Source: Pseudomonas wuhanensis (GTDB lineage Bacteria; Pseudomonadota; Gammaproteobacteria; Pseudomonadales; Pseudomonadaceae). From it: 64,000 bases of DNA. The stretch covers positions 1,240,001 through 1,304,000 of the forward strand of contig NZ_CP117430.1 in assembly GCF_030687395.1 (NCBI RefSeq), written 5' to 3'. The position numbers were made by a program, and so were the translations under genes. Of the stretch, positions 1-64,000 are shown piece after piece; positions within the stretch are counted from its first letter, which is position 1; the number at the start of each line of letters is the position of its first letter. The notes under the pieces were generated by a model. That model was not told where the DNA came from. It did not search any database and worked only from the letters and a program-made list of their open reading frames with translations.

Positions 1-170
1 TGAGCCAAGAGGATTTGTAGGGCTCCCTCCTCATCATCAGCCCTCTTCACTTCTTCGATCGGGGCTGAGCGAAGTTCCCTCGTCAGCGTCCTCAGGTCCG
101 GCAATGCAAGATCGATCCAAGTCTGTTGGCCTGTTGCTTCTTTTATCAATGGCGCAACATTCACGAGCAT
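1..170 (-). CDS. Unrecognised protein, N-terminal part (cut by window edge)
   Basis: A minus-strand reading frame starts at an ATG at 168-170 and stays open to base 1, giving 56 complete codons. The peptide begins MLVNVAPLIKEATGQQ and continues as a charged, leucine-rich, probably helical sequence (LPDLRTLTREL, then EEVKRADDEEGAL). An AAGGA ribosome binding site lies about 9 bases upstream of the ATG, and an in-frame stop lies upstream near 224. I do not recognise the family. The surrounding 170-300 stretch is richer in A+T than the rest of the window, so it may be accessory DNA. The C-terminus is outside the window, and chance openness cannot be excluded. Confidence 0.4.
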   Translation of the reverse strand, partial: MLVNVAPLIKEATGQQTWIDLALPDLRTLTRELRSAPIEEVKRADDEEGALQILLA

Positions 171-459
171 GTGCAGCGATCCTTCGTTGTTTTCATTATT
201 TGTCGCAATGTTACCTTGTGATCAGGGAGGGCTCAGACCGAAGAAAACGTTTTTCCATGTCGAAAGGTAACGACGTTTGCGAGATTGGAGCGCTGGCTAC
301 CACTTCAGCCCGAGGGGCCTGGTTGAAGTAGTCCGATAGCCGAGGTGTATGGACACTTGATGGATTGAAAGACGATCAAGTGGAAATGAATGACTTAGAA
401 AACACTGCGGCCTGTGCATTTAAAGGGCTGTAGTCATAATTAAAAATGAGGCTTACGTA
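171..459. other. Intergenic region left of the GST gene
   Basis: This 289-bp stretch lies between two divergent starts. An ORF on the plus strand (104-331) has no recognisable family and overlaps the better-looking minus-strand frame, so I do not call it. A CATAAT at 435-440 could be the -10 box of the downstream gene, without a convincing -35. No repeat or RNA gene is visible. Confidence 0.4.
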
Positions 460-1395
460 ATGTCCGAGTTGATTCTTCATCACTACCCGACGTCCCCTTT
501 CGCCGAAAAGGCCCGCCTGCTGCTGGGCTTCAAAGGGCTGTCCTGGCGCTCGGTGAACATCTCGCCAGTGATGCCCAAACCCGATCTGACAGCGCTGACC
601 GGCGGCTACCGCAAGACGCCGGTATTGCAGGTGGGGGCTGATGTCTATTGCGACACCGCGTTGATGGCTCGTCGTCTGGAGCAGGAAAAAGCCTTGCCGG
701 CGTTCTTCCCGGAAGGCCAGGAAATGATCACCGCAACCTTCGCTGCATGGGTTGACTCGGTGGTGTTCCAGCATGCGGTCAGCCTGGTGTTTCAACCTGC
801 ATCGGTGGCGGTGCGCTTTGGCAAGTTGTCGCCGGAAGCGATCAAGGGGTTCCTGGCCGATCGCGCCGGTTTGTTCAGCGGTGGCAGCGCTACACGGTTG
901 TCCGCCGAGCAGGCTCGGCATCAGTGGCCAACGATCATGGCGCGTCTGGAGCAGCAGCTTCAGCGCGAACAGGGTGACTTCCTGTTCGGCGAGCCGTCGA
1001 TTGCCGACTTTGCCCTGGCCCATTCACTGTGGTTCCTCAAAGCAACGCACGTGACGTCACCGTTGGTGGATGCTTATCCGGCCGTGTCGGCATGGTTTGG
1101 CCGGGTGATGGGCTTTGGTCATGGCGCGTTCAGCGAGATGACTTCTGAGGAAGCGCTTGAAGTCGCGCGCAACGCCACGCCAGCTGCGTTGCCGGATGAG
1201 CAGTTTGATGAGCCGAACGGGTTCGAGGTTGGCCAGCAGGTGGTGGTCGCCGCGACCGATTATGGCGTTGATCCAGTGGCGGGAGAGTTGCTGTTTGCGG
1301 GCAGCGAGGAATTGATTTTGCGTCGCGAAGACGAGCGGGTTGGCGTGGTGCATGTGCACTTTCCGCGGTTCGGGTTTCGTATCGAAGCGCAGTAG
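460..1395 (+). CDS. Glutathione S-transferase family protein
   Basis: A 311-residue protein with an N-terminal thioredoxin-like GST domain (about 1-80: YPTSPFAEKARLLL, the cis-proline segment KTPVLQ, then DTALMARRLE for glutathione contact). An all-helical GST C-terminal domain follows (about 90-215). The last ~80 residues are a short beta-rich extension (VVVAATDYGVDP...VHFPRFGFRIE) not present in classical GSTs. It is probably a cytosolic thiol or glutathione-conjugating enzyme, but the substrate cannot be read from sequence. GAGG lies 8 bases before the ATG. It is a single gene, followed by a REP pair. Confidence 0.85.
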   Translation: MSELILHHYPTSPFAEKARLLLGFKGLSWRSVNISPVMPKPDLTALTGGYRKTPVLQVGADVYCDTALMARRLEQEKALPAFFPEGQEMITATFAAWVDSVVFQHAVSLVFQPASVAVRFGKLSPEAIKGFLADRAGLFSGGSATRLSAEQARHQWPTIMARLEQQLQREQGDFLFGEPSIADFALAHSLWFLKATHVTSPLVDAYPAVSAWFGRVMGFGHGAFSEMTSEEALEVARNATPAALPDEQFDEPNGFEVGQQVVVAATDYGVDPVAGELLFAGSEELILRREDERVGVVHVHFPRFGFRIEAQ

Positions 1396-1430
1396 ACGCT
1401 AACCACTGATTTTCTGGTCATGCACTAACC

Positions 1431-1534
1431 TGTGGGAGCTGGCTTGTCGGATCGCCGCACCGCTGCGATGAGGTCAGCCCAGCAATATTGATGTTGCCTG
1501 ACACTCCGCTATCACAGGCAAGCCAGCTCCCACA
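1431..1534. repeat. Pseudomonas REP pair
   Basis: Two inverted 16-bp arms (TGTGGGAGCTGGCTTG at 1431-1446 and its complement at 1519-1534) flank a ~70-bp spacer. The arrangement is that of paired Pseudomonas REP sequences in the gap between two convergent genes. The arms are variants (AGCTGG for AGCGGG) of the core seen elsewhere in the window. Confidence 0.8.
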
Positions 1535-1557
1535 AAGGACGGGGTCGGCCTGAAAAG

Positions 1558-1908
1558 CTATTTCAACGCCGCAAGCACCTTGTCCGGGTCATACCCGCGT
1601 ATCAACGTTCCGTTCACATCGATCAGCGGAATCCCGCGTCCTCCCAGCGCCTCATAGGCTTTACGCGCCTGGGTATCTTTCTCGATATCGAATTCCTTGT
1701 ACGCAATGCCCTTCTGATCGAGAAAGCGCCGGGTCAGCTTGCAGTAGCCGCACCATTCGGTGGTGTAGAGCACGACGTTGGCCTTGGCCTGGGTCTGCTC
1801 GGACACCACCTGCGAGGGATGAAACACCCGCTCGATCTTGCCCCAGTTCTGGTAAACCACGACCACCAGCAGGATCAGCAGGAATTTTTTCAACACGCCG
1901 CCGAGCAT
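1558..1908 (-). CDS. Membrane-anchored glutaredoxin family protein
   Basis: A 116-residue protein with one N-terminal membrane segment (residues 6-20, KKFLLILLVVVVYQN) followed by a glutaredoxin/thioredoxin fold. The redox motif is CGYC in TTEWCGYCK (about residues 53-56), and the glutaredoxin features GIPLIDVNG (cis-Pro) and IRGYDPDKV are present. The orientation of the domain (cytoplasm or periplasm) is not decided by sequence. It most likely reduces or scrambles protein disulfides near the membrane. Its ATG overlaps the stop of yejK (TGATG), so the two are translationally coupled in that order. Confidence 0.85.
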   Translation of the reverse strand: MLGGVLKKFLLILLVVVVYQNWGKIERVFHPSQVVSEQTQAKANVVLYTTEWCGYCKLTRRFLDQKGIAYKEFDIEKDTQARKAYEALGGRGIPLIDVNGTLIRGYDPDKVLAALK

Positions 1909-2912
1909 CAGTTGCGTCGCTTGAGCTGGTCGGTCAATTGGGTCGGCAGGCCTTTGATGATCAGCGTACCGGCCTCTTCGTCGTATTCGATCTTCGAGCC
2001 CAGCAGGTGCGCTTCGAAGCTGATGGATAAGCCCTCGGCGCGGCCGGTGAAGCGGCGGAACTGGTTCAGGGTGCGCTTATCCGCCGGGATCTCAGGCGAC
2101 AGGCCATAGTCCTTGTTGCGGATGTGATCGTAGAACGCTTTCGGGCGTTCTTCGTCGATCAGCTCGGACAATTCTTCCAGGCCCATGGGCTCGCCCATTT
2201 TTGCCTGGCTGCTGGCGTAATCCACCAAGGTCTTGGTCTTCTCGCGTGCGGACTCTTCCGGCAGGTCTTCGCTTTCGACGAAGTCACTGAAGGCCTTGAG
2301 CAGGGTGCGGGTTTCGCCGGGGCCGTCGACGCCTTCCTGGCAGCCGATGAAGTCACGGAAGTACTCCGAAACCTTTTTGCCGTTCTTGCCTTTGATGAAC
2401 GAGATGTACTGCTTGGACTGTTTGTTGTTCTGCCACTCGGAGACGTTGATCCGCGCTGCCAGGTGCAACTGGCCAAGGTCCAGGTGTCGCGAAGGGGTCA
2501 CGTCCAGCTGATCGGTCACTGCCACGCCTTCGCTGTGGTGCAGCAGGGCGATGGCCAGGTAATCGGTCATGCCCTGCTGGTAATGAGCAAACAGCACGTG
2601 GCCGCCCACAGAGAGGTTCGACTCTTCCATCAGCTTCTGCAGATGTTCCACCGCCACTCGGCTGAAGGCTGTGAAGTCCTTACCGCCGTCGAGGTATTCC
2701 TTCAGCCAGCCGCTGAACGGATGCGCCCCGGACTCGGCATGGAAGAAACCCCAGGCCTTGCCTTGTTTGGCGTTGTAGCTCTCGTTGAGGTCGGCAAGCA
2801 TGTACTCGATGGCGCTGGACTCAGCCAGTTCGGAATCGCGGGCATGAAGAACTGCGGGTGTGCCGTCGGGTTTTTTGTCGATCAGGTGGACGATGCAATG
2901 ACGGATCGGCAT
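1908..2912 (-). CDS. yejK: Nucleoid-associated protein YejK
   Basis: A 334-residue protein of the YejK/NdpA (37-kDa nucleoid-associated protein) family, full length. The family start [17 protein letters not shown] is present, as are the internal [22 protein letters not shown] and the FIGCQEG segment. YejK proteins copurify with the bacterial nucleoid, and E. coli YejK binds topoisomerase IV and gyrase. It is divergent from the HU gene hupN across a 397-bp spacer and is followed without a gap by the glutaredoxin gene. Confidence 0.93.
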
Positions 2913-3309
2913 GGGCTTCTCGGCTGATTGAAGAGAGGAGGGCGTGCTCCCCCGAAAAAGCGCTCAGTGTACCGCAACCACTGGTTTTGGCGTGGTGCCG
3001 GGGGGCAATTTGCAGCTGTCCGCCGGCCCTTATGCAGTTTTTTGCCAATTTAGAGCAATAAAGCTGACCAAATGGGTAGCTAGAGGCGGATATTTCCCCG
3101 TCTCTGTGCTAGTTTTGCCCGGTCTTACGCGAAGTCACTGCGTTAAGCGTGCATTCAGCATTTGTCAGGTCGAACCAAACCCTGATTTCGGTATCTATAA
3201 CCCCGACTCGTCGTGGTTATGGCCGAGGGTGCCAGATCCAGAAGATCGGGCTCGATGGCTGACACTGCACTCTGCAATCCATATGAATTTGATAGGGAAG
3301 GAACATTAC
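2913..3309. other. Divergent yejK/hupN upstream region
   Basis: A 397-bp non-coding spacer that must contain the promoters of two nucleoid-protein genes. A reading frame joined in frame to hupN is open from 2944, but its sequence resembles no HU family member and has no ribosome site, so I treat it as leader. No confident promoter or repeat could be placed by eye. Confidence 0.4.
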
Positions 3310-3591
3310 ATGGCTCTTACTAAAGACCAACTGATCGCCGACATCGCTGAAGCTATCGACGCGCCAAAAACCACCGCGCGTAACGCTCTGGACCAACTGG
3401 GCCAAATCGTTGCTGATCAGCTGGAAAACGGCGGCGAAATCACCCTGCCAGGTATCGGCAAGCTGAAAGTGACTGAGCGTCCTGCCCGTACCGGCCGCAA
3501 CCCTTCGACTGGCGCTGCCATCGAAATCGCTGCCAAGAAAGTTATCAAGCTGGTTGTGGCCAAAGGCCTGACCGACGCTGTTAACAAGTAA
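3310..3591 (+). CDS. hupN: HU family DNA-binding protein HupN
   Basis: A 93-residue histone-like HU protein: an N-terminal helix pair (MALTKDQLIADIAEAIDAPK), a beta-arm with the DNA-intercalating proline in TERPARTGRNPSTG, and a C-terminal helix. The sequence corresponds to the third HU paralogue of Pseudomonas (HupN of P. putida) rather than HupA or HupB. It bends and compacts DNA, probably as homo- or heterodimers with the other HU chains. The ATG at 3310 is chosen over upstream in-frame codons because AAGGAA stands 7 bases before it and the protein then matches HU length. A strong terminator follows. Confidence 0.95.
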   Translation: MALTKDQLIADIAEAIDAPKTTARNALDQLGQIVADQLENGGEITLPGIGKLKVTERPARTGRNPSTGAAIEIAAKKVIKLVVAKGLTDAVNK

Positions 3592-3599
3592 GACTTGTT

Positions 3600-3642
3600 A
3601 AAAAAAACCGTGCTCCGGAGCAATCCGGGCACGGTTTTTTTG
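3600..3642 (+). terminator. Rho-independent terminator of hupN
   Basis: A-rich AAAAAACCGTGC and its complement GCACGGTTTTTT flank a short internal TCCGG/CCGGA stem, and the 3' arm ends in seven Ts. The hairpin begins 8 bases after the hupN stop. Confidence 0.92.
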
Positions 3643-3685
3643 TGTCTGCGATTTAGCGATTGACCTGCAAAACCGCTGAACCAAT

Positions 3686-3711
3686 GTGGGAGCGAGCAAG
3701 CCCACTCCCAC
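3686..3711. repeat. Collapsed or degenerate REP half
   Basis: GTGGGAG and CTCCCAC form the ends of a short hairpin around CGAGCAAGCCCA, which looks like a REP pair whose spacer was lost. It sits between the hupN terminator and the end of rlmF. Confidence 0.5.
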
Positions 3712-3735
3712 CGTTGATCTGCGCCGGTCAGTTAC

Positions 3736-4758
3736 TCAGCTTTTACGCGCCCAGCGTTCGCGCCAGACCTGCTGTTCGGATTTGGTCTGGAAGGTCCAGG
3801 CGACGAAGCGACTTTGCTTCTGGCCCTGGGACATTTCCACGACCTGGCTTTCCAATACGCCGGCCTTTTTCAGCGCCGTCTGGATCGCCGGCAGGTTTGA
3901 GGCTTTCGAGACCAGGGTGCTGAACCAAAGCACCTTGTGTTGAAAGTGCGCGCTTTCGGCGATCAGTTGCGTCACAAACCGTGCTTCGCCACCTTCACAC
4001 CACAGTTCGGCGGACTGGCCGCCAAAGTTCAGCACCGGCAGTTTGCGTTTCGGGTCGGCGCGGCCCAAGGCGCGCCACTTACGCTCGCTGCCCTTGGTGG
4101 CCTCATCCATCGAGGCGTGGAACGGCGGGTTGCACATGGTCAGGTCAAAGCGTTCGCCGGGTTCGAGCAGGCCCAGCAGAATGTGCTTGGGATTGCTTTG
4201 CTGGCGCAGCTGGATGGCCTTGTTCAGCCCGTTGGACTGCACGATGGCTTTAGCGGCAGCCACGGCCGTCGGGTCGATTTCCGAGCCGAGGAAGTGCCAG
4301 CGGTAGTCGCTGTAGCCGATCAACGGATAGACGCAGTTGGCGCCCATGCCGATATCGAGCACCTTGACCGGCGCACCACGAGGGATCTCGCCGTCGTTGA
4401 CGCTGGCCAGCAGGTCGGCCAGGAAGTGCACGTAGTCGGCACGGCCCGGAACTGGCGGGCACAGGTAATCGGCCGGGATGTCCCAATGGGCGATGCCGTA
4501 GAACGACTTGAGCAGCGCCCGGTTGAACACCCGAACCGCGTCCGGGCTGGCGAAGTCGATGCTTTCCTTGCCATACGGGTTGATGATCACGAACTGCGCC
4601 AGTTCCGGCGTTGTTTTGATCAGCGCCGGGAAGTCATAACGACCCTGGTGGCGATTGCGCGGATGCAGGCTTGCTTTCTCGCGGGGTTCCACGGCTTTGG
4701 CCGGGGTAGCGGAGTCAGGCTTCTTGCGCGCAGGTCTTGGTGTGCGGGGGGCGTTCAT
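3736..4758 (-). CDS. rlmF: 23S rRNA (adenine-1618-N6)-methyltransferase RlmF
   Basis: A 340-residue SAM-dependent methyltransferase that forms m6A1618 in 23S rRNA. Visible features are [12 protein letters not shown] near the start, the Rossmann SAM-binding segment [16 protein letters not shown], and the adenine-N6 methylase catalytic motif NPPFH in [14 protein letters not shown]. The start [13 protein letters not shown] (ATG at 4758) is preferred to the in-frame ATG 69 bases upstream because the basic N-terminus resembles family members. Neither start has a good Shine-Dalgarno sequence. It is monocistronic. Confidence 0.93.
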
Positions 4759-4850
4759 GGGCGTTGTCGATTCGGGTATGGCTAAAAGTGGCGGGTATTG
4801 TCCCACATCCAGGCGTTGTGAATGCAATTGTGAAGATCAGCACGAATCCC

Positions 4851-4939
4851 TGTGGGAGCGGGCTTGCCCGCGATGGCGATCTGTCAGTCACATCAATGTT
4901 GAATATGAGGGCCTCATCGCGGGCAAGCCCGCTCCCACA
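4851..4939. repeat. Pseudomonas REP pair
   Basis: Two perfect 25-bp inverted arms (beginning TGTGGGAGCGGGCTTGCCCG at 4851 and its complement ending 4939) face each other across a 39-bp spacer between rlmF and valS. Confidence 0.93.
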
Positions 4940-4974
4940 GGGTGTTGTGGTGTTTGTGGGCAAGTGGCGGGCAT

Positions 4975-5008
4975 AAAAAAGGGAGGCCGTTGCGGGCCTC
5001 CCTTTTTC
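4975..5008 (-). terminator. Rho-independent terminator of valS
   Basis: GGGAGGCC and GGCCTCCC flank a 6-base loop, with A6 on one side and T5 on the other. It lies 15 bases beyond the valS stop and could work in both directions. Confidence 0.9.
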
Positions 5009-5022
5009 ATTGCGATTTACCG

Positions 5023-7869
5023 TTACAGGCTGGCAATCCGCGCATGCTGCTCGGCCAGCTTGCCCAAAGCCTGTTCAGCTTCAGCCAGTTTGGCGCGTTC
5101 CTTCTCGATGACTTCGGCCGGGGCCTTGTCGACGAAACCGGCGTTGGACAGCTTGCCGCCGACCCGCTGAACTTCACCCTGCAGACGCAGGATTTCCTTG
5201 TCCAGGCGAGCCAGTTCGGCGTCCTTGTCGATCAGGCCGGCCATCGGTACCAGCACTTCCATCTCGCCAACCAGAGCGGTGGCGGACAGCGGTGCTTCTT
5301 CGCCAGCCTTCAGAACGGTGATCGATTCCAGACGCGCCAGCTTCTTCAGCAGCGCTTCGTTCTCGGTCAGGCGGCGCTGGTCTTCAGCGCTGACGTTCTT
5401 CAGGTAGATCGGCAGTGGCTTGCCCGGACCGATGTTCATTTCGCCACGGATGTTACGCGTGCCGAGCATCAGGCCCTTGAGCCATTCGATATCGTCTTCG
5501 GCGCCCTGATCGATGCGTGCTTCGTTGGCCACTGGCCAAGGTTGCAGCATGATCGTCTTGCCTTCGATACCGGCCAGCGGCGCGACGCGCTGCCAGATTT
5601 CTTCGGTGATGAACGGCATGAACGGGTGGGCCAGACGCAACGCGACTTCCAGCACTCGAACCAGCGTGCGACGGGTGCCGCGCTGACGTTCAACCGGTGC
5701 ATTTTCGTCCCACAGCACAGGCTTGGACAGTTCCAGGTACCAGTCGCAATACTGGTTCCAGATGAACTCGTACAAGGCTTGTGCCGCCAGGTCGAAACGG
5801 AACTGGTCGAGCTGACGAGTCACTTCGGCTTCAGTGCGTTGCAGCTGCGAAATGATCCAGCGATCCGCCAAGGACAGCTCGTAGGCTTCGCCGTTCTGAC
5901 CGCAGTCTTCGCCTTTGTCCAGCACGTAGCGCGCAGCGTTCCAGATCTTGTTGCAGAAGTTGCGATAGCCTTCGACGCGGCCCATGTCGAACTTGATGTC
6001 ACGACCGGTCGACGCCAGCGAGCAGAACGTGAAGCGCAGGGCATCGGTGCCGTAGCTGGCGATGCCGTCGGCGAACTCGTCGCGGGTCTGCTTCTCGATC
6101 TTCTTCGCCAGTTTTGGCTGCATCATGCCGGAGGTGCGTTTCTGCACCAGCTCTTCCAGCTCGATGCCGTCGATGATGTCCAGCGGGTCCAGGACGTTGC
6201 CCTTGGACTTGGACATTTTCTGACCCTGGCCATCACGCACCAGACCGTGCACGTAAACGGTCTTGAACGGAACCTGCGGCGTGCCGTCTTCGTTTTTCAC
6301 CAAGTGCATGGTGAGCATGATCATCCGGGCAACCCAGAAGAAAATGATGTCGAAACCGGTCACCAGCACATCGGTGGAGTGGAATTTCTTCAGGAACTCG
6401 GTCTGCTCCGGCCAGCCGAGTGTGGAGAAAGTCCACAGGCCCGAACTGAACCAGGTGTCGAGAACGTCGTTGTCCTGTTGCAGCGCAACGTCCGGGCCGA
6501 GGTTGTTCTTGGCACGCACTTCGGCTTCGTCGCGACCGACATAGACCTTGCCCGACTCGTCGTACCAGGCCGGAATCCGGTGGCCCCACCACAGCTGACG
6601 GCTGATGCACCAATCCTGGATGTCGCGCATCCACGAGAAGTACATGTTTTCGTATTGCTTGGGCACGAACTGAATGCGGCCGTCTTCAACCGCAGCGATG
6701 GCAGGCTCGGCCAATGGCTTGGTGGACACGTACCACTGGTCGGTCAGCCACGGCTCGATGATGGTGCCGGAGCGGTCGCCTTTCGGTACTTTCAGGGCGT
6801 GATCGTCGACGCTGACCAGCAGGCCGGCCGCTTCGAACGCCGCCACGATTTCCTTGCGGGCCTGGAAGCGGTCGAGGCCGGCGTACTCGGCCGGGATCTT
6901 GCCGTCGATGCTTTCGTTCAGCGTGCCGTCAAGGTTGAACACCTGGGCCGCAGGCAGAACATTGGCGTTTTTGTCGAAGATGTTCAGCAGTGGCAGGTTG
7001 TGGCGCTTGCCGACTTCGTAGTCGTTGAAATCGTGGGCCGGGGTGATTTTCACGCAACCGGTGCCGAATTCTGGATCGCAGTAATCGTCGGCGATGATCG
7101 GGATGCGGCGGCCAACCAGCGGCAGCTCGACAAATTTGCCGATCAGGGCTTTGTAGCGTTCATCGTTCGGGTTAACGGCCACGGCGGCATCGCCGAGCAT
7201 GGTTTCCGGACGCGTGGTCGCGACGATCAGGTAATCCTTGCCTTCAGCGGTTTTGGCGCCGTCGGCCAGCGGGTACTTCAGGTTCCACAGGAAGCCTTTT
7301 TCGTCGTGGTTTTCCACTTCGAGGTCGGAGATCGCCGTGTGCAGCTTGGTGTCCCAGTTGACCAGACGCTTGCCGCGGTAGATCAGACCGTCTTCGTGCA
7401 GGCGCACGAACGCTTCTTTCACCGCTTCCGAGAGGCCGTCGTCCATGGTGAAGCGCTCACGGCTCCAGTCCACGGACGAGCCGAGGCGGCGGATCTGGCG
7501 GCTGATGTTGCCACCGGACTGATCCTTCCACTCCCAGACTTTCTCGAGGAATTTTTCGCGGCCCAGATCATGGCGATTCTGGCCCTGGGCTTCGAGTTGA
7601 CGCTCCACCAGCATTTGCGTGGCGATACCGGCGTGGTCGGTGCCCGGCTGCCACAGGGTGTTGCGACCCTGCATGCGGCGGAAACGGATCAGGGCGTCCA
7701 TGATCGCGTTGTTGAAGCCGTGACCCATGTGCAGGCTGCCGGTGACGTTCGGCGGCGGGATCATGATGGTGTAGGACTCGCCCGCGCCTTGCGGGGCGAA
7801 GTAATTCTCAGACTCCCAGGTGTTGTACCAGGAAGTTTCAATGGCGTGCGGCTGGTAGGTCTTATCCAT
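5023..7869 (-). CDS. valS: Valyl-tRNA synthetase
   Basis: A 948-residue class I aminoacyl-tRNA synthetase of normal ValS length, which charges tRNA-Val in the cytoplasm. The HIGH signature appears as GSLHMGH (about residues 44-50) and the KMSKS loop as GQKMSKSKG (about 554-562). The inserted CP1 editing domain lies between them ([15 protein letters not shown]). A C-terminal coiled-coil arm (residues ~880-945, rich in E, K, L) contacts the tRNA. It begins [15 protein letters not shown] at ATG 7869. The terminator follows directly. Confidence 0.97.
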
Positions 7870-7985
7870 GCGCGGCGGGACCCTATTGGCATTTATTCAG
7901 GAAAAGCCGGCAAGTATAGCGGGGCGTGGGGCGTAGGGCGAGCAGGTGCGGACAGGGCGCTTGATCAATTACAACGCAGATCAAA

Positions 7986-8071
7986 TGTGGGAGCGAGCCT
8001 GCTCGCGATGCAGGCGCCGCGGTCTATCAGGAAACCGAGGTGATGCTATCGCGAGCAGGCTCGCTCCCACA
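7986..8071. repeat. Pseudomonas REP pair
   Basis: Inverted 24-bp arms beginning TGTGGGAGCGAGCCTGCTCG (7986-8009) and ending 8071. This is the AGCGAGCCTGCTCGCG subtype, located between valS and the small gene upstream of it. Confidence 0.92.
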
Positions 8072-8083
8072 GGGGGTTGGTGT

Positions 8084-8479
8084 TTATTCGTACTGGCTCA
8101 ACAACCGTTCCATCCGCGCATCCAGACGGCGTTTGATTTCGGTTTCGATGTGCGGGGCGAAGTCGTCGATCACGTCTTGCATGATCAATAGCGCGGCGGC
8201 GCGCAGTTCGCTGTCCAGGTGCAGCAGGGCGTCGGGGCCTTTGCTGGCGGCAGGCGACGGTTGCGCGGCTGGGGCGGGTGGCGGTGGCGGTGGCGTTTCG
8301 ACCGGCTGAGGCGCATTGCCGACCGTGTCGAACAGCATGGGGATCTGTTCCTGATCACCTTCGATGACCGTGTCGGTCAGCAAGGGCGGTTGCAGGTTGT
8401 CATCGCCGAGCAACTGGCGGATCGACTCGAGGTCATCCAGCAGATGCGCGGAATTTTGCTGCGGTTTTGGAGTGTCCAT
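8084..8479 (-). CDS. Conserved protein of unknown function downstream of holC
   Basis: A 131-residue acidic protein without signal peptide. Residues 1-50 contain two LLDDL/LLGDD-type acidic leucine motifs (LLDDLESIRQLLGDD) and PPLLTDTV. A proline/alanine linker follows (PVETPPPPPPAPAAQPSP, about 60-80), then an amphipathic helix-rich C-terminus (LIMQDVIDDFAPHIETEIKRRL). I do not know a function. It lies 8 bases after the holC stop, so it is cotranscribed with the polymerase III chi subunit and upstream of valS. Confidence 0.75.
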   Translation of the reverse strand: MDTPKPQQNSAHLLDDLESIRQLLGDDNLQPPLLTDTVIEGDQEQIPMLFDTVGNAPQPVETPPPPPPAPAAQPSPAASKGPDALLHLDSELRAAALLIMQDVIDDFAPHIETEIKRRLDARMERLLSQYE

Positions 8480-8487
8480 CGGAATGC

Positions 8488-8916
8488 TCAGAGTCGCTGT
8501 AAACGGTGATCTTGCAGAGGATAGCCCTGTTCGCGGTAGAAACGGAAACTCTCACGCGCAGCCGAACGAATCGTCGGATCTTCCACCACCACTTCCGCCA
8601 CGCGGGCGAACTGTTTGGCAAATACCGGGACTTTCAGGTCGAGATTGACCAGCAGGTCCTGATGCTGACCGCAGTCATCGCCAAGACCCAGGACAATCAA
8701 ACCCTCCGGCTCGCTTTCGGCGGGACCGTGGGGCACGAAGCTTTCGCCCTTGAAGGCCCACAAACGCGCATCGAGGTCATCACGCTGGGCGGCATCGCTG
8801 CAGTGCAGGTAAATGCGATGGCCCATGCGCCAGGCTTTTTCGGTGAGCTTGCAGGCGAAATCCAGCCGTGCCGAAGGGTCGGCGCTGGGCAGGATATAGA
8901 AGTCGACTTTGGTCAT
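8488..8916 (-). CDS. holC: DNA polymerase III subunit chi
   Basis: A 142-residue HolC protein. Family features are the N-terminus TKVDFYILPS, the segment ACKLTEKAWRMGHRIYLHC and the LDARLWAFKGESFVPHG motif. Chi pairs with psi in the clamp-loader complex and binds SSB on the lagging strand. It lies between pepA and the small acidic gene in a minus-strand operon. The pepA-holC gap of 60 bases carries a strong hairpin. Confidence 0.94.
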   Translation of the reverse strand: MTKVDFYILPSADPSARLDFACKLTEKAWRMGHRIYLHCSDAAQRDDLDARLWAFKGESFVPHGPAESEPEGLIVLGLGDDCGQHQDLLVNLDLKVPVFAKQFARVAEVVVEDPTIRSAARESFRFYREQGYPLQDHRLQRL

Positions 8917-8929
8917 TGCGGTTCCTGAG

Positions 8930-8967
8930 CCCCGGGCGGCGCCACTGGGAAGTGGCGCCGCCCGGGG
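8930..8967 (-). other. Perfect 16-bp intercistronic hairpin between pepA and holC
   Basis: CCCCGGGCGGCGCCAC (8930-8945) and its exact complement (8952-8967) flank a 6-base loop. The stem is almost entirely G/C but lacks a T-run, so it is more likely an mRNA-stabilising or pausing element than a full terminator. Confidence 0.75.
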
Positions 8968-8976
8968 TCATCGGTT

Positions 8977-10482
<1,506 letters not shown>

Positions 10483-10763
10483 TTAATGGTCAAAGTGCGC
10501 GATGCGCAGAGGCATGCTTATAAGTAGAAAGACGCAGGTAGCAGTGCCCGTGACAAAGGCCGCAGTTTGAACCTCGCTACCGGCGCCTGACAACCCTCGG
10601 TCGTGCGAACTTCAGTGGTTCAGGTGTCTGCTTGAGCGTGCGCAGTGACAGGCGCACCCAATCACAGGATAATGCGCCATCTTTTTCGGCGGCTCTGCCC
10701 TGCGGGCCGACCGATACGTTTGTTTGTTTGGCCGCTTAGCCTGACAACCCTGGAGTGTCTGGT

Positions 10764-11882
10764 TTGATTGTCTTCCGTTATCTATCCCGCGAAGTCCTGT
10801 TGACCTTGAGCGCCGTCAGCGCCGTGCTGCTGGTCATCATCATGAGCGGACGCTTCATCAAATACCTCGCCCAAGCGGCCTCTGGCGCCCTGGATCCGGG
10901 CTCGCTGTTCCTGATCATGGGCTTTCGTCTGCCAGGTTTCCTGCAGTTGATCCTGCCTTTGGGGCTGTTTCTCGGGATCCTGCTGGCCTACGGTCGTCTG
11001 TACCTCGACAGCGAAATGACCGTGTTGTCGGCCACCGGCATGAGCCAGCAGCGGCTTTTTCGCATCACCCTGTTTCCGGCCACGCTGGTTGCGCTGGTGG
11101 TGGCATGGCTGAGCCTGAGCCTGGCGCCACAAGGTGCCAACCAGTTCCAGTTGCTGCTGAACAAACAGGACGCACTGACTGAATTCGATACCCTTGAGCC
11201 CGGCCGCTTCCAGGCCCTGCGCGACGGTACTCGGGTGACCTACACCGAGCAATTGTCGGATGACCGCATCAATCTGGGCGGCGTGTTCATTTCGCAAAAA
11301 AATGTAAACTCCGACAAAAAGGATCGAGGGATTTCCGTCCTGGTGGCCGAGAAGGGTCGTCAGGAAATTCGGCCCGACGGCAACCGTTACCTGATTCTCG
11401 ACAACGGCTACCGCTACGACGGTAATCCGGGTCAAGCCGACTACCGCGCCATCAAATACGACGAGTACGGCGTATTGCTGCCCAAACCGGACGTCAGCGA
11501 CGAAGTCACTGACCGTGACGCGATGACCACCCGCTCCTTGCTGGGCAATGATGACATCCGTTCGCGTACCGAACTGCAATGGCGTCTGTCTCTGCCGTTG
11601 CTGGTCTTCATCGTGACCCTGATGGCGGTGCCGCTGTCGCGGGTCAACCCGCGCCAGGGCCGTTTCCTCAAGCTGCTGCCGGCGATTCTTCTTTATATGG
11701 CTTACCTGACCATCCTGATTGCCGCTCGCGGCGCCCTCGAAAAGGGCAAGATCCCGTCGGCATTGGGCTTGTGGTGGGTGCATGCGATCTTCCTGGCCAT
11801 CGGCCTGGGCTTGCTGTACTGGGAGCCGTTGCGCTTGAAGATGGCGAGTCGCCGCAGTGCGCTGGAGGTGGCCCGTGGATAA
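10764..11882 (+). CDS. lptF: LPS export ABC transporter permease LptF
   Basis: A 372-residue inner-membrane subunit of the LptB2FG transporter that extracts lipopolysaccharide and feeds the Lpt bridge. Three hydrophobic N-terminal segments (residues ~10-110), a periplasmic beta-jellyroll (~130-270) and three C-terminal membrane segments are visible. I choose the TTG at 10764 (MIVFRYLSREVLL), because GGAG lies 8 bases before it. The GTG at 10755 would place the GGAG on top of the start. It is followed by lptG with an 8-base overlap. Confidence 0.93.
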   Translation: MIVFRYLSREVLLTLSAVSAVLLVIIMSGRFIKYLAQAASGALDPGSLFLIMGFRLPGFLQLILPLGLFLGILLAYGRLYLDSEMTVLSATGMSQQRLFRITLFPATLVALVVAWLSLSLAPQGANQFQLLLNKQDALTEFDTLEPGRFQALRDGTRVTYTEQLSDDRINLGGVFISQKNVNSDKKDRGISVLVAEKGRQEIRPDGNRYLILDNGYRYDGNPGQADYRAIKYDEYGVLLPKPDVSDEVTDRDAMTTRSLLGNDDIRSRTELQWRLSLPLLVFIVTLMAVPLSRVNPRQGRFLKLLPAILLYMAYLTILIAARGALEKGKIPSALGLWWVHAIFLAIGLGLLYWEPLRLKMASRRSALEVARG

Positions 11883-12936
11883 GCTCGATCGCTACATTGG
11901 TAGCAGCGTGTTCATGGCGATCCTGGCGGTATTGGGGATCATTCTGGGTCTGGCAACGCTGTTTGCCTTCATCGATGAGATGGGCGACGTCAGCGATACC
12001 TACACGCTGGCGGATGTCCTGAGCTATGTGCTGCTGACTGCGCCGCGCCGTCTGTACGACATGTTGCCGATGGCGGCGCTGATCGGTTGCCTGATCGGCC
12101 TCGGCAGCCTGGCCAGCCACAGTGAGCTGACCATCATGCGCGCTGCGGGCGTGTCGCTCGGGCGGATCGTCTGGGCTGTCATGAAGCCGATGCTGCTTTT
12201 GATGGCGGTGGGGCTGGTGATCGGTGAATACGTCGCGCCGGCCACGGAAGTTACCGCTCAGGCCAACCGCTCGCTGGCCCAGGGCAGTGGCGATGCGCAA
12301 AGCGCCAAACACGGTCTGTGGCACCGTCAGGGTGACGAGTTCATTCACGTCAACTCCGTGCAACCCAATGGTCTGCTGTACGGCGTGACCCGTTATCGCT
12401 TCGACGACCAACGCCACATGCTGTCTTCGAGTTTCGCCAAACGCGCGGAGTTCGACACGGATCACTGGCAACTGAGCGACGTCACGACCACGTTGTTCCA
12501 TGAAAAGAACACCGAAGTAGTGACGACTCCGGTGGAGCGTTGGGAAGTAGCCCTGAGCCCGCAATTGCTGAGCACTGTGGTGATGGCGCCTGAATCACTG
12601 TCAATCACCGGTCTGTGGAGTTACATCCACTACCTGGCTGACCAGGGCCTGAGCAACGGTCGTTACTGGCTGGCGTTTTGGGTCAAGGTGTTGCAGCCGC
12701 TGGTGACCGCTGCATTGGTGCTGATGGCGATTTCCTTCATCTTCGGCCCGCTGCGTTCGGTGACCCTTGGTCAGCGGGTCTTTACCGGTGTGCTGGTGGG
12801 GTTCACCTTCCGCATCGTCCAGGATTTGCTCGGGCCTTCGAGCCTGGTATTCGGTTTCTCGCCGCTGTTTGCGGTGCTGGTACCGGCCGGTGTCTGTGCC
12901 CTGGCCGGGGTCTGGTTGTTGCGCCGGGCCGGTTGA
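11875..12936 (+). CDS. lptG: LPS export ABC transporter permease LptG
   Basis: A 353-residue partner of LptF with the same plan: three membrane helices, a periplasmic jellyroll (about 130-265) and three more helices. The N-terminal MDKLDRYIGSSVFMAIL is the usual family start. GTG at 11875 is supported by GGAGG 6 bases upstream and overlaps the lptF stop, implying coupled translation in a fixed ratio. A terminator follows. Confidence 0.94.
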   Translation: MDKLDRYIGSSVFMAILAVLGIILGLATLFAFIDEMGDVSDTYTLADVLSYVLLTAPRRLYDMLPMAALIGCLIGLGSLASHSELTIMRAAGVSLGRIVWAVMKPMLLLMAVGLVIGEYVAPATEVTAQANRSLAQGSGDAQSAKHGLWHRQGDEFIHVNSVQPNGLLYGVTRYRFDDQRHMLSSSFAKRAEFDTDHWQLSDVTTTLFHEKNTEVVTTPVERWEVALSPQLLSTVVMAPESLSITGLWSYIHYLADQGLSNGRYWLAFWVKVLQPLVTAALVLMAISFIFGPLRSVTLGQRVFTGVLVGFTFRIVQDLLGPSSLVFGFSPLFAVLVPAGVCALAGVWLLRRAG

Positions 12937-12968
12937 TCGCGGGTTTTCCCCGATGTGGCTTGTCACTC

Positions 12969-13002
12969 AAAACGCCCCTGTCGCAAGACCGGGGCGTTTT
13001 TG
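12969..13002 (+). terminator. Rho-independent terminator of lptFG
   Basis: AAAACGCCCC and GGGGCGTTTTT form the stem, with GTC/GAC pairing towards the loop. It ends transcription before lepA, which must therefore have its own promoter. A TACAAT at 13050-13055 is a candidate -10. Confidence 0.9.
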
Positions 13003-13107
13003 TAAGCGCCGTCTGACCTGCGAACGTGACGCTTGCGCCGTGGATCAGGTACAATTCCCGGCTATTTTTCGGCGGGCTATGCCTGCAGCCTTTTTGAGTG
13101 TTGATCC

Positions 13108-14907
13108 GTGAGTGATTTGAGTCATATCCGCAATTTCTCCATCATCGCCCACATTGACCATGGCAAGTCGACGCTGGCCGATCGCTTCATCCAGATGTGC
13201 GGCGGCCTTGCCGAGCGCGAAATGGAAGCCCAGGTGCTGGACTCCATGGACCTGGAACGTGAACGCGGGATCACCATCAAGGCCCACAGCGTCACCCTTT
13301 ATTACACCGCCCGCGATGGCATCAAGTACCAGCTGAACTTCATTGATACCCCCGGCCACGTTGACTTCACCTATGAAGTCAGCCGTTCGTTGGCGGCCTG
13401 TGAAGGTGCGTTGCTGGTGGTCGATGCCGGTCAGGGCGTTGAAGCGCAGTCGGTTGCCAACTGCTACACGGCGATCGAGCAGGGCCTGGAAGTCATGCCA
13501 GTCCTGAACAAGATCGACCTGCCACAGGCCGATCCAGAGCGCGTCAAAGAAGAAATCGAGAAAATCATCGGCATCGACGCCACCGACGCGGTGGAGTGCT
13601 CTGCCAAGACCGGTCTGGGCGTCGACGAAGTGCTCGAGCGCCTCGTCACCACCATTCCTGCGCCGACCGGCAACATCGAAGATCCGCTGCAAGCGTTGAT
13701 CATCGACTCTTGGTTCGACAACTACCTGGGCGTTGTTTCCCTGGTACGCGTGCGTCACGGTCGTGTGAAGAAGGGCGACAAGATCCTCGTCAAATCCACC
13801 GGCAAGATCCACCTGGTGGACAGCGTCGGTGTCTTCAACCCGAAACACACCGCCACCGTTGACCTGAAGGCCGGCGAAGTGGGTTTCATCATTGCCGGCA
13901 TCAAGGACATTCACGGTGCACCGGTCGGTGACACCCTGACCTTGAGCTCCACGCCAGACGTTGACGTGCTGCCAGGCTTCAAGCGTATTCAGCCGCAGGT
14001 TTACGCCGGTCTGTTCCCGGTCAGCTCCGACGACTTCGAAGATTTCCGTGAAGCCCTGCAAAAGCTCACGCTCAACGACTCGTCCCTGCAGTACACCCCG
14101 GAAAGCTCCGACGCGCTGGGCTTCGGCTTCCGTTGCGGGTTCCTCGGCATGCTGCACATGGAAATCATCCAGGAGCGCCTGGAGCGCGAGTACGACCTGG
14201 ACCTGATTACCACCGCGCCAACGGTAATTTTCGAGCTGCTGCTGAAAACCGGCGAAACGATTTACGTCGATAACCCGTCGAAGCTCCCGGACCTGTCGTC
14301 GATCGAAGACATGCGTGAACCGATCGTGCGGGCCAATATCCTTGTGCCGCAAGAGCACCTGGGTAACGTCATTACCCTGTGTATCGAAAAGCGTGGCGTG
14401 CAGCACGACATGCTGTTCCTGGGTAGCCAGGTACAAGTGACCTACGATTTGCCGATGAACGAAGTGGTCCTCGACTTCTTCGACCGTCTGAAATCCACCA
14501 GCCGTGGCTATGCTTCGCTGGATTACCATTTCGACCGTTATCAATCAGCTAATCTGGTGAAACTGGACGTGCTGATCAACGGCGACAAGGTCGATGCTCT
14601 GGCGCTGATCGTGCACCGTGACAACTCGCACTACAAAGGTCGCCAGTTGACCGAGAAGATGAAAGACCTGATTCCGCGGCAGATGTTCGACGTGGCAATC
14701 CAGGCCGCCATTGGTGGTCAGATTGTGGCGCGTACAACCGTCAAGGCACTCAGAAAGAACGTATTGGCCAAATGCTACGGTGGTGACGTCAGCCGTAAGA
14801 AAAAGCTGCTGGAAAAGCAAAAGGCCGGTAAAAAACGCATGAAGCAGGTCGGCAACGTGGAAATTCCACAAGAAGCCTTCCTTGCCGTGCTCAGGTTGGA
14901 TAGTTAG
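13108..14907 (+). CDS. lepA: Elongation factor 4 (LepA)
   Basis: A 599-residue translational GTPase. The G motifs are HIDHGKSTL (P-loop), RERGITIK (switch I), DTPGHVDF and NKIDLP. The EF-G-like domains III and V follow, then the LepA-specific C-terminal domain ending [20 protein letters not shown]. It acts on stalled or initiating ribosomes at the membrane. Start is GTG at 13108 ([19 protein letters not shown]). lepB begins 5 bases after the stop. In other pseudomonads algU-muc genes usually precede lepA; here lptG does. Confidence 0.97.
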
Positions 14908-14912
14908 GTCCT

Positions 14913-15767
14913 ATGTCACTAAATTTCCCGCTGTTGCTGGTCATCGCCGTGTTCGTCTGCGGCCTGTTGGCGTTGCTCGATCTGCTGTTCCTGGCGCCAC
15001 GGCGCCGGGCTGCCATTAACTCTTACCAGGGTAGCGTCAGCCAGGCTGACATGGTGGTGGTCGAGAAACTGAACAAAGAGCCGCTGCTGGTCGAATACGG
15101 CAAATCGTTCTTCCCGGTGTTGTTCATCGTGCTGGTGCTGCGTTCGTTCCTGGTGGAACCGTTCCAGATTCCTTCCGGCTCGATGAAACCGACCCTGGAC
15201 GTCGGCGACTTCATTCTGGTGAACAAATTTTCTTACGGGATCCGCCTGCCGGTGATCGACAAGAAAATCATCGAAGTCGGTGATCCGCAGCGCGGCGATG
15301 TGATGGTGTTCCGCTACCCGAGCGACCCGAACGTCAACTACATCAAGCGTGTAGTGGGGCTGCCGGGCGACCAGATTCGTTACACCGCCGACAAGCGCCT
15401 GTTCGTCAACGGCGAGTCGATTGCCGAACAACTGGTTGGCTCCGAGCCGGGCACGTTGGGCAGTGCCGAGCTCTACAAGGAAAAACTCGGCATCGCCGAG
15501 CACCTGATCCGCAAGGAAATGAGCCGCTACCGCGCAGCACCGGATCGTTCGTGGACCGTGCCTGCCGGGCACTACTTCATGATGGGCGACAACCGCGACA
15601 ACTCGAACGACAGTCGCTACTGGGATGACCCGAGCATTCCCAAGAATCTGCTGGGCATGGTTCCCGACAAGAATATCGTCGGCAAGGCCTTCGCAGTCTG
15701 GATGAGCTGGCCGGAACCCAAACTCAGTCACCTGCCGAATTTCTCGCGGGTTGGCCTGATCAAGTAA
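14913..15767 (+). CDS. lepB: Signal peptidase I
   Basis: A 284-residue inner-membrane peptidase that removes Sec and Tat signal peptides on the periplasmic side. Two N-terminal membrane segments (about 4-24 and 63-80) precede the catalytic serine in PSGSMKPTL and the general-base lysine in NYIKRVVGLPGDQ. The C-terminal box GDNRDNSNDSRYW is intact. It is cotranscribed with lepA, and a 9-bp hairpin starts just after its stop. Confidence 0.96.
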   Translation: MSLNFPLLLVIAVFVCGLLALLDLLFLAPRRRAAINSYQGSVSQADMVVVEKLNKEPLLVEYGKSFFPVLFIVLVLRSFLVEPFQIPSGSMKPTLDVGDFILVNKFSYGIRLPVIDKKIIEVGDPQRGDVMVFRYPSDPNVNYIKRVVGLPGDQIRYTADKRLFVNGESIAEQLVGSEPGTLGSAELYKEKLGIAEHLIRKEMSRYRAAPDRSWTVPAGHYFMMGDNRDNSNDSRYWDDPSIPKNLLGMVPDKNIVGKAFAVWMSWPEPKLSHLPNFSRVGLIK

Positions 15768-15774
15768 TCACACA

Positions 15775-15797
15775 CGGCGCTGTTGAACACAGCGCCG
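15775..15797 (+). other. 9-bp hairpin after lepB
   Basis: CGGCGCTGT (15775-15783) and ACAGCGCCG (15789-15797) flank a 5-base loop, 8 bases after the lepB stop. There is no T-run. It may attenuate or protect the lepAB transcript before the small ORF and rnc. Confidence 0.6.
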
Positions 15798-15835
15798 AAT
15801 GCATTTCTGGAGTCGGCACAATCGGCGACAGAAGC

Positions 15836-15955
15836 ATGAAAACAACGATATTCAGGACGTTATTTTTGAACACAGCGTTAATTGTCCCAAGCCTGCGCCG
15901 CACCACGGCGATGGCGGTGGAATCCAGCCACGAACTCAGCGTGGGTAAACCGTGA
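15836..15955 (+). CDS. Tiny ORF (39 aa) coupled to rnc, unknown
   Basis: An ATG-started frame of 39 codons ([19 protein letters not shown] at the N-terminus, ending SVGKP). Its TGA overlaps the GTG of rnc (GTGA). The first ~20 residues look like a signal peptide or short hydrophobic helix, with an AMA-V cleavage-like site near residue 27. In P. aeruginosa a DUF4845 gene lies between lepB and rnc; this ORF does not resemble it. It could be a remnant, a leader peptide that couples translation to rnc, or chance. No clear ribosome binding site is visible. Confidence 0.4.
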
Positions 15956-16641
15956 GCGTCTCCTTAAGCCGTCTAGAGCGTCAGCTCGGCTACACCTTCA
16001 AAGACCAGGAGCTGATGGTCCTGGCCCTGACTCACCGCAGCTTTGCCGGGCGCAACAACGAACGCCTGGAGTTCCTCGGTGATGCCATCCTCAACTTCGT
16101 CGCTGGCGAGGCGCTGTTCGATCGCTTCCCGCTGGCCCGCGAAGGCCAGTTGTCGCGTTTGCGCGCGCGCTTGGTGAAAGGTGAAACCCTGGCCGTACTG
16201 GCCCGTGGTTTCGACCTGGGCGAATACCTGCGCCTGGGCTCCGGCGAATTGAAAAGCGGCGGTTTCCGTCGCGAGTCGATTCTGGCCGATGCCCTGGAAG
16301 CGCTGATCGGTGCGATCTATCTGGACGCCGGCATGGACATGGCGCGCGAGCGCGTGCTGGCCTGGCTGGCCGGAGAGTTCGAAGGCCTGACGCTGGTCGA
16401 CACCAACAAAGATCCGAAAACCCGCCTGCAGGAATTCCTGCAGTCCCGTGGTTGTGAGCTGCCGCGTTACGAAGTGGTGGATATCCAGGGTGAGCCGCAT
16501 TGCCGGACGTTCTTCGTCGAATGTGAAATCATCTTACTGAATGAAAAAAGCCGAGGTCAGGGTGTGAGTCGTCGTATTGCCGAACAGGTAGCGGCCGCCG
16601 CAGCACTGATTGCCCTGGGTGTGGAGAATGGCAATGACTGA
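15952..16641 (+). CDS. rnc: Ribonuclease III
   Basis: A 229-residue double-strand-specific endoribonuclease that processes rRNA precursors and antisense or structured RNAs. The catalytic signature [11 protein letters not shown] (residues ~38-48) and the second acidic cluster [14 protein letters not shown] are intact. A double-stranded RNA binding domain fills about 155-225 ([14 protein letters not shown]). Start is GTG at 15952 ([16 protein letters not shown]). The 3' end overlaps era by 8 bases. Confidence 0.96.
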
Positions 16642-17536
16642 TACAACCGCAACTCGCTGTGGCTATGTTGCCATCGTCGGCCGTCCCAACGTGGGCAAGT
16701 CCACGCTGCTGAACCACATTCTGGGTCAGAAGCTGGCGATCACCTCGCGCAAGCCGCAGACCACCCGTCACAACATGCTCGGCATCAAGACCGAAGGCGC
16801 CGTTCAGGCGATCTACGTCGACACCCCGGGCATGCACAAGGGCGGCGAAAAGGCCCTGAACCGCTACATGAACAAGACCGCTTCGGCGGCGTTGAAAGAC
16901 GTCGACGTGGTGATCTTCGTGGTCGACCGCACCAAGTGGACCGACGAAGACCAGATGGTCCTCGAGCGCGTTCAGTACGTGACCGGCCCGCTGATCGTGG
17001 CGCTGAACAAGACTGACCGTATCGAAGACAAGGCCGAGCTGATGCCGCACCTGACCTGGTTGCAGGAACAGCTGCCGAACGCGCAGATCATGCCGATCTC
17101 GGCCCAGCACGGCCACAACCTGGACACGCTGGAGCGAGTGATCGCCGAGCACCTGCCGGAAAACGATCACTTCTTCCCGGAAGATCAGATCACTGACCGC
17201 AGCAGCCGCTTCCTCGCCGCCGAACTGGTGCGCGAGAAAATCATGCGCCAGTTGGGCGCCGAGCTGCCGTACCAGATCACTGTGGAAATCGAAGAGTTCA
17301 AGCAGCAGGGCAAAACCCTGCACATCCATGCCTTGATTCTCGTCGAACGTGACGGCCAGAAGAAAATCATCATTGGCGACAAGGGCGAGCGCATCAAGCG
17401 CATCGGCACCGAGGCGCGCAAGGACATGGAGCTGCTGTTCGACTCCAAGATCATGCTTAACCTGTGGGTCAAGGTTAAGGGCGGCTGGTCCGATGACGAA
17501 CGCGCGCTGCGTTCGCTGGGTTACGGCGACCTGTAA
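16634..17536 (+). CDS. era: GTPase Era
   Basis: A 300-residue Ras-like GTPase with a C-terminal KH domain that binds the 3' end of 16S rRNA during 30S maturation. Visible motifs are [15 protein letters not shown] and NKTD in the G domain, and in the KH domain [18 protein letters not shown] 16634 is chosen ([13 protein letters not shown]), with GGAG about 9 bases upstream inside rnc. An ATG 6 bases earlier is possible. Confidence 0.96.
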
Positions 17537-17564
17537 ACCCGGTCTGCGCTGCACCGTAGAACCC

Positions 17565-17654
17565 TGTGGGAGCGGGCTTGCCCGCGATGAGGATGTAACA
17601 TTCAGCGCAGATGTTGAATGTAAGTCCGCCATCGCGGGCAAGCCCGCTCCCACA
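17565..17654. repeat. Pseudomonas REP pair inside the era-recO gap
   Basis: Perfect 24-bp inverted arms (beginning TGTGGGAGCGGGCTTGCCCG and ending at 17654) across a 42-bp spacer. They interrupt an otherwise compact operon, so the transcript would carry a long hairpin here. Confidence 0.93.
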
Positions 17655-17708
17655 TTGGTTTTGGGTTGTTTGTAAAACTGCGCTCTTTCATTGAGAACTG
17701 CGATTTCC

Positions 17709-18398
17709 ATGTCGACCACCGCGCCAATCGGCCAACCCGCCTACGTCCTCCACAGCCGCGCCTACCGCGAAAGCAGTGCGCTGGTGGATTTCCTTACGCC
17801 GCAAGGTCGGCTGCGGGCGGTGTTGCGTAGCGCACGGGGTAAGGCCGGGACGTTGGCGCGGCCGTTCGTGCCGCTGGAAGTCGAGTTCCGTGGTCGGGGT
17901 GAGTTGAAAAACGTCGGTCGCATGGAAAGCGCCGGTGTTTCCACCTGGCTCAACGGCGAGGCACTGTTCAGCGGTCTCTACCTCAACGAATTGCTGATCC
18001 GTCTGCTACCCGCCGAAGACCCTCATCCCGCGGTTTTCGATCACTACGCCGCGACCTTGCTCGCCCTGGCCGAAGGCCGTCCGCTGGAGCCGTTGCTGCG
18101 CTCTTTCGAATGGCGCTTGCTCGACGACCTCGGTTACGGCTTTGCATTGAACACCGACATTCACGGCGACCCCATCGCGCCAGACGGCCTGTATCGCTTG
18201 CAAGTGGATGCAGGCCTGGAGCGGGTCTATCTGCTGCAACCGGGCCTGTTCAACGGCACTGAACTGCTGGCCATGGCCGATGCCGACTGGTCCGCGCCCG
18301 GTGCGCTGTCCGCTGCCAAGCGCTTGATGCGTCAGGCATTGGCCGTTCATCTGGGCGGTCGCCCTCTAGTCAGTCGCGAGTTGTTTCGCAAGCCATAG
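17709..18398 (+). CDS. recO: DNA repair protein RecO
   Basis: A 229-residue RecO: an N-terminal OB-fold ([34 protein letters not shown]) followed by a helical domain. As in several pseudomonads, the canonical zinc-finger cysteines are absent. It works with RecR to load RecA on SSB-coated gaps. The ATG at 17709 ([14 protein letters not shown]) is chosen over an in-frame codon 18 bases upstream by resemblance to the family. It is separated from era by a REP pair and followed by pdxJ. Confidence 0.92.
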
Positions 18399-18495
18399 TT
18401 TCGCAGCCATAGGAACTGTTGATGCTTGCGTCAACAGACCCAAGCTCCCCGTGTATGCTGTGCACCGAACTTTCCCTTATTTCAGGAGCGCTTCC

Positions 18496-19242
18496 GTGAC
18501 CACCAGCAATCGCATTCTTCTTGGCGTGAACATCGACCACGTTGCCACCCTGCGTCAGGCCCGGGGTACTCGCTACCCGGATCCGGTCAAGGCAGCGCTG
18601 GACGCGGAAGAGGCGGGCGCTGACGGCATCACCGTGCACCTGCGCGAAGACCGCCGGCACATCCAGGAGCGCGACGTGCTGCTGCTCAAGGACGTGCTGC
18701 AAACCCGCATGAACTTCGAAATGGGCGTCACCGAAGAAATGATGGCGTTCGCCGAACGCATCCGCCCGGCGCACATTTGCCTGGTCCCGGAAACCCGTCA
18801 GGAGCTGACCACCGAAGGCGGCCTGGACGTGGCAGGGCAGGAGGCGCGGATCAAGGCTGCGGTGGATCGCCTGGCGAAGATCGGCTGCGAAGTGTCGCTG
18901 TTCATCGACGCGGACGAGCGGCAGATCGAAGCGTCCCGCCGTGTCGGTGCACCGGCCATTGAGTTGCACACCGGGCGTTATGCGGACGCCGAGACGCCAA
19001 CCGAAGTCGCTGAAGAGCTCAAGCGCGTGGCCGATGGCGTGGCATTCGGTCTGGCCCAGGGCCTGATCGTCAATGCCGGTCACGGCCTGCATTATCACAA
19101 CGTCGAGGCTGTTGCGGCGATCAAGGGCATCAACGAACTGAACATCGGCCATGCGCTGGTGGCCCATGCGTTGTTCGTCGGGTTCAAGTCGGCGGTGTCG
19201 GAGATGAAGGCGCTGATTCTGGCGGCTGCGTTGAAAGGTTAG
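18496..19242 (+). CDS. pdxJ: Pyridoxine 5'-phosphate synthase
   Basis: A 248-residue TIM-barrel enzyme. It condenses 1-deoxyxylulose 5-phosphate with 3-amino-2-oxopropyl phosphate to give pyridoxine 5'-phosphate. Motifs include [27 protein letters not shown] and [11 protein letters not shown]. The start is GTG at 18496, with AGGAG 7 bases before it. An in-frame ATG at 18451 lacks a ribosome site and adds non-family sequence. The linkage recO-pdxJ is conserved in gammaproteobacteria. Confidence 0.96.
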
Positions 19243-19256
19243 ATCGGCGGCGCTGC

Positions 19257-19348
19257 CATCGCGGGCAAGCCACGCTCCCACGGGTCCGGGTTGAACGACA
19301 ATTGTGTGCTCGACGCGGACCCGTGGGAGCGTGGCTTGCCCGCGATGG
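19257..19348. repeat. REP pair with 32-bp perfect arms
   Basis: Two inverted arms of 32 bp (19257-19288 and 19317-19348) extend beyond the usual REP core to include the flanking GGACC/GGTCC. The spacer is only 28 bp. The element lies exactly in the convergent gap between pdxJ and mltF. Confidence 0.93.
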
Positions 19349-19370
19349 CGTCTTTGAAGGCGGCGAAGAT

Positions 19371-21056
<1,686 letters not shown>

Positions 21057-21105
21057 CTAGAATGCACGGCCTCAAAGCACACCCCTTCCCGAGGCTGTCC
21101 CGAAG

Positions 21106-24100
21106 ATGTTGATCCTGCGCGGCGCTCCTGCCCTTTCTGCCTTTCGCCACAGCAAACTCCTTGAGCAACTGAGCCAGAAGGTTCCGGCTGTCAGCGGCTT
21201 GTATGCTGAATTCGCTCACTTCGCCGAAGTTAACGGCGTCCTGACCGGCGACGAACAGCAGGTGCTTGCGCGCCTTCTGAAGTACGGCCCAAGTGTTCCA
21301 GTACAAGAGCCAACCGGTCGTCTGTTTCTGGTGTTGCCGCGATTCGGCACCATTTCGCCGTGGTCCAGTAAAGCCAGCGACATCGCTCGCAACTGCGGCC
21401 TGACCAAGATCCAGCGTCTGGAGCGCGGTATCGCGTTCTACGTCGCCGGCCAGTTCAGCGATGCCGAAGCGCAGCTGATCGCAGGCGCCTTGCATGACCG
21501 CATGACCCAGATCGTATTGGACAACCTTGAACAAGCCGCCGGCCTGTTCAGCCACGCCGAGCCCAAGCCCCTGACCGCGATCGACGTGTTGGGTGGCGGC
21601 CGCGCCGCGCTGGAAAAAGCCAACACCGAGCTGGGCCTGGCCCTGGCCGAAGACGAGATCGACTACCTGGTCAACGCCTTCGTCGGCTTGAAGCGCAACC
21701 CGCACGACATCGAACTGATGATGTTTGCCCAGGCGAACTCCGAGCACTGCCGTCACAAGATCTTCAACGCCAGTTGGGACATCGATGGTCAGAGCCAGGA
21801 AAAAAGCCTGTTCGGCATGATCAAGAACACCTATCAAATGCACAGCGAAGGTGTTTTGTCGGCTTATAAGGACAACGCCTCGGTGATCGTCGGCTCCGTC
21901 GCCGGCCGTTTCTTCCCGGACCCTGAAACCCGCCAGTACGGCGCGGTGCAAGAACCGGTGCACATCCTGATGAAAGTCGAAACCCACAACCACCCGACAG
22001 CGATTGCCCCGTTCCCGGGCGCATCCACCGGTTCTGGCGGTGAGATTCGCGACGAAGGTGCAACCGGCCGCGGCGCCAAGCCAAAGGCTGGCCTGACTGG
22101 TTTCACCGTGTCCAACCTGCAAATCCCGGGTTTCGAACAGCCGTGGGAAGTGCCGTACGGCAAACCTGAGCGCATCGTTACCGCGCTGGACATCATGATC
22201 GAAGGCCCACTGGGTGGCGCCGCGTTCAACAACGAATTCGGTCGTCCGGCCCTGACCGGTTATTTCCGTACCTTCGAACAATCGATCACCACCCCGCGTG
22301 GCGACGAAGTTCGCGGTTACCACAAACCGATCATGCTGGCTGGCGGCATGGGTAACATCCGTGCCGAACACGTGCAGAAAGGCGAGATCACCGTCGGCTC
22401 CAAGCTGATCGTGCTCGGCGGCCCGGCAATGCTCATCGGCCTGGGCGGCGGTGCTGCCTCTTCCATGGCCACCGGCACCAGCTCGGCGGATCTGGATTTC
22501 GCATCCGTACAGCGCGAAAACCCTGAAATGGAACGTCGCTGCCAGGAAGTCATCGACCGTTGCTGGCAGTTGGGTGACAAGAACCCGATCAGCTTCATCC
22601 ATGACGTGGGTGCGGGCGGTCTGTCCAACGCCTTCCCGGAACTGGTCAACGACGGCAACCGTGGCGGTCGCTTCGAACTGCGCAACATTCCAAACGACGA
22701 GCCGGGCATGGCCCCGCACGAAATCTGGAGTAACGAATCCCAGGAACGCTACGTTCTGGCAGTCGGCCCGGCGGACTTCGAACGCTTCCAGGCGATCTGC
22801 GAACGTGAGCGTTGCCCGTTTGCCGTAGTCGGCGAAGCTACTGCCGAACCGCAACTGACCGTGACCGACAGCCACTTCGGCAACAGCCCGGTGGACATGC
22901 CGCTCGAAGTGCTGCTGGGCAAAGCCCCGCGCATGCACCGTTCGGCCGTTCGCGAAAATGAATTGGGCGACGATTTCGATCCGTCGACCCTCGACATCGC
23001 CAACTGCGTCGAGCGTGTTCTGCATCACCCGGCCGTGGCCAGTAAAAGCTTCCTGATCACCATCGGCGACCGCACCATCACCGGTCTCGTGGCCCGTGAT
23101 CAGATGGTTGGCCCGTGGCAGGTTCCGGTGGCCGACGTTGCCGTTACCGCCACCAGCTTCGACGTCTACACCGGTGAAGCCATGGCCATGGGCGAGCGTA
23201 CTCCGCTGGCTCTGCTGGACGCTCCGGCGTCGGGCCGCATGGCCATCGGCGAAACCCTGACCAACATTGCGGCGTCGCGCATCGCCAAAATCTCCGACAT
23301 CAAACTGTCGGCGAACTGGATGTCCGCCGCCGGTCACCCGGGTGAAGATGCGCGTCTGTACGACACCGTGAAAGCGGTCGGGATGGAATTGTGCCCGGAA
23401 CTCGGCATCACCATTCCGGTGGGCAAGGACTCCATGTCCATGGCCACCCGCTGGAACGATGAAGGCGTCGACAAGACTGTGACCTCGCCGATGTCGCTGA
23501 TCGTGACCGGTTTCGCCCCAGTGGCTGACATCCGCCAGACCATGACCCCGCAACTGCGCATGGACAAGGGCACCACCGACCTGATCCTGATCGACCTCGG
23601 TCGCGGTCAGAACCGTATGGGCGCTTCGATCCTCGCTCAGGTTCACGGCAAACTCGGCAAGCAGGCACCGGACGTCGATGACGCCGAAGACCTGAAAGCC
23701 TTCTTCGCCGTGATCCAGGGCCTCAACGCCGATGGTCACTTGCTGGCTTACCACGACCGTTCCGACGGTGGTCTGCTGACCAGCGTCGTAGAAATGGCCT
23801 TCGCCGGTCATTGCGGCCTGAGCCTGAACCTCGACGGTCTGGCAGAAACTTCCGCCGACATCGCCGCGATCCTGTTCAACGAAGAACTGGGTGCTGTGAT
23901 CCAGGTTCGCCAAGATGCTACTCCAGACATCCTCGCGCAGTTCAGCGCGGCTGGCCTGGGCGACTGCGTGTCGGTGATCGGTCAGCCAATGAACAACGGC
24001 GAGATCAGCATCACTTTCAACGGCGATACCGTGTTCGAAGGTCAGCGTCGTCTGCTGCAACGTCAGTGGGCCGAGACCAGCTACCAGATCCAGCGTCTGC

Positions 24101-25002
24101 GTGATAACGCCGACTGCGCCGAACAAGAATTCGACGTGCTGCTGGAAGAAGACAACCCGGGCCTGAGCGTCAAGCTCAGCTACGACGTCAACCAGGACGT
24201 CGCCGCGCCTTACATCAAGAAAGGTATCCGCCCACAGGTTGCCGTGCTGCGTGAGCAGGGCGTCAACGGTCAGGTGGAAATGGCGGCCGCGTTCGACCGC
24301 GCCGGTTTCAACGCGATCGACGTGCACATGAGCGACATTCTGGCCGGCCGTGTCGACCTGAACGAGTTCAAAGGTCTGGTGGCTTGCGGCGGTTTCTCCT
24401 ACGGCGACGTACTGGGTGCCGGCGAAGGCTGGGCCAAGTCCGCGCTGTTCAACAGCCGCGCTCGCGATGCCTTCCAGGGCTTCTTCGAACGTAACGACAG
24501 CTTCACCCTCGGCGTGTGCAACGGTTGCCAGATGATGTCCAACCTGCACGAGCTGATCCCGGGTAGCGAGTTCTGGCCGCACTTCGTGCGTAACCGTTCC
24601 GAGCAGTTCGAAGCTCGCGTGGCGATGGTACAGATCCAGGAATCGAACTCGATCTTCCTGCAGGGCATGGCCGGTTCGCGCATGCCGATCGCCATCGCGC
24701 ACGGTGAAGGCCATGCCGAATTCGCCAGCGAAGAAGCGTTGCTGGAAGCCGATCTGTCGGGTTGCGTGGCGATGCGTTTCGTCGACAACCACGGCAAGGT
24801 CACCGAAAACTACCCGGCGAACCCGAACGGCTCGCCGCGCGGGATCACCGGTTTGACCAGCCGTGACGGTCGCGTGACCATCATGATGCCGCACCCGGAA
24901 CGTGTATTCCGCGCCGTGCAGAACTCGTGGCGTTCGGAAGACTGGAACGAAGACGCACCTTGGATGCGTATGTTCCGTAATGCTCGCGTGTGGGTTAACT
25001 AA
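21106..25002 (+). CDS. purL: Phosphoribosylformylglycinamidine synthase
   Basis: A 1298-residue large-type PurL. It converts FGAR, glutamine and ATP to FGAM in de novo purine synthesis. The order is an N-terminal PurS-like domain, a linker, and duplicated AIRS-type ATP-binding halves ([24 protein letters not shown]-type segment [13 protein letters not shown]). A class I glutamine amidotransferase domain with nucleophile in GVCNGCQMM and the [13 protein letters not shown] histidine box follows. TAGAAT near 21056 is a possible -10. It is divergent from mltF. Confidence 0.97.
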
Positions 25003-25021
25003 GAGCGGGGAGCTGATTGCC

Positions 25022-25333
25022 GTGTACAAGCTCTGCTTTTTTGTTCCGGCCAGTCATGTTGAAGTGGTCAAAAGCGCTGTATTCGCCGCCGGTGGCGGGC
25101 GGATCGGGGCTTATGATCACTGTGCGTGGCAGGTGTTCGGGTTGGGTCAGTTTCGTCCACTGGATGGCAGTCAGCCGTTCATTGGCGAAGCGGGGCAGGT
25201 CGAGCAGGTTGAGGAGTGGAAGGTTGAGCTGGTGGTCAGCGATGAGTTGATTCGGGCGGTGGTGGTGGCTCTGAAGCAGAGCCATCCCTATGAGACGCCG
25301 GCTTATGAGGTGTGGCGGTTGGAGGATTTCTGA
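25022..25333 (+). CDS. NIF3/YqfO-type CutA-like domain protein
   Basis: A 103-residue single-domain protein (MYKLCFFVPASHVEVVKSAVFAAGGGRIGAY at the start, HPYETPAYEVWRLEDF at the end, read here in shorter pieces). It matches the CutA-like trimeric insert domain of the NIF3/YqfO family without the metal-binding NIF3 halves. Function is unknown; related domains bind metals or act as trimerisation units. GTG at 25022 has GGGGAG about 8 bases upstream. It follows purL by 19 bases, probably in one transcript, and ends before a terminator. Confidence 0.82.
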   Translation: MYKLCFFVPASHVEVVKSAVFAAGGGRIGAYDHCAWQVFGLGQFRPLDGSQPFIGEAGQVEQVEEWKVELVVSDELIRAVVVALKQSHPYETPAYEVWRLEDF

Positions 25334-25355
25334 TTCTTCTGGCTGCTGAAATGAG

Positions 25356-25388
25356 AAACCCGCTGAAAGTGATTTCAGCGGGTTTTTT
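25356..25388 (+). terminator. Rho-independent terminator after purL operon
   Basis: AAACCCGCTGAAA and TTTCAGCGGGTTT form a 13-bp perfect stem with a GTGA loop, followed by TTT. Confidence 0.95.
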
Positions 25389-25439
25389 GTTGGCTGCGAT
25401 TTGGGGCGTGGCGGCCTTAGGGCCGGCCAGGTTCTTGGT

Positions 25440-25800
25440 TGATTGAGTACATATCCATTTCTGCGGTGACGGCGGCTTATGGTTTCGCCCTTACGGCGAG
25501 TCCCTTTTGGCAAACGCCCCAAAAGGAACCAAAAGGTCTCGCCCCAAGCGTCCGGCCCCTCGCTGAGGCTCGGCGTTCCTTCGTTCCGGTATCCATCTGG
25601 GGGCATCGCCCTACGGTCTGCTTCGCTACGACCTACATGCGATGGGTTCGACTGCGTCGAACGGCGCTGCGCGCCAATCCCCAGATGAACACCTCCACTC
25701 AGCCTCCCGAAGGGGCGGGCAGATCAAAATCAAAAGCCAGATCAAAAGCTGCAGGCGAGCTAACGCTCGGCCTGTTGAGTGGTGAGGGGCAAGTACACAC
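25440..25800. repeat. ~350-bp structured intergenic repeat (Pseudomonas dispersed type)
   Basis: No supported gene lies here, although ORFs run through in several frames. The stretch contains several short perfect hairpins: CGCC/GGCG at 25486-25498, GTTCGAC-TGC-GTCGAAC at 25646-25662, GGCGC-TGC-GCGCC at 25663-25675 and CGAGC-TAAC-GCTCG at 25756-25769. Low-complexity pieces (CCCCAAAAGGAACCAAAAGG; ATCAAAATCAAAAGCCAG) are also present. I believe the same block recurs in many pseudomonad genomes and gives rise to spurious hypothetical proteins. That is recollection, not something this single copy proves. Confidence 0.6.
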
Positions 25801-25808
25801 CGCTCCAC

Positions 25809-25834
25809 TGTGGGAGCGGGCTTGCCCGCGATGG
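25809..25834. repeat. Single REP arm
   Basis: TGTGGGAGCGGGCTTGCCCG followed by CGATGG, without an inverted partner nearby. It abuts the right end of the structured repeat. Confidence 0.8.
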
Positions 25835-25980
25835 CGACCTCACAGGCAACGACGTTTATTGATCGGTAAAAACATCAGAACCTTCCCACAAGTCTTTCAG
25901 GTTGTGCGTCGGAAGTGCGTTCTCTAACCTTTGGCTGTCGCTGCCAATTCAGTGACCGGGACTGCAAGCCCGCCGATAGT

Positions 25981-26023
25981 TTGTTAGACACCTTTAAGCG
26001 CACCTATAATCGTGGCGCTTAAA
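25981..26023 (+). promoter_or_regulatory. Sigma-70-type promoter with palindrome bracketing the -10 box
   Basis: TTGTTA (25981-25986) and a consensus TATAAT (26005-26010) are 18 bases apart. The -10 box lies in the middle of a perfect 9-bp inverted repeat, TTTAAGCGC (25993-26001) and GCGCTTAAA (26015-26023), with a 13-base centre. The half-site centres are 22 bp apart, two helical turns, as expected for a dimeric repressor. Predicted transcription start is about 26017. It should drive the structured leader and the DUF6124 gene. Confidence 0.7.
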
Positions 26024-26172
26024 TCAATGGTCATCGATTTATGGTGGCTGTGTGCGGGAGACCTTCGGGTCTGCCGGGGCCTAACAACTCGGTCTTGCAG
26101 ACCCGCGCACAGCTGCCACCCATCATCTGCAAGTGATGCTGGTAGCTCCAACTTTTTGTTAGGAGTTTCACA
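26017..26172 (+). ncRNA. Structured 5' leader of the DUF6124 gene (candidate cis-regulatory RNA)
   Basis: A 16-bp stem (26043-26058 with 26102-26120, one 3-base bulge and one G-U) encloses a 5-bp AGACC/GGTCT hairpin with a cUUCGg tetraloop (26059-26072). A second loop, held by CCG/CGG, exposes CCTAACAA (26080-26087). That octamer is exactly complementary to TTGTTAGG (26156-26163), which contains the start of the gene's Shine-Dalgarno AGGAG. Alternatively CTCCAAC (26146-26152) pairs locally with GTTAGGAG. A small hairpin (CATCA/TGATG, 26121-26138) lies between. The leader could switch translation on and off. This is inferred from base pairing by eye. Confidence 0.6.
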
Positions 26173-26176
26173 ATGA
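26027..26176 (+). CDS. Leader ORF (49 aa) overlapping the DUF6124 start
   Basis: An ATG about 10 bases from the predicted transcript end opens a 49-codon frame (MVIDLWWLCAGDLRVC at the start, SSNFLLGVSQ at the end). It runs through the entire leader and stops at TGA in ATGATC, overlapping the DUF6124 ATG by four bases (ATGA). It has no Shine-Dalgarno, so translation would be near-leaderless. If translated, ribosomes would melt the leader stems and reinitiate at the downstream gene. A second, 31-codon ORF in another frame (26041-26136) is also open. Whether either is real needs comparison of other copies. Confidence 0.35.
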   Translation: MVIDLWWLCAGDLRVCRGLTTRSCRPAHSCHPSSASDAGSSNFLLGVSQ

Positions 26177-26574
26177 TCAAAGACAGCCCAAATCCTCCAG
26201 AAACAGACTTAGAAACAGACGTAGAAACAAACATGGAAAACGAATCCGTTTCCCCCTACGCCTGCCTCAATTCCAAAAAACTCCACGACGCAGCAATCCG
26301 TGCACTCGATCACTATCTCGCACCACCTTCCCGGAAGAAGGCCAAAGCCGACCAGCGTCCAAGTACGATTTTCGTCGTCGCGCCCAACGTAGATTCCGAA
26401 ACCCTGCTGGCCCATGCCTGTGAAACCTTGGCCTCGGCGAATGTCATGGCCAGTGAGTTGGCGTTCGATCTCACCGGCCCAGCGTGCAATCTGGCATTGG
26501 GGATTCAGCAGATGATTTCCCTGGCGGAGTTGTCGGTGAACCGGGTGCTGGATCATCTGGACCCGCAGGGGTAG
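26173..26574 (+). CDS. DUF6124 family protein
   Basis: A 133-residue cytosolic protein. A threonine/glutamate-rich N-terminus with near-repeats (DLETDVETNMEN, residues 12-23) is followed by LNSKKLHDAAIRALDHYL, a linker, and FVVAPNVDSETLLAHACETLASANVMASELAFDLTG in shorter pieces. The C-terminus is helical (MISLAELSVNRVLDHL). The plan matches the Pseudomonas family DUF6124, small proteins often present in several copies per genome and without known function. AGGAG stands 7 bases before the ATG. It is monocistronic, with its own promoter, leader and terminator, inserted between purL and the nag operon. Confidence 0.8.
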   Translation: MIKDSPNPPETDLETDVETNMENESVSPYACLNSKKLHDAAIRALDHYLAPPSRKKAKADQRPSTIFVVAPNVDSETLLAHACETLASANVMASELAFDLTGPACNLALGIQQMISLAELSVNRVLDHLDPQG

Positions 26575-26582
26575 AGCAATGA

Positions 26583-26619
26583 AAAAGCCCGCTGAACTTG
26601 GAACGGTCAGCGGGCTTTG
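26583..26619 (+). terminator. Rho-independent terminator of the DUF6124 gene
   Basis: AAAGCCCGCTGA and TCAGCGGGCTTT form a 12-bp stem with an 11-base loop, starting 8 bases after the stop codon. The T-run is short. Confidence 0.88.
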
Positions 26620-26645
26620 AGATTTGCGGTGTTCGTGAGGGCCTC

Positions 26646-26738
26646 TTCGCGAGCAAGCCCGCTCCCACATTTTGACCGAGTCGGTCATAAGAATTACGAA
26701 CGCCGCCGATCTACTGTGGGAGCGGGCTTGCTCGCGAA
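26646..26738. repeat. Pseudomonas REP pair
   Basis: Inverted 24-bp arms TTCGCGAGCAAGCCCGCTCC... (26646-26669) and the complement (26715-26738) across a 45-bp spacer, in the convergent gap between the DUF6124 gene and nagE. Confidence 0.92.
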
Positions 26739-26762
26739 AGCCGACTCTCAGGCGCCAAAAAT

Positions 26763-28478
26763 CTAAACCCTGGCACTCACTTCATTACGATTGATCAACA
26801 TCTCCAGCGCACAACTCAAACTCGCTGCCTTATCACCAATCAGCAGATGCCAAACCCCACCGTCCAATTGACTGACACCCAGGCAACCAAGCGCTTTCAA
26901 CTGGCCCTCCGACAACGCCTTGCCATCCGCCAGTTGCAGCCGAATCCGGGTCATGGCCACGCAATCCATTTGCAGCACATTGTCGCCGCCGCCCAGTGCC
27001 TTCAGCCATTGCTGGGCCTCTGTGTTCGCCACAACGGCAGGTTCAGGTACGTCGATAACGCCAGCAGGGGAGGCGATAACCGCGCGTCCTAAAGCCGGCA
27101 TTGCCAACCGGATCTCATCGGCAATGCTGTCTGCCATCGGCCCGACCACCACTTGCAAACTTCCGCCCTTGCCCGGACGAACAACAGCCATCGCGCCCAA
27201 CGCTTTCAAGTCCGCATCGGATGCCTTGTTGCGATCAACCATGTCCAGCCGCAACCGTGTCGTACACGCACCCACCGTGATCAAATTATCCGCACCACCC
27301 AGCGCCTTGATGTAAGCCCCGGCGCGCTCATTCTCGGAGATCACCACCTTGTCGCCGGTCGGCACATCTTCACGCCCCGGCGTCTTCAAATTGAATCGAC
27401 GAATACAGAAATCAAACACAACGTAGTAGATCACCGCATACGCCAGCCCTACCGGGACCACTCGCCAGCCATTGGTGGATTCACCCCAACCCAGGACCAT
27501 GTCGATGAAGCCGCCTGAGAACGTAAAGCCCAGGTGAATGTTCAACAGATTGGTGACGGCCATCGACAACCCCGTCAGCAGCGCATGAAGCAAAAACAGC
27601 ATCGGTGCGAGGAACATGAAGGCGAATTCGATCGGTTCGGTGACGCCGGTCAAAAACGAGGTCAGGGCCATGGACAAGAAAATCCCGCCCATGACTTTGC
27701 GCCGTTCCGGCAGGGCGTTGCGGTACATCGCCAGGCAGGCGGCGGGCAGGCCGAAGATCATCATCGGGAACATGCCGGTCATGAACTGGCCACCTTTCGG
27801 GTCGCCGGCAAAGTAGCGCGACAGGTCGCCCGTCACTAGGGCGCCGGTGGTCGGGTCGGTGAAGTTGCCGAACACGAACCACGCCATGTTGTTGAGGATG
27901 TGGTGCAGGCCGGTGACGATCAGCAGGCGGTTGAACACGCCGAAGACGAAAGCACCGAAGCTGCCACTCTCCATCATTAATGTGCCGAAGCCATTGATGC
28001 CGTGCTGGATCGGCGGCCAGATGAACCCGAAGACGACGCCCAGGCCGACGGCGGCGAACCCGGTGACGATAGGCACAAAACGTCGACCGCCGAAGAACGC
28101 CAGGTATTCCGGCAGCTTGATGTCTTTGAAGCGGTTGTACAGCGCACCGGCCATCAGGCCGCTGACGATCCCGGCCAGCATGCCCATGTTGATGCTCGAG
28201 TCGAGCACCTTGAGGGTGGAGATCATCACCAGATAACCAATGACCCCGGCCAGGCCTGCGGTGCCATTGTTGTCCTTGGCGAAACCGACCGCGATGCCGA
28301 TGGCGAAGATCAATGCCAGGTTGGCGAAGATCACTTGACCGGCATCGTGAATGATCGCGATGTTCAGCAGGTCAGTGTCGCCGAGGCGCAGCAGTAATCC
28401 TGCGATCGGCAGGATCGCGATCGGCAGCATCAGCGCGCGACCGAGGCGCTGCAGGCCTTCGATGAAGTATTGGTACAT
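26763..28478 (-). CDS. nagE: N-acetylglucosamine PTS permease, EIICB with a degenerate second EIIB
   Basis: A 571-residue PTS permease: about ten membrane segments of EIIC (residues 1-370), then an EIIB domain (about 395-475) with phosphocysteine in GACTTRLRLDM. A second EIIB-like domain (about 490-565) has the equivalent segment CVAMTRIRLQL, where alanine replaces the cysteine three residues before the arginine. The C-terminal domain is thus probably not phosphorylated. It takes up and phosphorylates GlcNAc. EIIA is supplied by the neighbouring fusion. Start ATG 28478 (MYQYFIEGLQRLG) has GGGAG upstream. It is last in the nag operon. Confidence 0.92.
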   Translation of the reverse strand: MYQYFIEGLQRLGRALMLPIAILPIAGLLLRLGDTDLLNIAIIHDAGQVIFANLALIFAIGIAVGFAKDNNGTAGLAGVIGYLVMISTLKVLDSSINMGMLAGIVSGLMAGALYNRFKDIKLPEYLAFFGGRRFVPIVTGFAAVGLGVVFGFIWPPIQHGINGFGTLMMESGSFGAFVFGVFNRLLIVTGLHHILNNMAWFVFGNFTDPTTGALVTGDLSRYFAGDPKGGQFMTGMFPMMIFGLPAACLAMYRNALPERRKVMGGIFLSMALTSFLTGVTEPIEFAFMFLAPMLFLLHALLTGLSMAVTNLLNIHLGFTFSGGFIDMVLGWGESTNGWRVVPVGLAYAVIYYVVFDFCIRRFNLKTPGREDVPTGDKVVISENERAGAYIKALGGADNLITVGACTTRLRLDMVDRNKASDADLKALGAMAVVRPGKGGSLQVVVGPMADSIADEIRLAMPALGRAVIASPAGVIDVPEPAVVANTEAQQWLKALGGGDNVLQMDCVAMTRIRLQLADGKALSEGQLKALGCLGVSQLDGGVWHLLIGDKAASLSCALEMLINRNEVSARV

Positions 28479-28510
28479 GGCGGATCTCCCTGGGTTCTTA
28501 TCGTTGTTGT

Positions 28511-31027
28511 TCAGCTCAGAGGCCATTGCTGGTGACAGGCGTGACGCACCGCGCTGGCACTGCTCAGCTTGAGCAGGTCCTGGCTGATGCGTCGGCATTC
28601 ATCGGCGTCGAGATGGCGAACGCGGTCCTTGATTTCGCCGATCTGCACCGGGCTCACCGACAACTCGCTGACCCCCAGGCCAATCAATACGGGCGTGGCC
28701 AGTGGATCGGAGGCGAGGGCACCGCAAACACCGACCCAACGGTTATGCACCGCCGCACCCGCGCAGGACTGGGCGATCAGCCGCAGCAGTGCCGGGTGCA
28801 TCGCATCGACGCGGGAGGCGAGGCCGGCGTGGTCGCGGTCCATGGCCAGGGTGTATTGGGACAAGTCGTTGGTGCCGATCGACAGAAAGTCCGCGTGTTC
28901 GGCCAGCTGCTCGGCCAGCAACGCAGCGGCCGGAACTTCGATCATGACGCCCAGTTCCGGGCGCTCACTCACACCGAGTTCAATGCACAAAGCGTCGAGG
29001 CGCTGACGGATGTGCAGCAGTTCATCGACTTCGGTGACCATCGGCAACAGGATCCGGCAACGCGACAGCGGGCTGACCTGCAGCAGTGCGCGCAGTTGCT
29101 GATCCAGCAGTTCCGGGCGAACCTGAGCCAGGCGAATGCCGCGCAAACCGAGCACCGGATTCGCTTCGATGGGAAGCGGCAAATAGTCGAGTTGCTTGTC
29201 GCCGCCGACGTCGATGGTGCGGATGATCACCGACTTGTCACCCATGGCATCGAGCACGGCTTGATAGGCAGTGCGCTGCTCCTGTTCGTCCGGCGCGGTG
29301 TTGCGGTCCACAAACAGAAATTCGGTGCGCAGCAGGCCGACGCCATCGGCGCCATTGGCCAGTGCATCGGCTGCTTCAGCGCTGGAAGCGACATTGGCGG
29401 CGACTTCGATGTGCACACCATCAAGTGTCAATGCGGGGGTGTGAGCCTGAGCCTGTTGAAGCGCGCGACGTTGCTGATGATCGAGTTGCGCCTGATGCAC
29501 CTCGGCCAGGCGTGCGGCGTTGGGCGTCAGTTCCAGGCGGCCGCCGTCGGCATCGAGCACCACCGCTTGACCTTGCTCCTGATCCAGCAGAGTCGACCCC
29601 AGCGCAACCATGCACGGCAAGCCTTTACCGCGAGCCAGAATCGCCACATGGGACGTCGCGCCGCCCTCGACCATGCACAACCCCGCCACACCTTGCTGGC
29701 TCAATTGCAGCAGGTCGGATGGCGTCAGTTCATGGGCCGCGACGATGGCGCCGGCCGGCACGTCGTAATGCCAGGTTTCACCGAGCAGAGCGCGCAGCAC
29801 GCGTTGTTTGAGGTCGCGCAGGTCGTTGGCGCGTTCGGCCAGCAGCGGGCTGCCGAGTTGCTGAAGCGCCTCGCACTGCACGTCGATGGATTGGCTCCAG
29901 GCATGAGTCGCAGCGATGCCTTGGTCGATGGACTGATGGGCCGCATCGAGCAGCGCCGGGTCTTCGAGCAGCGCCAGGTGCGCGGCGAAGATGGCTTCTT
30001 CGTCGGTATTCTTGTGCTTTTTGGCGTGGGCCAGCGTGCCGTCGATTTCGCCCTGGACTTGGGTCAGCGCAGCGTCGAGAGCATGACGTTGTTGCTCGGG
30101 ATCATGATTGCCGCCCTCCATGGGCAGACTGATCGAGTTCAGACGAAACAACGGCCCTGCCACCAGACCGGGAGCGGCGCACACACCGTGCAGCACGCCC
30201 GCTTCGGCGGGGCGATTGCGTTGGACCATCGGTGCTGGCGCAGCGGCGTTGCTGTCTTCGGTCAGGGCTGTAGATAATGCGGCCAACAGGGCCTGCAGTG
30301 CGGCCTCGGCGTCCGGTCCCTGGCAACTGACTTTGATTTCATCTTGCTCACCAACGGCCAGCCCCATCAGGCCAATCAAACTGTCACAGGCCGCCGATTT
30401 ACCGGCGAAGTGCAGCGAAGATTTGCTCGTGAACTGTTGGGCGGTCTGGCGGATCAGCGCGGCAGGCCGGGCGTGCAGGCCGCCGCGATGGGCGACATGA
30501 ACATGCCCCTGAACCTCGATGCCGACGACCTCAATGTCGATCTGCACACCGTTGGCCACTTTCGGCACGATATGCAGCAATGGATCGCCGACCTTTACCG
30601 ATTTCAGCGTAATCGGTCGCGTCTGAAAGTCTTGGCTGTTGGTCAGGATCATCAGGCTGACCAGGCTTTTGCACTGCTGTGCGACCTGGTCCAGGTCATA
30701 GCGCAACAGCGGCTGGCCATTGCTGACGCGCGCCCCTTCCTTGACCAGCATCGAGAAACCGACGCCCTGCAACTCGACCGTATCGAGGCCCAGGTGCAGC
30801 AGCAACTCGGCGCCATTATCGGCGCGCAAGGTGATGGCGTGACCGGTGCGGGCGACGTGGGTCACGACCGCTTCACAGGGTGAGTACAGGGTGTCGTTCA
30901 GCGGATCGATGGCGATCCCGTCGCCCATCGCGCCGCTGGCGAACACCGGGTCCGGGACTTTGGCGAGTGTGAGCACCGGGCCGCTGAGCGGGGCGCTGAG
31001 GGTCAGCTCTTTATTGTTGTTGTGCAT
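28511..31027 (-). CDS. nagF: PTS EIIA-HPr-EI fusion protein (GlcNAc system)
   Basis: An 838-residue triple fusion. Residues 1-165 are a glucose-type EIIA (LLLHLGLDTVELQG with the phospho-histidine). Residues ~170-260 are HPr (HRGGLHARPAAL, active histidine). Residues ~280-838 are enzyme I (GGATSHVAILARG active histidine; PEP-binding GVGLLRTEFLF and GTNDLSQYTLAMDRD). It carries phosphate from PEP all the way to the EIIB of NagE, making the GlcNAc system self-contained. It lies between the deaminase and nagE, with nagE 32 bases downstream. Pseudomonas has a separate nitrogen PTS, so crosstalk is possible. Confidence 0.95.
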   Translation of the reverse strand: MHNNNKELTLSAPLSGPVLTLAKVPDPVFASGAMGDGIAIDPLNDTLYSPCEAVVTHVARTGHAITLRADNGAELLLHLGLDTVELQGVGFSMLVKEGARVSNGQPLLRYDLDQVAQQCKSLVSLMILTNSQDFQTRPITLKSVKVGDPLLHIVPKVANGVQIDIEVVGIEVQGHVHVAHRGGLHARPAALIRQTAQQFTSKSSLHFAGKSAACDSLIGLMGLAVGEQDEIKVSCQGPDAEAALQALLAALSTALTEDSNAAAPAPMVQRNRPAEAGVLHGVCAAPGLVAGPLFRLNSISLPMEGGNHDPEQQRHALDAALTQVQGEIDGTLAHAKKHKNTDEEAIFAAHLALLEDPALLDAAHQSIDQGIAATHAWSQSIDVQCEALQQLGSPLLAERANDLRDLKQRVLRALLGETWHYDVPAGAIVAAHELTPSDLLQLSQQGVAGLCMVEGGATSHVAILARGKGLPCMVALGSTLLDQEQGQAVVLDADGGRLELTPNAARLAEVHQAQLDHQQRRALQQAQAHTPALTLDGVHIEVAANVASSAEAADALANGADGVGLLRTEFLFVDRNTAPDEQEQRTAYQAVLDAMGDKSVIIRTIDVGGDKQLDYLPLPIEANPVLGLRGIRLAQVRPELLDQQLRALLQVSPLSRCRILLPMVTEVDELLHIRQRLDALCIELGVSERPELGVMIEVPAAALLAEQLAEHADFLSIGTNDLSQYTLAMDRDHAGLASRVDAMHPALLRLIAQSCAGAAVHNRWVGVCGALASDPLATPVLIGLGVSELSVSPVQIGEIKDRVRHLDADECRRISQDLLKLSSASAVRHACHQQWPLS

Positions 31028-31092
31028 GGCTCGGTCTCATTTATAAAAAACGACGGTTCGGAGCAACTCAGGGTTGTTCGCTTGCCGTTCGA

Positions 31093-32115
31093 CTAGTGCG
31101 TGCGCGTCACTTTGCTCAAATGACGCGGCTGGTCCGGGTCCATGCCTCGGGCGACGGCCAAGCCTGCGGCCATGACGTAGAAACTCTGGATCGCCAGAAT
31201 CGGGTCCAGGGCCGGGTGTTCGGCGCGGCTCAGGGTCAGATCGCGTTCGGCGACGTCATCTGGCGCGGCCAGTAGCACTCGGGCACCGCGCTGGCGCATG
31301 TCGGCGGCCAGGCTCAGCAACCCGGCCTGCTCGGCGCCGCGCGGGGCGAAGATCAGCAATGGGTAGTTTTCGTCGATCAACGCCATCGGGCCGTGCCGGA
31401 CTTCGGCGCTGCTGAAGGCTTCGGCCTGGATCGCCGAGGTTTCCTTGAATTTGAGCGCCGCTTCCTGGGCAATGGCGAAACCGGCGCCACGGCCGATCAC
31501 CATCAAGCGCTGACAATCACGCAACGCATCGATGGCCAGGCTCCAGTCCTGTTTTGCCGCTTCGCGCAGACCTTCCGGCAGGGCAAGGCCTGCTTCCAGC
31601 AACTCCGCGTCTTCTTTCCAGTGGGCGATCAGGCGGGCGCTGGCGGTGAGGGTGGCGATAAAACTTTTGGTCGCGGCGACGCTGCTTTCCGTGCCGGCGC
31701 ACAGCGGCAAGCTGAATTCGCAGGCCGCTTCCAACGGCGAGTTCTCGGCGTTGACCATGGAAATGCTCAAGGCACCGCGCTTGCGCAGCAGACGCAGGCT
31801 GTTCACCAGATCCGGACTTTGCCCCGACTGCGAGAAGGCGAACGCGACCTGGCCGCTGACCTTCAACGGTGCTTGCTGCATGGTCACCACCGACATCGGT
31901 AGCGATGCCACCGGAATGCCCAGTTGCTGCATGGTCAGGTAGGCAAAGTAGCTCGCCGCATGGTCGGAGCTGCCGCGAGCGACAGTCATCGCCACTTGCG
32001 GCGGCTGACGACGCAGGCGTCCGGCGATCTCGATCATCTGCGGGTCGAGTTGCTGCAATTGGGCTTGCACGGCCTCGAAGGAGGACAGCGCCTCTTCAAG
32101 CATTTTTGAAGTCAA
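31093..32115 (-). CDS. Glucosamine-6-phosphate deaminase, SIS-domain type (NagB-II)
   Basis: A 340-residue protein with two SIS sugar-isomerase domains: ARGSSDHAASYFAYL and SQSGQSPDLVNSLR in the first, GRGAGFAIAQEAALKFKE and SSAEVRHGPMALI in the second. It resembles the isomerase half of GlmS but lacks the glutaminase domain. In a nag operon it replaces classical NagB, converting GlcN6P to Fru6P and ammonia. The TTG at 32115 is chosen because AAGGAG lies 6 bases before it. The next ATG (32103) is too far from that site. The start overlaps the end of nagA by 20 bases. Confidence 0.9.
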   Translation of the reverse strand: MTSKMLEEALSSFEAVQAQLQQLDPQMIEIAGRLRRQPPQVAMTVARGSSDHAASYFAYLTMQQLGIPVASLPMSVVTMQQAPLKVSGQVAFAFSQSGQSPDLVNSLRLLRKRGALSISMVNAENSPLEAACEFSLPLCAGTESSVAATKSFIATLTASARLIAHWKEDAELLEAGLALPEGLREAAKQDWSLAIDALRDCQRLMVIGRGAGFAIAQEAALKFKETSAIQAEAFSSAEVRHGPMALIDENYPLLIFAPRGAEQAGLLSLAADMRQRGARVLLAAPDDVAERDLTLSRAEHPALDPILAIQSFYVMAAGLAVARGMDPDQPRHLSKVTRTH

Positions 32116-33202
32116 TGTCTTCTCCTTCGACCATGACGGCGGTCAGTGTGAGTGAGCGATCCAGCCGCACGCAGTCGGCCCAGGCGCCGGGTTGCAGGCG
32201 TCCGCGTTCTTGAAGGCCGAGGTAATCGGCGGGGAATTGCGAAAGTCGTTGCGAGGCCTCGCTGATCGGTAAACCGATCTTCACCAGGTTGCGCAGGGCT
32301 TGGTCCATGGTCAGGGTGCTGCCAGCCAGCGTGCCGTCGGGCAGGCGCACACCACCCAGGCATTTGGTCACGGTGTGGCTGCCGAGTTTGTATTCACCGT
32401 CGGGCATGCCGGCGGCGGCGGTGGAATCGGTGACGCAATACAGGCACGGGATCGAGCGCAGGGCCACGCGGATCGCGCCGGGATGCACGTGCAGCAAATC
32501 CGGAATCAGCTCGGCGTACTTGGCGTGGGCCAGCGCTGCGCCGACGATGCCCGGCTCGCGGTGGTGCAGCGGGCTCATGGCGTTGTAGAGGTGGGTGAAA
32601 CTGCTGGCCCCGGCCGCAAGTGCGGCGACGCCTTCCTCATAACTGCCCAGCGTATGGCCGATTTGCATGCGCACGCCACGAGCGCTGAGGGCGCGAATCA
32701 AACCGTCGTGGCCGGCGATTTCCGGGGCGATGGTGATCACCCTGATCGGCGCCAGCGCCAGGTATTCTTCGACTTCGGCCATCAACGCGGTGTGGGCGAA
32801 ATTCGGCTGAGCGCCGAGTTTGCCGGGGTTGATGTATGGGCCTTCCAGATGCACGCCGAGGACTCGGGCGCTGCCTTTGGGCCGCTGCTCGCAGAACTCG
32901 CCGACGTCCTTGAGCACTCGCGAGATCTCTTCGTTCGGCGCAGTCATGGTGGTCGCCAGCAGCGACGTAGTGCCAAAGCGCACGTGGGTTTTGGTAATGG
33001 TTTCGAAGGCGGGCGTGCCTTCCATGATGTCTTTGCCACCGCCGCCGTGAACGTGCAGGTCGATGAAACCCGGCAACAGGTAAGGCAGGTCGTTGTCCGC
33101 CGGATCGCACGGCTGGCCTTCGATGGACACGACCTTGCCGTGTTCGTGGATCAGCCGGCCGCGAACCCAGCCGTGGGCGGTGAGGATGTTGTCTTCGGAC
33201 AT
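32096..33202 (-). CDS. nagA: N-acetylglucosamine-6-phosphate deacetylase
   Basis: A 368-residue amidohydrolase. It removes acetate from GlcNAc-6-P, the step after NagE uptake. Metal and catalytic features: the beta-strand-1 motif DLHVHGGGG, HLEGPYINP, the histidine in QIGHTLGSYEEG, THLYNAMSPLHHREPG, and the catalytic aspartate in VTDSTAAAGMPDGEY. The ATG at 33202 (MSEDNILTAHGWVRG) is used. A longer frame reaching 33664 overlaps the regulator gene and is not family-like. It is second gene of the operon. Confidence 0.96.
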   Translation of the reverse strand: MSEDNILTAHGWVRGRLIHEHGKVVSIEGQPCDPADNDLPYLLPGFIDLHVHGGGGKDIMEGTPAFETITKTHVRFGTTSLLATTMTAPNEEISRVLKDVGEFCEQRPKGSARVLGVHLEGPYINPGKLGAQPNFAHTALMAEVEEYLALAPIRVITIAPEIAGHDGLIRALSARGVRMQIGHTLGSYEEGVAALAAGASSFTHLYNAMSPLHHREPGIVGAALAHAKYAELIPDLLHVHPGAIRVALRSIPCLYCVTDSTAAAGMPDGEYKLGSHTVTKCLGGVRLPDGTLAGSTLTMDQALRNLVKIGLPISEASQRLSQFPADYLGLQERGRLQPGAWADCVRLDRSLTLTAVMVEGEDIDFKNA

Positions 33203-33255
33203 GATCGGTTCTCGTTTGCTCGTTTGGCAACGAAGCTCTTTATCGACGGAGCTCT

Positions 33256-33987
33256 TTATCTGCGAAGCTCTGCGACAAAGTCGTAGTAGTCGTTGCGGCA
33301 ATAGGTGTCGGTGACTTCGATTGGCGTGTTGTCTTCCAGGTAGCCGACCCGGGTCATCAGCAGCATGGCGGTGCCGGGAGCGATGCCCACCAGGGCGGCG
33401 AATTCGTCCGAGGCGTTGATCGCCTGAATGTGTTGCAGGGCGCGGACCACCGGTTTGCCGATGCCGTCGAGGTATTCGTAGAGGGAATCGCCCACCGCTT
33501 GCGGCTTGGGAATGATCGAGGCGGGCAGGGTGCTCATCTCGATTGCCATCACTGTGTCGTCGGCTTTGCGCAAGCGTTTGAGCCGCGCAACCTTGTCGTT
33601 GGGCGACAGGCCGAGACGGATCAGTTCTTCGTGGGTCGGCGGGGTGATTTCCCGTTCCAGCCATTGTGAGCCGGGGACGAAGCCCTTGAGCCGGAGCATT
33701 TCACTGAACCCCGAGAGCCGCGACAGCGGTTGTTCCAGGCGTGGGGTGATGAACGTGCCGGAGCCTTGATTGCGGCGGATCAGGCCTTGCTCGAACAGCA
33801 CTTCCAGTGCTTTGCGCGCGGTGACGCGAGAGATACCCAGCAGTTCGCTGAGGTTGCGTTCTGACGGCATCGCCTGTTCGGCTTTCCACTGGCCGGCATG
33901 GATCGCCGCTTCCAGATTGCGCGCCAGTTGCAGGTACAACGGCGTGGGCTGTGTGTCGTCAGGGCGTAGGGCCTGGAGGTCATTCAT
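33256..33987 (-). CDS. GntR/HutC-family regulator of the GlcNAc operon
   Basis: A 243-residue regulator. An N-terminal winged helix (about 12-75: PLYLQLARNLEAAI, MPSERNLSELLGISRVTARKAL in shorter pieces, NQGSGTFI) precedes a C-terminal UTRA effector domain (about 95-240, ending DTYCRNDYYDFVAELRR). Such proteins (NagR/NagQ/YvoA type) sense GlcN6P or GlcNAc6P. It is the first gene of the nag operon and probably autoregulates through the TGGTAT repeats in its own promoter. ATG 33987 (MNDLQALRPDDTQ) is chosen over an in-frame start 81 bases upstream, which would lie close to the predicted -10. Confidence 0.92.
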   Translation of the reverse strand: MNDLQALRPDDTQPTPLYLQLARNLEAAIHAGQWKAEQAMPSERNLSELLGISRVTARKALEVLFEQGLIRRNQGSGTFITPRLEQPLSRLSGFSEMLRLKGFVPGSQWLEREITPPTHEELIRLGLSPNDKVARLKRLRKADDTVMAIEMSTLPASIIPKPQAVGDSLYEYLDGIGKPVVRALQHIQAINASDEFAALVGIAPGTAMLLMTRVGYLEDNTPIEVTDTYCRNDYYDFVAELRR

Positions 33988-34039
33988 GTAGGTTTGGTCC
34001 GATGCGGATGTAGGTTGTTGTCGCCCGGTTGTGGGACGA

Positions 34040-34068
34040 AATCTAATACCACTTAAATACCATGTCAA
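34040..34068 (-). promoter_or_regulatory. nag operon promoter with operator repeats in the spacer
   Basis: Read on the minus strand: -35 TTGACA (34068-34063, perfect), a 17-base spacer, and -10 TAGATT (34045-34040). Two direct TGGTAT repeats, 11 bp apart, fill the spacer (34062-34057 and 34051-34046). TGGTAT is the half-site type of GntR/HutC-family GlcNAc regulators. A bound regulator would block RNA polymerase directly. Confidence 0.75.
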
Positions 34069-34134
34069 TGCCAGTACTTTGCTGTGGGCGCAGCAAAGCC
34101 GGGCCTGCTGAAGGCTCTTAAGGGGGGCAGGTTC

Positions 34135-34148
34135 TAAGTGGTATTAGA
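34135..34148 (+). promoter_or_regulatory. Distal operator copy for the GntR regulator
   Basis: TAAGTGGTATTAGA is identical to the minus-strand sequence at 34055-34042 inside the nag promoter. The copies are inverted and about 93 bp apart. This suggests an auxiliary operator upstream of the operon, possibly for looping. Confidence 0.55.
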
Positions 34149-34166
34149 GAGGGGGATTTTGAAAGT

Positions 34167-34244
34167 AAAGATCGCAGCCTTTGGTAGTGCCTGCAGAGGG
34201 AATTGGTATCTCCCCGGTAGGCGCTGACGAAGGCTGCGATCTTT
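34167..34244. repeat. Palindromic repeat with GATCGCAGCCT ends
   Basis: AAAGATCGCAGCCT (34167-34180) and its exact complement (34231-34244) enclose ~50 bp. It is a second family of Pseudomonas intergenic palindromes, distinct from the REP core. Confidence 0.75.
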
Positions 34245-34281
34245 TAAAATTATTTTTCGATGCCGACCGAAGGTAGTCACC

Positions 34282-34394
34282 TGATCGTTCCTACGCTCTG
34301 CGTGGGAATGCCTCTACGGACGCTCCGCGTTCGGCTTCAAGTGGGACGCGGAGCGTCCCGGGCTGCATTCCCACGCGGAGCGTGGGAACGATCA
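34282..34394. repeat. Long imperfect palindrome (GATCGTTCCCACGCTCCGCGTGGGAA type)
   Basis: The left arm GATCGTTCCTACGCTCTGCG... (from 34282) and the right arm ...CGCGGAGCGTGGGAACGATC (to 34394) are nearly complementary. An inner ACGCTCCGCGT/ACGCGGAGCGT pair is also present. It is a dispersed pseudomonad repeat whose forward frame reads AFPRGAWER, familiar from spurious ORFs. It adjoins the 3' end of the L,D-transpeptidase gene. Confidence 0.75.
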
Positions 34395-34407
34395 TTACGG
34401 GGGGAGG

Positions 34408-34911
34408 TTACGGACGAATCTCAATCATCGTGCCATCCGGCACCAGGCCCCAAACCTCGCGCATGTCCATGTTGCGCATGGCAATGCAGCCGTCGGTCCA
34501 GTCCAGCGTATGGAACAGGTCTTCCGGGTTGTCTTCGGTGTCTGGAGTGCCGTGGATCATGATCATGCCGCCAGGCTCGACGCCTTCGCGCCGGGCGCGG
34601 GCGGCGTCGCTGATGTTGGGGTAGGAGATGTGCATCGCCAGGTTGAAACGGTCGCTGATCTTGCGCCAGTCCACCCAATAAAAGCCTTCGGGGGTGCGTT
34701 TGTCGCCCTCCATCAGCTTCGGCCCCGTGGGGCGTTTACCCAGGGAAATGCGATAGGTCTTGATCGGCTTGCCATCATTGATCAATTGCAATTGATGGGC
34801 AGATTTGAGAACCAGAACTTTTTCGATGACTCTGCCGTCCAGCGTTTCCGTGGAGGAAGCCTGGGTGACAGCGACAAACGATAAGCAAAAAACAGCAAGC
34901 AACCAGCGCAT
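34408..34911 (-). CDS. L,D-transpeptidase family protein (YkuD domain)
   Basis: A 167-residue exported protein: signal peptide about 1-19 (MRWLLAVFCLSFVAVTQAS), then a YkuD domain. The active-site box appears as MIHGTPDTEDN (histidine) and LDWTDGCIAMRN (SDGC-like with catalytic cysteine; T replaces S). Such enzymes make 3-3 peptidoglycan crosslinks or attach proteins to the wall. The short single-domain form is often of undefined role. It is monocistronic. Confidence 0.9.
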   Translation of the reverse strand: MRWLLAVFCLSFVAVTQASSTETLDGRVIEKVLVLKSAHQLQLINDGKPIKTYRISLGKRPTGPKLMEGDKRTPEGFYWVDWRKISDRFNLAMHISYPNISDAARARREGVEPGGMIMIHGTPDTEDNPEDLFHTLDWTDGCIAMRNMDMREVWGLVPDGTMIEIRP

Positions 34912-34977
34912 TGAAACGATATCCCTAAGAGGTGTCGCGACTATTTATTTTATAGATGCTTTTTTGTGTAGGAGCTT

Positions 34978-35529
34978 TTAAATGATGGCAGGCTGGACCA
35001 GCGGCGGGATCGATTCGGACCGCACGGGGTAGACCTCGGTCCGCCGGTCAGCGAAGAAGCATTCTAAGGTACGGCCCACCGTGCGGAAAGCCAGTTCGCC
35101 CCAAGGGATGTCGGCTTCTTCGAACAGTTGCACTTCCAGGCTCTCGGGACCCGCGGAAAAATCCAGGTCCACAAGCTCTGCGCGAAAGAACACATGCACC
35201 TGGCTGATGTGTGGCACGTCGATCAGCGTGTAGATACTCAGGTTGCGCACCCGGGCACAGGCTTCTTCGGCGGTCTCGCGAATGGCGGCTTGTTCGATGG
35301 TCTCACCATTTTCCATGAAACCGGCGGGCAGGGTCCAGTAACCGAGCCGTGGCTCGATGGCGCGACGGCACAGCAGCACCTTCGAACCCCAGGTCGGTAC
35401 GCAACCGGCGACGATATTGGGGTTCTGGTAATGGATGGTATGACAGCTGTCGCAGACAAAACGCAGGCGCGAATCGCCTTCGGGAATGCGCTGGGTTACC
35501 GGGTTGCCGCACTGGCTGCAAAATTTCAT
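34978..35529 (-). CDS. Nudix hydrolase with N-terminal zinc ribbon
   Basis: A 183-residue protein. The first 30 residues carry two CxxC pairs (MKFCSQCGNPV; FVCDSCHTIHYQNP) forming a zinc ribbon, followed by a Nudix fold with box GFMENGETIEQAAIRETAEEA (read in pieces). The arrangement resembles a truncated NudC (NADH pyrophosphatase, RNA decapping) and a conserved proteobacterial Nudix family. The substrate is unknown. ATG 35529 is chosen because it starts directly at the ribbon. It is divergent from the next Nudix gene. Confidence 0.9.
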   Translation of the reverse strand: MKFCSQCGNPVTQRIPEGDSRLRFVCDSCHTIHYQNPNIVAGCVPTWGSKVLLCRRAIEPRLGYWTLPAGFMENGETIEQAAIRETAEEACARVRNLSIYTLIDVPHISQVHVFFRAELVDLDFSAGPESLEVQLFEEADIPWGELAFRTVGRTLECFFADRRTEVYPVRSESIPPLVQPAII

Positions 35530-35675
35530 GCTTGGGTTCCTGAATGCTGCGCCTATCTTGGCGTGCAGCGGTGTCGGTCGGCAAGTTGTCGTTTCGCGAC
35601 ATGAGGCTGTTCGGGGCTTGGGCGGCCGGTGCGATTGGTGCATGATGCAGGGTAAGGCACAGATCGAGAAGACTC

Positions 35676-36275
35676 ATGCTGGACGAGCTACTGCACCGGG
35701 TAAGCAATCACACGCCGCGTACGCTGGAAACCGACCGACGTTTCCCCGAAGCCGCGGTATTGGTGCCCATCACGCGCAGTGACGAACCGGAATTGGTGCT
35801 AACCCTTCGCGCCAGCGGGCTCTCGACCCATGGCGGCGAAGTCGCCTTTCCCGGCGGTCGACGCGACCCTGAAGACCCTGACCTGATTTTCACTGCCTTG
35901 CGCGAAGCCGAAGAAGAAATCGGCCTGCCGCCGGGGCTGGTTGAAGTGATCGGCCCATTGAGCCCGCTGATTTCCCTGCACGGCATCAAGGTCACACCTT
36001 ATGTCGGTGTGATTCCGGATTTTGTCGAGTATCTGGCCAACGACGCCGAGATCGCCGCGGTGTTCAGCGTCCCTCTGGAGTTCTTCCGCGAGGACCCGCG
36101 CGAGCACACTCACCGCATCGACTACCAGGGCCACAGTTGGTACGTGCCGAGCTATCGTTATGGCGAGTACAAGATCTGGGGGCTGACGGCGATCATGATC
36201 GTCGAGTTGATCAACCTGCTCTATGACGCGAAAATCAGCCTGCATCAACCACCCAAGAGTTTTATCAAAACCTGA
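35676..36275 (+). CDS. CoA pyrophosphatase, Nudix family (NudL-like)
   Basis: A 199-residue Nudix hydrolase of the CoA-pyrophosphatase (YeaB/NudL) type. It shows the family-specific segment [21 protein letters not shown] followed by the Nudix box [24 protein letters not shown] (read in pieces). It likely cleaves CoA or its oxidised derivatives to 3',5'-ADP and phosphopantetheine. It is followed 68 bases later by the gamma-carbonic-anhydrase gene, probably in one transcript. Confidence 0.91.
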
Positions 36276-36343
36276 AGCCATCGCGCGTATGGCGTGAATC
36301 CTGCTTTTCGCTAGTGAGCCAGCCTGGCCTTGAGGACAACAAG

Positions 36344-36868
36344 ATGAAATACCGCCTGGGCGACGCCCGCGTCGATACCCATCCGCAGAGTTGGGTCGCA
36401 CCCAACGCCGTGCTGGTGGGCAAGGTCAAACTGGAAGAGGGCGCCAACGTCTGGTTCAACGCCGTGTTGCGTGGCGACAACGAATTGATCCTGATCGGCA
36501 AGAACAGCAACGTGCAGGACGGCACCGTAATGCACACCGACATGGGCTACCCGCTGACCATTGGCACCGGCGTGACCATCGGCCACAACGCCATGCTCCA
36601 CGGCTGCACAGTGGGCGATTACAGCCTGATCGGCATCAACGCGGTGATCCTCAATGGCGCGAAAATTGGCAAGAACTGCATCATCGGCGCCAACTCGCTG
36701 ATCGGTGAGGGCAAGGAAATTCCGGATGGTTCACTGGTCATGGGCTCACCGGGCAAAGTCGTACGGGAGTTGACTGAGCCGCAAAAGAAGATGCTCGAAG
36801 CCAGTGCTGCCCACTATGTTCATAACTCGCAGCGTTATGCCCGCGACTTGGTCGAGCAGGAAGAATGA
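36344..36868 (+). CDS. Gamma-carbonic anhydrase family protein
   Basis: A 174-residue left-handed beta-helix protein with hexapeptide repeats (for example [26 protein letters not shown]-like [10 protein letters not shown]). The three histidine zinc ligands of gamma-class carbonic anhydrases (H in [14 protein letters not shown]) are present. YrdA/CaiE-type members have uncertain substrates. The ATG at 36344 has GAGG about 8 bases upstream. Its stop overlaps the next gene (ATGA). Confidence 0.92.
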
Positions 36869-37080
36869 GCACCATTGAACGACCGGTTCCATCGCCGTGC
36901 GTGAACATTTGCGCGCTGGATGAGGATGACATTTGCACCGGGTGTCAGCGCACGGTGGAAGAAATCACCCGCTGGAGCCGGATGGACAACGCAGAGCGGC
37001 GCAAGGTGTTGGGGTTGTGTCATGAGCGGGCGAAGTCGAGTGGGTTGATCTGGATGTTGCCCTCCAAGTCCGATTCCTGA
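36865..37080 (+). CDS. DUF1289 domain-containing protein
   Basis: A 71-residue protein with the DUF1289 cysteine set [20 protein letters not shown], likely a small zinc- or iron-binding fold, then [15 protein letters not shown]. Function is unknown. Its ATG overlaps the stop of the gamma-carbonic-anhydrase gene by four bases, so they are translationally coupled. Confidence 0.9.
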
Positions 37081-37097
37081 TGATTGCACGCGGTTCT

Positions 37098-37230
37098 TGT
37101 GGCGAGGGGGCTTGCCCCCGTTCGGCTGCGCAGCAGTCGTAAAGTCGATACGCGCGGTGATTCAGGTAGAAAATAGTTGCAGGTTTTAGCACTGCTACGC
37201 AGTGCAACGGGGGCAAGCCCCCTCGCCACA
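37098..37230. repeat. REP-like pair of the GTGGCGAGGGGGCTTGCCCCC class
   Basis: Inverted arms TGTGGCGAGGGGGCTTGCCC... (37098-37122) and the complement (37207-37230) across an 84-bp spacer. The core differs from the TGTGGGAGCGGGCTTGCCCG class found elsewhere in this window. Confidence 0.88.
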
Positions 37231-37292
37231 GGTGATCTGTGCGCTGAAGATGAAGTACCCTGTGCACCAAATTGACAGGTATCCCCCGCCCC

Positions 37293-37760
37293 ATGTTCTT
37301 CCTGATCGCCTACATCAGCAGCGTCGTGCTGATCAATTACGCCTTTTCCAGCGCCCCGCACCTGGACATCATCTGGTCGGCCTGGGGTGGTCTGGTGTTC
37401 GTGCTGCGCGACATGGTGCAAACCCGTTTCGGTCACGGCGCGCTCGCGGCGATGCTGGTGGCGCTGGTGCTGTCCTATGTCACTTCCGACCCGTCCATTG
37501 CCTTGGCCAGCGCTACGGCGTTCGCGGTGTCCGAGTGTATCGACTGGCTGGTGTTCAGCATCACCAAGCGTCCATTGCACGATCGCCTGTGGATAAGTTC
37601 GGCGCTGAGCATCCCGCTGGACACCTTCATCTTCTTCGGCATGATCGATGCTTTCACTCCGGCCGTGATCCTCACCGCCATGGGTTCGAAGTTCGCAGGT
37701 GTGACGGTCGTATGGCTGATCATGGCCTGGCGCTTGCGTAATCAGGCTGTCGCCAGCTGA
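37293..37760 (+). CDS. VUT family membrane transporter (queuosine-precursor-transporter-like)
   Basis: A 155-residue integral membrane protein with about five hydrophobic segments (MFFLIAYISSVVLINYAF; GALAAMLVALVLSYV; IALASATAFAVSECIDWLVF; FIFFGMIDAFTPAVIL; VTVVWLIMAW). The conserved SECIDWLVF region matches the VUT/YhhQ superfamily, whose best-known members import preQ0 or preQ1. This short form may have another substrate. ATG 37293 is used; a TTG 21 bases upstream is less likely. No preQ1 riboswitch is visible upstream. Confidence 0.83.
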   Translation: MFFLIAYISSVVLINYAFSSAPHLDIIWSAWGGLVFVLRDMVQTRFGHGALAAMLVALVLSYVTSDPSIALASATAFAVSECIDWLVFSITKRPLHDRLWISSALSIPLDTFIFFGMIDAFTPAVILTAMGSKFAGVTVVWLIMAWRLRNQAVAS

Positions 37761-37859
37761 AGCCAAACCCTCAGGTTCATGTAAAATGCCGCGCTTTCTC
37801 CCCATGGGAAGCGTGCCAGGCACCGCATCCCTCGATGATCCGCTTCTTGAGGACCTGAG

Positions 37860-39041
37860 ATGACCCGTATCGGAACTCCATTGTCGCCAACCGCGACCCG
37901 CGTATTGCTGTGTGGCTGTGGTGAGTTGGGCAAGGAGGTGGTGATCGAGCTGCAACGCCTGGGCGTTGAAGTGATTGCCGTGGATCGCTACGCCAATGCG
38001 CCGGCCATGCAAGTCGCCCATCGCAGCCATGTGATCAACATGCTCGACGGCGCCGCCCTGCGTGCAGTGATCGAAGCCGAGAAGCCGGACTTCATCGTGC
38101 CGGAAATCGAAGCCATCGCCACCGCGACCCTGGTGGAGCTGGAGTCCGAAGGCTTCACCGTGATTCCGACCGCCCGCGCCGCACAGCTGACCATGAACCG
38201 CGAAGGCATCCGTCGCCTGGCCGCTGAAGAGCTGGGTCTGCCGACGTCGCCGTACCACTTCGCCGACACCTTCGAGGACTACAGCAAGGCTGTCGAAAAT
38301 CTGGGTTTCCCATGCGTGGTCAAACCGGTCATGAGTTCCTCGGGCAAAGGCCAGAGCCTGCTGCGCAGCGTTGATGACGTGCAGAAGGCCTGGGATTACG
38401 CTCAAGAAGGTGGCCGCGCCGGTAAAGGTCGCGTGATCATCGAAGGCTTCATCGACTTCGACTACGAAATCACCCTGCTGACCGTGCGCCACGTTGGCGG
38501 CACTACGTTCTGCGCGCCGGTTGGCCACCGTCAGGAGAAGGGCGACTACCAGGAATCCTGGCAGCCACAAGCCATGAGCCCGGTTGCTCTGGCTGAATCC
38601 GAGCGCGTTGCCAAAGCGGTGACCGAAGCCCTGGGTGGCCGTGGTCTGTTTGGCGTCGAGCTGTTCATCAAAGGTGATCAGGTCTGGTTCAGCGAAGTCT
38701 CGCCGCGCCCCCATGACACCGGTCTGGTGACTCTGATTTCCCAGGACCTGTCGCAGTTCGCGCTGCACGCACGGGCGATCCTGGGCCTGCCGATTCCATT
38801 GATCCGTCAGTTCGGCCCATCGGCTTCGGCGGTGATTCTGGTGGAAGGGCAGTCGGCTCAGACCGCATTCGCCAATTTGGGCGCTGCGTTGAGCGAGCCG
38901 GATACTGCATTGCGTCTGTTCGGCAAGCCTGAGGTTAATGGCCAGCGTCGGATGGGTGTGGCGTTGGCGCGTGATGAGTCGATCGAGGCTGCACGGGCAA
39001 AAGCGACCCGCGCTTCTCAGGCTGTTGTTGTAGAGCTGTAA
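37860..39041 (+). CDS. purT: Formate-dependent phosphoribosylglycinamide formyltransferase
   Basis: A 393-residue ATP-grasp enzyme that makes formyl-GAR from GAR, formate and ATP, a folate-independent alternative to PurN. Motifs: N-terminal [12 protein letters not shown], substrate segment [12 protein letters not shown], the ATP-grasp core [13 protein letters not shown], and the metal-binding [21 protein letters not shown] near 37781 is a possible -10, and GAGG precedes the ATG. It stands alone and supplies a second purine step in this window besides purL. Confidence 0.96.
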
Positions 39042-39053
39042 ACCGAGGCGCGG

Positions 39054-39161
39054 CTATCGCGGGCAAGTCGAATCGTCGCACCGCCGCTCCCACAGGATTT
39101 AGGTTGTTCGCAGATGTTGTGTACACCCAAAACCTGTGGGAGCGGGCTTGCCCGCGATGGC
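39054..39161. repeat. REP pair with one interrupted arm
   Basis: The right arm (about 39135-39161) is a standard TGTGGGAGCGGGCTTGCCCG. The left arm (39054-39095) has about 18 extra bases (TCGAATCGTCGCACCGCC) between GCGGGCAAG and GCTCCCACA, so it cannot form the normal hairpin. Confidence 0.8.
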
Positions 39162-39167
39162 GGTCTA

Positions 39168-40484
39168 TCAGGCCACCCGATTCAAATCGTTATGCCGCGT
39201 CTCCTTCAGGCACAGCACCGCAATCAAGCTCAGCACCGCCGCCCCCGACACATACCCGCCGACATAACTCAAACCGCCCATCGCCACCAGTTTTTGCGCA
39301 AAGAACGGCGCCGCCGAGGCTCCGACGATCCCGCCCAGGTTGTAGGCCGCCGATGCGCCGGTATAGCGCACGTGGGTTGGAAACAGCTCTGGCAGCAGCG
39401 CGCCCATCGGCGCAAATGTCACGCCCATCAGAAACAGTTCGATGCACAGGAACAGCGCCACGCCCCAGGTCGAGCCTTGGGTCAGCAGCGGTTCCATCAG
39501 GAATCCGGACAGAACCGCCAGCACACCACCGATGATCAGCACCGGTTTGCGCCCGAAACGATCACTCGCCCAAGCCGACAGCGGTGTTGCGGCCGCCATG
39601 AACAGCACGGCGAAACACAGCAGGCCGAGGAAGGTTTCTCGGGTGTAACCGAGCGTCGACACGCCATAGCTCAACGAAAACACCGTTGATATGTAGAACA
39701 GCGCGTAGCACACCACCATCGCCCCGGCCCCCAGCAGCATCGGTGCCCAGTATTGGCTGAACAGCTCGACCAGCGGGATTTTCACTCGTTCCTGACGAGC
39801 CATGGCGTTGGCGAACACCGGGGTTTCGTGGAGCTTGAGGCGCACGTACAAGCCCACCATCACCAGCGCGGCACTGAGCAGGAACGGAATCCGCCAGCCC
39901 CACGAACGGAACTGCTCGTCGTTCAGGCTCATGGCCAGGGTCAGGAACAGGCCGTTGGCCGCCAGAAACCCGATCGATGGACCGAGTTGCGGGAACATGC
40001 CGTACCAGGCGCGCTTGCCTTTGGGCGCGTTCTCCGTGGCCAGCAATGCGGCGCCGCCCCATTCACCGCCCAGCCCCAGGCCCTGGCCGAAGCGCAGTAC
40101 GCAAAGCAGGATCGGCGCCCAGGCGCCAATGCTGTCGTAACCCGGCAGCACGCCAATCAGCGTGGTACACACGCCCATCAATAGCAGGGAAGCGACCAGT
40201 GTCGATTTACGCCCGATGCGGTCACCGAAGTGGCCGAACAGCGCCGAACCCAGTGGCCGCGCAAGGAAGGCGATACCGAAGGTGAGGAACGCCGACAGCA
40301 TCTGGGCAGTGCCGGAGGTTTGCGGAAAAAACACCGGACCGATCACCAGCGCAGCGGCGGTGGCATAGACGTAGAAATCGTAGAACTCGATGGCTGTGCC
40401 GATGAAACTCGCGGTGGCTACTCGGGTGGCGGAGTTGGTTGGTTGGACAGGCGCGGTGTCGCTGAACGTTGTGCTGGTCGTCAT
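39168..40484 (-). CDS. MFS transporter, metabolite:H+ symporter (MHS) family
   Basis: A 438-residue permease with 12 predicted membrane segments. MHS-family marks are GTAIEFYDFYVYATAAAL in TM1, GHFGDRIGRKSTL between TM2 and TM3, and RFGQGLGLGGEWGGAALL in TM4. Relatives carry organic acids, proline/betaine or shikimate with protons; the substrate here is unknown. ATG 40484 (MTTSTTFSDTAPVQP) has AGGGA 8 bases upstream. The gene is isolated, with a REP element downstream. Confidence 0.9.
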   Translation of the reverse strand: MTTSTTFSDTAPVQPTNSATRVATASFIGTAIEFYDFYVYATAAALVIGPVFFPQTSGTAQMLSAFLTFGIAFLARPLGSALFGHFGDRIGRKSTLVASLLLMGVCTTLIGVLPGYDSIGAWAPILLCVLRFGQGLGLGGEWGGAALLATENAPKGKRAWYGMFPQLGPSIGFLAANGLFLTLAMSLNDEQFRSWGWRIPFLLSAALVMVGLYVRLKLHETPVFANAMARQERVKIPLVELFSQYWAPMLLGAGAMVVCYALFYISTVFSLSYGVSTLGYTRETFLGLLCFAVLFMAAATPLSAWASDRFGRKPVLIIGGVLAVLSGFLMEPLLTQGSTWGVALFLCIELFLMGVTFAPMGALLPELFPTHVRYTGASAAYNLGGIVGASAAPFFAQKLVAMGGLSYVGGYVSGAAVLSLIAVLCLKETRHNDLNRVA

Positions 40485-40737
40485 GCGGTAATCCCTGACA
40501 GTCATGTGCCCCAGTGGAGCGAATTATTATGGTCGAATACCCAGGGATGTGGGTTGAGATACGGTCGCTGTTCAAGGTAGGAACAGTCGTCGCAGTGGTG
40601 CGGATATTGTCGATGAACTGGCCGGAACCTGCTGCGTGCGGGGTAAGCACGTGGTTCGGCGGAGGCTTGGGTAAGCAGCTTGATTATAGGAAGGCGGCTA
40701 ATGATTCAACAAGCGGCTTGGAGGATGCGATGGCTTT
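40485..40737. other. Intergenic region upstream of the MFS gene
   Basis: Together with the adjoining REP element this makes a ~410-bp gene-free stretch. An ORF (40514-40804) runs into the repeat and matches nothing I know, so I reject it. The MFS promoter should lie here, but I cannot place it confidently. Confidence 0.4.
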
Positions 40738-40884
40738 TGTGGCGAGGGAGCTTGCTCCCGCTCGGGCGCGTAGCGGCCGCAAAATGGCTGAATGCGTTCG
40801 TTAAGCATCATCGTAGCTGATCGGGCCTGCTTCGCAGGCCAGCGGGAGCAAGCTCCCTCGCCACAGGCAAGCCCCCTCGCCACA
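40738..40884. repeat. REP-like pair, GTGGCGAGGGAGCTTGCTCCC class, plus extra half arm
   Basis: Inverted arms TTGTGGCGAGGGAGCTTGCT... (40738-40763) and complement (40841-40865). A third, shorter copy (GCAAGCCCCCTCGCCACA, 40867-40884) of the related subclass follows directly. The spacer contains its own GGCCTGC-TTC-GCAGGCC hairpin. Confidence 0.87.
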
Positions 40885-40894
40885 AGGAATTGCG

Positions 40895-42136
40895 TCAGAT
40901 TTTGGAAAGGGCCGGTACTGAGCTGGTATGCCAGATCAGCACGCGCGTGACGCGATTGTCTTCCGTCTCCAGAATTTCCAGCCGATAACGCCCGATCTTC
41001 AGGCAGACCGCGCTGTCCGGAATCGTTTCCAGCGCCTCGGTCACCAACCCGTTAAGGGTTTTCGGACCATCGCTGGGCAAGTGCCAGCCAAGGCTTTTGT
41101 TCAATTCGCGAATCGACGCCGCACCCTCGATGACCAGACGACCATCGGCCTGCGGATGGATGTGCGGGTTATCCAGGCTGTGCTGGCTTTCGAATTCACC
41201 GACGATTTCTTCGAGAATGTCTTCCAGGGTCACGATGCCCAGCACTTCTCCGTATTCGTCGACCACCATTCCCAAGCGCCGCTGCTGCTTGTGGAAATTC
41301 AGCAATTGCAGCTGCAGCGGGGTGCTTTCCGGTACGAAGTACGGTTCGTGACTGGCTGCCAGCAGCGCTTCCAGGGTCAGGCTTGAATCCGGCAATAAAT
41401 GACGGATCTGGCGGGTGTTGAGCACCGCTTCGACCTGGTTGATGTCGCTGTGGAATACCGGCAGGCGGGTGCGCCTGTTATGGCGCAGTTGCTCGATGAT
41501 TTCTTCGAGGGAGTCGTCCAGATTGATTCCGTCGACGTCACTGCGCGGCACCAGAATATCGTTGACCGTAATGTTATCCAGTGCGTGGATGCCTGACAGC
41601 GAATGCGGGCGACTGGCTGCGTGTTCGTGATCGTCGCGCCGATCTGCCGGCGCCTCGTCTTCGCTTTGCTGCACCACGTTGATTTTGCGGGCGAATGGTC
41701 GCATTAGCAGTTGGCTGATGGCATTGAGTAGCCAGGCAGCCGGGTAGACGATCCTCAAGGGTACGCCGAGCAGTGTGTTACCCAGGGTCAGTACGGCATC
41801 CGGATAGCGCGCGGCAAGGGTGCGCGGCAGGTAGTCGGCGAACACCAGCAACACCGCGCTGGCACCGAGGCAGGCAATCCATGGGCCGTTTTGCGCCCAG
41901 GTGAAAATCGCTAGCAAGGTGCTGATGACCACCACCAGCGCGCGACACAGGGTGTTGCAGAGAATCAGGCTGCTGAGTGGGAAACTCAGCTTGGCCACGG
42001 GTTTGTCGCTCGAACGCGAGGCCGTTCGCTGGGCCAGCAAGTGCTGTTGTGCAATTTCGATGGCGGTAAACAGCCCCGACCATAAAATCAGCAGGGCCAG
42101 CACCGCGAGCATCGGCCCTATGGGCAAGTCGTCCAT
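40895..42136 (-). CDS. CNNM/CorC-type transporter with CBS domains
   Basis: A 413-residue membrane protein: DUF21/CNNM transmembrane domain (about 1-170, with four hydrophobic segments) and two CBS domains (about 190-310: DILVPRSDVDGIN, LPVFHSDINQ, MVVDEYGEVLGIVTLEDILEEIVGE in pieces). The C-terminal CorC/HlyC domain follows (about 325-405). Homologues are implicated in magnesium/cobalt efflux. It lies 12 bases after the CcsA-like gene and is cotranscribed with it. Confidence 0.92.
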   Translation of the reverse strand: MDDLPIGPMLAVLALLILWSGLFTAIEIAQQHLLAQRTASRSSDKPVAKLSFPLSSLILCNTLCRALVVVISTLLAIFTWAQNGPWIACLGASAVLLVFADYLPRTLAARYPDAVLTLGNTLLGVPLRIVYPAAWLLNAISQLLMRPFARKINVVQQSEDEAPADRRDDHEHAASRPHSLSGIHALDNITVNDILVPRSDVDGINLDDSLEEIIEQLRHNRRTRLPVFHSDINQVEAVLNTRQIRHLLPDSSLTLEALLAASHEPYFVPESTPLQLQLLNFHKQQRRLGMVVDEYGEVLGIVTLEDILEEIVGEFESQHSLDNPHIHPQADGRLVIEGAASIRELNKSLGWHLPSDGPKTLNGLVTEALETIPDSAVCLKIGRYRLEILETEDNRVTRVLIWHTSSVPALSKI

Positions 42137-42148
42137 TAATGCCGCCCG

Positions 42149-42961
42149 TCAGATATGCAGAATGTATTCGCGGACCAGCTTGCTGCCGAAATACGCCAGC
42201 ATCAGCAGGCAAAAACCGGCAAGGGTCCAGCGGATGGCTTTGTGTCCGCGCCAGCCGAGGCGGTTACGTCCCCAAAGCAACACGCTGAACACAATCCAGG
42301 CCAGGCACGCCAGCAGGGTTTTATGCACCAGGTGCTGGGCGAACAGATTCTCGACGAACAGCCAGCCGGAGATCAGTGACAGCGACAGCAGGCTCCAGCC
42401 AGCCCAGAGGAAACCAAACAGCAGGCTTTCCATGGTTTGCAGCGGCGGGAAATTCTTGATCAGCCCGGACGGATGCTTGTGTTTGAGCTGATGGTCCTGA
42501 ACCAGCAGCAGCAAAGCCTGGAACACCGCGATGGTGAACATGCCGTAAGCGAGGATCGACAAGAGGATGTGGGCGAGGATGCCTGGCTCTTCGTCAATGA
42601 TCTGCACTGTACCGGCAGGGGCAAACTGTGCCAGCAGCACGGTGGCGGCGCCCAGCGGGAACAGCAATAGCAGCAGGTTTTCCACCGGAATCCGCGAGCA
42701 GGCCAGCAAGGTCAGGGCGATGACCGCTGCGGCAATCAGGCTGGCGGCGCTGAAAAAGTCCAGGGCCAGGCCGATCGGTGTCAGCAGATAGGTGATCAGG
42801 CTGACGCTGTGGGCCAGCACGGCCAGCACACCGAGCGTGACCAGCAGGCGCTTGTTCGCCTTGGCGCCGGTGGCCAGACGAGTGCCCTGATAGAGAGTCG
42901 CAGCGGCATATAAGCAGGCGGCGGCGAGGGTGGTAAGCAAACTGGGTGACAAGGGGAGCAT
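42149..42961 (-). CDS. CcsA/YpjD-like cytochrome c assembly family membrane protein
   Basis: A 270-residue protein with about eight membrane segments. It has the CcsA-family tryptophan-containing region FGFLWAGWSLLSLSLISGW and conserved histidines (HILLSILAYGMF; HKTLLACLAWIVF) that bind or pass heme in related proteins. YpjD-type members next to ffh are common in gammaproteobacteria, and their exact role is unsettled. ATG 42961 (MLPLSPSLLTTLAA) is used; a longer frame crosses the ffh promoter. It is divergent from ffh. Confidence 0.88.
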   Translation of the reverse strand: MLPLSPSLLTTLAAACLYAAATLYQGTRLATGAKANKRLLVTLGVLAVLAHSVSLITYLLTPIGLALDFFSAASLIAAAVIALTLLACSRIPVENLLLLLFPLGAATVLLAQFAPAGTVQIIDEEPGILAHILLSILAYGMFTIAVFQALLLLVQDHQLKHKHPSGLIKNFPPLQTMESLLFGFLWAGWSLLSLSLISGWLFVENLFAQHLVHKTLLACLAWIVFSVLLWGRNRLGWRGHKAIRWTLAGFCLLMLAYFGSKLVREYILHI

Positions 42962-43171
42962 AAATCCTGTTAGGCAAGCCCGAAAGGCGCTGAGTTTGGC
43001 ATAGAACCCCCACAGCACGAAAGACCATGCAACCTGACGGCGAGGTGTCCGCCAGACGCAGTCTTCGCTATAATCCGCGACCTGCCCACGCCGCAGGCTC
43101 GCCGAGCACATGTTTATTCCGGTCTGGGCCGCCATTATCCCGGTCTACACAGGGCCTGAAAGGATCGCGCA

Positions 43172-44548
43172 ATGTTTGAAAACTTAACCGACCGTCTCTC
43201 GCAGACGCTGCGCCATGTCACCGGCAAGGCCAAGCTGACCGAAGACAACATCAAAGACACCCTGCGCGAAGTGCGCATGGCGCTGCTCGAGGCCGACGTC
43301 GCCTTGCCGGTGGTCAAAGACTTCGTCAATTCGGTCAAGGAACGTGCTGTTGGCACCGAGGTGTCGCGCAGCCTGACGCCGGGCCAGGCCTTCGTGAAAA
43401 TCGTCCAGGCCGAACTCGAAAGCCTGATGGGCGCGGCCAACGAAGACCTGAACCTGAGCGCCGTTCCTCCTGCCGTCGTGTTGATGGCCGGTTTGCAAGG
43501 TGCGGGTAAAACCACCACCGCCGGCAAACTGGCGCGCTTTCTTAAAGAACGCAAGAAGAAGTCGGTCATGGTCGTGTCCGCGGACGTTTACCGTCCGGCG
43601 GCGATCAAGCAGCTTGAAATGCTCGCGGGTGAAATTGGCGTTACCTTCTTCCCGTCCGACCTGAGCCAGAAGCCGGTCGACATCGCGCAAGCCGCTATTA
43701 AAGAAGCAAAACTGAAATTCATCGACGTGGTCATCGTCGATACCGCCGGTCGTCTGCACATCGACGAAGAGATGATGGGCGAGATCAAGGCGCTGCACGC
43801 CGCGATCAACCCGGTTGAAACCCTGTTCGTGGTCGATGCCATGACCGGCCAGGACGCCGCCAACACGGCCAAGGCCTTCGGCGATGCGCTGCCGCTGACC
43901 GGTGTGATCCTGACCAAGGTCGACGGCGATGCTCGTGGCGGTGCCGCGCTGTCGGTACGTGCCATCACCGGCAAGCCGATCAAGTTCATCGGTATGGGCG
44001 AGAAGAGCGAAGCGCTCGAACCGTTCCATCCTGAGCGTATTGCGTCGCGCATCCTTGGCATGGGCGACGTGCTCAGCCTGATCGAGCAGGCTGAACAGAC
44101 CCTCGACAAAGACAAGGCCGATAAACTGGCCAAGAAGCTGAAGAAGGGCAAGGGCTTCGATCTCGAAGACTTCCGCGATCAGCTGCAACAGATGAAGAAC
44201 ATGGGCGGCCTCGGCGGCCTCATGGACAAACTGCCGAACATCGGCGGCGTGAATCTGGCGCAAATGGGCAACGCCCAGGGCGCGGCAGAGAAACAGTTCA
44301 AGCAGATGGAAGCCATCATCAACTCCATGACCCCGGCCGAGCGCCGCGACCCCGAGCTGATCAGCGGTTCGCGCAAGCGCCGGATCGCCATGGGTTCCGG
44401 CACTCAGGTGCAGGATATCGGTCGCTTGATCAAGCAGCACAAGCAGATGCAGAAGATGATGAAAAAATTCTCCGCGAAAGGCGGCATGGCTAAAATGATG
44501 CGCGGCATGGGCGGTATGTTGCCCGGCGGCGGTATGCCGAAAATGTAA
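43172..44548 (+). CDS. ffh: Signal recognition particle protein Ffh
   Basis: A 458-residue SRP54 homologue that targets nascent membrane proteins to FtsY and the translocon with 4.5S RNA. The N domain occupies about 1-85. The GTPase has GLQGAGKTTTAGKLA, DTAGRLHIDEEMM and TKVDGDARGGAALS. The methionine-rich M domain (~325-458) ends in repeated GGM motifs (MMRGMGGMLPGGGMP). It is full length and divergent from the CcsA-like gene. Confidence 0.97.
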   Translation: MFENLTDRLSQTLRHVTGKAKLTEDNIKDTLREVRMALLEADVALPVVKDFVNSVKERAVGTEVSRSLTPGQAFVKIVQAELESLMGAANEDLNLSAVPPAVVLMAGLQGAGKTTTAGKLARFLKERKKKSVMVVSADVYRPAAIKQLEMLAGEIGVTFFPSDLSQKPVDIAQAAIKEAKLKFIDVVIVDTAGRLHIDEEMMGEIKALHAAINPVETLFVVDAMTGQDAANTAKAFGDALPLTGVILTKVDGDARGGAALSVRAITGKPIKFIGMGEKSEALEPFHPERIASRILGMGDVLSLIEQAEQTLDKDKADKLAKKLKKGKGFDLEDFRDQLQQMKNMGGLGGLMDKLPNIGGVNLAQMGNAQGAAEKQFKQMEAIINSMTPAERRDPELISGSRKRRIAMGSGTQVQDIGRLIKQHKQMQKMMKKFSAKGGMAKMMRGMGGMLPGGGMPKM

Positions 44549-44697
44549 AGTATTTACGCAAGGGCTTGCCCTTGCATCTCCCACAAGGAAGTGGGATCTC
44601 CAGCAAACCCGCACTTGGCGGGAGCTGACTGGCCATTTTCAACGATGGCTCTATAGCAAATCTGGATGGCGACCGATAGGTCGCCGGAAAAAGACAT

Positions 44698-44753
44698 TTG
44701 CAAAAGTCCGGATATTCCTTAGAATATGCGGCCTTTCGGGCACCTATGCCCGC
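44698..44753 (+). promoter_or_regulatory. Promoter and leader hairpin of the rpsP operon
   Basis: TTGCAA (44698-44703) and TAGAAT (44720-44725) are 16 bases apart, predicting a start near 44732. The leader then carries CGGGCA-CCTA-TGCCCG (about 44738-44753). Ribosomal protein operons are often controlled by leader structures, but nothing here proves it. Confidence 0.5.
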
Positions 44754-44797
44754 TGTGCCTTTAGATTTGCAGCACCGACTACAGGAACGATGTTCAC

Positions 44798-45049
44798 ATG
44801 CTAACAATCCGTCTTGCCCTTGGCGGCTCCAAAAAGCGCCCGTTTTACCACTTGACCGTAACCGACAGCCGCAACCCGCGCGACGGTTCGCACAAGGAAC
44901 AGGTTGGTTTCTTCAACCCTGTTGCTCGTGGTCAAGAAGTTCGTCTGTCCGTGAACCAAGAGCGCGTAGCCTACTGGCTGAGCGTTGGTGCACAACCTTC
45001 TGAGCGCGTTGCTCAGTTGTTGAAGGAATCTGCTAAGGCTGCGGCCTGA
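44798..45049 (+). CDS. rpsP: 30S ribosomal protein S16
   Basis: An 83-residue bS16 ([19 protein letters not shown]...[11 protein letters not shown]), a primary assembly protein of the small subunit. It is first gene of the conserved rpsP-rimM-trmD-rplS operon. CAGGAACG precedes the ATG. rimM starts 5 bases after the stop. Confidence 0.98.
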
Positions 45050-45054
45050 GCTAT

Positions 45055-45591
45055 ATGAACGCGACGCCAGCTGTTGCCGATGATTTGATCGTTATTGGCA
45101 AAATTTATTCTGTTCATGGCGTTCGCGGCGAAGTGAAGGTGTATTCCTTTACTGATCCAACTGAAAACCTGTTGCAGTACAAAACCTGGACGCTCAAGCG
45201 CGAAGGTAATGTGAAACAGGTTGAGCTGGTCAGCGGACGTGGGAGCGACAAGTTCCTGGTCGCAAAGCTCAAGGGTCTTGATGATCGTGAAGAAGCGCGT
45301 CTTCTGGCTGGTTATGAGATCTGTGTGCCGCGCAACCTGTTCCCTGAATTGACCGACGGCGAGTACTACTGGTACCAGCTGGAAGGTCTGAAGGTTATTG
45401 ATCAGCTCGGGCAATTGCTCGGGAAAATCGATCATCTTCTGGAAACCGGCGCCAATGATGTAATGGTGGTCAAGCCTTGCGCTGGCAGCCTGGATGATCG
45501 CGAACGCCTGTTGCCCTATACGGAGCAATGCGTGTTGGCTGTCGACCTTGCCGCAGGCGAGATGAAGGTGGAATGGGATGCGGACTTCTAA
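45055..45591 (+). CDS. rimM: Ribosome maturation factor RimM
   Basis: A 178-residue protein with an N-terminal RimM beta-barrel ([20 protein letters not shown]) and a PRC-barrel C-terminal domain ([13 protein letters not shown]...). It binds S19 and assists 30S head maturation. ATG 45055 follows rpsP closely. The operon position supports the call. Confidence 0.96.
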
Positions 45592-45593
45592 GC

Positions 45594-46346
45594 GTGGCTA
45601 ACCTGCGCGTAGAAGTGATCAGTTTGTTTCCCGAGATGTTCTCCGCCATCAGCGAGTACGGCATCACCAGTCGGGCGGTGAAACAGGGGCTGTTGCAGCT
45701 CACCTGTTGGAATCCGCGAGACTACACGACGGATCGGCATCACACTGTGGACGATCGCCCATTTGGCGGTGGTCCGGGCATGGTGATGAAGATCAAGCCC
45801 CTGGAAGATGCTTTGGTTCAGGCCAAGGCAGCAGCCGGGGAGGCGGCGAAGGTGATTTACCTGTCCCCCCAAGGCCGTCAACTGACTCAGTCGGCGGTAC
45901 GCGAGTTGGCGAATCTGGATGCATTGATCCTGATTGCCGGCCGCTATGAAGGTATTGACGAGCGTTTTATTGATGCTCATGTCGATGAAGAGTGGTCGAT
46001 TGGCGACTATGTACTGTCTGGCGGCGAGCTGCCGGCGATGGTCCTGATCGATGCGGTTACACGACTGCTGCCTGGAGCTTTAGGGCATGCGGACTCCGCC
46101 GAGGAAGATTCCTTTACGGATGGTTTGCTGGATTGCCCGCACTACACCCGACCGGAGGTGTATGCGGATCAGCGTGTTCCCGACGTATTGCTAAGTGGCA
46201 ATCACGCGCATATCCGGCGTTGGCGTTTACAGCAGTCCCTTGGTAGGACCTTTGAACGACGCGCCGATCTTCTGGAAAGCCGCTCGCTTTCTGGAGAAGA
46301 GAAGAAGCTGCTCGAGGAATACATCCGCGAGCGGGACGATAGTTAA
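45594..46346 (+). CDS. trmD: tRNA (guanine-37-N1)-methyltransferase
   Basis: A 250-residue SPOUT methyltransferase that makes m1G37 and prevents frameshifting at CCN codons. Motifs: [35 protein letters not shown], the knot segment [11 protein letters not shown] and [19 protein letters not shown] 45594 ([14 protein letters not shown]) gives the usual length. An ATG at 45573 inside rimM is an alternative. It belongs to the rpsP operon. Confidence 0.96.
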
Positions 46347-46391
46347 CAACGTATCGATGGTAGATCCGACGATTTACCTTAGGAGCACAGC

Positions 46392-46742
46392 ATGACTAAC
46401 AAAATCATCCTTGCACTCGAAGCAGAGCAGATGACCAAAGAGATCCCTACCTTTGCCCCGGGCGACACCATTGTCGTTCAGGTGAAAGTGAAGGAAGGTG
46501 ATCGTTCGCGTCTGCAAGCGTTCGAAGGCGTCGTTATCGCCAAGCGTAACCGCGGCGTAAACAGTGCTTTCACCGTTCGTAAAATCTCCAACGGTGTTGG
46601 CGTAGAGCGTACTTTCCAGACCTACAGCCCGCAAATCGACAGCATGGCCGTTAAGCGTCGCGGTGACGTACGTAAAGCCAAGCTGTACTACCTGCGTGAC
46701 CTGTCCGGTAAAGCAGCTCGCATCAAGGAAAAACTGGCTTAA
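46392..46742 (+). CDS. rplS: 50S ribosomal protein L19
   Basis: A 116-residue bL19 ([49 protein letters not shown]) located at the 30S-50S interface. TTAGGAG stands 9 bases before the ATG. It is last gene of the rpsP operon, followed by a terminator hairpin. Confidence 0.98.
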
Positions 46743-46792
46743 GTCCAGCTTCCGATGCCGAAACGCCGGCCTGTTCAGGCTGGCGATTCAAG

Positions 46793-46829
46793 AAAATGCC
46801 TCGTATCGAAAGATGCGGGGCATTTTTCG
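46793..46829 (+). terminator. Probable terminator of the rpsP-rplS operon
   Basis: AAAATGCC and GGCATTTTT flank an inner imperfect CGTATC/GATGCG stem, with a T5 tail, about 50 bases beyond the rplS stop. Confidence 0.8.
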
Positions 46830-46842
46830 TTATGGTGCGGAA

Positions 46843-46937
46843 CCTGTAGGCGCGAGGCTGCCCGCGAAGAGGGTGTGACAGTCGATATTGATGTTGCCTG
46901 GTACGCCGCCTTCTCGGGCAGGCCCGCTCCAGCAAGG
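46843..46937. repeat. Degenerate REP pair
   Basis: CCTGTAGGCGCGAGGCTGCCCGCGAAG and, inverted, CTTCTCGGGCAGGCCCGCTCCAGCAAGG are diverged REP arms (GGCGCGAGG for GGGAGCGGG) around a 40-bp spacer. A G9 run follows at 46936-46944, an unusual homopolymer. Confidence 0.65.
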
Positions 46938-46969
46938 GGGGGGGCGGCATTGAGGGTTTTTTTCTGCGC

Positions 46970-47002
46970 AAAAAAACGCCCCGAACAAGTCGGGGCGTTT
47001 TC
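46970..47002 (-). terminator. Rho-independent terminator of suhB
   Basis: Read on the minus strand, AAAACGCCCCGA-CTTGT-TCGGGGCGTTTTTT is a perfect 12-bp stem with a T-run, 18 bases beyond the suhB stop. Confidence 0.93.
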
Positions 47003-47019
47003 TTGAGTTGCTTGTGCGC

Positions 47020-47838
47020 TTAGCGCTTCAGCGAAGCTGGCAGGTGCGGCTGGATCGCCGTCAATACTGCCTTGAAGCATTTGGTGTTGCCGGCAACGAT
47101 GTGGCCTTTCTCAAGGAAGTCGTGACCGCCGGTGAAGTCGCTCACCAGGCCGCCAGCTTCCTGGATCAGCAGGGCGCCTGCAGCCATGTCCCACTCGGAC
47201 AGGCCCGACTCCCAGAACGCATCGAAACGGCCGGCGGCCACGTAGGCCAGGTCCAGGCTCGCCGAGCCAGCGCGGCGGATGCCGGCGGTCTGGCCAACCA
47301 GGGCGCGGAACATGCCCAGGTAGTTGTCGAGGTTGTCCATCTGGTCGTCGCGGAATGGGAAGCCGGTACCCAGCAGGGCGCCGTCCAGGCTGGTGCGGCC
47401 GCTAACGCGCAGGCGACGACCGTTCAGTTGGGCGCCGCGACCACGGCTGGCGGTGAATTCTTCCTGGCGAACCGGGTCCAGAACAACAGCGTGCTCCAGG
47501 CGACCGCGGTATTTGCAGGCAATGCTGACAGCGAAGTGAGGAATGCCGCGCAGGAAGTTGGTGGTGCCGTCCAGTGGGTCGATGATCCACAGGTACTCTT
47601 CGCCTTCGATGCCGCTACCGGCGTGCATGCCGGTTTCTTCACCCATGATCGAGTGATTAGGATAAGCCTTGCGCAGCGCATCGATGATTTTCTGTTCGGC
47701 GGCGCGATCCACCTCGGATACGTAATCCTTGGCGTCTTTTTCGTCGACCTTGATGGTATCCAGGCGCTCGATGGAGCGGAAAATCAATTCACTGGCGCTG
47801 CGGGCGGCGCGCAGCGCGATATTCAGCATGGGCTGCAT
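47020..47838 (-). CDS. suhB: Inositol-1-monophosphatase / Nus factor SuhB
   Basis: A 272-residue phosphatase of the IMPase fold. Metal-binding motifs are GEETG (about residue 67), WIIDPLDGTTNF and LSEWDMAAGALLI. In E. coli SuhB also joins the rRNA antitermination complex, and in P. aeruginosa it affects virulence regulation. ATG 47838 (MQPMLNIALRAARSASEL) is the usual start. It is divergent from trmJ. Confidence 0.96.
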   Translation of the reverse strand: MQPMLNIALRAARSASELIFRSIERLDTIKVDEKDAKDYVSEVDRAAEQKIIDALRKAYPNHSIMGEETGMHAGSGIEGEEYLWIIDPLDGTTNFLRGIPHFAVSIACKYRGRLEHAVVLDPVRQEEFTASRGRGAQLNGRRLRVSGRTSLDGALLGTGFPFRDDQMDNLDNYLGMFRALVGQTAGIRRAGSASLDLAYVAAGRFDAFWESGLSEWDMAAGALLIQEAGGLVSDFTGGHDFLEKGHIVAGNTKCFKAVLTAIQPHLPASLKR

Positions 47839-47982
47839 GGATGTGTCACCTAAGGTTGTTAAAGAAAGCCGGGCATTCTATCAGAAAGTTTCTACAGGTG
47901 AAGGTCGGCGTTCGCTTTCATGGCTTAACGGTAGGATGGGATGTAAGATTCGGCTCCCCCTTTATGTTCGAGAGCGCCTCCC

Positions 47983-48753
47983 TTGCTGCAAAACATTCGT
48001 GTCGTCCTGGTCAATACCAGTCACCCCGGAAATATCGGCGGGGCTGCGCGTGCCATGAAGAACATGGGCCTGTCGCGGCTGGTGCTGGTCGAACCGCGGT
48101 TGTTCCCGCATCACGAGGCCGATGCGCGTGCGTCTGGCGCCGGTGACATCCTTGAAAAAGCTCAGGTCGTCGCCACTCTGGAAGATGCCTTGGTCGGCTG
48201 TAATCTGGTGCTGGGTACCAGTGCTCGTGATCGTCGCATTCCCTGGCCGTTGCTCGACCCCCGCGAATGCGGTGTGAAGGTGGTCGGGGAGGCGGAGCAG
48301 GGTGCCGAGATCGCATTGGTGTTTGGTCGTGAAGACTCCGGCCTGACCAATGAAGAGCTGCAGCGATGTCATTATCACGTGCACATCCCATCAGACCCCG
48401 AGTTCAGTTCGCTGAACCTTGGGGCGGCGGTGCAGGTGTTGAGCTATGAAGTGCGCATGTCCTGGTTGGCGGCTGCAGGTCAGCCGAGCAAGGTCGAGAA
48501 GGATGAAGTGGCGTCCACCAAGAGTGGTGAGCTGGCGACCATGGATGAGCTAGAGCGATTCTATGAACACCTGGAGCAAACGCTGGTGGCCATCGAATTC
48601 CTCGACCCGGAAAAACCACGGCACTTGATGGCGCGCCTGCGCCGTTTGTACGGACGCAGCTCGGTCAGCCGGGCGGAAATGAATATATTGCGTGGCATCC
48701 TCACGGAAACCCAGAAAGCGGCCCGTGGTGAGCTTCTAAAACGGAAGGATTAA
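47983..48753 (+). CDS. trmJ: tRNA (cytidine/uridine-2'-O-)-methyltransferase TrmJ
   Basis: A 256-residue SPOUT enzyme that methylates the ribose of position 32 in several tRNAs. The N-terminal catalytic domain has [22 protein letters not shown] and the knot [13 protein letters not shown]...[15 protein letters not shown] helical C-terminal extension (about 175-256) follows. The start is TTG at 47983 ([13 protein letters not shown]), as no ATG lies suitably. cysE follows with overlapping or adjoining codons. Confidence 0.94.
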
Positions 48754-48755
48754 TG

Positions 48756-49532
48756 ATGTTCGAGCGTTTGCGTGAAGATATCCAAAGTGTTTTCCATCGT
48801 GACCCGGCGGCGCGTAATGCTTTTGAGGTTCTGACGTGCTACCCGGGCATGCACGCCATCTGGATCCATCGCCTGTCGTCAGCGTTGTGGGGCATGGGCT
48901 GGAAATGGCTGGCGCGGCTGGTGTCGAACTTCGGTCGCTGGTTGACCGGGATCGAGATTCATCCGGGTGCCAAAGTGGGTCGTCGATTCTTTATTGACCA
49001 TGGCATGGGCATCGTTATCGGTGAGACCGCCGAGATCGGCAACGACGTCACCCTGTATCAAGGCGTGACCCTTGGCGGCACCAGCTGGAACAAGGGCAAG
49101 CGTCACCCGACGCTGGAAGATGGCGTAGTGGTCGGGGCGGGCGCCAAAGTACTCGGCCCGTTTACGGTGGGTGCCGGGGCCAAGGTGGGGTCCAATGCCG
49201 TGGTCACCAAGGCGGTTCCGCCCGGGGCGACAGTGGTGGGGATTCCAGGGCGGATCATCGTCAAGTCCGATGAAGAGCAGGACGCCAAGCGCAAGGCCAT
49301 GGCCGAGAAGATCGGTTTCGATGCCTACGGTGTCGGTGAAGACATGCCGGATCCGGTGGCACGAGCCATTAACCAGTTGCTCGATCATCTGCAGGCGGTA
49401 GATGGTCGACTTGAAGGCATGTGCGGGGCACTGAAGGATCTGGGTAGTAATTACTGTGCGAAAGATCTGCCTGAACTGCGCGAAGAAGACTTTGCCTGCG
49501 TGAAAGATAAGGATCAGAGTCAGGTCAGCTAG
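48756..49532 (+). CDS. cysE: Serine O-acetyltransferase
   Basis: A 258-residue enzyme that acetylates serine with acetyl-CoA, the committed step of cysteine synthesis. An N-terminal helical domain ([26 protein letters not shown] in pieces) precedes hexapeptide repeats ([28 protein letters not shown], with the active histidine). It lies directly upstream of the isc operon and so feeds cysteine to IscS. Two adjacent ATGs are possible (48753, 48756); the second has better spacing from AAGGA. The trmJ stop overlaps the first. Confidence 0.95.
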
Positions 49533-49543
49533 ACCGAGTCGGC

Positions 49544-49614
49544 TTCTTCGCGGGCAAGCCTCGCTCCTACATGGATTGCGCGAATCCTGTGGGAGCGGGC
49601 TTGCTCGCGAAGAG
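49544..49614. repeat. REP pair with short spacer
   Basis: Arms TTCTTCGCGGGCAAGCCTCG... (49544-49571) and inverted TGTGGGAGCGGGCTTGCTCG... (49588-49614) are imperfect complements with a 16-bp spacer, between cysE and iscR. Confidence 0.85.
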
Positions 49615-49682
49615 CGATAACTCGCAATTGCTGGCTGTACACGGCCAGCCTTTGCTATGATGCGCGCGCTCTTTTGCGGGTA

Positions 49683-49739
49683 AACCTGACTAAAGTACTA
49701 GGTCTTATAGTTGACTTAAATACTCGGGAATTGCATACT
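49683..49739 (+). promoter_or_regulatory. isc operon promoter with two IscR-type sites
   Basis: TTGACT (49711-49716) and CATACT (49734-49739) are 17 bases apart. A 25-bp sequence at 49707-49731 (ATAGTTGACTTAAATACTCG + GGAAT) fits the type 1 [2Fe-2S]-IscR site and covers the -35. A second related site (ACCTGACTAAAGTACTAGGT, within about 49683-49708) lies directly upstream. This matches the tandem arrangement known from E. coli iscR, implying feedback repression by holo-IscR. Confidence 0.75.
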
Positions 49740-49770
49740 CGCCCCATTCCGAACTCCGTGGTAATTGTCC

Positions 49771-50262
49771 ATGCGACTGACTACAAAAGGCCGATACGCC
49801 GTGACCGCCATGCTTGACCTGGCGTTGCACGCGCAGCACGGGCCGGTGTCCCTGGCCGATATCTCCGAGCGCCAAGGCATTTCCCTGTCCTACCTCGAGC
49901 AGCTTTTTGCCAAATTGCGCCGCAGCAATCTGGTGTCCAGTGTTCGCGGTCCAGGCGGTGGTTACCAGCTGTCCCGCGATATGCAGGGGATTCAGGTCGC
50001 CCAGGTGATCGATGCGGTCAACGAATCGGTCGATGCAACCAAATGCCAGGGCCAGGGCGATTGCCATCAAGGCGACACCTGTCTGACCCACCACTTGTGG
50101 TGCGATCTGAGCCTGCAGATTCACGAATTTCTGAGCGGTATCAGCTTGGCTGACCTTGTAACTCGCCGTGAGGTGCAAGAAGTAGCCCAGCGTCAGGACC
50201 AGCGTCGTTGCAATAGCAAGGCGCCGCGCCTGGACAAGATTGAAGCGTCCGCCGTCGAATGA
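49771..50262 (+). CDS. iscR: Fe-S cluster assembly transcription factor IscR
   Basis: A 163-residue Rrf2-family repressor. The winged helix ([50 protein letters not shown]) is followed by the [2Fe-2S]-binding cysteines in [13 protein letters not shown]. It senses cluster supply and represses its own operon. ATG 49771 is used; a TTG two codons earlier is not needed. iscS starts 50 bases downstream. Confidence 0.97.
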
Positions 50263-50312
50263 CAGCCAAAGAGCTAGCGGCACGCCAGCCAGCCTGATTT
50301 AGGAGATAGTCC

Positions 50313-51527
50313 ATGAAATTGCCGATTTACCTTGATTACTCTGCGACCACCCCGGTTGATCCGCGTGTCGCGCAAAAGATGAGTGAATGCCTGCTGGTCG
50401 ACGGAAACTTCGGTAACCCGGCGTCCCGTTCCCACGTGTTCGGCTGGAAAGCTGAAGAGTCCGTCGAGAACGCTCGTCGTCAGGTCGCTGACCTGGTTAA
50501 CGCCGACCCGCGTGAAATCGTCTGGACCTCCGGTGCCACCGAGTCCGACAACCTGGCAATCAAGGGTGCGGCGCATTTCTACTCCACCAAAGGCAAGCAC
50601 CTGATCACCACCAAGATTGAGCACAAGGCTGTCCTCGACACCATGCGCCAACTGGAGCGTGAAGGTTTCGAAGTGACTTACCTCGATCCTCGCGAAGATG
50701 GTCTGGTCACTCCAGAGATGGTTGAAGCTGCCCTGCGCGATGACACCATCCTGGTGTCGGTCATGCACGTGAACAACGAAATCGGCACCATCAACGACAT
50801 CGCAGCCATCGGCGAACTGACCCGCTCCAAGGGGATCCTGTTCCACGTCGACGCTGCTCAGTCCACCGGCAAGGTCGAGATTGACCTGTCGAAGCTGAAA
50901 GTCGACCTGATGTCGTTCTCTGCCCACAAAACCTACGGCCCTAAAGGCATCGGCGCGCTGTACGTCAGCCGCAAGCCGCGTGTGCGCATCGAAGCGACCA
51001 TGCACGGCGGCGGTCACGAGCGTGGCATGCGCTCCGGCACCCTGGCGACCCACCAGATCGTCGGCATGGGCGAAGCGTTCCGTGTGGCCAAGGAAGACAT
51101 GGCTGCCGAAAATGCACGCATCAAAGCCCTGAGCGACCGTTTCTTCAAGCAGGTCGAAGGCCTGGAAGAGCTGTACGTCAACGGCAGCATGACCGCTCGC
51201 GTACCGCACAACCTGAACCTGAGCTTCAACTACGTCGAAGGCGAGTCGCTGATCATGGCGCTCAAGGATCTGGCGGTTTCGTCCGGTTCGGCCTGCACCT
51301 CGGCGTCGCTTGAGCCTTCGTATGTACTGCGCGCCCTGGGCCGCAACGACGAACTGGCACACAGCTCGATTCGCTTCACCTTCGGCCGATTCACCACCGA
51401 AGAAGAAATCGACTACGCCGCGCAGAAAGTCTGCGAGGCCGTCACCAAGCTGCGCACTCTGTCGCCGCTGTGGGACATGTACAAAGACGGCGTCGACATT
51501 TCGAAAATCGAGTGGGCGGCACACTGA
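50313..51527 (+). CDS. iscS: Cysteine desulfurase IscS
   Basis: A 404-residue PLP enzyme that passes sulfur from cysteine to IscU and to tRNA thiolation. The PLP lysine is in [12 protein letters not shown] and the persulfide cysteine in [14 protein letters not shown]. The N-terminus is [28 protein letters not shown] precedes the ATG. It is second in the isc operon. Confidence 0.98.
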
Positions 51528-51612
51528 TATTCAAGTCGCCGCAACCGGGCCCTGCGAATCCACGATTGGCAGGGTTTCAAGAGCGACTCCTGATGAGTGA
51601 GGATTAAGAATC

Positions 51613-51999
51613 ATGGCTTACAGCGAAAAGGTCATCGACCACTACGAGAACCCGCGCAACGTCGGCAAGATGGATGCAGAAGATCCTGATGTCGGCACCG
51701 GCATGGTCGGCGCTCCGGCGTGCGGTGACGTGATGCGTCTGCAGATCAAGGTCAACGAGCAAGGCATCATCGAAGACGCCAAGTTCAAGACTTACGGTTG
51801 CGGTTCGGCGATCGCCTCCAGCTCCCTGGCGACCGAGTGGATGAAAGGCAAGACTCTGGATGAAGCAGAGACCATCAAGAACACTCAACTGGCCGAAGAA
51901 CTGGCCCTGCCGCCAGTGAAAATTCACTGCTCCGTACTTGCTGAAGACGCTATCAAAGCGGCCGTTCGCGACTACAAGCAGAAGAAAGGCTTGATCTGA
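51613..51999 (+). CDS. iscU: Fe-S cluster scaffold IscU
   Basis: A 128-residue scaffold with the three cluster-binding cysteines in [21 protein letters not shown] and [11 protein letters not shown]. The LPPVK recognition motif for the HscA chaperone lies just before the third cysteine. It is the scaffold on which IscS builds clusters. Confidence 0.98.
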
Positions 52000-52033
52000 C
52001 TTTCAAGATTTGGCGACGAGTAAGGAGTCACCG

Positions 52034-52357
52034 ATGGCTATCAGCATGACAGAAGCGGCTGCTCAACACGTGCGACGCTCCCTCAACGGGCGCGGCAAAG
52101 GTGAAGGGATTCGCCTGGGTGTTCGCACCACAGGCTGTTCCGGCCTTGCCTACGTGCTGGAGTTTGTCGACGAGGTGGTGGCAGAGGATCAGGTGTTCGA
52201 AAGTCACGGCGAGAAAGTGATCATCGACCCGAAAAGCCTGGCCTACCTGGACGGCACCGAACTCGATTTCGTCAAGGAAGGGTTGAACGAAGGCTTCAAG
52301 TTCAACAATCCCAACGTGCGCGGTGAATGTGGCTGCGGCGAAAGCTTCAACATCTGA
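52034..52357 (+). CDS. iscA: Iron-sulfur cluster assembly protein IscA
   Basis: A 107-residue A-type carrier with the three conserved cysteines in TTGCSGLAY and GECGCGESF. It probably transfers clusters or makes [4Fe-4S] forms. ATG 52034 ([13 protein letters not shown]) has AAGGAG about 8 bases upstream; an in-frame ATG at 52010 has none. Confidence 0.97.
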
Positions 52358-52365
52358 GGCTGCGC

Positions 52366-52887
52366 GTGGGTACTCCTTGTCATTTCGCTTTGTTTGAGCT
52401 GAAGCCGAGCTTCCGTCTGGATCTCGATCAGTTGGCCACGCGCTACCGTGAGTTGGCGCGCGGTGTTCATCCGGACCGCTTTGCAGACGCTTCCGAGCGT
52501 GAGCAGCGGCTGGCGCTAGAGCAATCCGCGAGCCTCAACGAGGCCTACCAGACGCTCAAAAGTCCCCCCAAGCGCGCGCGCTACTTGCTCGCCATGGGTG
52601 GTCGCGAGCTGCCGCTGGAGGTCACGGTGCATGATCCGGAGTTTCTTCTGCAGCAGATGGAGCTGCGTGAAGAGCTCGAAGACCTGCAAGACAGCGCCGA
52701 TCTGGCGGGTGTCGCAGTGTTCAAGCGTCGCCTGAAGACTGCGCAGGATGAACTGAACGAAAGCTTCGCAGCCTGTTGGGATGATGCAGCGCAACGTGAA
52801 CAGGCCGAGCGCCTGATGCGGCGTATGCAGTTCCTCGACAAGCTCACCTACGAAGTGCGCCAGTTAGAAGAGCGCCTCGACGATTAA
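52366..52887 (+). CDS. hscB: Fe-S co-chaperone HscB
   Basis: A 173-residue J-domain protein ([22 protein letters not shown] motif in [11 protein letters not shown]) with a C-terminal three-helix domain that binds IscU. It stimulates HscA ATPase activity. The start is GTG at 52366 ([12 protein letters not shown]), 8 bases after iscA with GAGG upstream. A longer frame overlaps iscA out of family. Confidence 0.96.
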
Positions 52888-52938
52888 CCCAGTGCCGCTC
52901 CGGTCGCACGCCTGATATACAGATAAGTCCTGATAACG

Positions 52939-54801
52939 ATGGCCCTACTGCAGATCGCCGAACCCGGCCAAAGTCCTCAACCGCACCAGCGTCGTCTGGC
53001 TGTGGGGATCGACTTGGGCACTACCAATTCGCTGGTCGCTGCATTGCGCAGTGGTCTTTCCGAGCCTCTGGCTGACGCGCAAGGGCAGGTCATCCTGCCG
53101 TCTGCCGTGCGCTATCACGCCGATCGCGTCGAAGTCGGCGAATCGGCCAAACTGGCCGCCGCGTCCGATCCTTTGAACACTGTGCTGTCGGTCAAGCGCT
53201 TGATGGGTCGTGGTTTGTCCGACGTCAAGCAATTGGGCGACCAGCTGCCGTACCGTTTCGTCGACGGCGAGTCGCACATGCCGTTCATCGACACTGTGCA
53301 AGGCCCGAAAAGCCCGGTCGAAGTCTCCGCCGATATCCTCAAAGTGCTGCGTCAGCGTGCTGAAGCGACCTTGGGTGGCGAATTGGTTGGCGCGGTGATT
53401 ACCGTTCCAGCCTATTTCGATGATGCACAGCGTCAAGCCACCAAGGACGCGGCCAAGCTGGCCGGTCTGAACGTGCTGCGCTTGCTCAATGAGCCAACCG
53501 CTGCTGCGGTGGCTTACGGTCTGGATCAACAGGCTGAAGGCCTGGTTGCCATTTATGACCTGGGCGGCGGCACCTTTGATATTTCGATTCTGCGCCTGAC
53601 CGGCGGTGTGTTCGAAGTGCTGGCTACCGGCGGCGACAGCGCTTTGGGTGGCGATGACTTCGATCACGCTATTGCTGGCTGGATTATCGAGGGCGCCGGT
53701 CTGTCGGCCGACCTCGATCCGGGTACGCAACGTAATCTGCTGCAAACCGCGTGCGCAGCCAAAGAAGCCCTGACCCATTGCTCGTCCGTCGAAGTCGCTT
53801 ATGGTGACTGGAAGGCCGAGTTGACCCGTGAAGCCTTCAATGCGCTGATCGAGCCAATGGTTGCTCGCAGCCTGAAAGCCTGCCGTCGCGCGGTGCGTGA
53901 TTCCGGTATCGAGCTGGAAGACGTTCATGCGGTGGTCATGGTCGGCGGCTCGACGCGCGTGCCTCGCGTCCGCGAAGCCGTTGCGCACGCCTTCGGTCGC
54001 GAACCGCTGACCGAAATCGATCCGGATCAAGTCGTGGCCATCGGTGCCGCGATCCAGGCCGATACCCTGGCTGGCAACAAGCGTGACGGCGGCGAACTGC
54101 TGTTGCTCGACGTGATTCCGTTGTCCCTGGGGCTGGAAACCATGGGCGGTCTGATGGAGAAGGTGATTCCGCGCAATACCACCATCCCCGTCGCCCGGGC
54201 TCAGGACTTCACCACTTATAAAGATGGTCAGTCGGCCATGGCGATCCACGTATTGCAGGGCGAGCGCGAGCTGATCAGTGACTGCCGCTCCCTGGCGCGC
54301 TTCGAATTGCGCGGTATTCCTGCGATGGTCGCTGGTGCGGCGAAGATTCGCGTGACCTTCCAGGTCGATGCAGACGGTCTGCTCAGTGTCTCGGCCCGCG
54401 AATTGGGTTCGGGTGTCGAAGCCAGCATTCAGGTCAAACCGTCCTACGGCCTGACCGACGGTGAAATCGCCAAGATGCTCAAGGATTCGTTCCAGCACGC
54501 CAACGACGACAAGGTCGCCCGCGTATTGCGTGAGCAGCAGGTCGATGCCCAGCGCCTGATCGAGGCGGTTCAGGGGGCTCTGGATGTCGACGGCGAACGC
54601 TTGCTCGACGCCGAAGAGCGCATGGTCATCGAATTGCAGATGCAGGAGCTGACCGAATTGATGAAAGGCACCGATGGTTACGCCATTGAGCAGCAGACCA
54701 AACGTCTGTCGCAAGTGACCGATGCCTTTGCTGCCCGCCGCCTGGACTCGACGGTGAAAGCCGCTCTGGCGGGGCGCAATCTGAATGAAATCGAGGAATA
54801 A
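52939..54801 (+). CDS. hscA: Fe-S protein assembly chaperone HscA
   Basis: A 620-residue Hsp70. The ATPase domain starts [15 protein letters not shown] and includes [14 protein letters not shown] and [13 protein letters not shown] substrate-binding domain follows (from about 385) that grips the LPPVK motif of IscU. It releases clusters from the scaffold with HscB. fdx starts 3 bases after the stop. Confidence 0.97.
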
Positions 54802-54804
54802 TTG

Positions 54805-55146
54805 ATGCCGCAGGTCATTTTTCTGCCACACGAGAAGTTCTGCCCGGAAGGCATGGTTGTGGAGGCTGAGCCTGGCATATCCATTCTCGAACTGGCCCAT
54901 GAACACCATATCGAGATGGAAAGTGCTTGTGGTGGCGTCTGCGCGTGCACCACTTGTCACTGCATCATTCGTGAGGGTTTCGACTCGCTGGAAGAGGCTG
55001 ATGAGCTGGAGGAAGACTATCTTGATAAGGCCTGGGGGCTGGAAGCTCAGTCACGTCTGGCCTGTCAGGCAAAAGTCGGGACTGAAGACCTGACCGTTGA
55101 AATTCCGAAATACTCGCTCAACCATGCCGCCGAAGCGCCGCACTGA
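54805..55146 (+). CDS. fdx: ISC system [2Fe-2S] ferredoxin
   Basis: A 113-residue adrenodoxin-type ferredoxin. Cluster ligands are in ESACGGVCACTTCHC and RLACQAKV. It supplies electrons for cluster formation on IscU. ATG 54805 (MPQVIFLPHEKFCPEG) is used; an in-frame TTG directly before it is less likely. It lies between hscA and iscX. Confidence 0.97.
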   Translation: MPQVIFLPHEKFCPEGMVVEAEPGISILELAHEHHIEMESACGGVCACTTCHCIIREGFDSLEEADELEEDYLDKAWGLEAQSRLACQAKVGTEDLTVEIPKYSLNHAAEAPH

Positions 55147-55160
55147 TTCAAGGAACCGAC

Positions 55161-55361
55161 ATGAGTCTGAAATGGGTTGATGTGCTGGAAATCGCGATCC
55201 AGCTGGCTGAGTCAAAGCCGGGTGTGGACCCGCGTTATGTGAACTTCGTCGATCTGCACCAATGGGTGCTGGCATTGCCGGAGTTCAGTGATGATCCGAC
55301 CCGCGGTGGCGAGAAGGTGCTTGAAGCCATTCAGGCCGCCTGGATCGAAGAAGCAGACTGA
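55161..55361 (+). CDS. iscX: Fe-S assembly protein IscX
   Basis: A 66-residue acidic protein (MSLKWVDVLEIAIQLAESKPG; DPRYVNFVDLHQWVLALPEF in shorter parts). IscX binds IscS and iron and tunes the rate of cluster synthesis. It is last gene of the isc operon, followed by a terminator hairpin. Confidence 0.96.
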   Translation: MSLKWVDVLEIAIQLAESKPGVDPRYVNFVDLHQWVLALPEFSDDPTRGGEKVLEAIQAAWIEEAD

Positions 55362-55394
55362 GTCTGTACCGTACGCAGTTAGGCAATACCAAAG

Positions 55395-55425
55395 AACCCG
55401 CGTATAATTCGCGGGTTTAATTTTT
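55395..55425 (+). terminator. isc operon terminator overlapping the ndk -10 box
   Basis: AACCCGCG (55395-55402) and CGCGGGTT (55410-55417) form a perfect 8-bp stem followed by TAATTTTT. The 7-base loop, TATAATT (55403-55409), is a consensus -10 box. A start near 55416 would leave ndk mRNA without the hairpin. A TTAGGC at 55379-55384 is a weak -35. Confidence 0.75.
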
Positions 55426-55453
55426 CGCAAATTACCGTTTCTGGAGTTACACC

Positions 55454-55879
55454 ATGGCTGTTCAACGTACTTTCTCCATCATCAAGCCTGACGCCGTTGC
55501 TAAAAACGTGATCGGCAAGATCGTTTCCCGTTTCGAAGACGCTGGCCTGCGCGTTGTAGCTTCGAAAATGAAGCAACTGTCCAAAGCCGAAGCTGAAGGC
55601 TTCTACGCTGAGCACAGCGCTCGTGGTTTCTTCAACGACCTGGTTGCTTTCATGATCTCCGGTCCGGTTGTCGTTCAGGTTCTGGAAGGCGAAAACGCTA
55701 TCGCTCTGAACCGTGAGCTGATGGGCGCTACCAACCCTAAAGAAGCTGCTGCCGGCACCATCCGCGCTGACTTCGCTGATTCCATCGACGCCAACGCTGT
55801 ACACGGTTCGGACTCCGAAGCCGCTGCTGCTCGCGAAATCTCGTACTTCTTCGCAGCTACTGAAGTAACCACTCGCTAA
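55454..55879 (+). CDS. ndk: Nucleoside diphosphate kinase
   Basis: A 141-residue kinase that equilibrates NTP and NDP pools through a phosphohistidine. The active-site motif is [16 protein letters not shown] (read as NAVHGSDS, catalytic histidine). N-terminus [26 protein letters not shown] precedes the ATG. It has its own promoter between iscX and ndk; rlmN follows 28 bases later. Confidence 0.97.
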
Positions 55880-55907
55880 GCATTGGCTTAAGAGTGAAGG
55901 TGAATCC

Positions 55908-57056
55908 ATGACTACATCGACTGTAAAAACCAACCTGCTGGGTCTGACTCAACAGGAAATGGAAAAATTCTTCGACTCAATCGGGGAGAAGCGTTTCCGT
56001 GCCGGTCAGGTAATGAAATGGATTCACCACCTTGGCGTTGATGATTTCGACGCCATGACGAACGTCAGCAAGGCCTTGCGCGACAAGCTCAAGGCCATTG
56101 CTGAAGTCCGCGGCCCCGAAGTGGTCAGCGAGGACATCTCCACCGATGGCACCCGTAAGTGGGTGGTGCGCGTGGCGTCCGGTAGCTGCGTCGAGACCGT
56201 GTACATTCCCCAGGGCAAACGCGGCACTCTGTGCGTTTCGTCCCAGGCAGGCTGTGCCCTGGATTGCAGCTTCTGCTCCACCGGCAAGCAAGGTTTCAAC
56301 AGCAACCTCACCGCCGCCGAAGTGATCGGTCAGGTGTGGATTGCCAATAAATCGTTCGGCAGCATCCCGGCGACCGCCGACCGTGCCATCACCAACGTGG
56401 TGATGATGGGCATGGGTGAGCCGCTGCTGAACTTCGACAACGTCGTGGCCGCCATGCATCTGATGATGGATGACCTGGGCTACGGGATCTCCAAGCGCCG
56501 CGTAACCCTGTCCACTTCGGGCGTGGTGCCGATGATCGATGAGTTGTCCAAGCACATCGACGTGTCCCTGGCGTTGTCGCTGCACGCACCAAACGACGCA
56601 TTGCGTAACCAATTGGTGCCGATCAACAAAAAATATCCGCTTAAGATGCTGCTCGAGTCGTGCCAGCGCTACATGTCGTCCCTGGGCGAAAAGCGCGTGT
56701 TGACCATCGAGTACACCTTGCTCAAGGACATCAACGACAAGGTTGAACATGCCGTTGAGATGATCGAGTTGCTCAAGAACATCCCGTGCAAGATCAACCT
56801 GATTCCGTTCAACCCGTTCCCGCATTCCGGTTACGAGCGCCCGAGCAACAACGCGATTCGCCGGTTTCAGGATCAGCTTCACCATGCAGGCTTCAATGTC
56901 ACCGTACGCACCACCCGCGGTGAAGACATCGATGCCGCGTGTGGCCAATTGGTAGGGCAGGTGCTGGATCGCACCCGTCGCAGCGAACGTTATATCGCCG
57001 TGCGCGAATTGAGCGCCGAAAACGATATCGCAACAAACGCCGCGAACAATAATTAA
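55908..57056 (+). CDS. rlmN: Dual-specificity 23S rRNA/tRNA (adenine-C2)-methyltransferase RlmN
   Basis: A 382-residue radical-SAM enzyme that methylates A2503 of 23S rRNA and A37 of tRNAs. The [4Fe-4S] cluster motif CxxxCxxC appears as [17 protein letters not shown] conserved cysteine near the C-terminus (IDAACGQL) forms the protein-RNA intermediate. It depends on the neighbouring isc operon for its cluster. ATG 55908 ([17 protein letters not shown]) has a GAAGGTG site upstream. Confidence 0.97.
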
Positions 57057-57068
57057 GAGAGGATCTCT

Positions 57069-57827
57069 ATGTCCCTGCGCTTCGCGCTGCTTGTGCTGTT
57101 GGCCAGCCTCTGTGCTGGTTGTGTCCTGTCGGGCGATTTCAACCCGATGAAGACCAGCAAGGGCCGTGATGAAGCGCGTGCCGCCTACGTGCAGCTGGGC
57201 CTGGGGTATCTGCAGCAGGGCATGACCGAGCGCGCCAAAGTCCCGTTGAAGAAGGCCTTGGACCTGGACAGCTCGGATCCTGACGCCAACGCGGCACTGG
57301 GGCTGGTGTTCCAGGCCGAGATGGAACCGGAACTGGCCGATCAGCATTTTCGCAAGGCACTGTCCTCTCGTCCCGCCGATGCGCGAATCCTGAATAACTA
57401 CGGCAGTTTTCTTTTCGAAGAGAAACGTTACAAAGAGGCGTACGAACGCTTCGAACAGGCCGCTGCCGATACCCTGTATCCTGAGCGTTCACGGGTTTTC
57501 GAAAACCTGGGCATGACCGCTTCAAAGCTTGGCCAGCGTGATCTGGCCCGCCAGCAACTGGAAAAAGCCCTGCGTTTGAATCGACAACAGCCACGTGCAT
57601 TGCTGGAAATGGCTGAGTTGTCTTACGAAGACAGGCATTATGTGCCCGCGCGTGACTACTACGACCGTTTTAGCCTGCTCACCGAACAAAATGCACGTAG
57701 TCTATTGCTCGGCGTTCGGCTGGCAAAAGTGTTCGAAGATCGCGACAAGGCCGCCAGTTTTGGCCTGCAATTAAAACGACTCTATCCCGGTACGCCGGAA
57801 TATCAGCAATACCTGTCGGAGCAATGA
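57069..57827 (+). CDS. pilF: Type IV pilus biogenesis lipoprotein PilF (PilW)
   Basis: A 252-residue lipoprotein: signal peptide with lipobox SLCAGC (cysteine near residue 18), then about six TPR repeats (AYVQLGLGYLQQGMTERAKVPLKKALDLD and similar, read in parts). It pilots the secretin PilQ to the outer membrane. It overlaps rodZ by one to four bases. The pilF-rodZ-ispG-hisS order is conserved in Pseudomonas. Confidence 0.95.
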   Translation: MSLRFALLVLLASLCAGCVLSGDFNPMKTSKGRDEARAAYVQLGLGYLQQGMTERAKVPLKKALDLDSSDPDANAALGLVFQAEMEPELADQHFRKALSSRPADARILNNYGSFLFEEKRYKEAYERFEQAAADTLYPERSRVFENLGMTASKLGQRDLARQQLEKALRLNRQQPRALLEMAELSYEDRHYVPARDYYDRFSLLTEQNARSLLLGVRLAKVFEDRDKAASFGLQLKRLYPGTPEYQQYLSEQ

Positions 57828-58852
57828 TGAAAGCGGCGCATCCCGAAGTTGTAGCAGCGAATCGCGTTAACCCCGGTGAGACTTTGCGCCAGGCCCGCGA
57901 AAGCAATGGCTGGTCGCTGGCCGAAGTGGCCCTCAAGCTCAACCTCACCGTCAATTCCCTGAGCAATCTGGAAGCTGGCGCTTTCGACAGGCTGCCTGGG
58001 CACACCTTTGCTCGTGGCTATATTCGCGCGTATGCCAAATTGCTCGGTATGGACCAAACTATTCTGGTCCAGCAGTTCGACCAATCCACCGGCACCGACT
58101 CACAGGGCAGCAACGTCCACAGCCTGGGGCGTATCGAAGAGCCGGTTCGGGTTTCCCACACCATTTTGCGAATTGTCAGCCTGCTGTTGCTGCTCGCGGT
58201 GATTGGCGGTGGTTTTATCTGGTGGCAGGATCAAACTTCATTGCGCACCAAGGACCTGATCGGCCTGGCTCCGGAACACGTTGAAGTCGAAGGCGCCGAC
58301 GGCACCACCCAGATCCATCCACTGGACGAGCCGGAAGACCAAGCGGTTGCGCAGGGGCAGGCTGAAGGTGAGACGCCTCTTGCGCTGCCTCAGACCGAGA
58401 CTTCGACCGAAGAGCCAGTCAGTGCCGAAACGAGCGCGCCGGCGCCAGCAGCTCCAGCAGTAACGCCTGCGGCGGCGGCCCACAGCACTGCTCCGGTGGT
58501 CGCGACACCGGCGACGCCTGCCCCGGCTGTTCCCGCTGTACCTGCACCGGTTGTCACGGCCCCGATTGCTCCGACCGCCCCGGCTCCAGCTCCGGCAGCT
58601 CCGGTGGCCGGCCAAGGCCAGGTGCAACTGCAATTCACCGCCGATTGCTGGACGCAAGTGACCGATGGCACGGGTAAGGTGCTGTTGAGTGGTCTCAAGC
58701 GTAAAGGCGAAAATGTTACTGTCAGCGGCAAACCGCCTTTTTCCGTGCGTCTGGGCTTCGCCCGTGGCGCGCAGGTCAGTTACAACGGGCAGGTGGTTGA
58801 TGTCGCTCCGTTCACCAGTGGCGAGACTGCTCGCCTGAAGTTGGGTCAATAA
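57827..58852 (+). CDS. rodZ: Cell-shape protein RodZ
   Basis: A 341-residue inner-membrane protein. An N-terminal helix-turn-helix that binds MreB (GETLRQARESNGWSLAEVA; NLEAGAFDRLPGHTFARGYIRAYA in shorter pieces) is followed by one membrane segment (about 114-132, IVSLLLLLAVIGGGFIWW). A long Pro/Ala linker (about 200-265, repeated APAP, PAVPA) and a periplasmic DUF4115 beta-domain complete it. It couples the MreB cytoskeleton to wall synthesis. The second of two adjacent ATGs (57827) has better spacing from GGAG. Confidence 0.94.
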   Translation: MKAAHPEVVAANRVNPGETLRQARESNGWSLAEVALKLNLTVNSLSNLEAGAFDRLPGHTFARGYIRAYAKLLGMDQTILVQQFDQSTGTDSQGSNVHSLGRIEEPVRVSHTILRIVSLLLLLAVIGGGFIWWQDQTSLRTKDLIGLAPEHVEVEGADGTTQIHPLDEPEDQAVAQGQAEGETPLALPQTETSTEEPVSAETSAPAPAAPAVTPAAAAHSTAPVVATPATPAPAVPAVPAPVVTAPIAPTAPAPAPAAPVAGQGQVQLQFTADCWTQVTDGTGKVLLSGLKRKGENVTVSGKPPFSVRLGFARGAQVSYNGQVVDVAPFTSGETARLKLGQ

Positions 58853-58855
58853 GTC

Positions 58856-59965
58856 ATGCACGGCGAATCTCCAATCAAACGTCGCGAATCCCGCAAGATC
58901 TGGGTCGGTAACGTGCCCGTGGGCGGCGATGCGCCTATCGCTGTTCAGAGCATGACCAACAGCGACACCAATGACGTGGCCGCCACCGTGGCCCAGATCA
59001 ATCGTCTGGAAGCGGCTGGCGTCGATATCGTGCGGGTTTCCGTGCCGGACATGGACGCCGCCGAAGCCTTCGGCAAGATCAAGCAGCTGGTCAAAGTGCC
59101 GTTGGTGGCCGACATCCACTTCGACTACAAGATCGCTTTGCGCGTAGCCGAACTGGGTGTGGATTGCCTGCGGATCAACCCGGGCAACATCGGTCGTGAA
59201 GACCGCGTGCGTGCGGTGGTCGATGCCGCCCGTGATCGCGGGATTCCAATCCGCATCGGCGTCAACGCCGGCTCCCTGGAAAAAGACCTGCAAAAGAAAT
59301 ATGGCGAGCCGACTCCGGCTGCGCTGGTCGAGTCCGCCTTGCGTCACGTTGAACACCTCGAGCGCCTGAATTTCCAGGACTTCAAGGTCAGCGTGAAAGC
59401 CTCCGACGTGTTCATGGCCGTCGCCGCTTACCGCTTGCTGGCCAAGGAAATCGTCCAGCCGCTGCATCTGGGTATTACCGAAGCCGGTGGTTTGCGCTCA
59501 GGCACAGTGAAATCCGCCGTGGGCCTCGGTATGCTGCTCGCCGAAGGGATTGGCGATACTATTCGCATCTCGTTGGCGGCCGACCCGGTCGAGGAAGTGA
59601 AAGTCGGCTACGACATTCTCAAATCCCTGCACCTGCGTTCCCGTGGAATCAACTTCATCGCCTGCCCGAGCTGCTCGCGGCAGAACTTCGATGTGGTCAA
59701 AACCATGAACGAGCTGGAAGGGCGTCTCGAAGACCTGCTGGTGCCGCTGGATGTCGCGGTAATCGGTTGCGTGGTCAACGGGCCGGGCGAAGCCAAGGAA
59801 GCCCATATCGGCTTGACCGGCGGTACGCCAAACCTGATTTACATCGACGGCAAGCCGGCGCAGAAACTGACTAATGACAATCTGGTGGATGAGCTCGAAC
59901 GATTGATCCGCCAGAAAGCGGCCGAAAAGGTCGAAGCCGACGCGGCTGTAATCGCTCGCGGCTGA
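58856..59965 (+). CDS. ispG: 4-hydroxy-3-methylbut-2-en-1-yl diphosphate synthase
   Basis: A 369-residue [4Fe-4S] enzyme (GcpE) of the MEP isoprenoid pathway. It reduces MEcPP to HMBPP. A TIM-barrel half ([19 protein letters not shown]) precedes the cluster-binding C-terminal half with cysteines in [12 protein letters not shown] and [17 protein letters not shown]. It starts 3 bases after rodZ. Confidence 0.97.
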
Positions 59966-60002
59966 GCCTGACTGAAGAGCCGAACGAATTTAAGGATTTA
60001 AA

Positions 60003-61292
60003 GTGAGCAAGTCTCTGCAAGCCATTCGTGGCATGAACGACATCCTGCCCGAACAGACTCCCCTGTGGCGTCATTTCGAGGGCACCGTCTCGCGTTTGCT
60101 GGATAACTACGGTTACAAGCAAATCCGCATGCCGATCGTCGAGTTCACCGAGCTGTTCAAACGCTCCATCGGTGAAGTGACCGACATCGTCGAAAAAGAG
60201 ATGTACACCTTCGAGGACCGCAACGGCGATTCCCTGACCCTGCGCCCTGAAGGCACGGCGGCCTGTGTGCGTGCGGTGCTCGAGCACGGCATCACCGGCG
60301 GCGGCCAGGTGCAGAAACTCTGGTACATCGGCCCGATGTTCCGTCACGAACGTCCACAGAAAGGTCGTTATCGCCAGTTCCACCAGATCGGTTGCGAAGT
60401 CTTCAACCTCGACGGTCCGGACATCGACGCCGAGCTGATCGTGCTGACCTGGCGCCTGTGGGGCGAGCTGGGTATCCGCGATGCGGTCAAGCTCGAACTC
60501 AATAGCCTGGGCACCAGCGAGTCCCGTGGCCGTTATCGTGAAGCCCTGGTCGAATACCTGTCCGCTCGCCTGGATCAACTGGACGAAGACAGCCAGCGTC
60601 GTCTGAAGACCAACCCGCTGCGGGTTCTGGATACCAAGAACCCCGACACCCAAGCGGCATTGGCCGACGCGCCAAAAATGGCCGACTACCTCGACGAAGA
60701 ATCCCGCGTGCACTTCGAGGGCCTCAAGACTCGTCTGGACGCCGCCGGCATTCCTTATGTGATCAACCCGAAGCTGGTTCGCGGGCTGGATTACTACAGC
60801 AAGACCGTTTTCGAATGGGTCACCGACAAGTTGGGCGCTCAGGGCACCGTGTGTGCCGGTGGTCGTTACGACGGTCTGGTGGAGCAGATGGGCGGCAAGC
60901 CGACCACGGGCGTCGGTTTCGCCATGGGCATCGAGCGTCTGGTGCTGCTGCTTGAAACCCTGGAGCAGATTCCCGAAGAAATCTCCCGTCAGGTCGATGT
61001 CTACCTCTGCGCCTTCGGTGAAGCCGCCGAACTGGCCGGTCTGGTCCTGAGCGAGCGTATTCGTGATCAATTGCCCAACCTGCGCCTGCAAGTCAATGCC
61101 GGCGCCGGCAGCTTCAAAAGCCAGTTCAAGAAAGCCGACAAGAGCGGTGCGCTGTACGCATTGATTCTCGGTGAGGACGAAATGGCCCAGCAAGTGGTAG
61201 GTTTCAAACCCCTGCGTGGCCAGGGCGAACAACAAAGCATTGCCTGGGATGCGCTTGCTGCACACCTGGCCACCTGCGTCGTGCAGGGTTGA
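60003..61292 (+). CDS. hisS: Histidyl-tRNA synthetase
   Basis: A 429-residue class II synthetase. Motif 2 region ([21 protein letters not shown] in pieces), the histidine-specific [15 protein letters not shown] and motif 3 ([15 protein letters not shown]) are present, and the C-terminal anticodon-binding domain is complete. GTG 60003 ([18 protein letters not shown]) has TAAGGA upstream. It sits between ispG and yfgM. Confidence 0.97.
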
Positions 61293-61332
61293 AGCTGTCA
61301 AACAGCCGATTTAGCGATTAAGGAGTATTGGG

Positions 61333-61974
61333 GTGTCGAGTACCGAAGACGAACATCTGGCGGAGTTGAAGGACTGGTGGACACGCAACGGCAAGCCCCT
61401 GGTCACTGGCGGCCTGTTGGCGCTGGTCATCGTGTTCGGCTGGCAGGCCTTTCAGAAGTATCAGAGCAATCAGTCGCAAGGCGCCTCGATTCTCTATCAG
61501 CAATTGCTCGAAACCACGCTGACGCCTGACGGCAAGCCTGATGCTGCACGTGTTTCGGACCTGGCCGGCAAGCTCAACAGCGAGTTCGGCGGCACCGCTT
61601 ACGCGCAATACGGCAGCCTGTTCATGGCGAAAGTCGCGGTCGACAGCGGCAAGCTGGACGACGCAGCCACCGAGCTGAAAGCCATTGTCGACAAACCGGC
61701 CAATCCGGCACTCGGCGAAATTGCCCGTCAGCGCCTGGCGCAGGTGCTGGCCGCGCAGAACAAGGTCGATGAAGCCCTGAAACTGCTCGAAGGCGATGCC
61801 GACAAAGCTTTCCTGGCTACTCGCGAAGAACTCAAAGGCGACCTGCTGGTGCAGTTGGGTCGTACCGACGAAGCGAACACGGCGTATCAAAAAGCCAAGG
61901 CGGCACTGTCGGATGAAGCGGCGGTCGGCGGCCTACAAATCAAGCTGGACGACCTGGCCAAAGGGGATGCGTGA
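61333..61974 (+). CDS. yfgM: YfgM-like TPR membrane protein (SecYEG ancillary)
   Basis: A 213-residue protein with a cytoplasmic N-terminus (MSSTEDEHLAELKDWW), one membrane helix (about 24-41, VTGGLLALVIVFGWQAF) and a periplasmic TPR-like domain. E. coli YfgM binds the SecYEG-PpiD translocon and helps pass proteins to periplasmic chaperones. GTG 61333 has AAGGAG about 9 bases upstream. It is followed by bamB, as in enterobacteria. Confidence 0.93.
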   Translation: MSSTEDEHLAELKDWWTRNGKPLVTGGLLALVIVFGWQAFQKYQSNQSQGASILYQQLLETTLTPDGKPDAARVSDLAGKLNSEFGGTAYAQYGSLFMAKVAVDSGKLDDAATELKAIVDKPANPALGEIARQRLAQVLAAQNKVDEALKLLEGDADKAFLATREELKGDLLVQLGRTDEANTAYQKAKAALSDEAAVGGLQIKLDDLAKGDA

Positions 61975-61975
61975 C

Positions 61976-63118
61976 GTGATCCGTTGGAAACATGCAGCAT
62001 TGCTGGCTCTGGCCATATTGGCCGCGGGTTGCAGCAGCAACAGCAAAAAAGAATTGCCACCGGCCGAGTTGACCGACTTCAAAGAAGAAGTGGTTCTGCA
62101 GAAGCAGTGGAGTCGTTCGATCGGTGACGGTCAGGGCGAAACCTACAACATGCTGGTTCCGGCGATCGATGGCGATACCATCTATGCCGGCGACGTCACC
62201 GGTGTGGTGATGGCGATGGATCGCAGCAATGGCGACGTCAAATGGAAGAAAGATCTCGAACTGCCTGTCTCCGGCGCCGTTGGCGTGGGTTACGGTCTGG
62301 TCATGATCGGCACGCTCAAGGGCGAAATCGTTGCCCTGGATGCCAGCAGCGGTGAAGAGAAATGGCGCGCTCGCGTGACCAGTGAAGTGCTCGCGCCGCC
62401 GGCCACCAACGGTGACGTTGTTGTGGTTCAGACCCAGGATGACCGTCTGATCGGTCTGGATGCCGCTACCGGCAACCAGCGCTGGTTGTATGACAGCACG
62501 CCAGCGGTTCTTACTCTGCGCGGTACCAGCGCACCGATCGTCACCAACCGCCTCGCGGTGGCTGGCCTGTCGACTGGTAAAGTGGTCGCTCTGGATGTTT
62601 CCAACGGCGTGCCGGTGTGGGAACAGCGCGTAGCGATTCCACAAGGTCGTTCGGAGCTGGAGCGTGTGGTCGATATCGACGGTGGCTTGCTGCTGTCCGG
62701 CGGTACGCTGTATGTCGCCAGCTATCAGGGTCGTGTTGCGGCACTGGACCTGGAAAGCGGCCGTCAGCTCTGGCAGCGTGATGCTTCCAGTTATGCCGGC
62801 GTTGCTCAGGGTTTTGGCAGCGTCTACGTGAGCCTGTCCGCAGGCACCGTTGAAGGCGTCGACGAACGTTCTACCACTGCGTTGTGGAGCAACGATTCGC
62901 TGGCCCGCCGTCAACTGTCGGCTCCGGAAGTGTTCTCCAGCTATGTTGCAGTCGGTGATATGGAAGGCTACCTGCACCTGCTGAGTCAGGTGGACGGTCG
63001 TTTCGTCGGCCGCGAGCGCATCGACAGCGATGGCCTGCGTGCCCGTCCGCTGGTGGTGGGTGACACGATTTATGTGTATGGCAACAGCGGCAAACTGGAA
63101 GCCCTGACCATCAAGTAA
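61976..63118 (+). CDS. bamB: Outer membrane assembly lipoprotein BamB
   Basis: A 380-residue lipoprotein with signal peptide and lipobox LAAGC (cysteine near residue 19), then an eight-bladed PQQ-like beta-propeller (repeats such as VVMAMDRSNGDVKWKKD, IVALDASSGEEKWRAR). It binds BamA in the beta-barrel assembly complex. GTG 61976 (MIRWKHAALLALAIL) has AAGGGG 9 bases upstream. The ATG at 61967 would abut that site. Confidence 0.95.
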   Translation: MIRWKHAALLALAILAAGCSSNSKKELPPAELTDFKEEVVLQKQWSRSIGDGQGETYNMLVPAIDGDTIYAGDVTGVVMAMDRSNGDVKWKKDLELPVSGAVGVGYGLVMIGTLKGEIVALDASSGEEKWRARVTSEVLAPPATNGDVVVVQTQDDRLIGLDAATGNQRWLYDSTPAVLTLRGTSAPIVTNRLAVAGLSTGKVVALDVSNGVPVWEQRVAIPQGRSELERVVDIDGGLLLSGGTLYVASYQGRVAALDLESGRQLWQRDASSYAGVAQGFGSVYVSLSAGTVEGVDERSTTALWSNDSLARRQLSAPEVFSSYVAVGDMEGYLHLLSQVDGRFVGRERIDSDGLRARPLVVGDTIYVYGNSGKLEALTIK

Positions 63119-63125
63119 AGACTAT

Positions 63126-63225
63126 GCTTGGGGTTTAACCCCCAAGCGGCCTTGCTCTGCAAGGTTTGCGGCACTCCCAAGTGCTGCCCCGAGCACCAGC
63201 CGCTGCCTCGCAGCGGCTTTTGTAT
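63126..63225 (+). ncRNA. Run of four hairpins between bamB and der, ending as a terminator
   Basis: Four perfect stems follow one another: GCTTGGGG/CCCCAAGC (63126-63147), CCTTGC/GCAAGG (63150-63164), GCACT/AGTGC (63171-63184), and AGCCGCTGC/GCAGCGGCT (63198-63218) followed by TTTTGTATTTT. The third can be replaced by GTGCT/AGCAC (63181-63196). It may be a 3' UTR with terminator or the body of a small RNA released from bamB mRNA. No promoter was found. Confidence 0.5.
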
Positions 63226-63253
63226 TTTCTGAAATAACGAAGTGGAGAGCCGC

Positions 63254-64000
63254 ATGGTTCCCGTAATCGCCCTGGTGGGCCGACCGAACGTCGGCAAGTC
63301 CACCTTGTTCAACCGCCTGACCAGGACTCGCGACGCCATCGTCGGCGACTTGTCCGGTCTGACCCGTGATCGCCAGTACGGTGAGGCCAAGTGGCAAGGG
63401 CGTTCCTACATTCTGGTCGACACCGGCGGTATCTCCGGTGACGAGCACGGTATGGACGAAAAAATGGCCGAGCAGTCGCTGCTGGCCATTGAAGAAGCGG
63501 ATGTCGTTTTATTCCTGGTAGATGCCAAGGCCGGTTTCACCGCGGCCGACCAGATGATCGCCGAGCACTTGCGCAAGCGTAACAAGCGTTCTTACGTGGT
63601 TGCCAACAAGGTTGACAACATCGACCCTGAAATGGCCCGCGCCGAATTTGCTCCGTTGGGCATGGGCCACGCGATCCCGATCGCCGGTGCCCATGGTCGT
63701 GGCATCACCCAGATGCTGGAAATCGCCCTGAGCGACTTCCCGAAAGACGAAGAAGAGCAGGAAGAAGGCGAAGAAGAAATCGTTGCCGAAGGTGAGGAAG
63801 CCAAGCGCATTCCTGGCCCAAGCGAAAAAGACGGTATCAAGATCGCCATCATCGGCCGTCCGAACGTCGGCAAGTCGACCCTGGTCAACCGCATGCTCGG
63901 TGAAGACCGGGTTATCGTTTATGACCAGCCCGGCACCACCCGCGACAGCATCTACATCCCGTTTGAACGTAACGACGAGAAGTACACGCTGATCGACACC
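63254..64000 (+). CDS. der: Ribosome assembly GTPase Der (EngA), 5' part
   Basis: The first 249 codons of Der, open at the right edge. The first G domain ([29 protein letters not shown]) is followed by an acidic linker ([11 protein letters not shown], about residues 164-174) and the start of the second G domain ([24 protein letters not shown]). The tandem G domains are diagnostic. It functions in 50S subunit assembly. GTGGAGAG precedes ATG 63254. Confidence 0.96.

Follow-up and report, generated by a model that had tools for sequence, protein, structure and literature searches.

The window analysed here, a stretch of 64,000 nucleotides from the genome of Pseudomonas wuhanensis, carries on its forward strand a gene encoding a 133-amino-acid DUF6124 protein (26173..26574, ATG at 26173; PF19619, 97.4 bits), which lies between a left neighbour that we take to be purL and a right neighbour that is presumably a PTS gene. 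The gene is preceded by a structured leader. In an Rfam scan of the whole window, C4 families were the only ones found over their gathering scores, and neither a riboswitch nor a thermosensor was among these matches. The C4 antisense RNA (RF01695) matched at 26037-26123 on the plus strand with 70.4 bits (E = 1.1e-11), its gathering score being 45. The family c4-a1b1 (RF03163), which represents the upstream copy of the C4 target, matched at 25924-25976 on the same strand, and we grade this match as borderline since its 46.8 bits stand against a cut-off of 46.7. Judged by its sequence, the leader is a member of the known C4 antisense RNA family, preceded by the target copy c4-a1b1.

The names a, b and C4 of the elements were fixed from the annotated P1 record (AF234172). 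Read along the plus strand, the unit of the window consists of a promoter-like sequence, a1, b1, C4 with its b' loop and its a' segment, a2, b2 and the start codon. The putative promoter lies upstream of a1b1 and is made of TTGTGC (25902-25907), a 17-nt spacer and TAACCT (25925-25930); it is absent from the list of a stricter promoter scan, and a similar T-G and TA consensus was seen in 39 of the 48 C4 units of this genome, namely those with an a1b1 match paired to C4. a1 (CTGCAAG, 25962..25968) is the complement of a', and b1 (TTGTTAG, 25981..25987) is a weak complement of part of b'. The predicted mature C4 RNA (26043-26120) starts with GGTGG after TTAT, as in P1, and its main stem, with arms GGTGGCTGTGTGCGGG (26043-26058) and CCCGCGCACAGCTGCCACC (26102-26120), encloses a TTCG (26064-26067), the b' recognition loop CCTAACAA (26080..26087) and a' (CTTGCAG, 26094..26100). 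Downstream are found the a2 hairpin (26121..26138), with a2 (CTGCAAG, 26127-26133) in its loop, and b2 TTGTTAGG (26156..26163), the target of b', which overlaps the Shine-Dalgarno sequence. A local hairpin (26146..26165) pairs CTCCAAC (26146-26152) with GTTAGGAG (26158-26165) and has the Shine-Dalgarno AGGAG in its 3' arm.

The stretch between b1 and C4 contains a perfect 9-bp inverted repeat, TTTAAGCGC/GCGCTTAAA (25993..26023, plus strand). Perfect inverted repeats of at least 6 are found at this place in 15 of the 48 units only, and the units L028, L057 and L068 of the same genome show there a hairpin followed by a T run. A second promoter-like site (25981-26010, TTGTTA-N18-TATAAT) overlaps b1 and would give a C4 devoid of a1b1; it matches 10/12 and is not above chance (one found for 0.5 expected, sd 0.7).

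The original prediction had described this leader as a candidate RNA switch able to sequester the ribosome binding site. All the motifs that it named are present in the window at the positions given, and the 8-bp pairing that it proposed between a loop and the Shine-Dalgarno sequence is present in the letters and corresponds to b'/b2. Of the six elements that pair, four had escaped it, namely a', a1, a2 and b1, as had the promoter-like pair at 25902/25925. The leader is a structured RNA that can hide the Shine-Dalgarno sequence of the DUF6124 gene. Its predicted fold has a z of -4.5 and is more stable than those of all 200 shuffles. The predicted mature C4 gave a z of -5.2 (0/200 shuffles as stable), and the target stretch alone (26121-26180) was not unusual (z of -1.5; 17/200 shuffles as stable). 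When the target region is folded, the Shine-Dalgarno sequence is predicted to be paired. The competing CTCC/GGAG pairing of the local hairpin, also proposed to hide this sequence, is indeed predicted for the window target as well as for many paralogues and is mostly conserved, but its covariation is weak (z of -2.6 over 46/48 units, L048 and L068 being left out). Likewise, the proposed invasion of the main-stem 3' arm by GGTAGCT (26141-26147) holds as far as its pairing with AGCTGCC (26111-26117) is conserved, but here again the covariation is weak (z of -3.3, for -1.2 with the control arm).

What did not hold is the assignment to translational riboswitches or thermosensors, since the leader belongs to an antisense family whose P1 prototype is excised and acts in trans. 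We rejected a ligand riboswitch because a ligand-binding core should be conserved, whereas the recognition loop is hypervariable from one unit to the next, and because Rfam gives only C4 at gathering score. A thermosensor was set aside on the same hypervariable loop and on the Rfam result, which shows no described thermosensor family at gathering score. The original prediction had also considered that an overlapping reading frame could explain the conservation. This coding explanation was rejected because the C4 lengths (84-93 nt) do not keep the frame across units and because a frame open through C4 and ending near the start codon is present in 15/48 units, the window included; the overlapping frame is thus not conserved.

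A C4 RNA is expected to be an RNase P product of about 77 nt. In P1, RNase P is reported to release C4 from a longer transcript; the RNA acts in trans and binds its targets around the ribosome binding site, which blocks the synthesis of the antirepressor. P1 and P7 are set apart by a difference of 4 nt. The order in the P1 record is a1, b1, C4, a2, b2 and icd (AF234172), the latter being described as a gene that inhibits cell division. The window unit resembles P1 immI in being recognized by the same covariance models (68.8 + 51.0 bits for P1, 70.4 + 46.8 bits for the window), in the order from promoter to start codon and in the distance at which b2 ends before the start codon (10 nt in P1, 9 nt in the window). 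It differs from a P1-type immI in that the putatively controlled gene is DUF6124 whereas P1 controls icd-ant, and in that the Pseudomonas units are chromosomal, one genome carrying about 48 copies whose addresses have diverged.

The genome of the window (G000, 6.59 Mb in one contig) contains 48 C4 matches, 46 of them over gathering score, 47 c4-a1b1 matches (23 over gathering score) and 39 DUF6124 matches. A C4 is present at most 450 nt upstream and on the same strand for 33/39 DUF6124 matches, for a chance of about 0.0016 per gene, and is missing for the six others. When one first frame was chosen for each of the 48 units, 33 matched DUF6124, two DUF3077, two Bro-N and one a methyltransferase (Pfam, E <= 0.01); the ten remaining frames had no Pfam match at this threshold, among them L025, a truncated DUF3077 with an E of 0.01. 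The methyltransferase frame (L048) stands behind a C4 that has no fitting target. By coordinate comparison, five of the eight DUF3077 matches of the genome lie in C4 units. Other DUF6124 and DUF3077 genes do have leaders of this kind in front of them, as the original prediction had suggested. The Bro-N proteins, which are antirepressor-like, belong to units L030 (G000 248501) and L070 (G000 5417431) and come closer to the P1 arrangement. Overall, we see a known RNA family in a new, strongly multiplied setting.

Several loci depart from the complete unit. Two C4 copies, L053 (G000 2428334) and L071 (G000 1332771), apparently carry the same IS-like insertion end at a similar place. At L075 (G000:C1:4177576-4177770), which has no C4 and lies near a PrrF sRNA, one gene matches both DUF6124 and DUF3077, which suggests a relationship between these families. 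Some DUF6124 genes were also observed to have an a1b1 leader and no C4 over gathering score (L072, L073, L079, L080, L085 and L086, as well as L114, L116, L117, L120 and L122); their regulator, if any, would be encoded elsewhere.

To study the specificity of the C4 RNAs, we calculated the duplex energies that b' and a' of each C4 reach with the targets of every one of the 48 units, and set the cognate pairs against permuted partners. As loop ends were cut at fixed offsets, some loops include stem bases, and the figures quoted first are those obtained with trimmed offsets. The 48 loop segments with their flanking bases are all different, and an 8-nt core, TCCTAATT, is common to L025 and L036. 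Cognate pairing gave z values of -19.8 for b'/b2, -14.1 for b'/b1, -14.0 for a'/a2 and -12.8 for a'/a1, and wrong-arm controls gave +1.9 and -0.2. With the four arms summed, the own unit was the best of 48 in 41 rows (1.1 expected, at most 5 in 200 permutations) and failed to be so in seven; with a2 and b2 alone, it was the best in 34/48. With untrimmed loops, these numbers fell to 36/48 for four arms, leaving 12 units that fit another target better, and 18/48 for two arms. Over 8 nt, the cognate b'/b2 pairing was perfect in 24/48 units, scored at least 7.3 in 33 and at least 6 in 44, for 1.2%, 3.2% and 12.0%, respectively, of the 2256 non-cognate pairs. The window unit ranks first among the 48 for b'/b2, a'/a2 and a'/a1 and 25th for b'/b1. 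Cofolding of C4 with its targets brought a gain of -0.4 and -1.8 kcal/mol, which we weighed neither way because the program cannot form kissing loops. A second genome, G009, has 38 C4 and two DUF6124 matches and shows the preference for the own unit in weaker form: the own unit was best in 20/38 with a2 and b2 (z of -13.5), hence 18/38 fail, and in 17/38 with four arms (z of -13.4), and the a'/a1 signal was absent (z of -0.6) over these 38 C4 units. As judged by predicted pairing, the recognition loops have diversified and the targets have changed with them, so that most units fit their own targets best.

In our view, the leader very probably represents an antisense switch of the C4 type, located on the chromosome and present as tens of units, most of which silence their own DUF6124-type gene. 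We infer processing, action in trans, repression and the conditions of release as follows. From a1/b1 through C4 and the a2/b2 target to DUF6124, the unit would be transcribed as a single RNA. C4 would be excised from it, by RNase P if P1 is a guide, and its b' loop and a' segment would pair with b2, over the Shine-Dalgarno sequence, and with a2 of the mRNA of the same gene. The DUF6124 protein would be made only while C4 is short. The CTCC/GGAG hairpin may tune the switch, as may GGTAGCT when it pairs with the 3' arm of C4. By analogy, each Pseudomonas unit should silence its own gene because it has the same anatomy as P1, and since the recognition sequences have diverged, most units are predicted to silence themselves and not their paralogues.

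Alternatively, the C4 RNAs could form a shared network acting mainly on several paralogues or on other genes, the match with the neighbouring target being partly inherited. In favour of this proposal, 29 non-cognate pairs are predicted to be stronger than both cognates (two untrimmed arms, sum < -24 kcal/mol), and DUF6124 genes led by a1b1 without a C4 exist, as described above. The C4-less target beside L026 ranks first of 48 for the C4 of L026 with untrimmed loops and is outside the top 4 with trimmed ones; more generally, the best partners of C4-less targets shift between the two cuts, which speaks against a network. The genome G009 contains tandem C4 copies without an evident target gene directly behind them (L204, at C21:16214-16512, and also L190 and L192), which would fit a network, and many of its units, read by eye, start another small protein of the kind MKK-VPDPP. 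However, the fit of 41/48 units to their own target when the targets of all 48 are compared, and the way in which loop and own target have changed together in orthologues, make a shared network unlikely.

This joint change was seen among relatives of the window unit. From named Pseudomonas genomes, 57 DUF6124 loci were collected, 39 of which have a C4 over gathering score. In these 39 units plus the window, the b'/b2 pairing over 8 nt is perfect in 20, scores at least 7.3 in 32 and at least 6 in 36. In the P. farris relative L078, b' reads CCTAATGA and b2 TCATTAGG, two positions having changed on both sides, a compensatory change; b1 is unchanged despite the change of b'. Where C4 has been lost, in L079, L080 and L124, b2 has drifted and a T run now precedes AGGAG. 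The stems of C4 vary jointly too: in 122 distinct copies, compared by fixed offsets without alignment, 92.8% of the cells are paired, for 82.3% with shuffled partners, and 19/22 stem pairs have changes on both sides. The covariation called for by the original prediction, in the main stem and in the 8-bp pairing, is thus found in both, and the compensatory changes whose lack would have spoken against it exist. The DUF6124 protein is under purifying selection, as judged by a dN/dS of 0.04-0.20 against eight relatives, with 0.09 and 0.10 for the C4-less L079 and L080. What the sequences show directly is that the leader belongs to the C4 family, that the elements can pair and vary jointly, and that the protein is under selection.

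At the site of the window, 17 of the 18 fetched regions (15 genomes; L177 was left out) were compared. The left gene is directly followed by the right gene, and the unit is absent, in G561, G087, G046 and G457; the unit is present in G553, the gene without C4 in G540 and G083, the 3' part only in G503 and a diverged relative in G536. The other regions compared are incomplete or cover one side only. The unit is bracketed by repeats (25800-25850 and 26640-26753) that we take to resemble REP elements; in G457, exactly what lies between them is missing, with the break between 25800-25850 and 26704-26753. Upstream of the unit, the stretch 25409-25845 looks like a dispersed repeat because it matches many Pseudomonas sites away from the purL side; one copy lies in the same genome at the paralogue 5860090-5861153, adjoining another C4-DUF6124 unit.

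The DUF6124 and DUF3077 families are of unknown function in Pfam. The structure model of the window DUF6124 protein (mean pLDDT of 74) shows helices at 34-48, 52-55, 75-99 and 102-129, an uninformative helical hairpin that had no match at E <= 0.001 in BFVD or PDB. A PHROGs search with ten proteins gave no match for the window protein, and L026, L027 and L042 share weak matches to phrog_6327. In open-licence full texts, where subscription papers are mostly missing, we found no mention of DUF6124 and no report of C4 paired with DUF6124; DUF3077 is mentioned there in a single paper, in passing.

A harmful DUF6124 protein with C4 as its RNA antidote, in the manner of a toxin-antitoxin or selfish module, could also be proposed. 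An antisense RNA covering the start of a small protein, many copies and presence or absence at one site would agree with it, as would the inhibition of cell division by icd, which occupies the equivalent position in P1. Nevertheless, L079 and L080 have lost C4 and still keep an intact DUF6124 under constraint, and a PADLOC search with seven proteins gave no match for the window protein, the matches of L066 and L026 having E >= 0.011. We thus regard such a module as quite improbable.

Still lower stands a leader switch acting in cis, in which the transcript would alternate between structures hiding and freeing the Shine-Dalgarno sequence, depending on a ligand, temperature or transcription kinetics, and no free antisense RNA would be made. 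The b' loop can indeed pair with b1 upstream or b2 downstream in the same molecule, the local hairpin also hides the Shine-Dalgarno sequence and the pairing of GGTAGCT with the 3' arm is conserved. Given that Rfam returns only C4 families at gathering score, that the loop is hypervariable between units and that the P1 prototype is reported to act in trans, we consider this reading very unlikely. That the units are prophage remnants whose RNA no longer does anything is hardly credible, for although some are broken (the two C4 copies with IS-like insertions, the target-less C4 of L048, the truncated DUF3077 unit L025) and C4 has been lost at an orthologous site, compensatory changes, matched addresses in most units and purifying selection on the protein speak against it.

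C4 was found in 110/119 sampled Pseudomonas genomes, 46 of them with at least 20 copies, when the best 33 candidates per genome were counted; the window genome has 33 in this count and 48 when searched alone. DUF6124 was found in 95/119 of these genomes, never without C4, and 15 genomes have C4 without DUF6124; the two counts are correlated over the 119 genomes (Spearman 0.89, on capped counts). Among 320 other sampled gammaproteobacterial genomes, 20 have C4, with at most 10 matches each among the best 13 candidates scored, and DUF6124 was found in none. DUF6124 was absent from 72,556 plasmids and present in one of 50,697 phage records, a P. fluorescens record of the prophage type with its own C4, near prtR. 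A DNA search with the window unit gave four records of the phage collection, three of which are named Pseudomonas phages with a C4 over gathering score and the fourth of which is unannotated. The DUF3077 protein L027 had no tblastn match in phages at 1e-3. From this distribution in genomes, phages and plasmids, the RNA belongs to a phage-type module, and the DUF6124 units appear to have expanded on the chromosome inside this genus. The three phage-collection records with C4 units, L209, L210 and L211, come from Pseudomonas phages or satellites; in this group a GC-rich hairpin and a T run separate a1b1 from C4, and the first reading frame of L209 and L210 resembles by eye that of L028.

C4 is already known in the immunity of P1 and P7 and in multi-copy Acinetobacter sRNAs with open targets, and Weinberg et al. 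2010 list it for Proteobacteria and phages (PMC2864571). For the C4-like Group 1 sRNAs of Acinetobacter baumannii, expression and RNase P-like processing are reported, and the paper presents itself as the earliest account of so large a group within a single genome (PMC5320573). Like the Pseudomonas units, these sRNAs combine many C4 copies per genome, a conserved scaffold and a variable recognition loop; their targets were left open, whereas the Pseudomonas units carry their own predicted target and gene, which covary. With tens of chromosomal C4 copies, each accompanied by an evident target, the role of multi-copy C4 RNAs can be put to a direct test, and the DUF6124 and DUF3077 families become approachable through their regulation. 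Should the predicted pairings function, a single cell would contain a natural collection of tens of near-orthogonal antisense repressors, in which the divergence of RNA specificity following duplication could be studied and which could supply parts for gene control in the laboratory.

As to the function of the protein, we can only speculate. The P1 ant gene is expressed upon entry into a non-immune cell. Since the lock would open only in the absence of its own C4, a foreign unit with a new address would be expressed at once, and one with a known address would stay silent. One phage immunity switch could thus have become a register of self and non-self, made of tens of largely insulated locks on genus-specific small-protein families; we consider this doubtful. 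Were it true, the response to incoming DNA would be carried out by the DUF6124 and DUF3077 proteins.

A last observation concerns IsrK, a separate sRNA. The Rfam model of isrK from the Salmonella Gifsy-1 prophage (RF01394) matches a1b1 hairpins, above gathering score in L097, L210 and L211, and because of these matches IsrK may correspond to the leader portion of a unit of the C4 type; it differs from the Pseudomonas a1b1 hairpins, which are the 5' part of a C4 unit. In the window, the same model matches the a1b1 hairpin at 25937-25984 with 26.2 bits, below the gathering score of 50.
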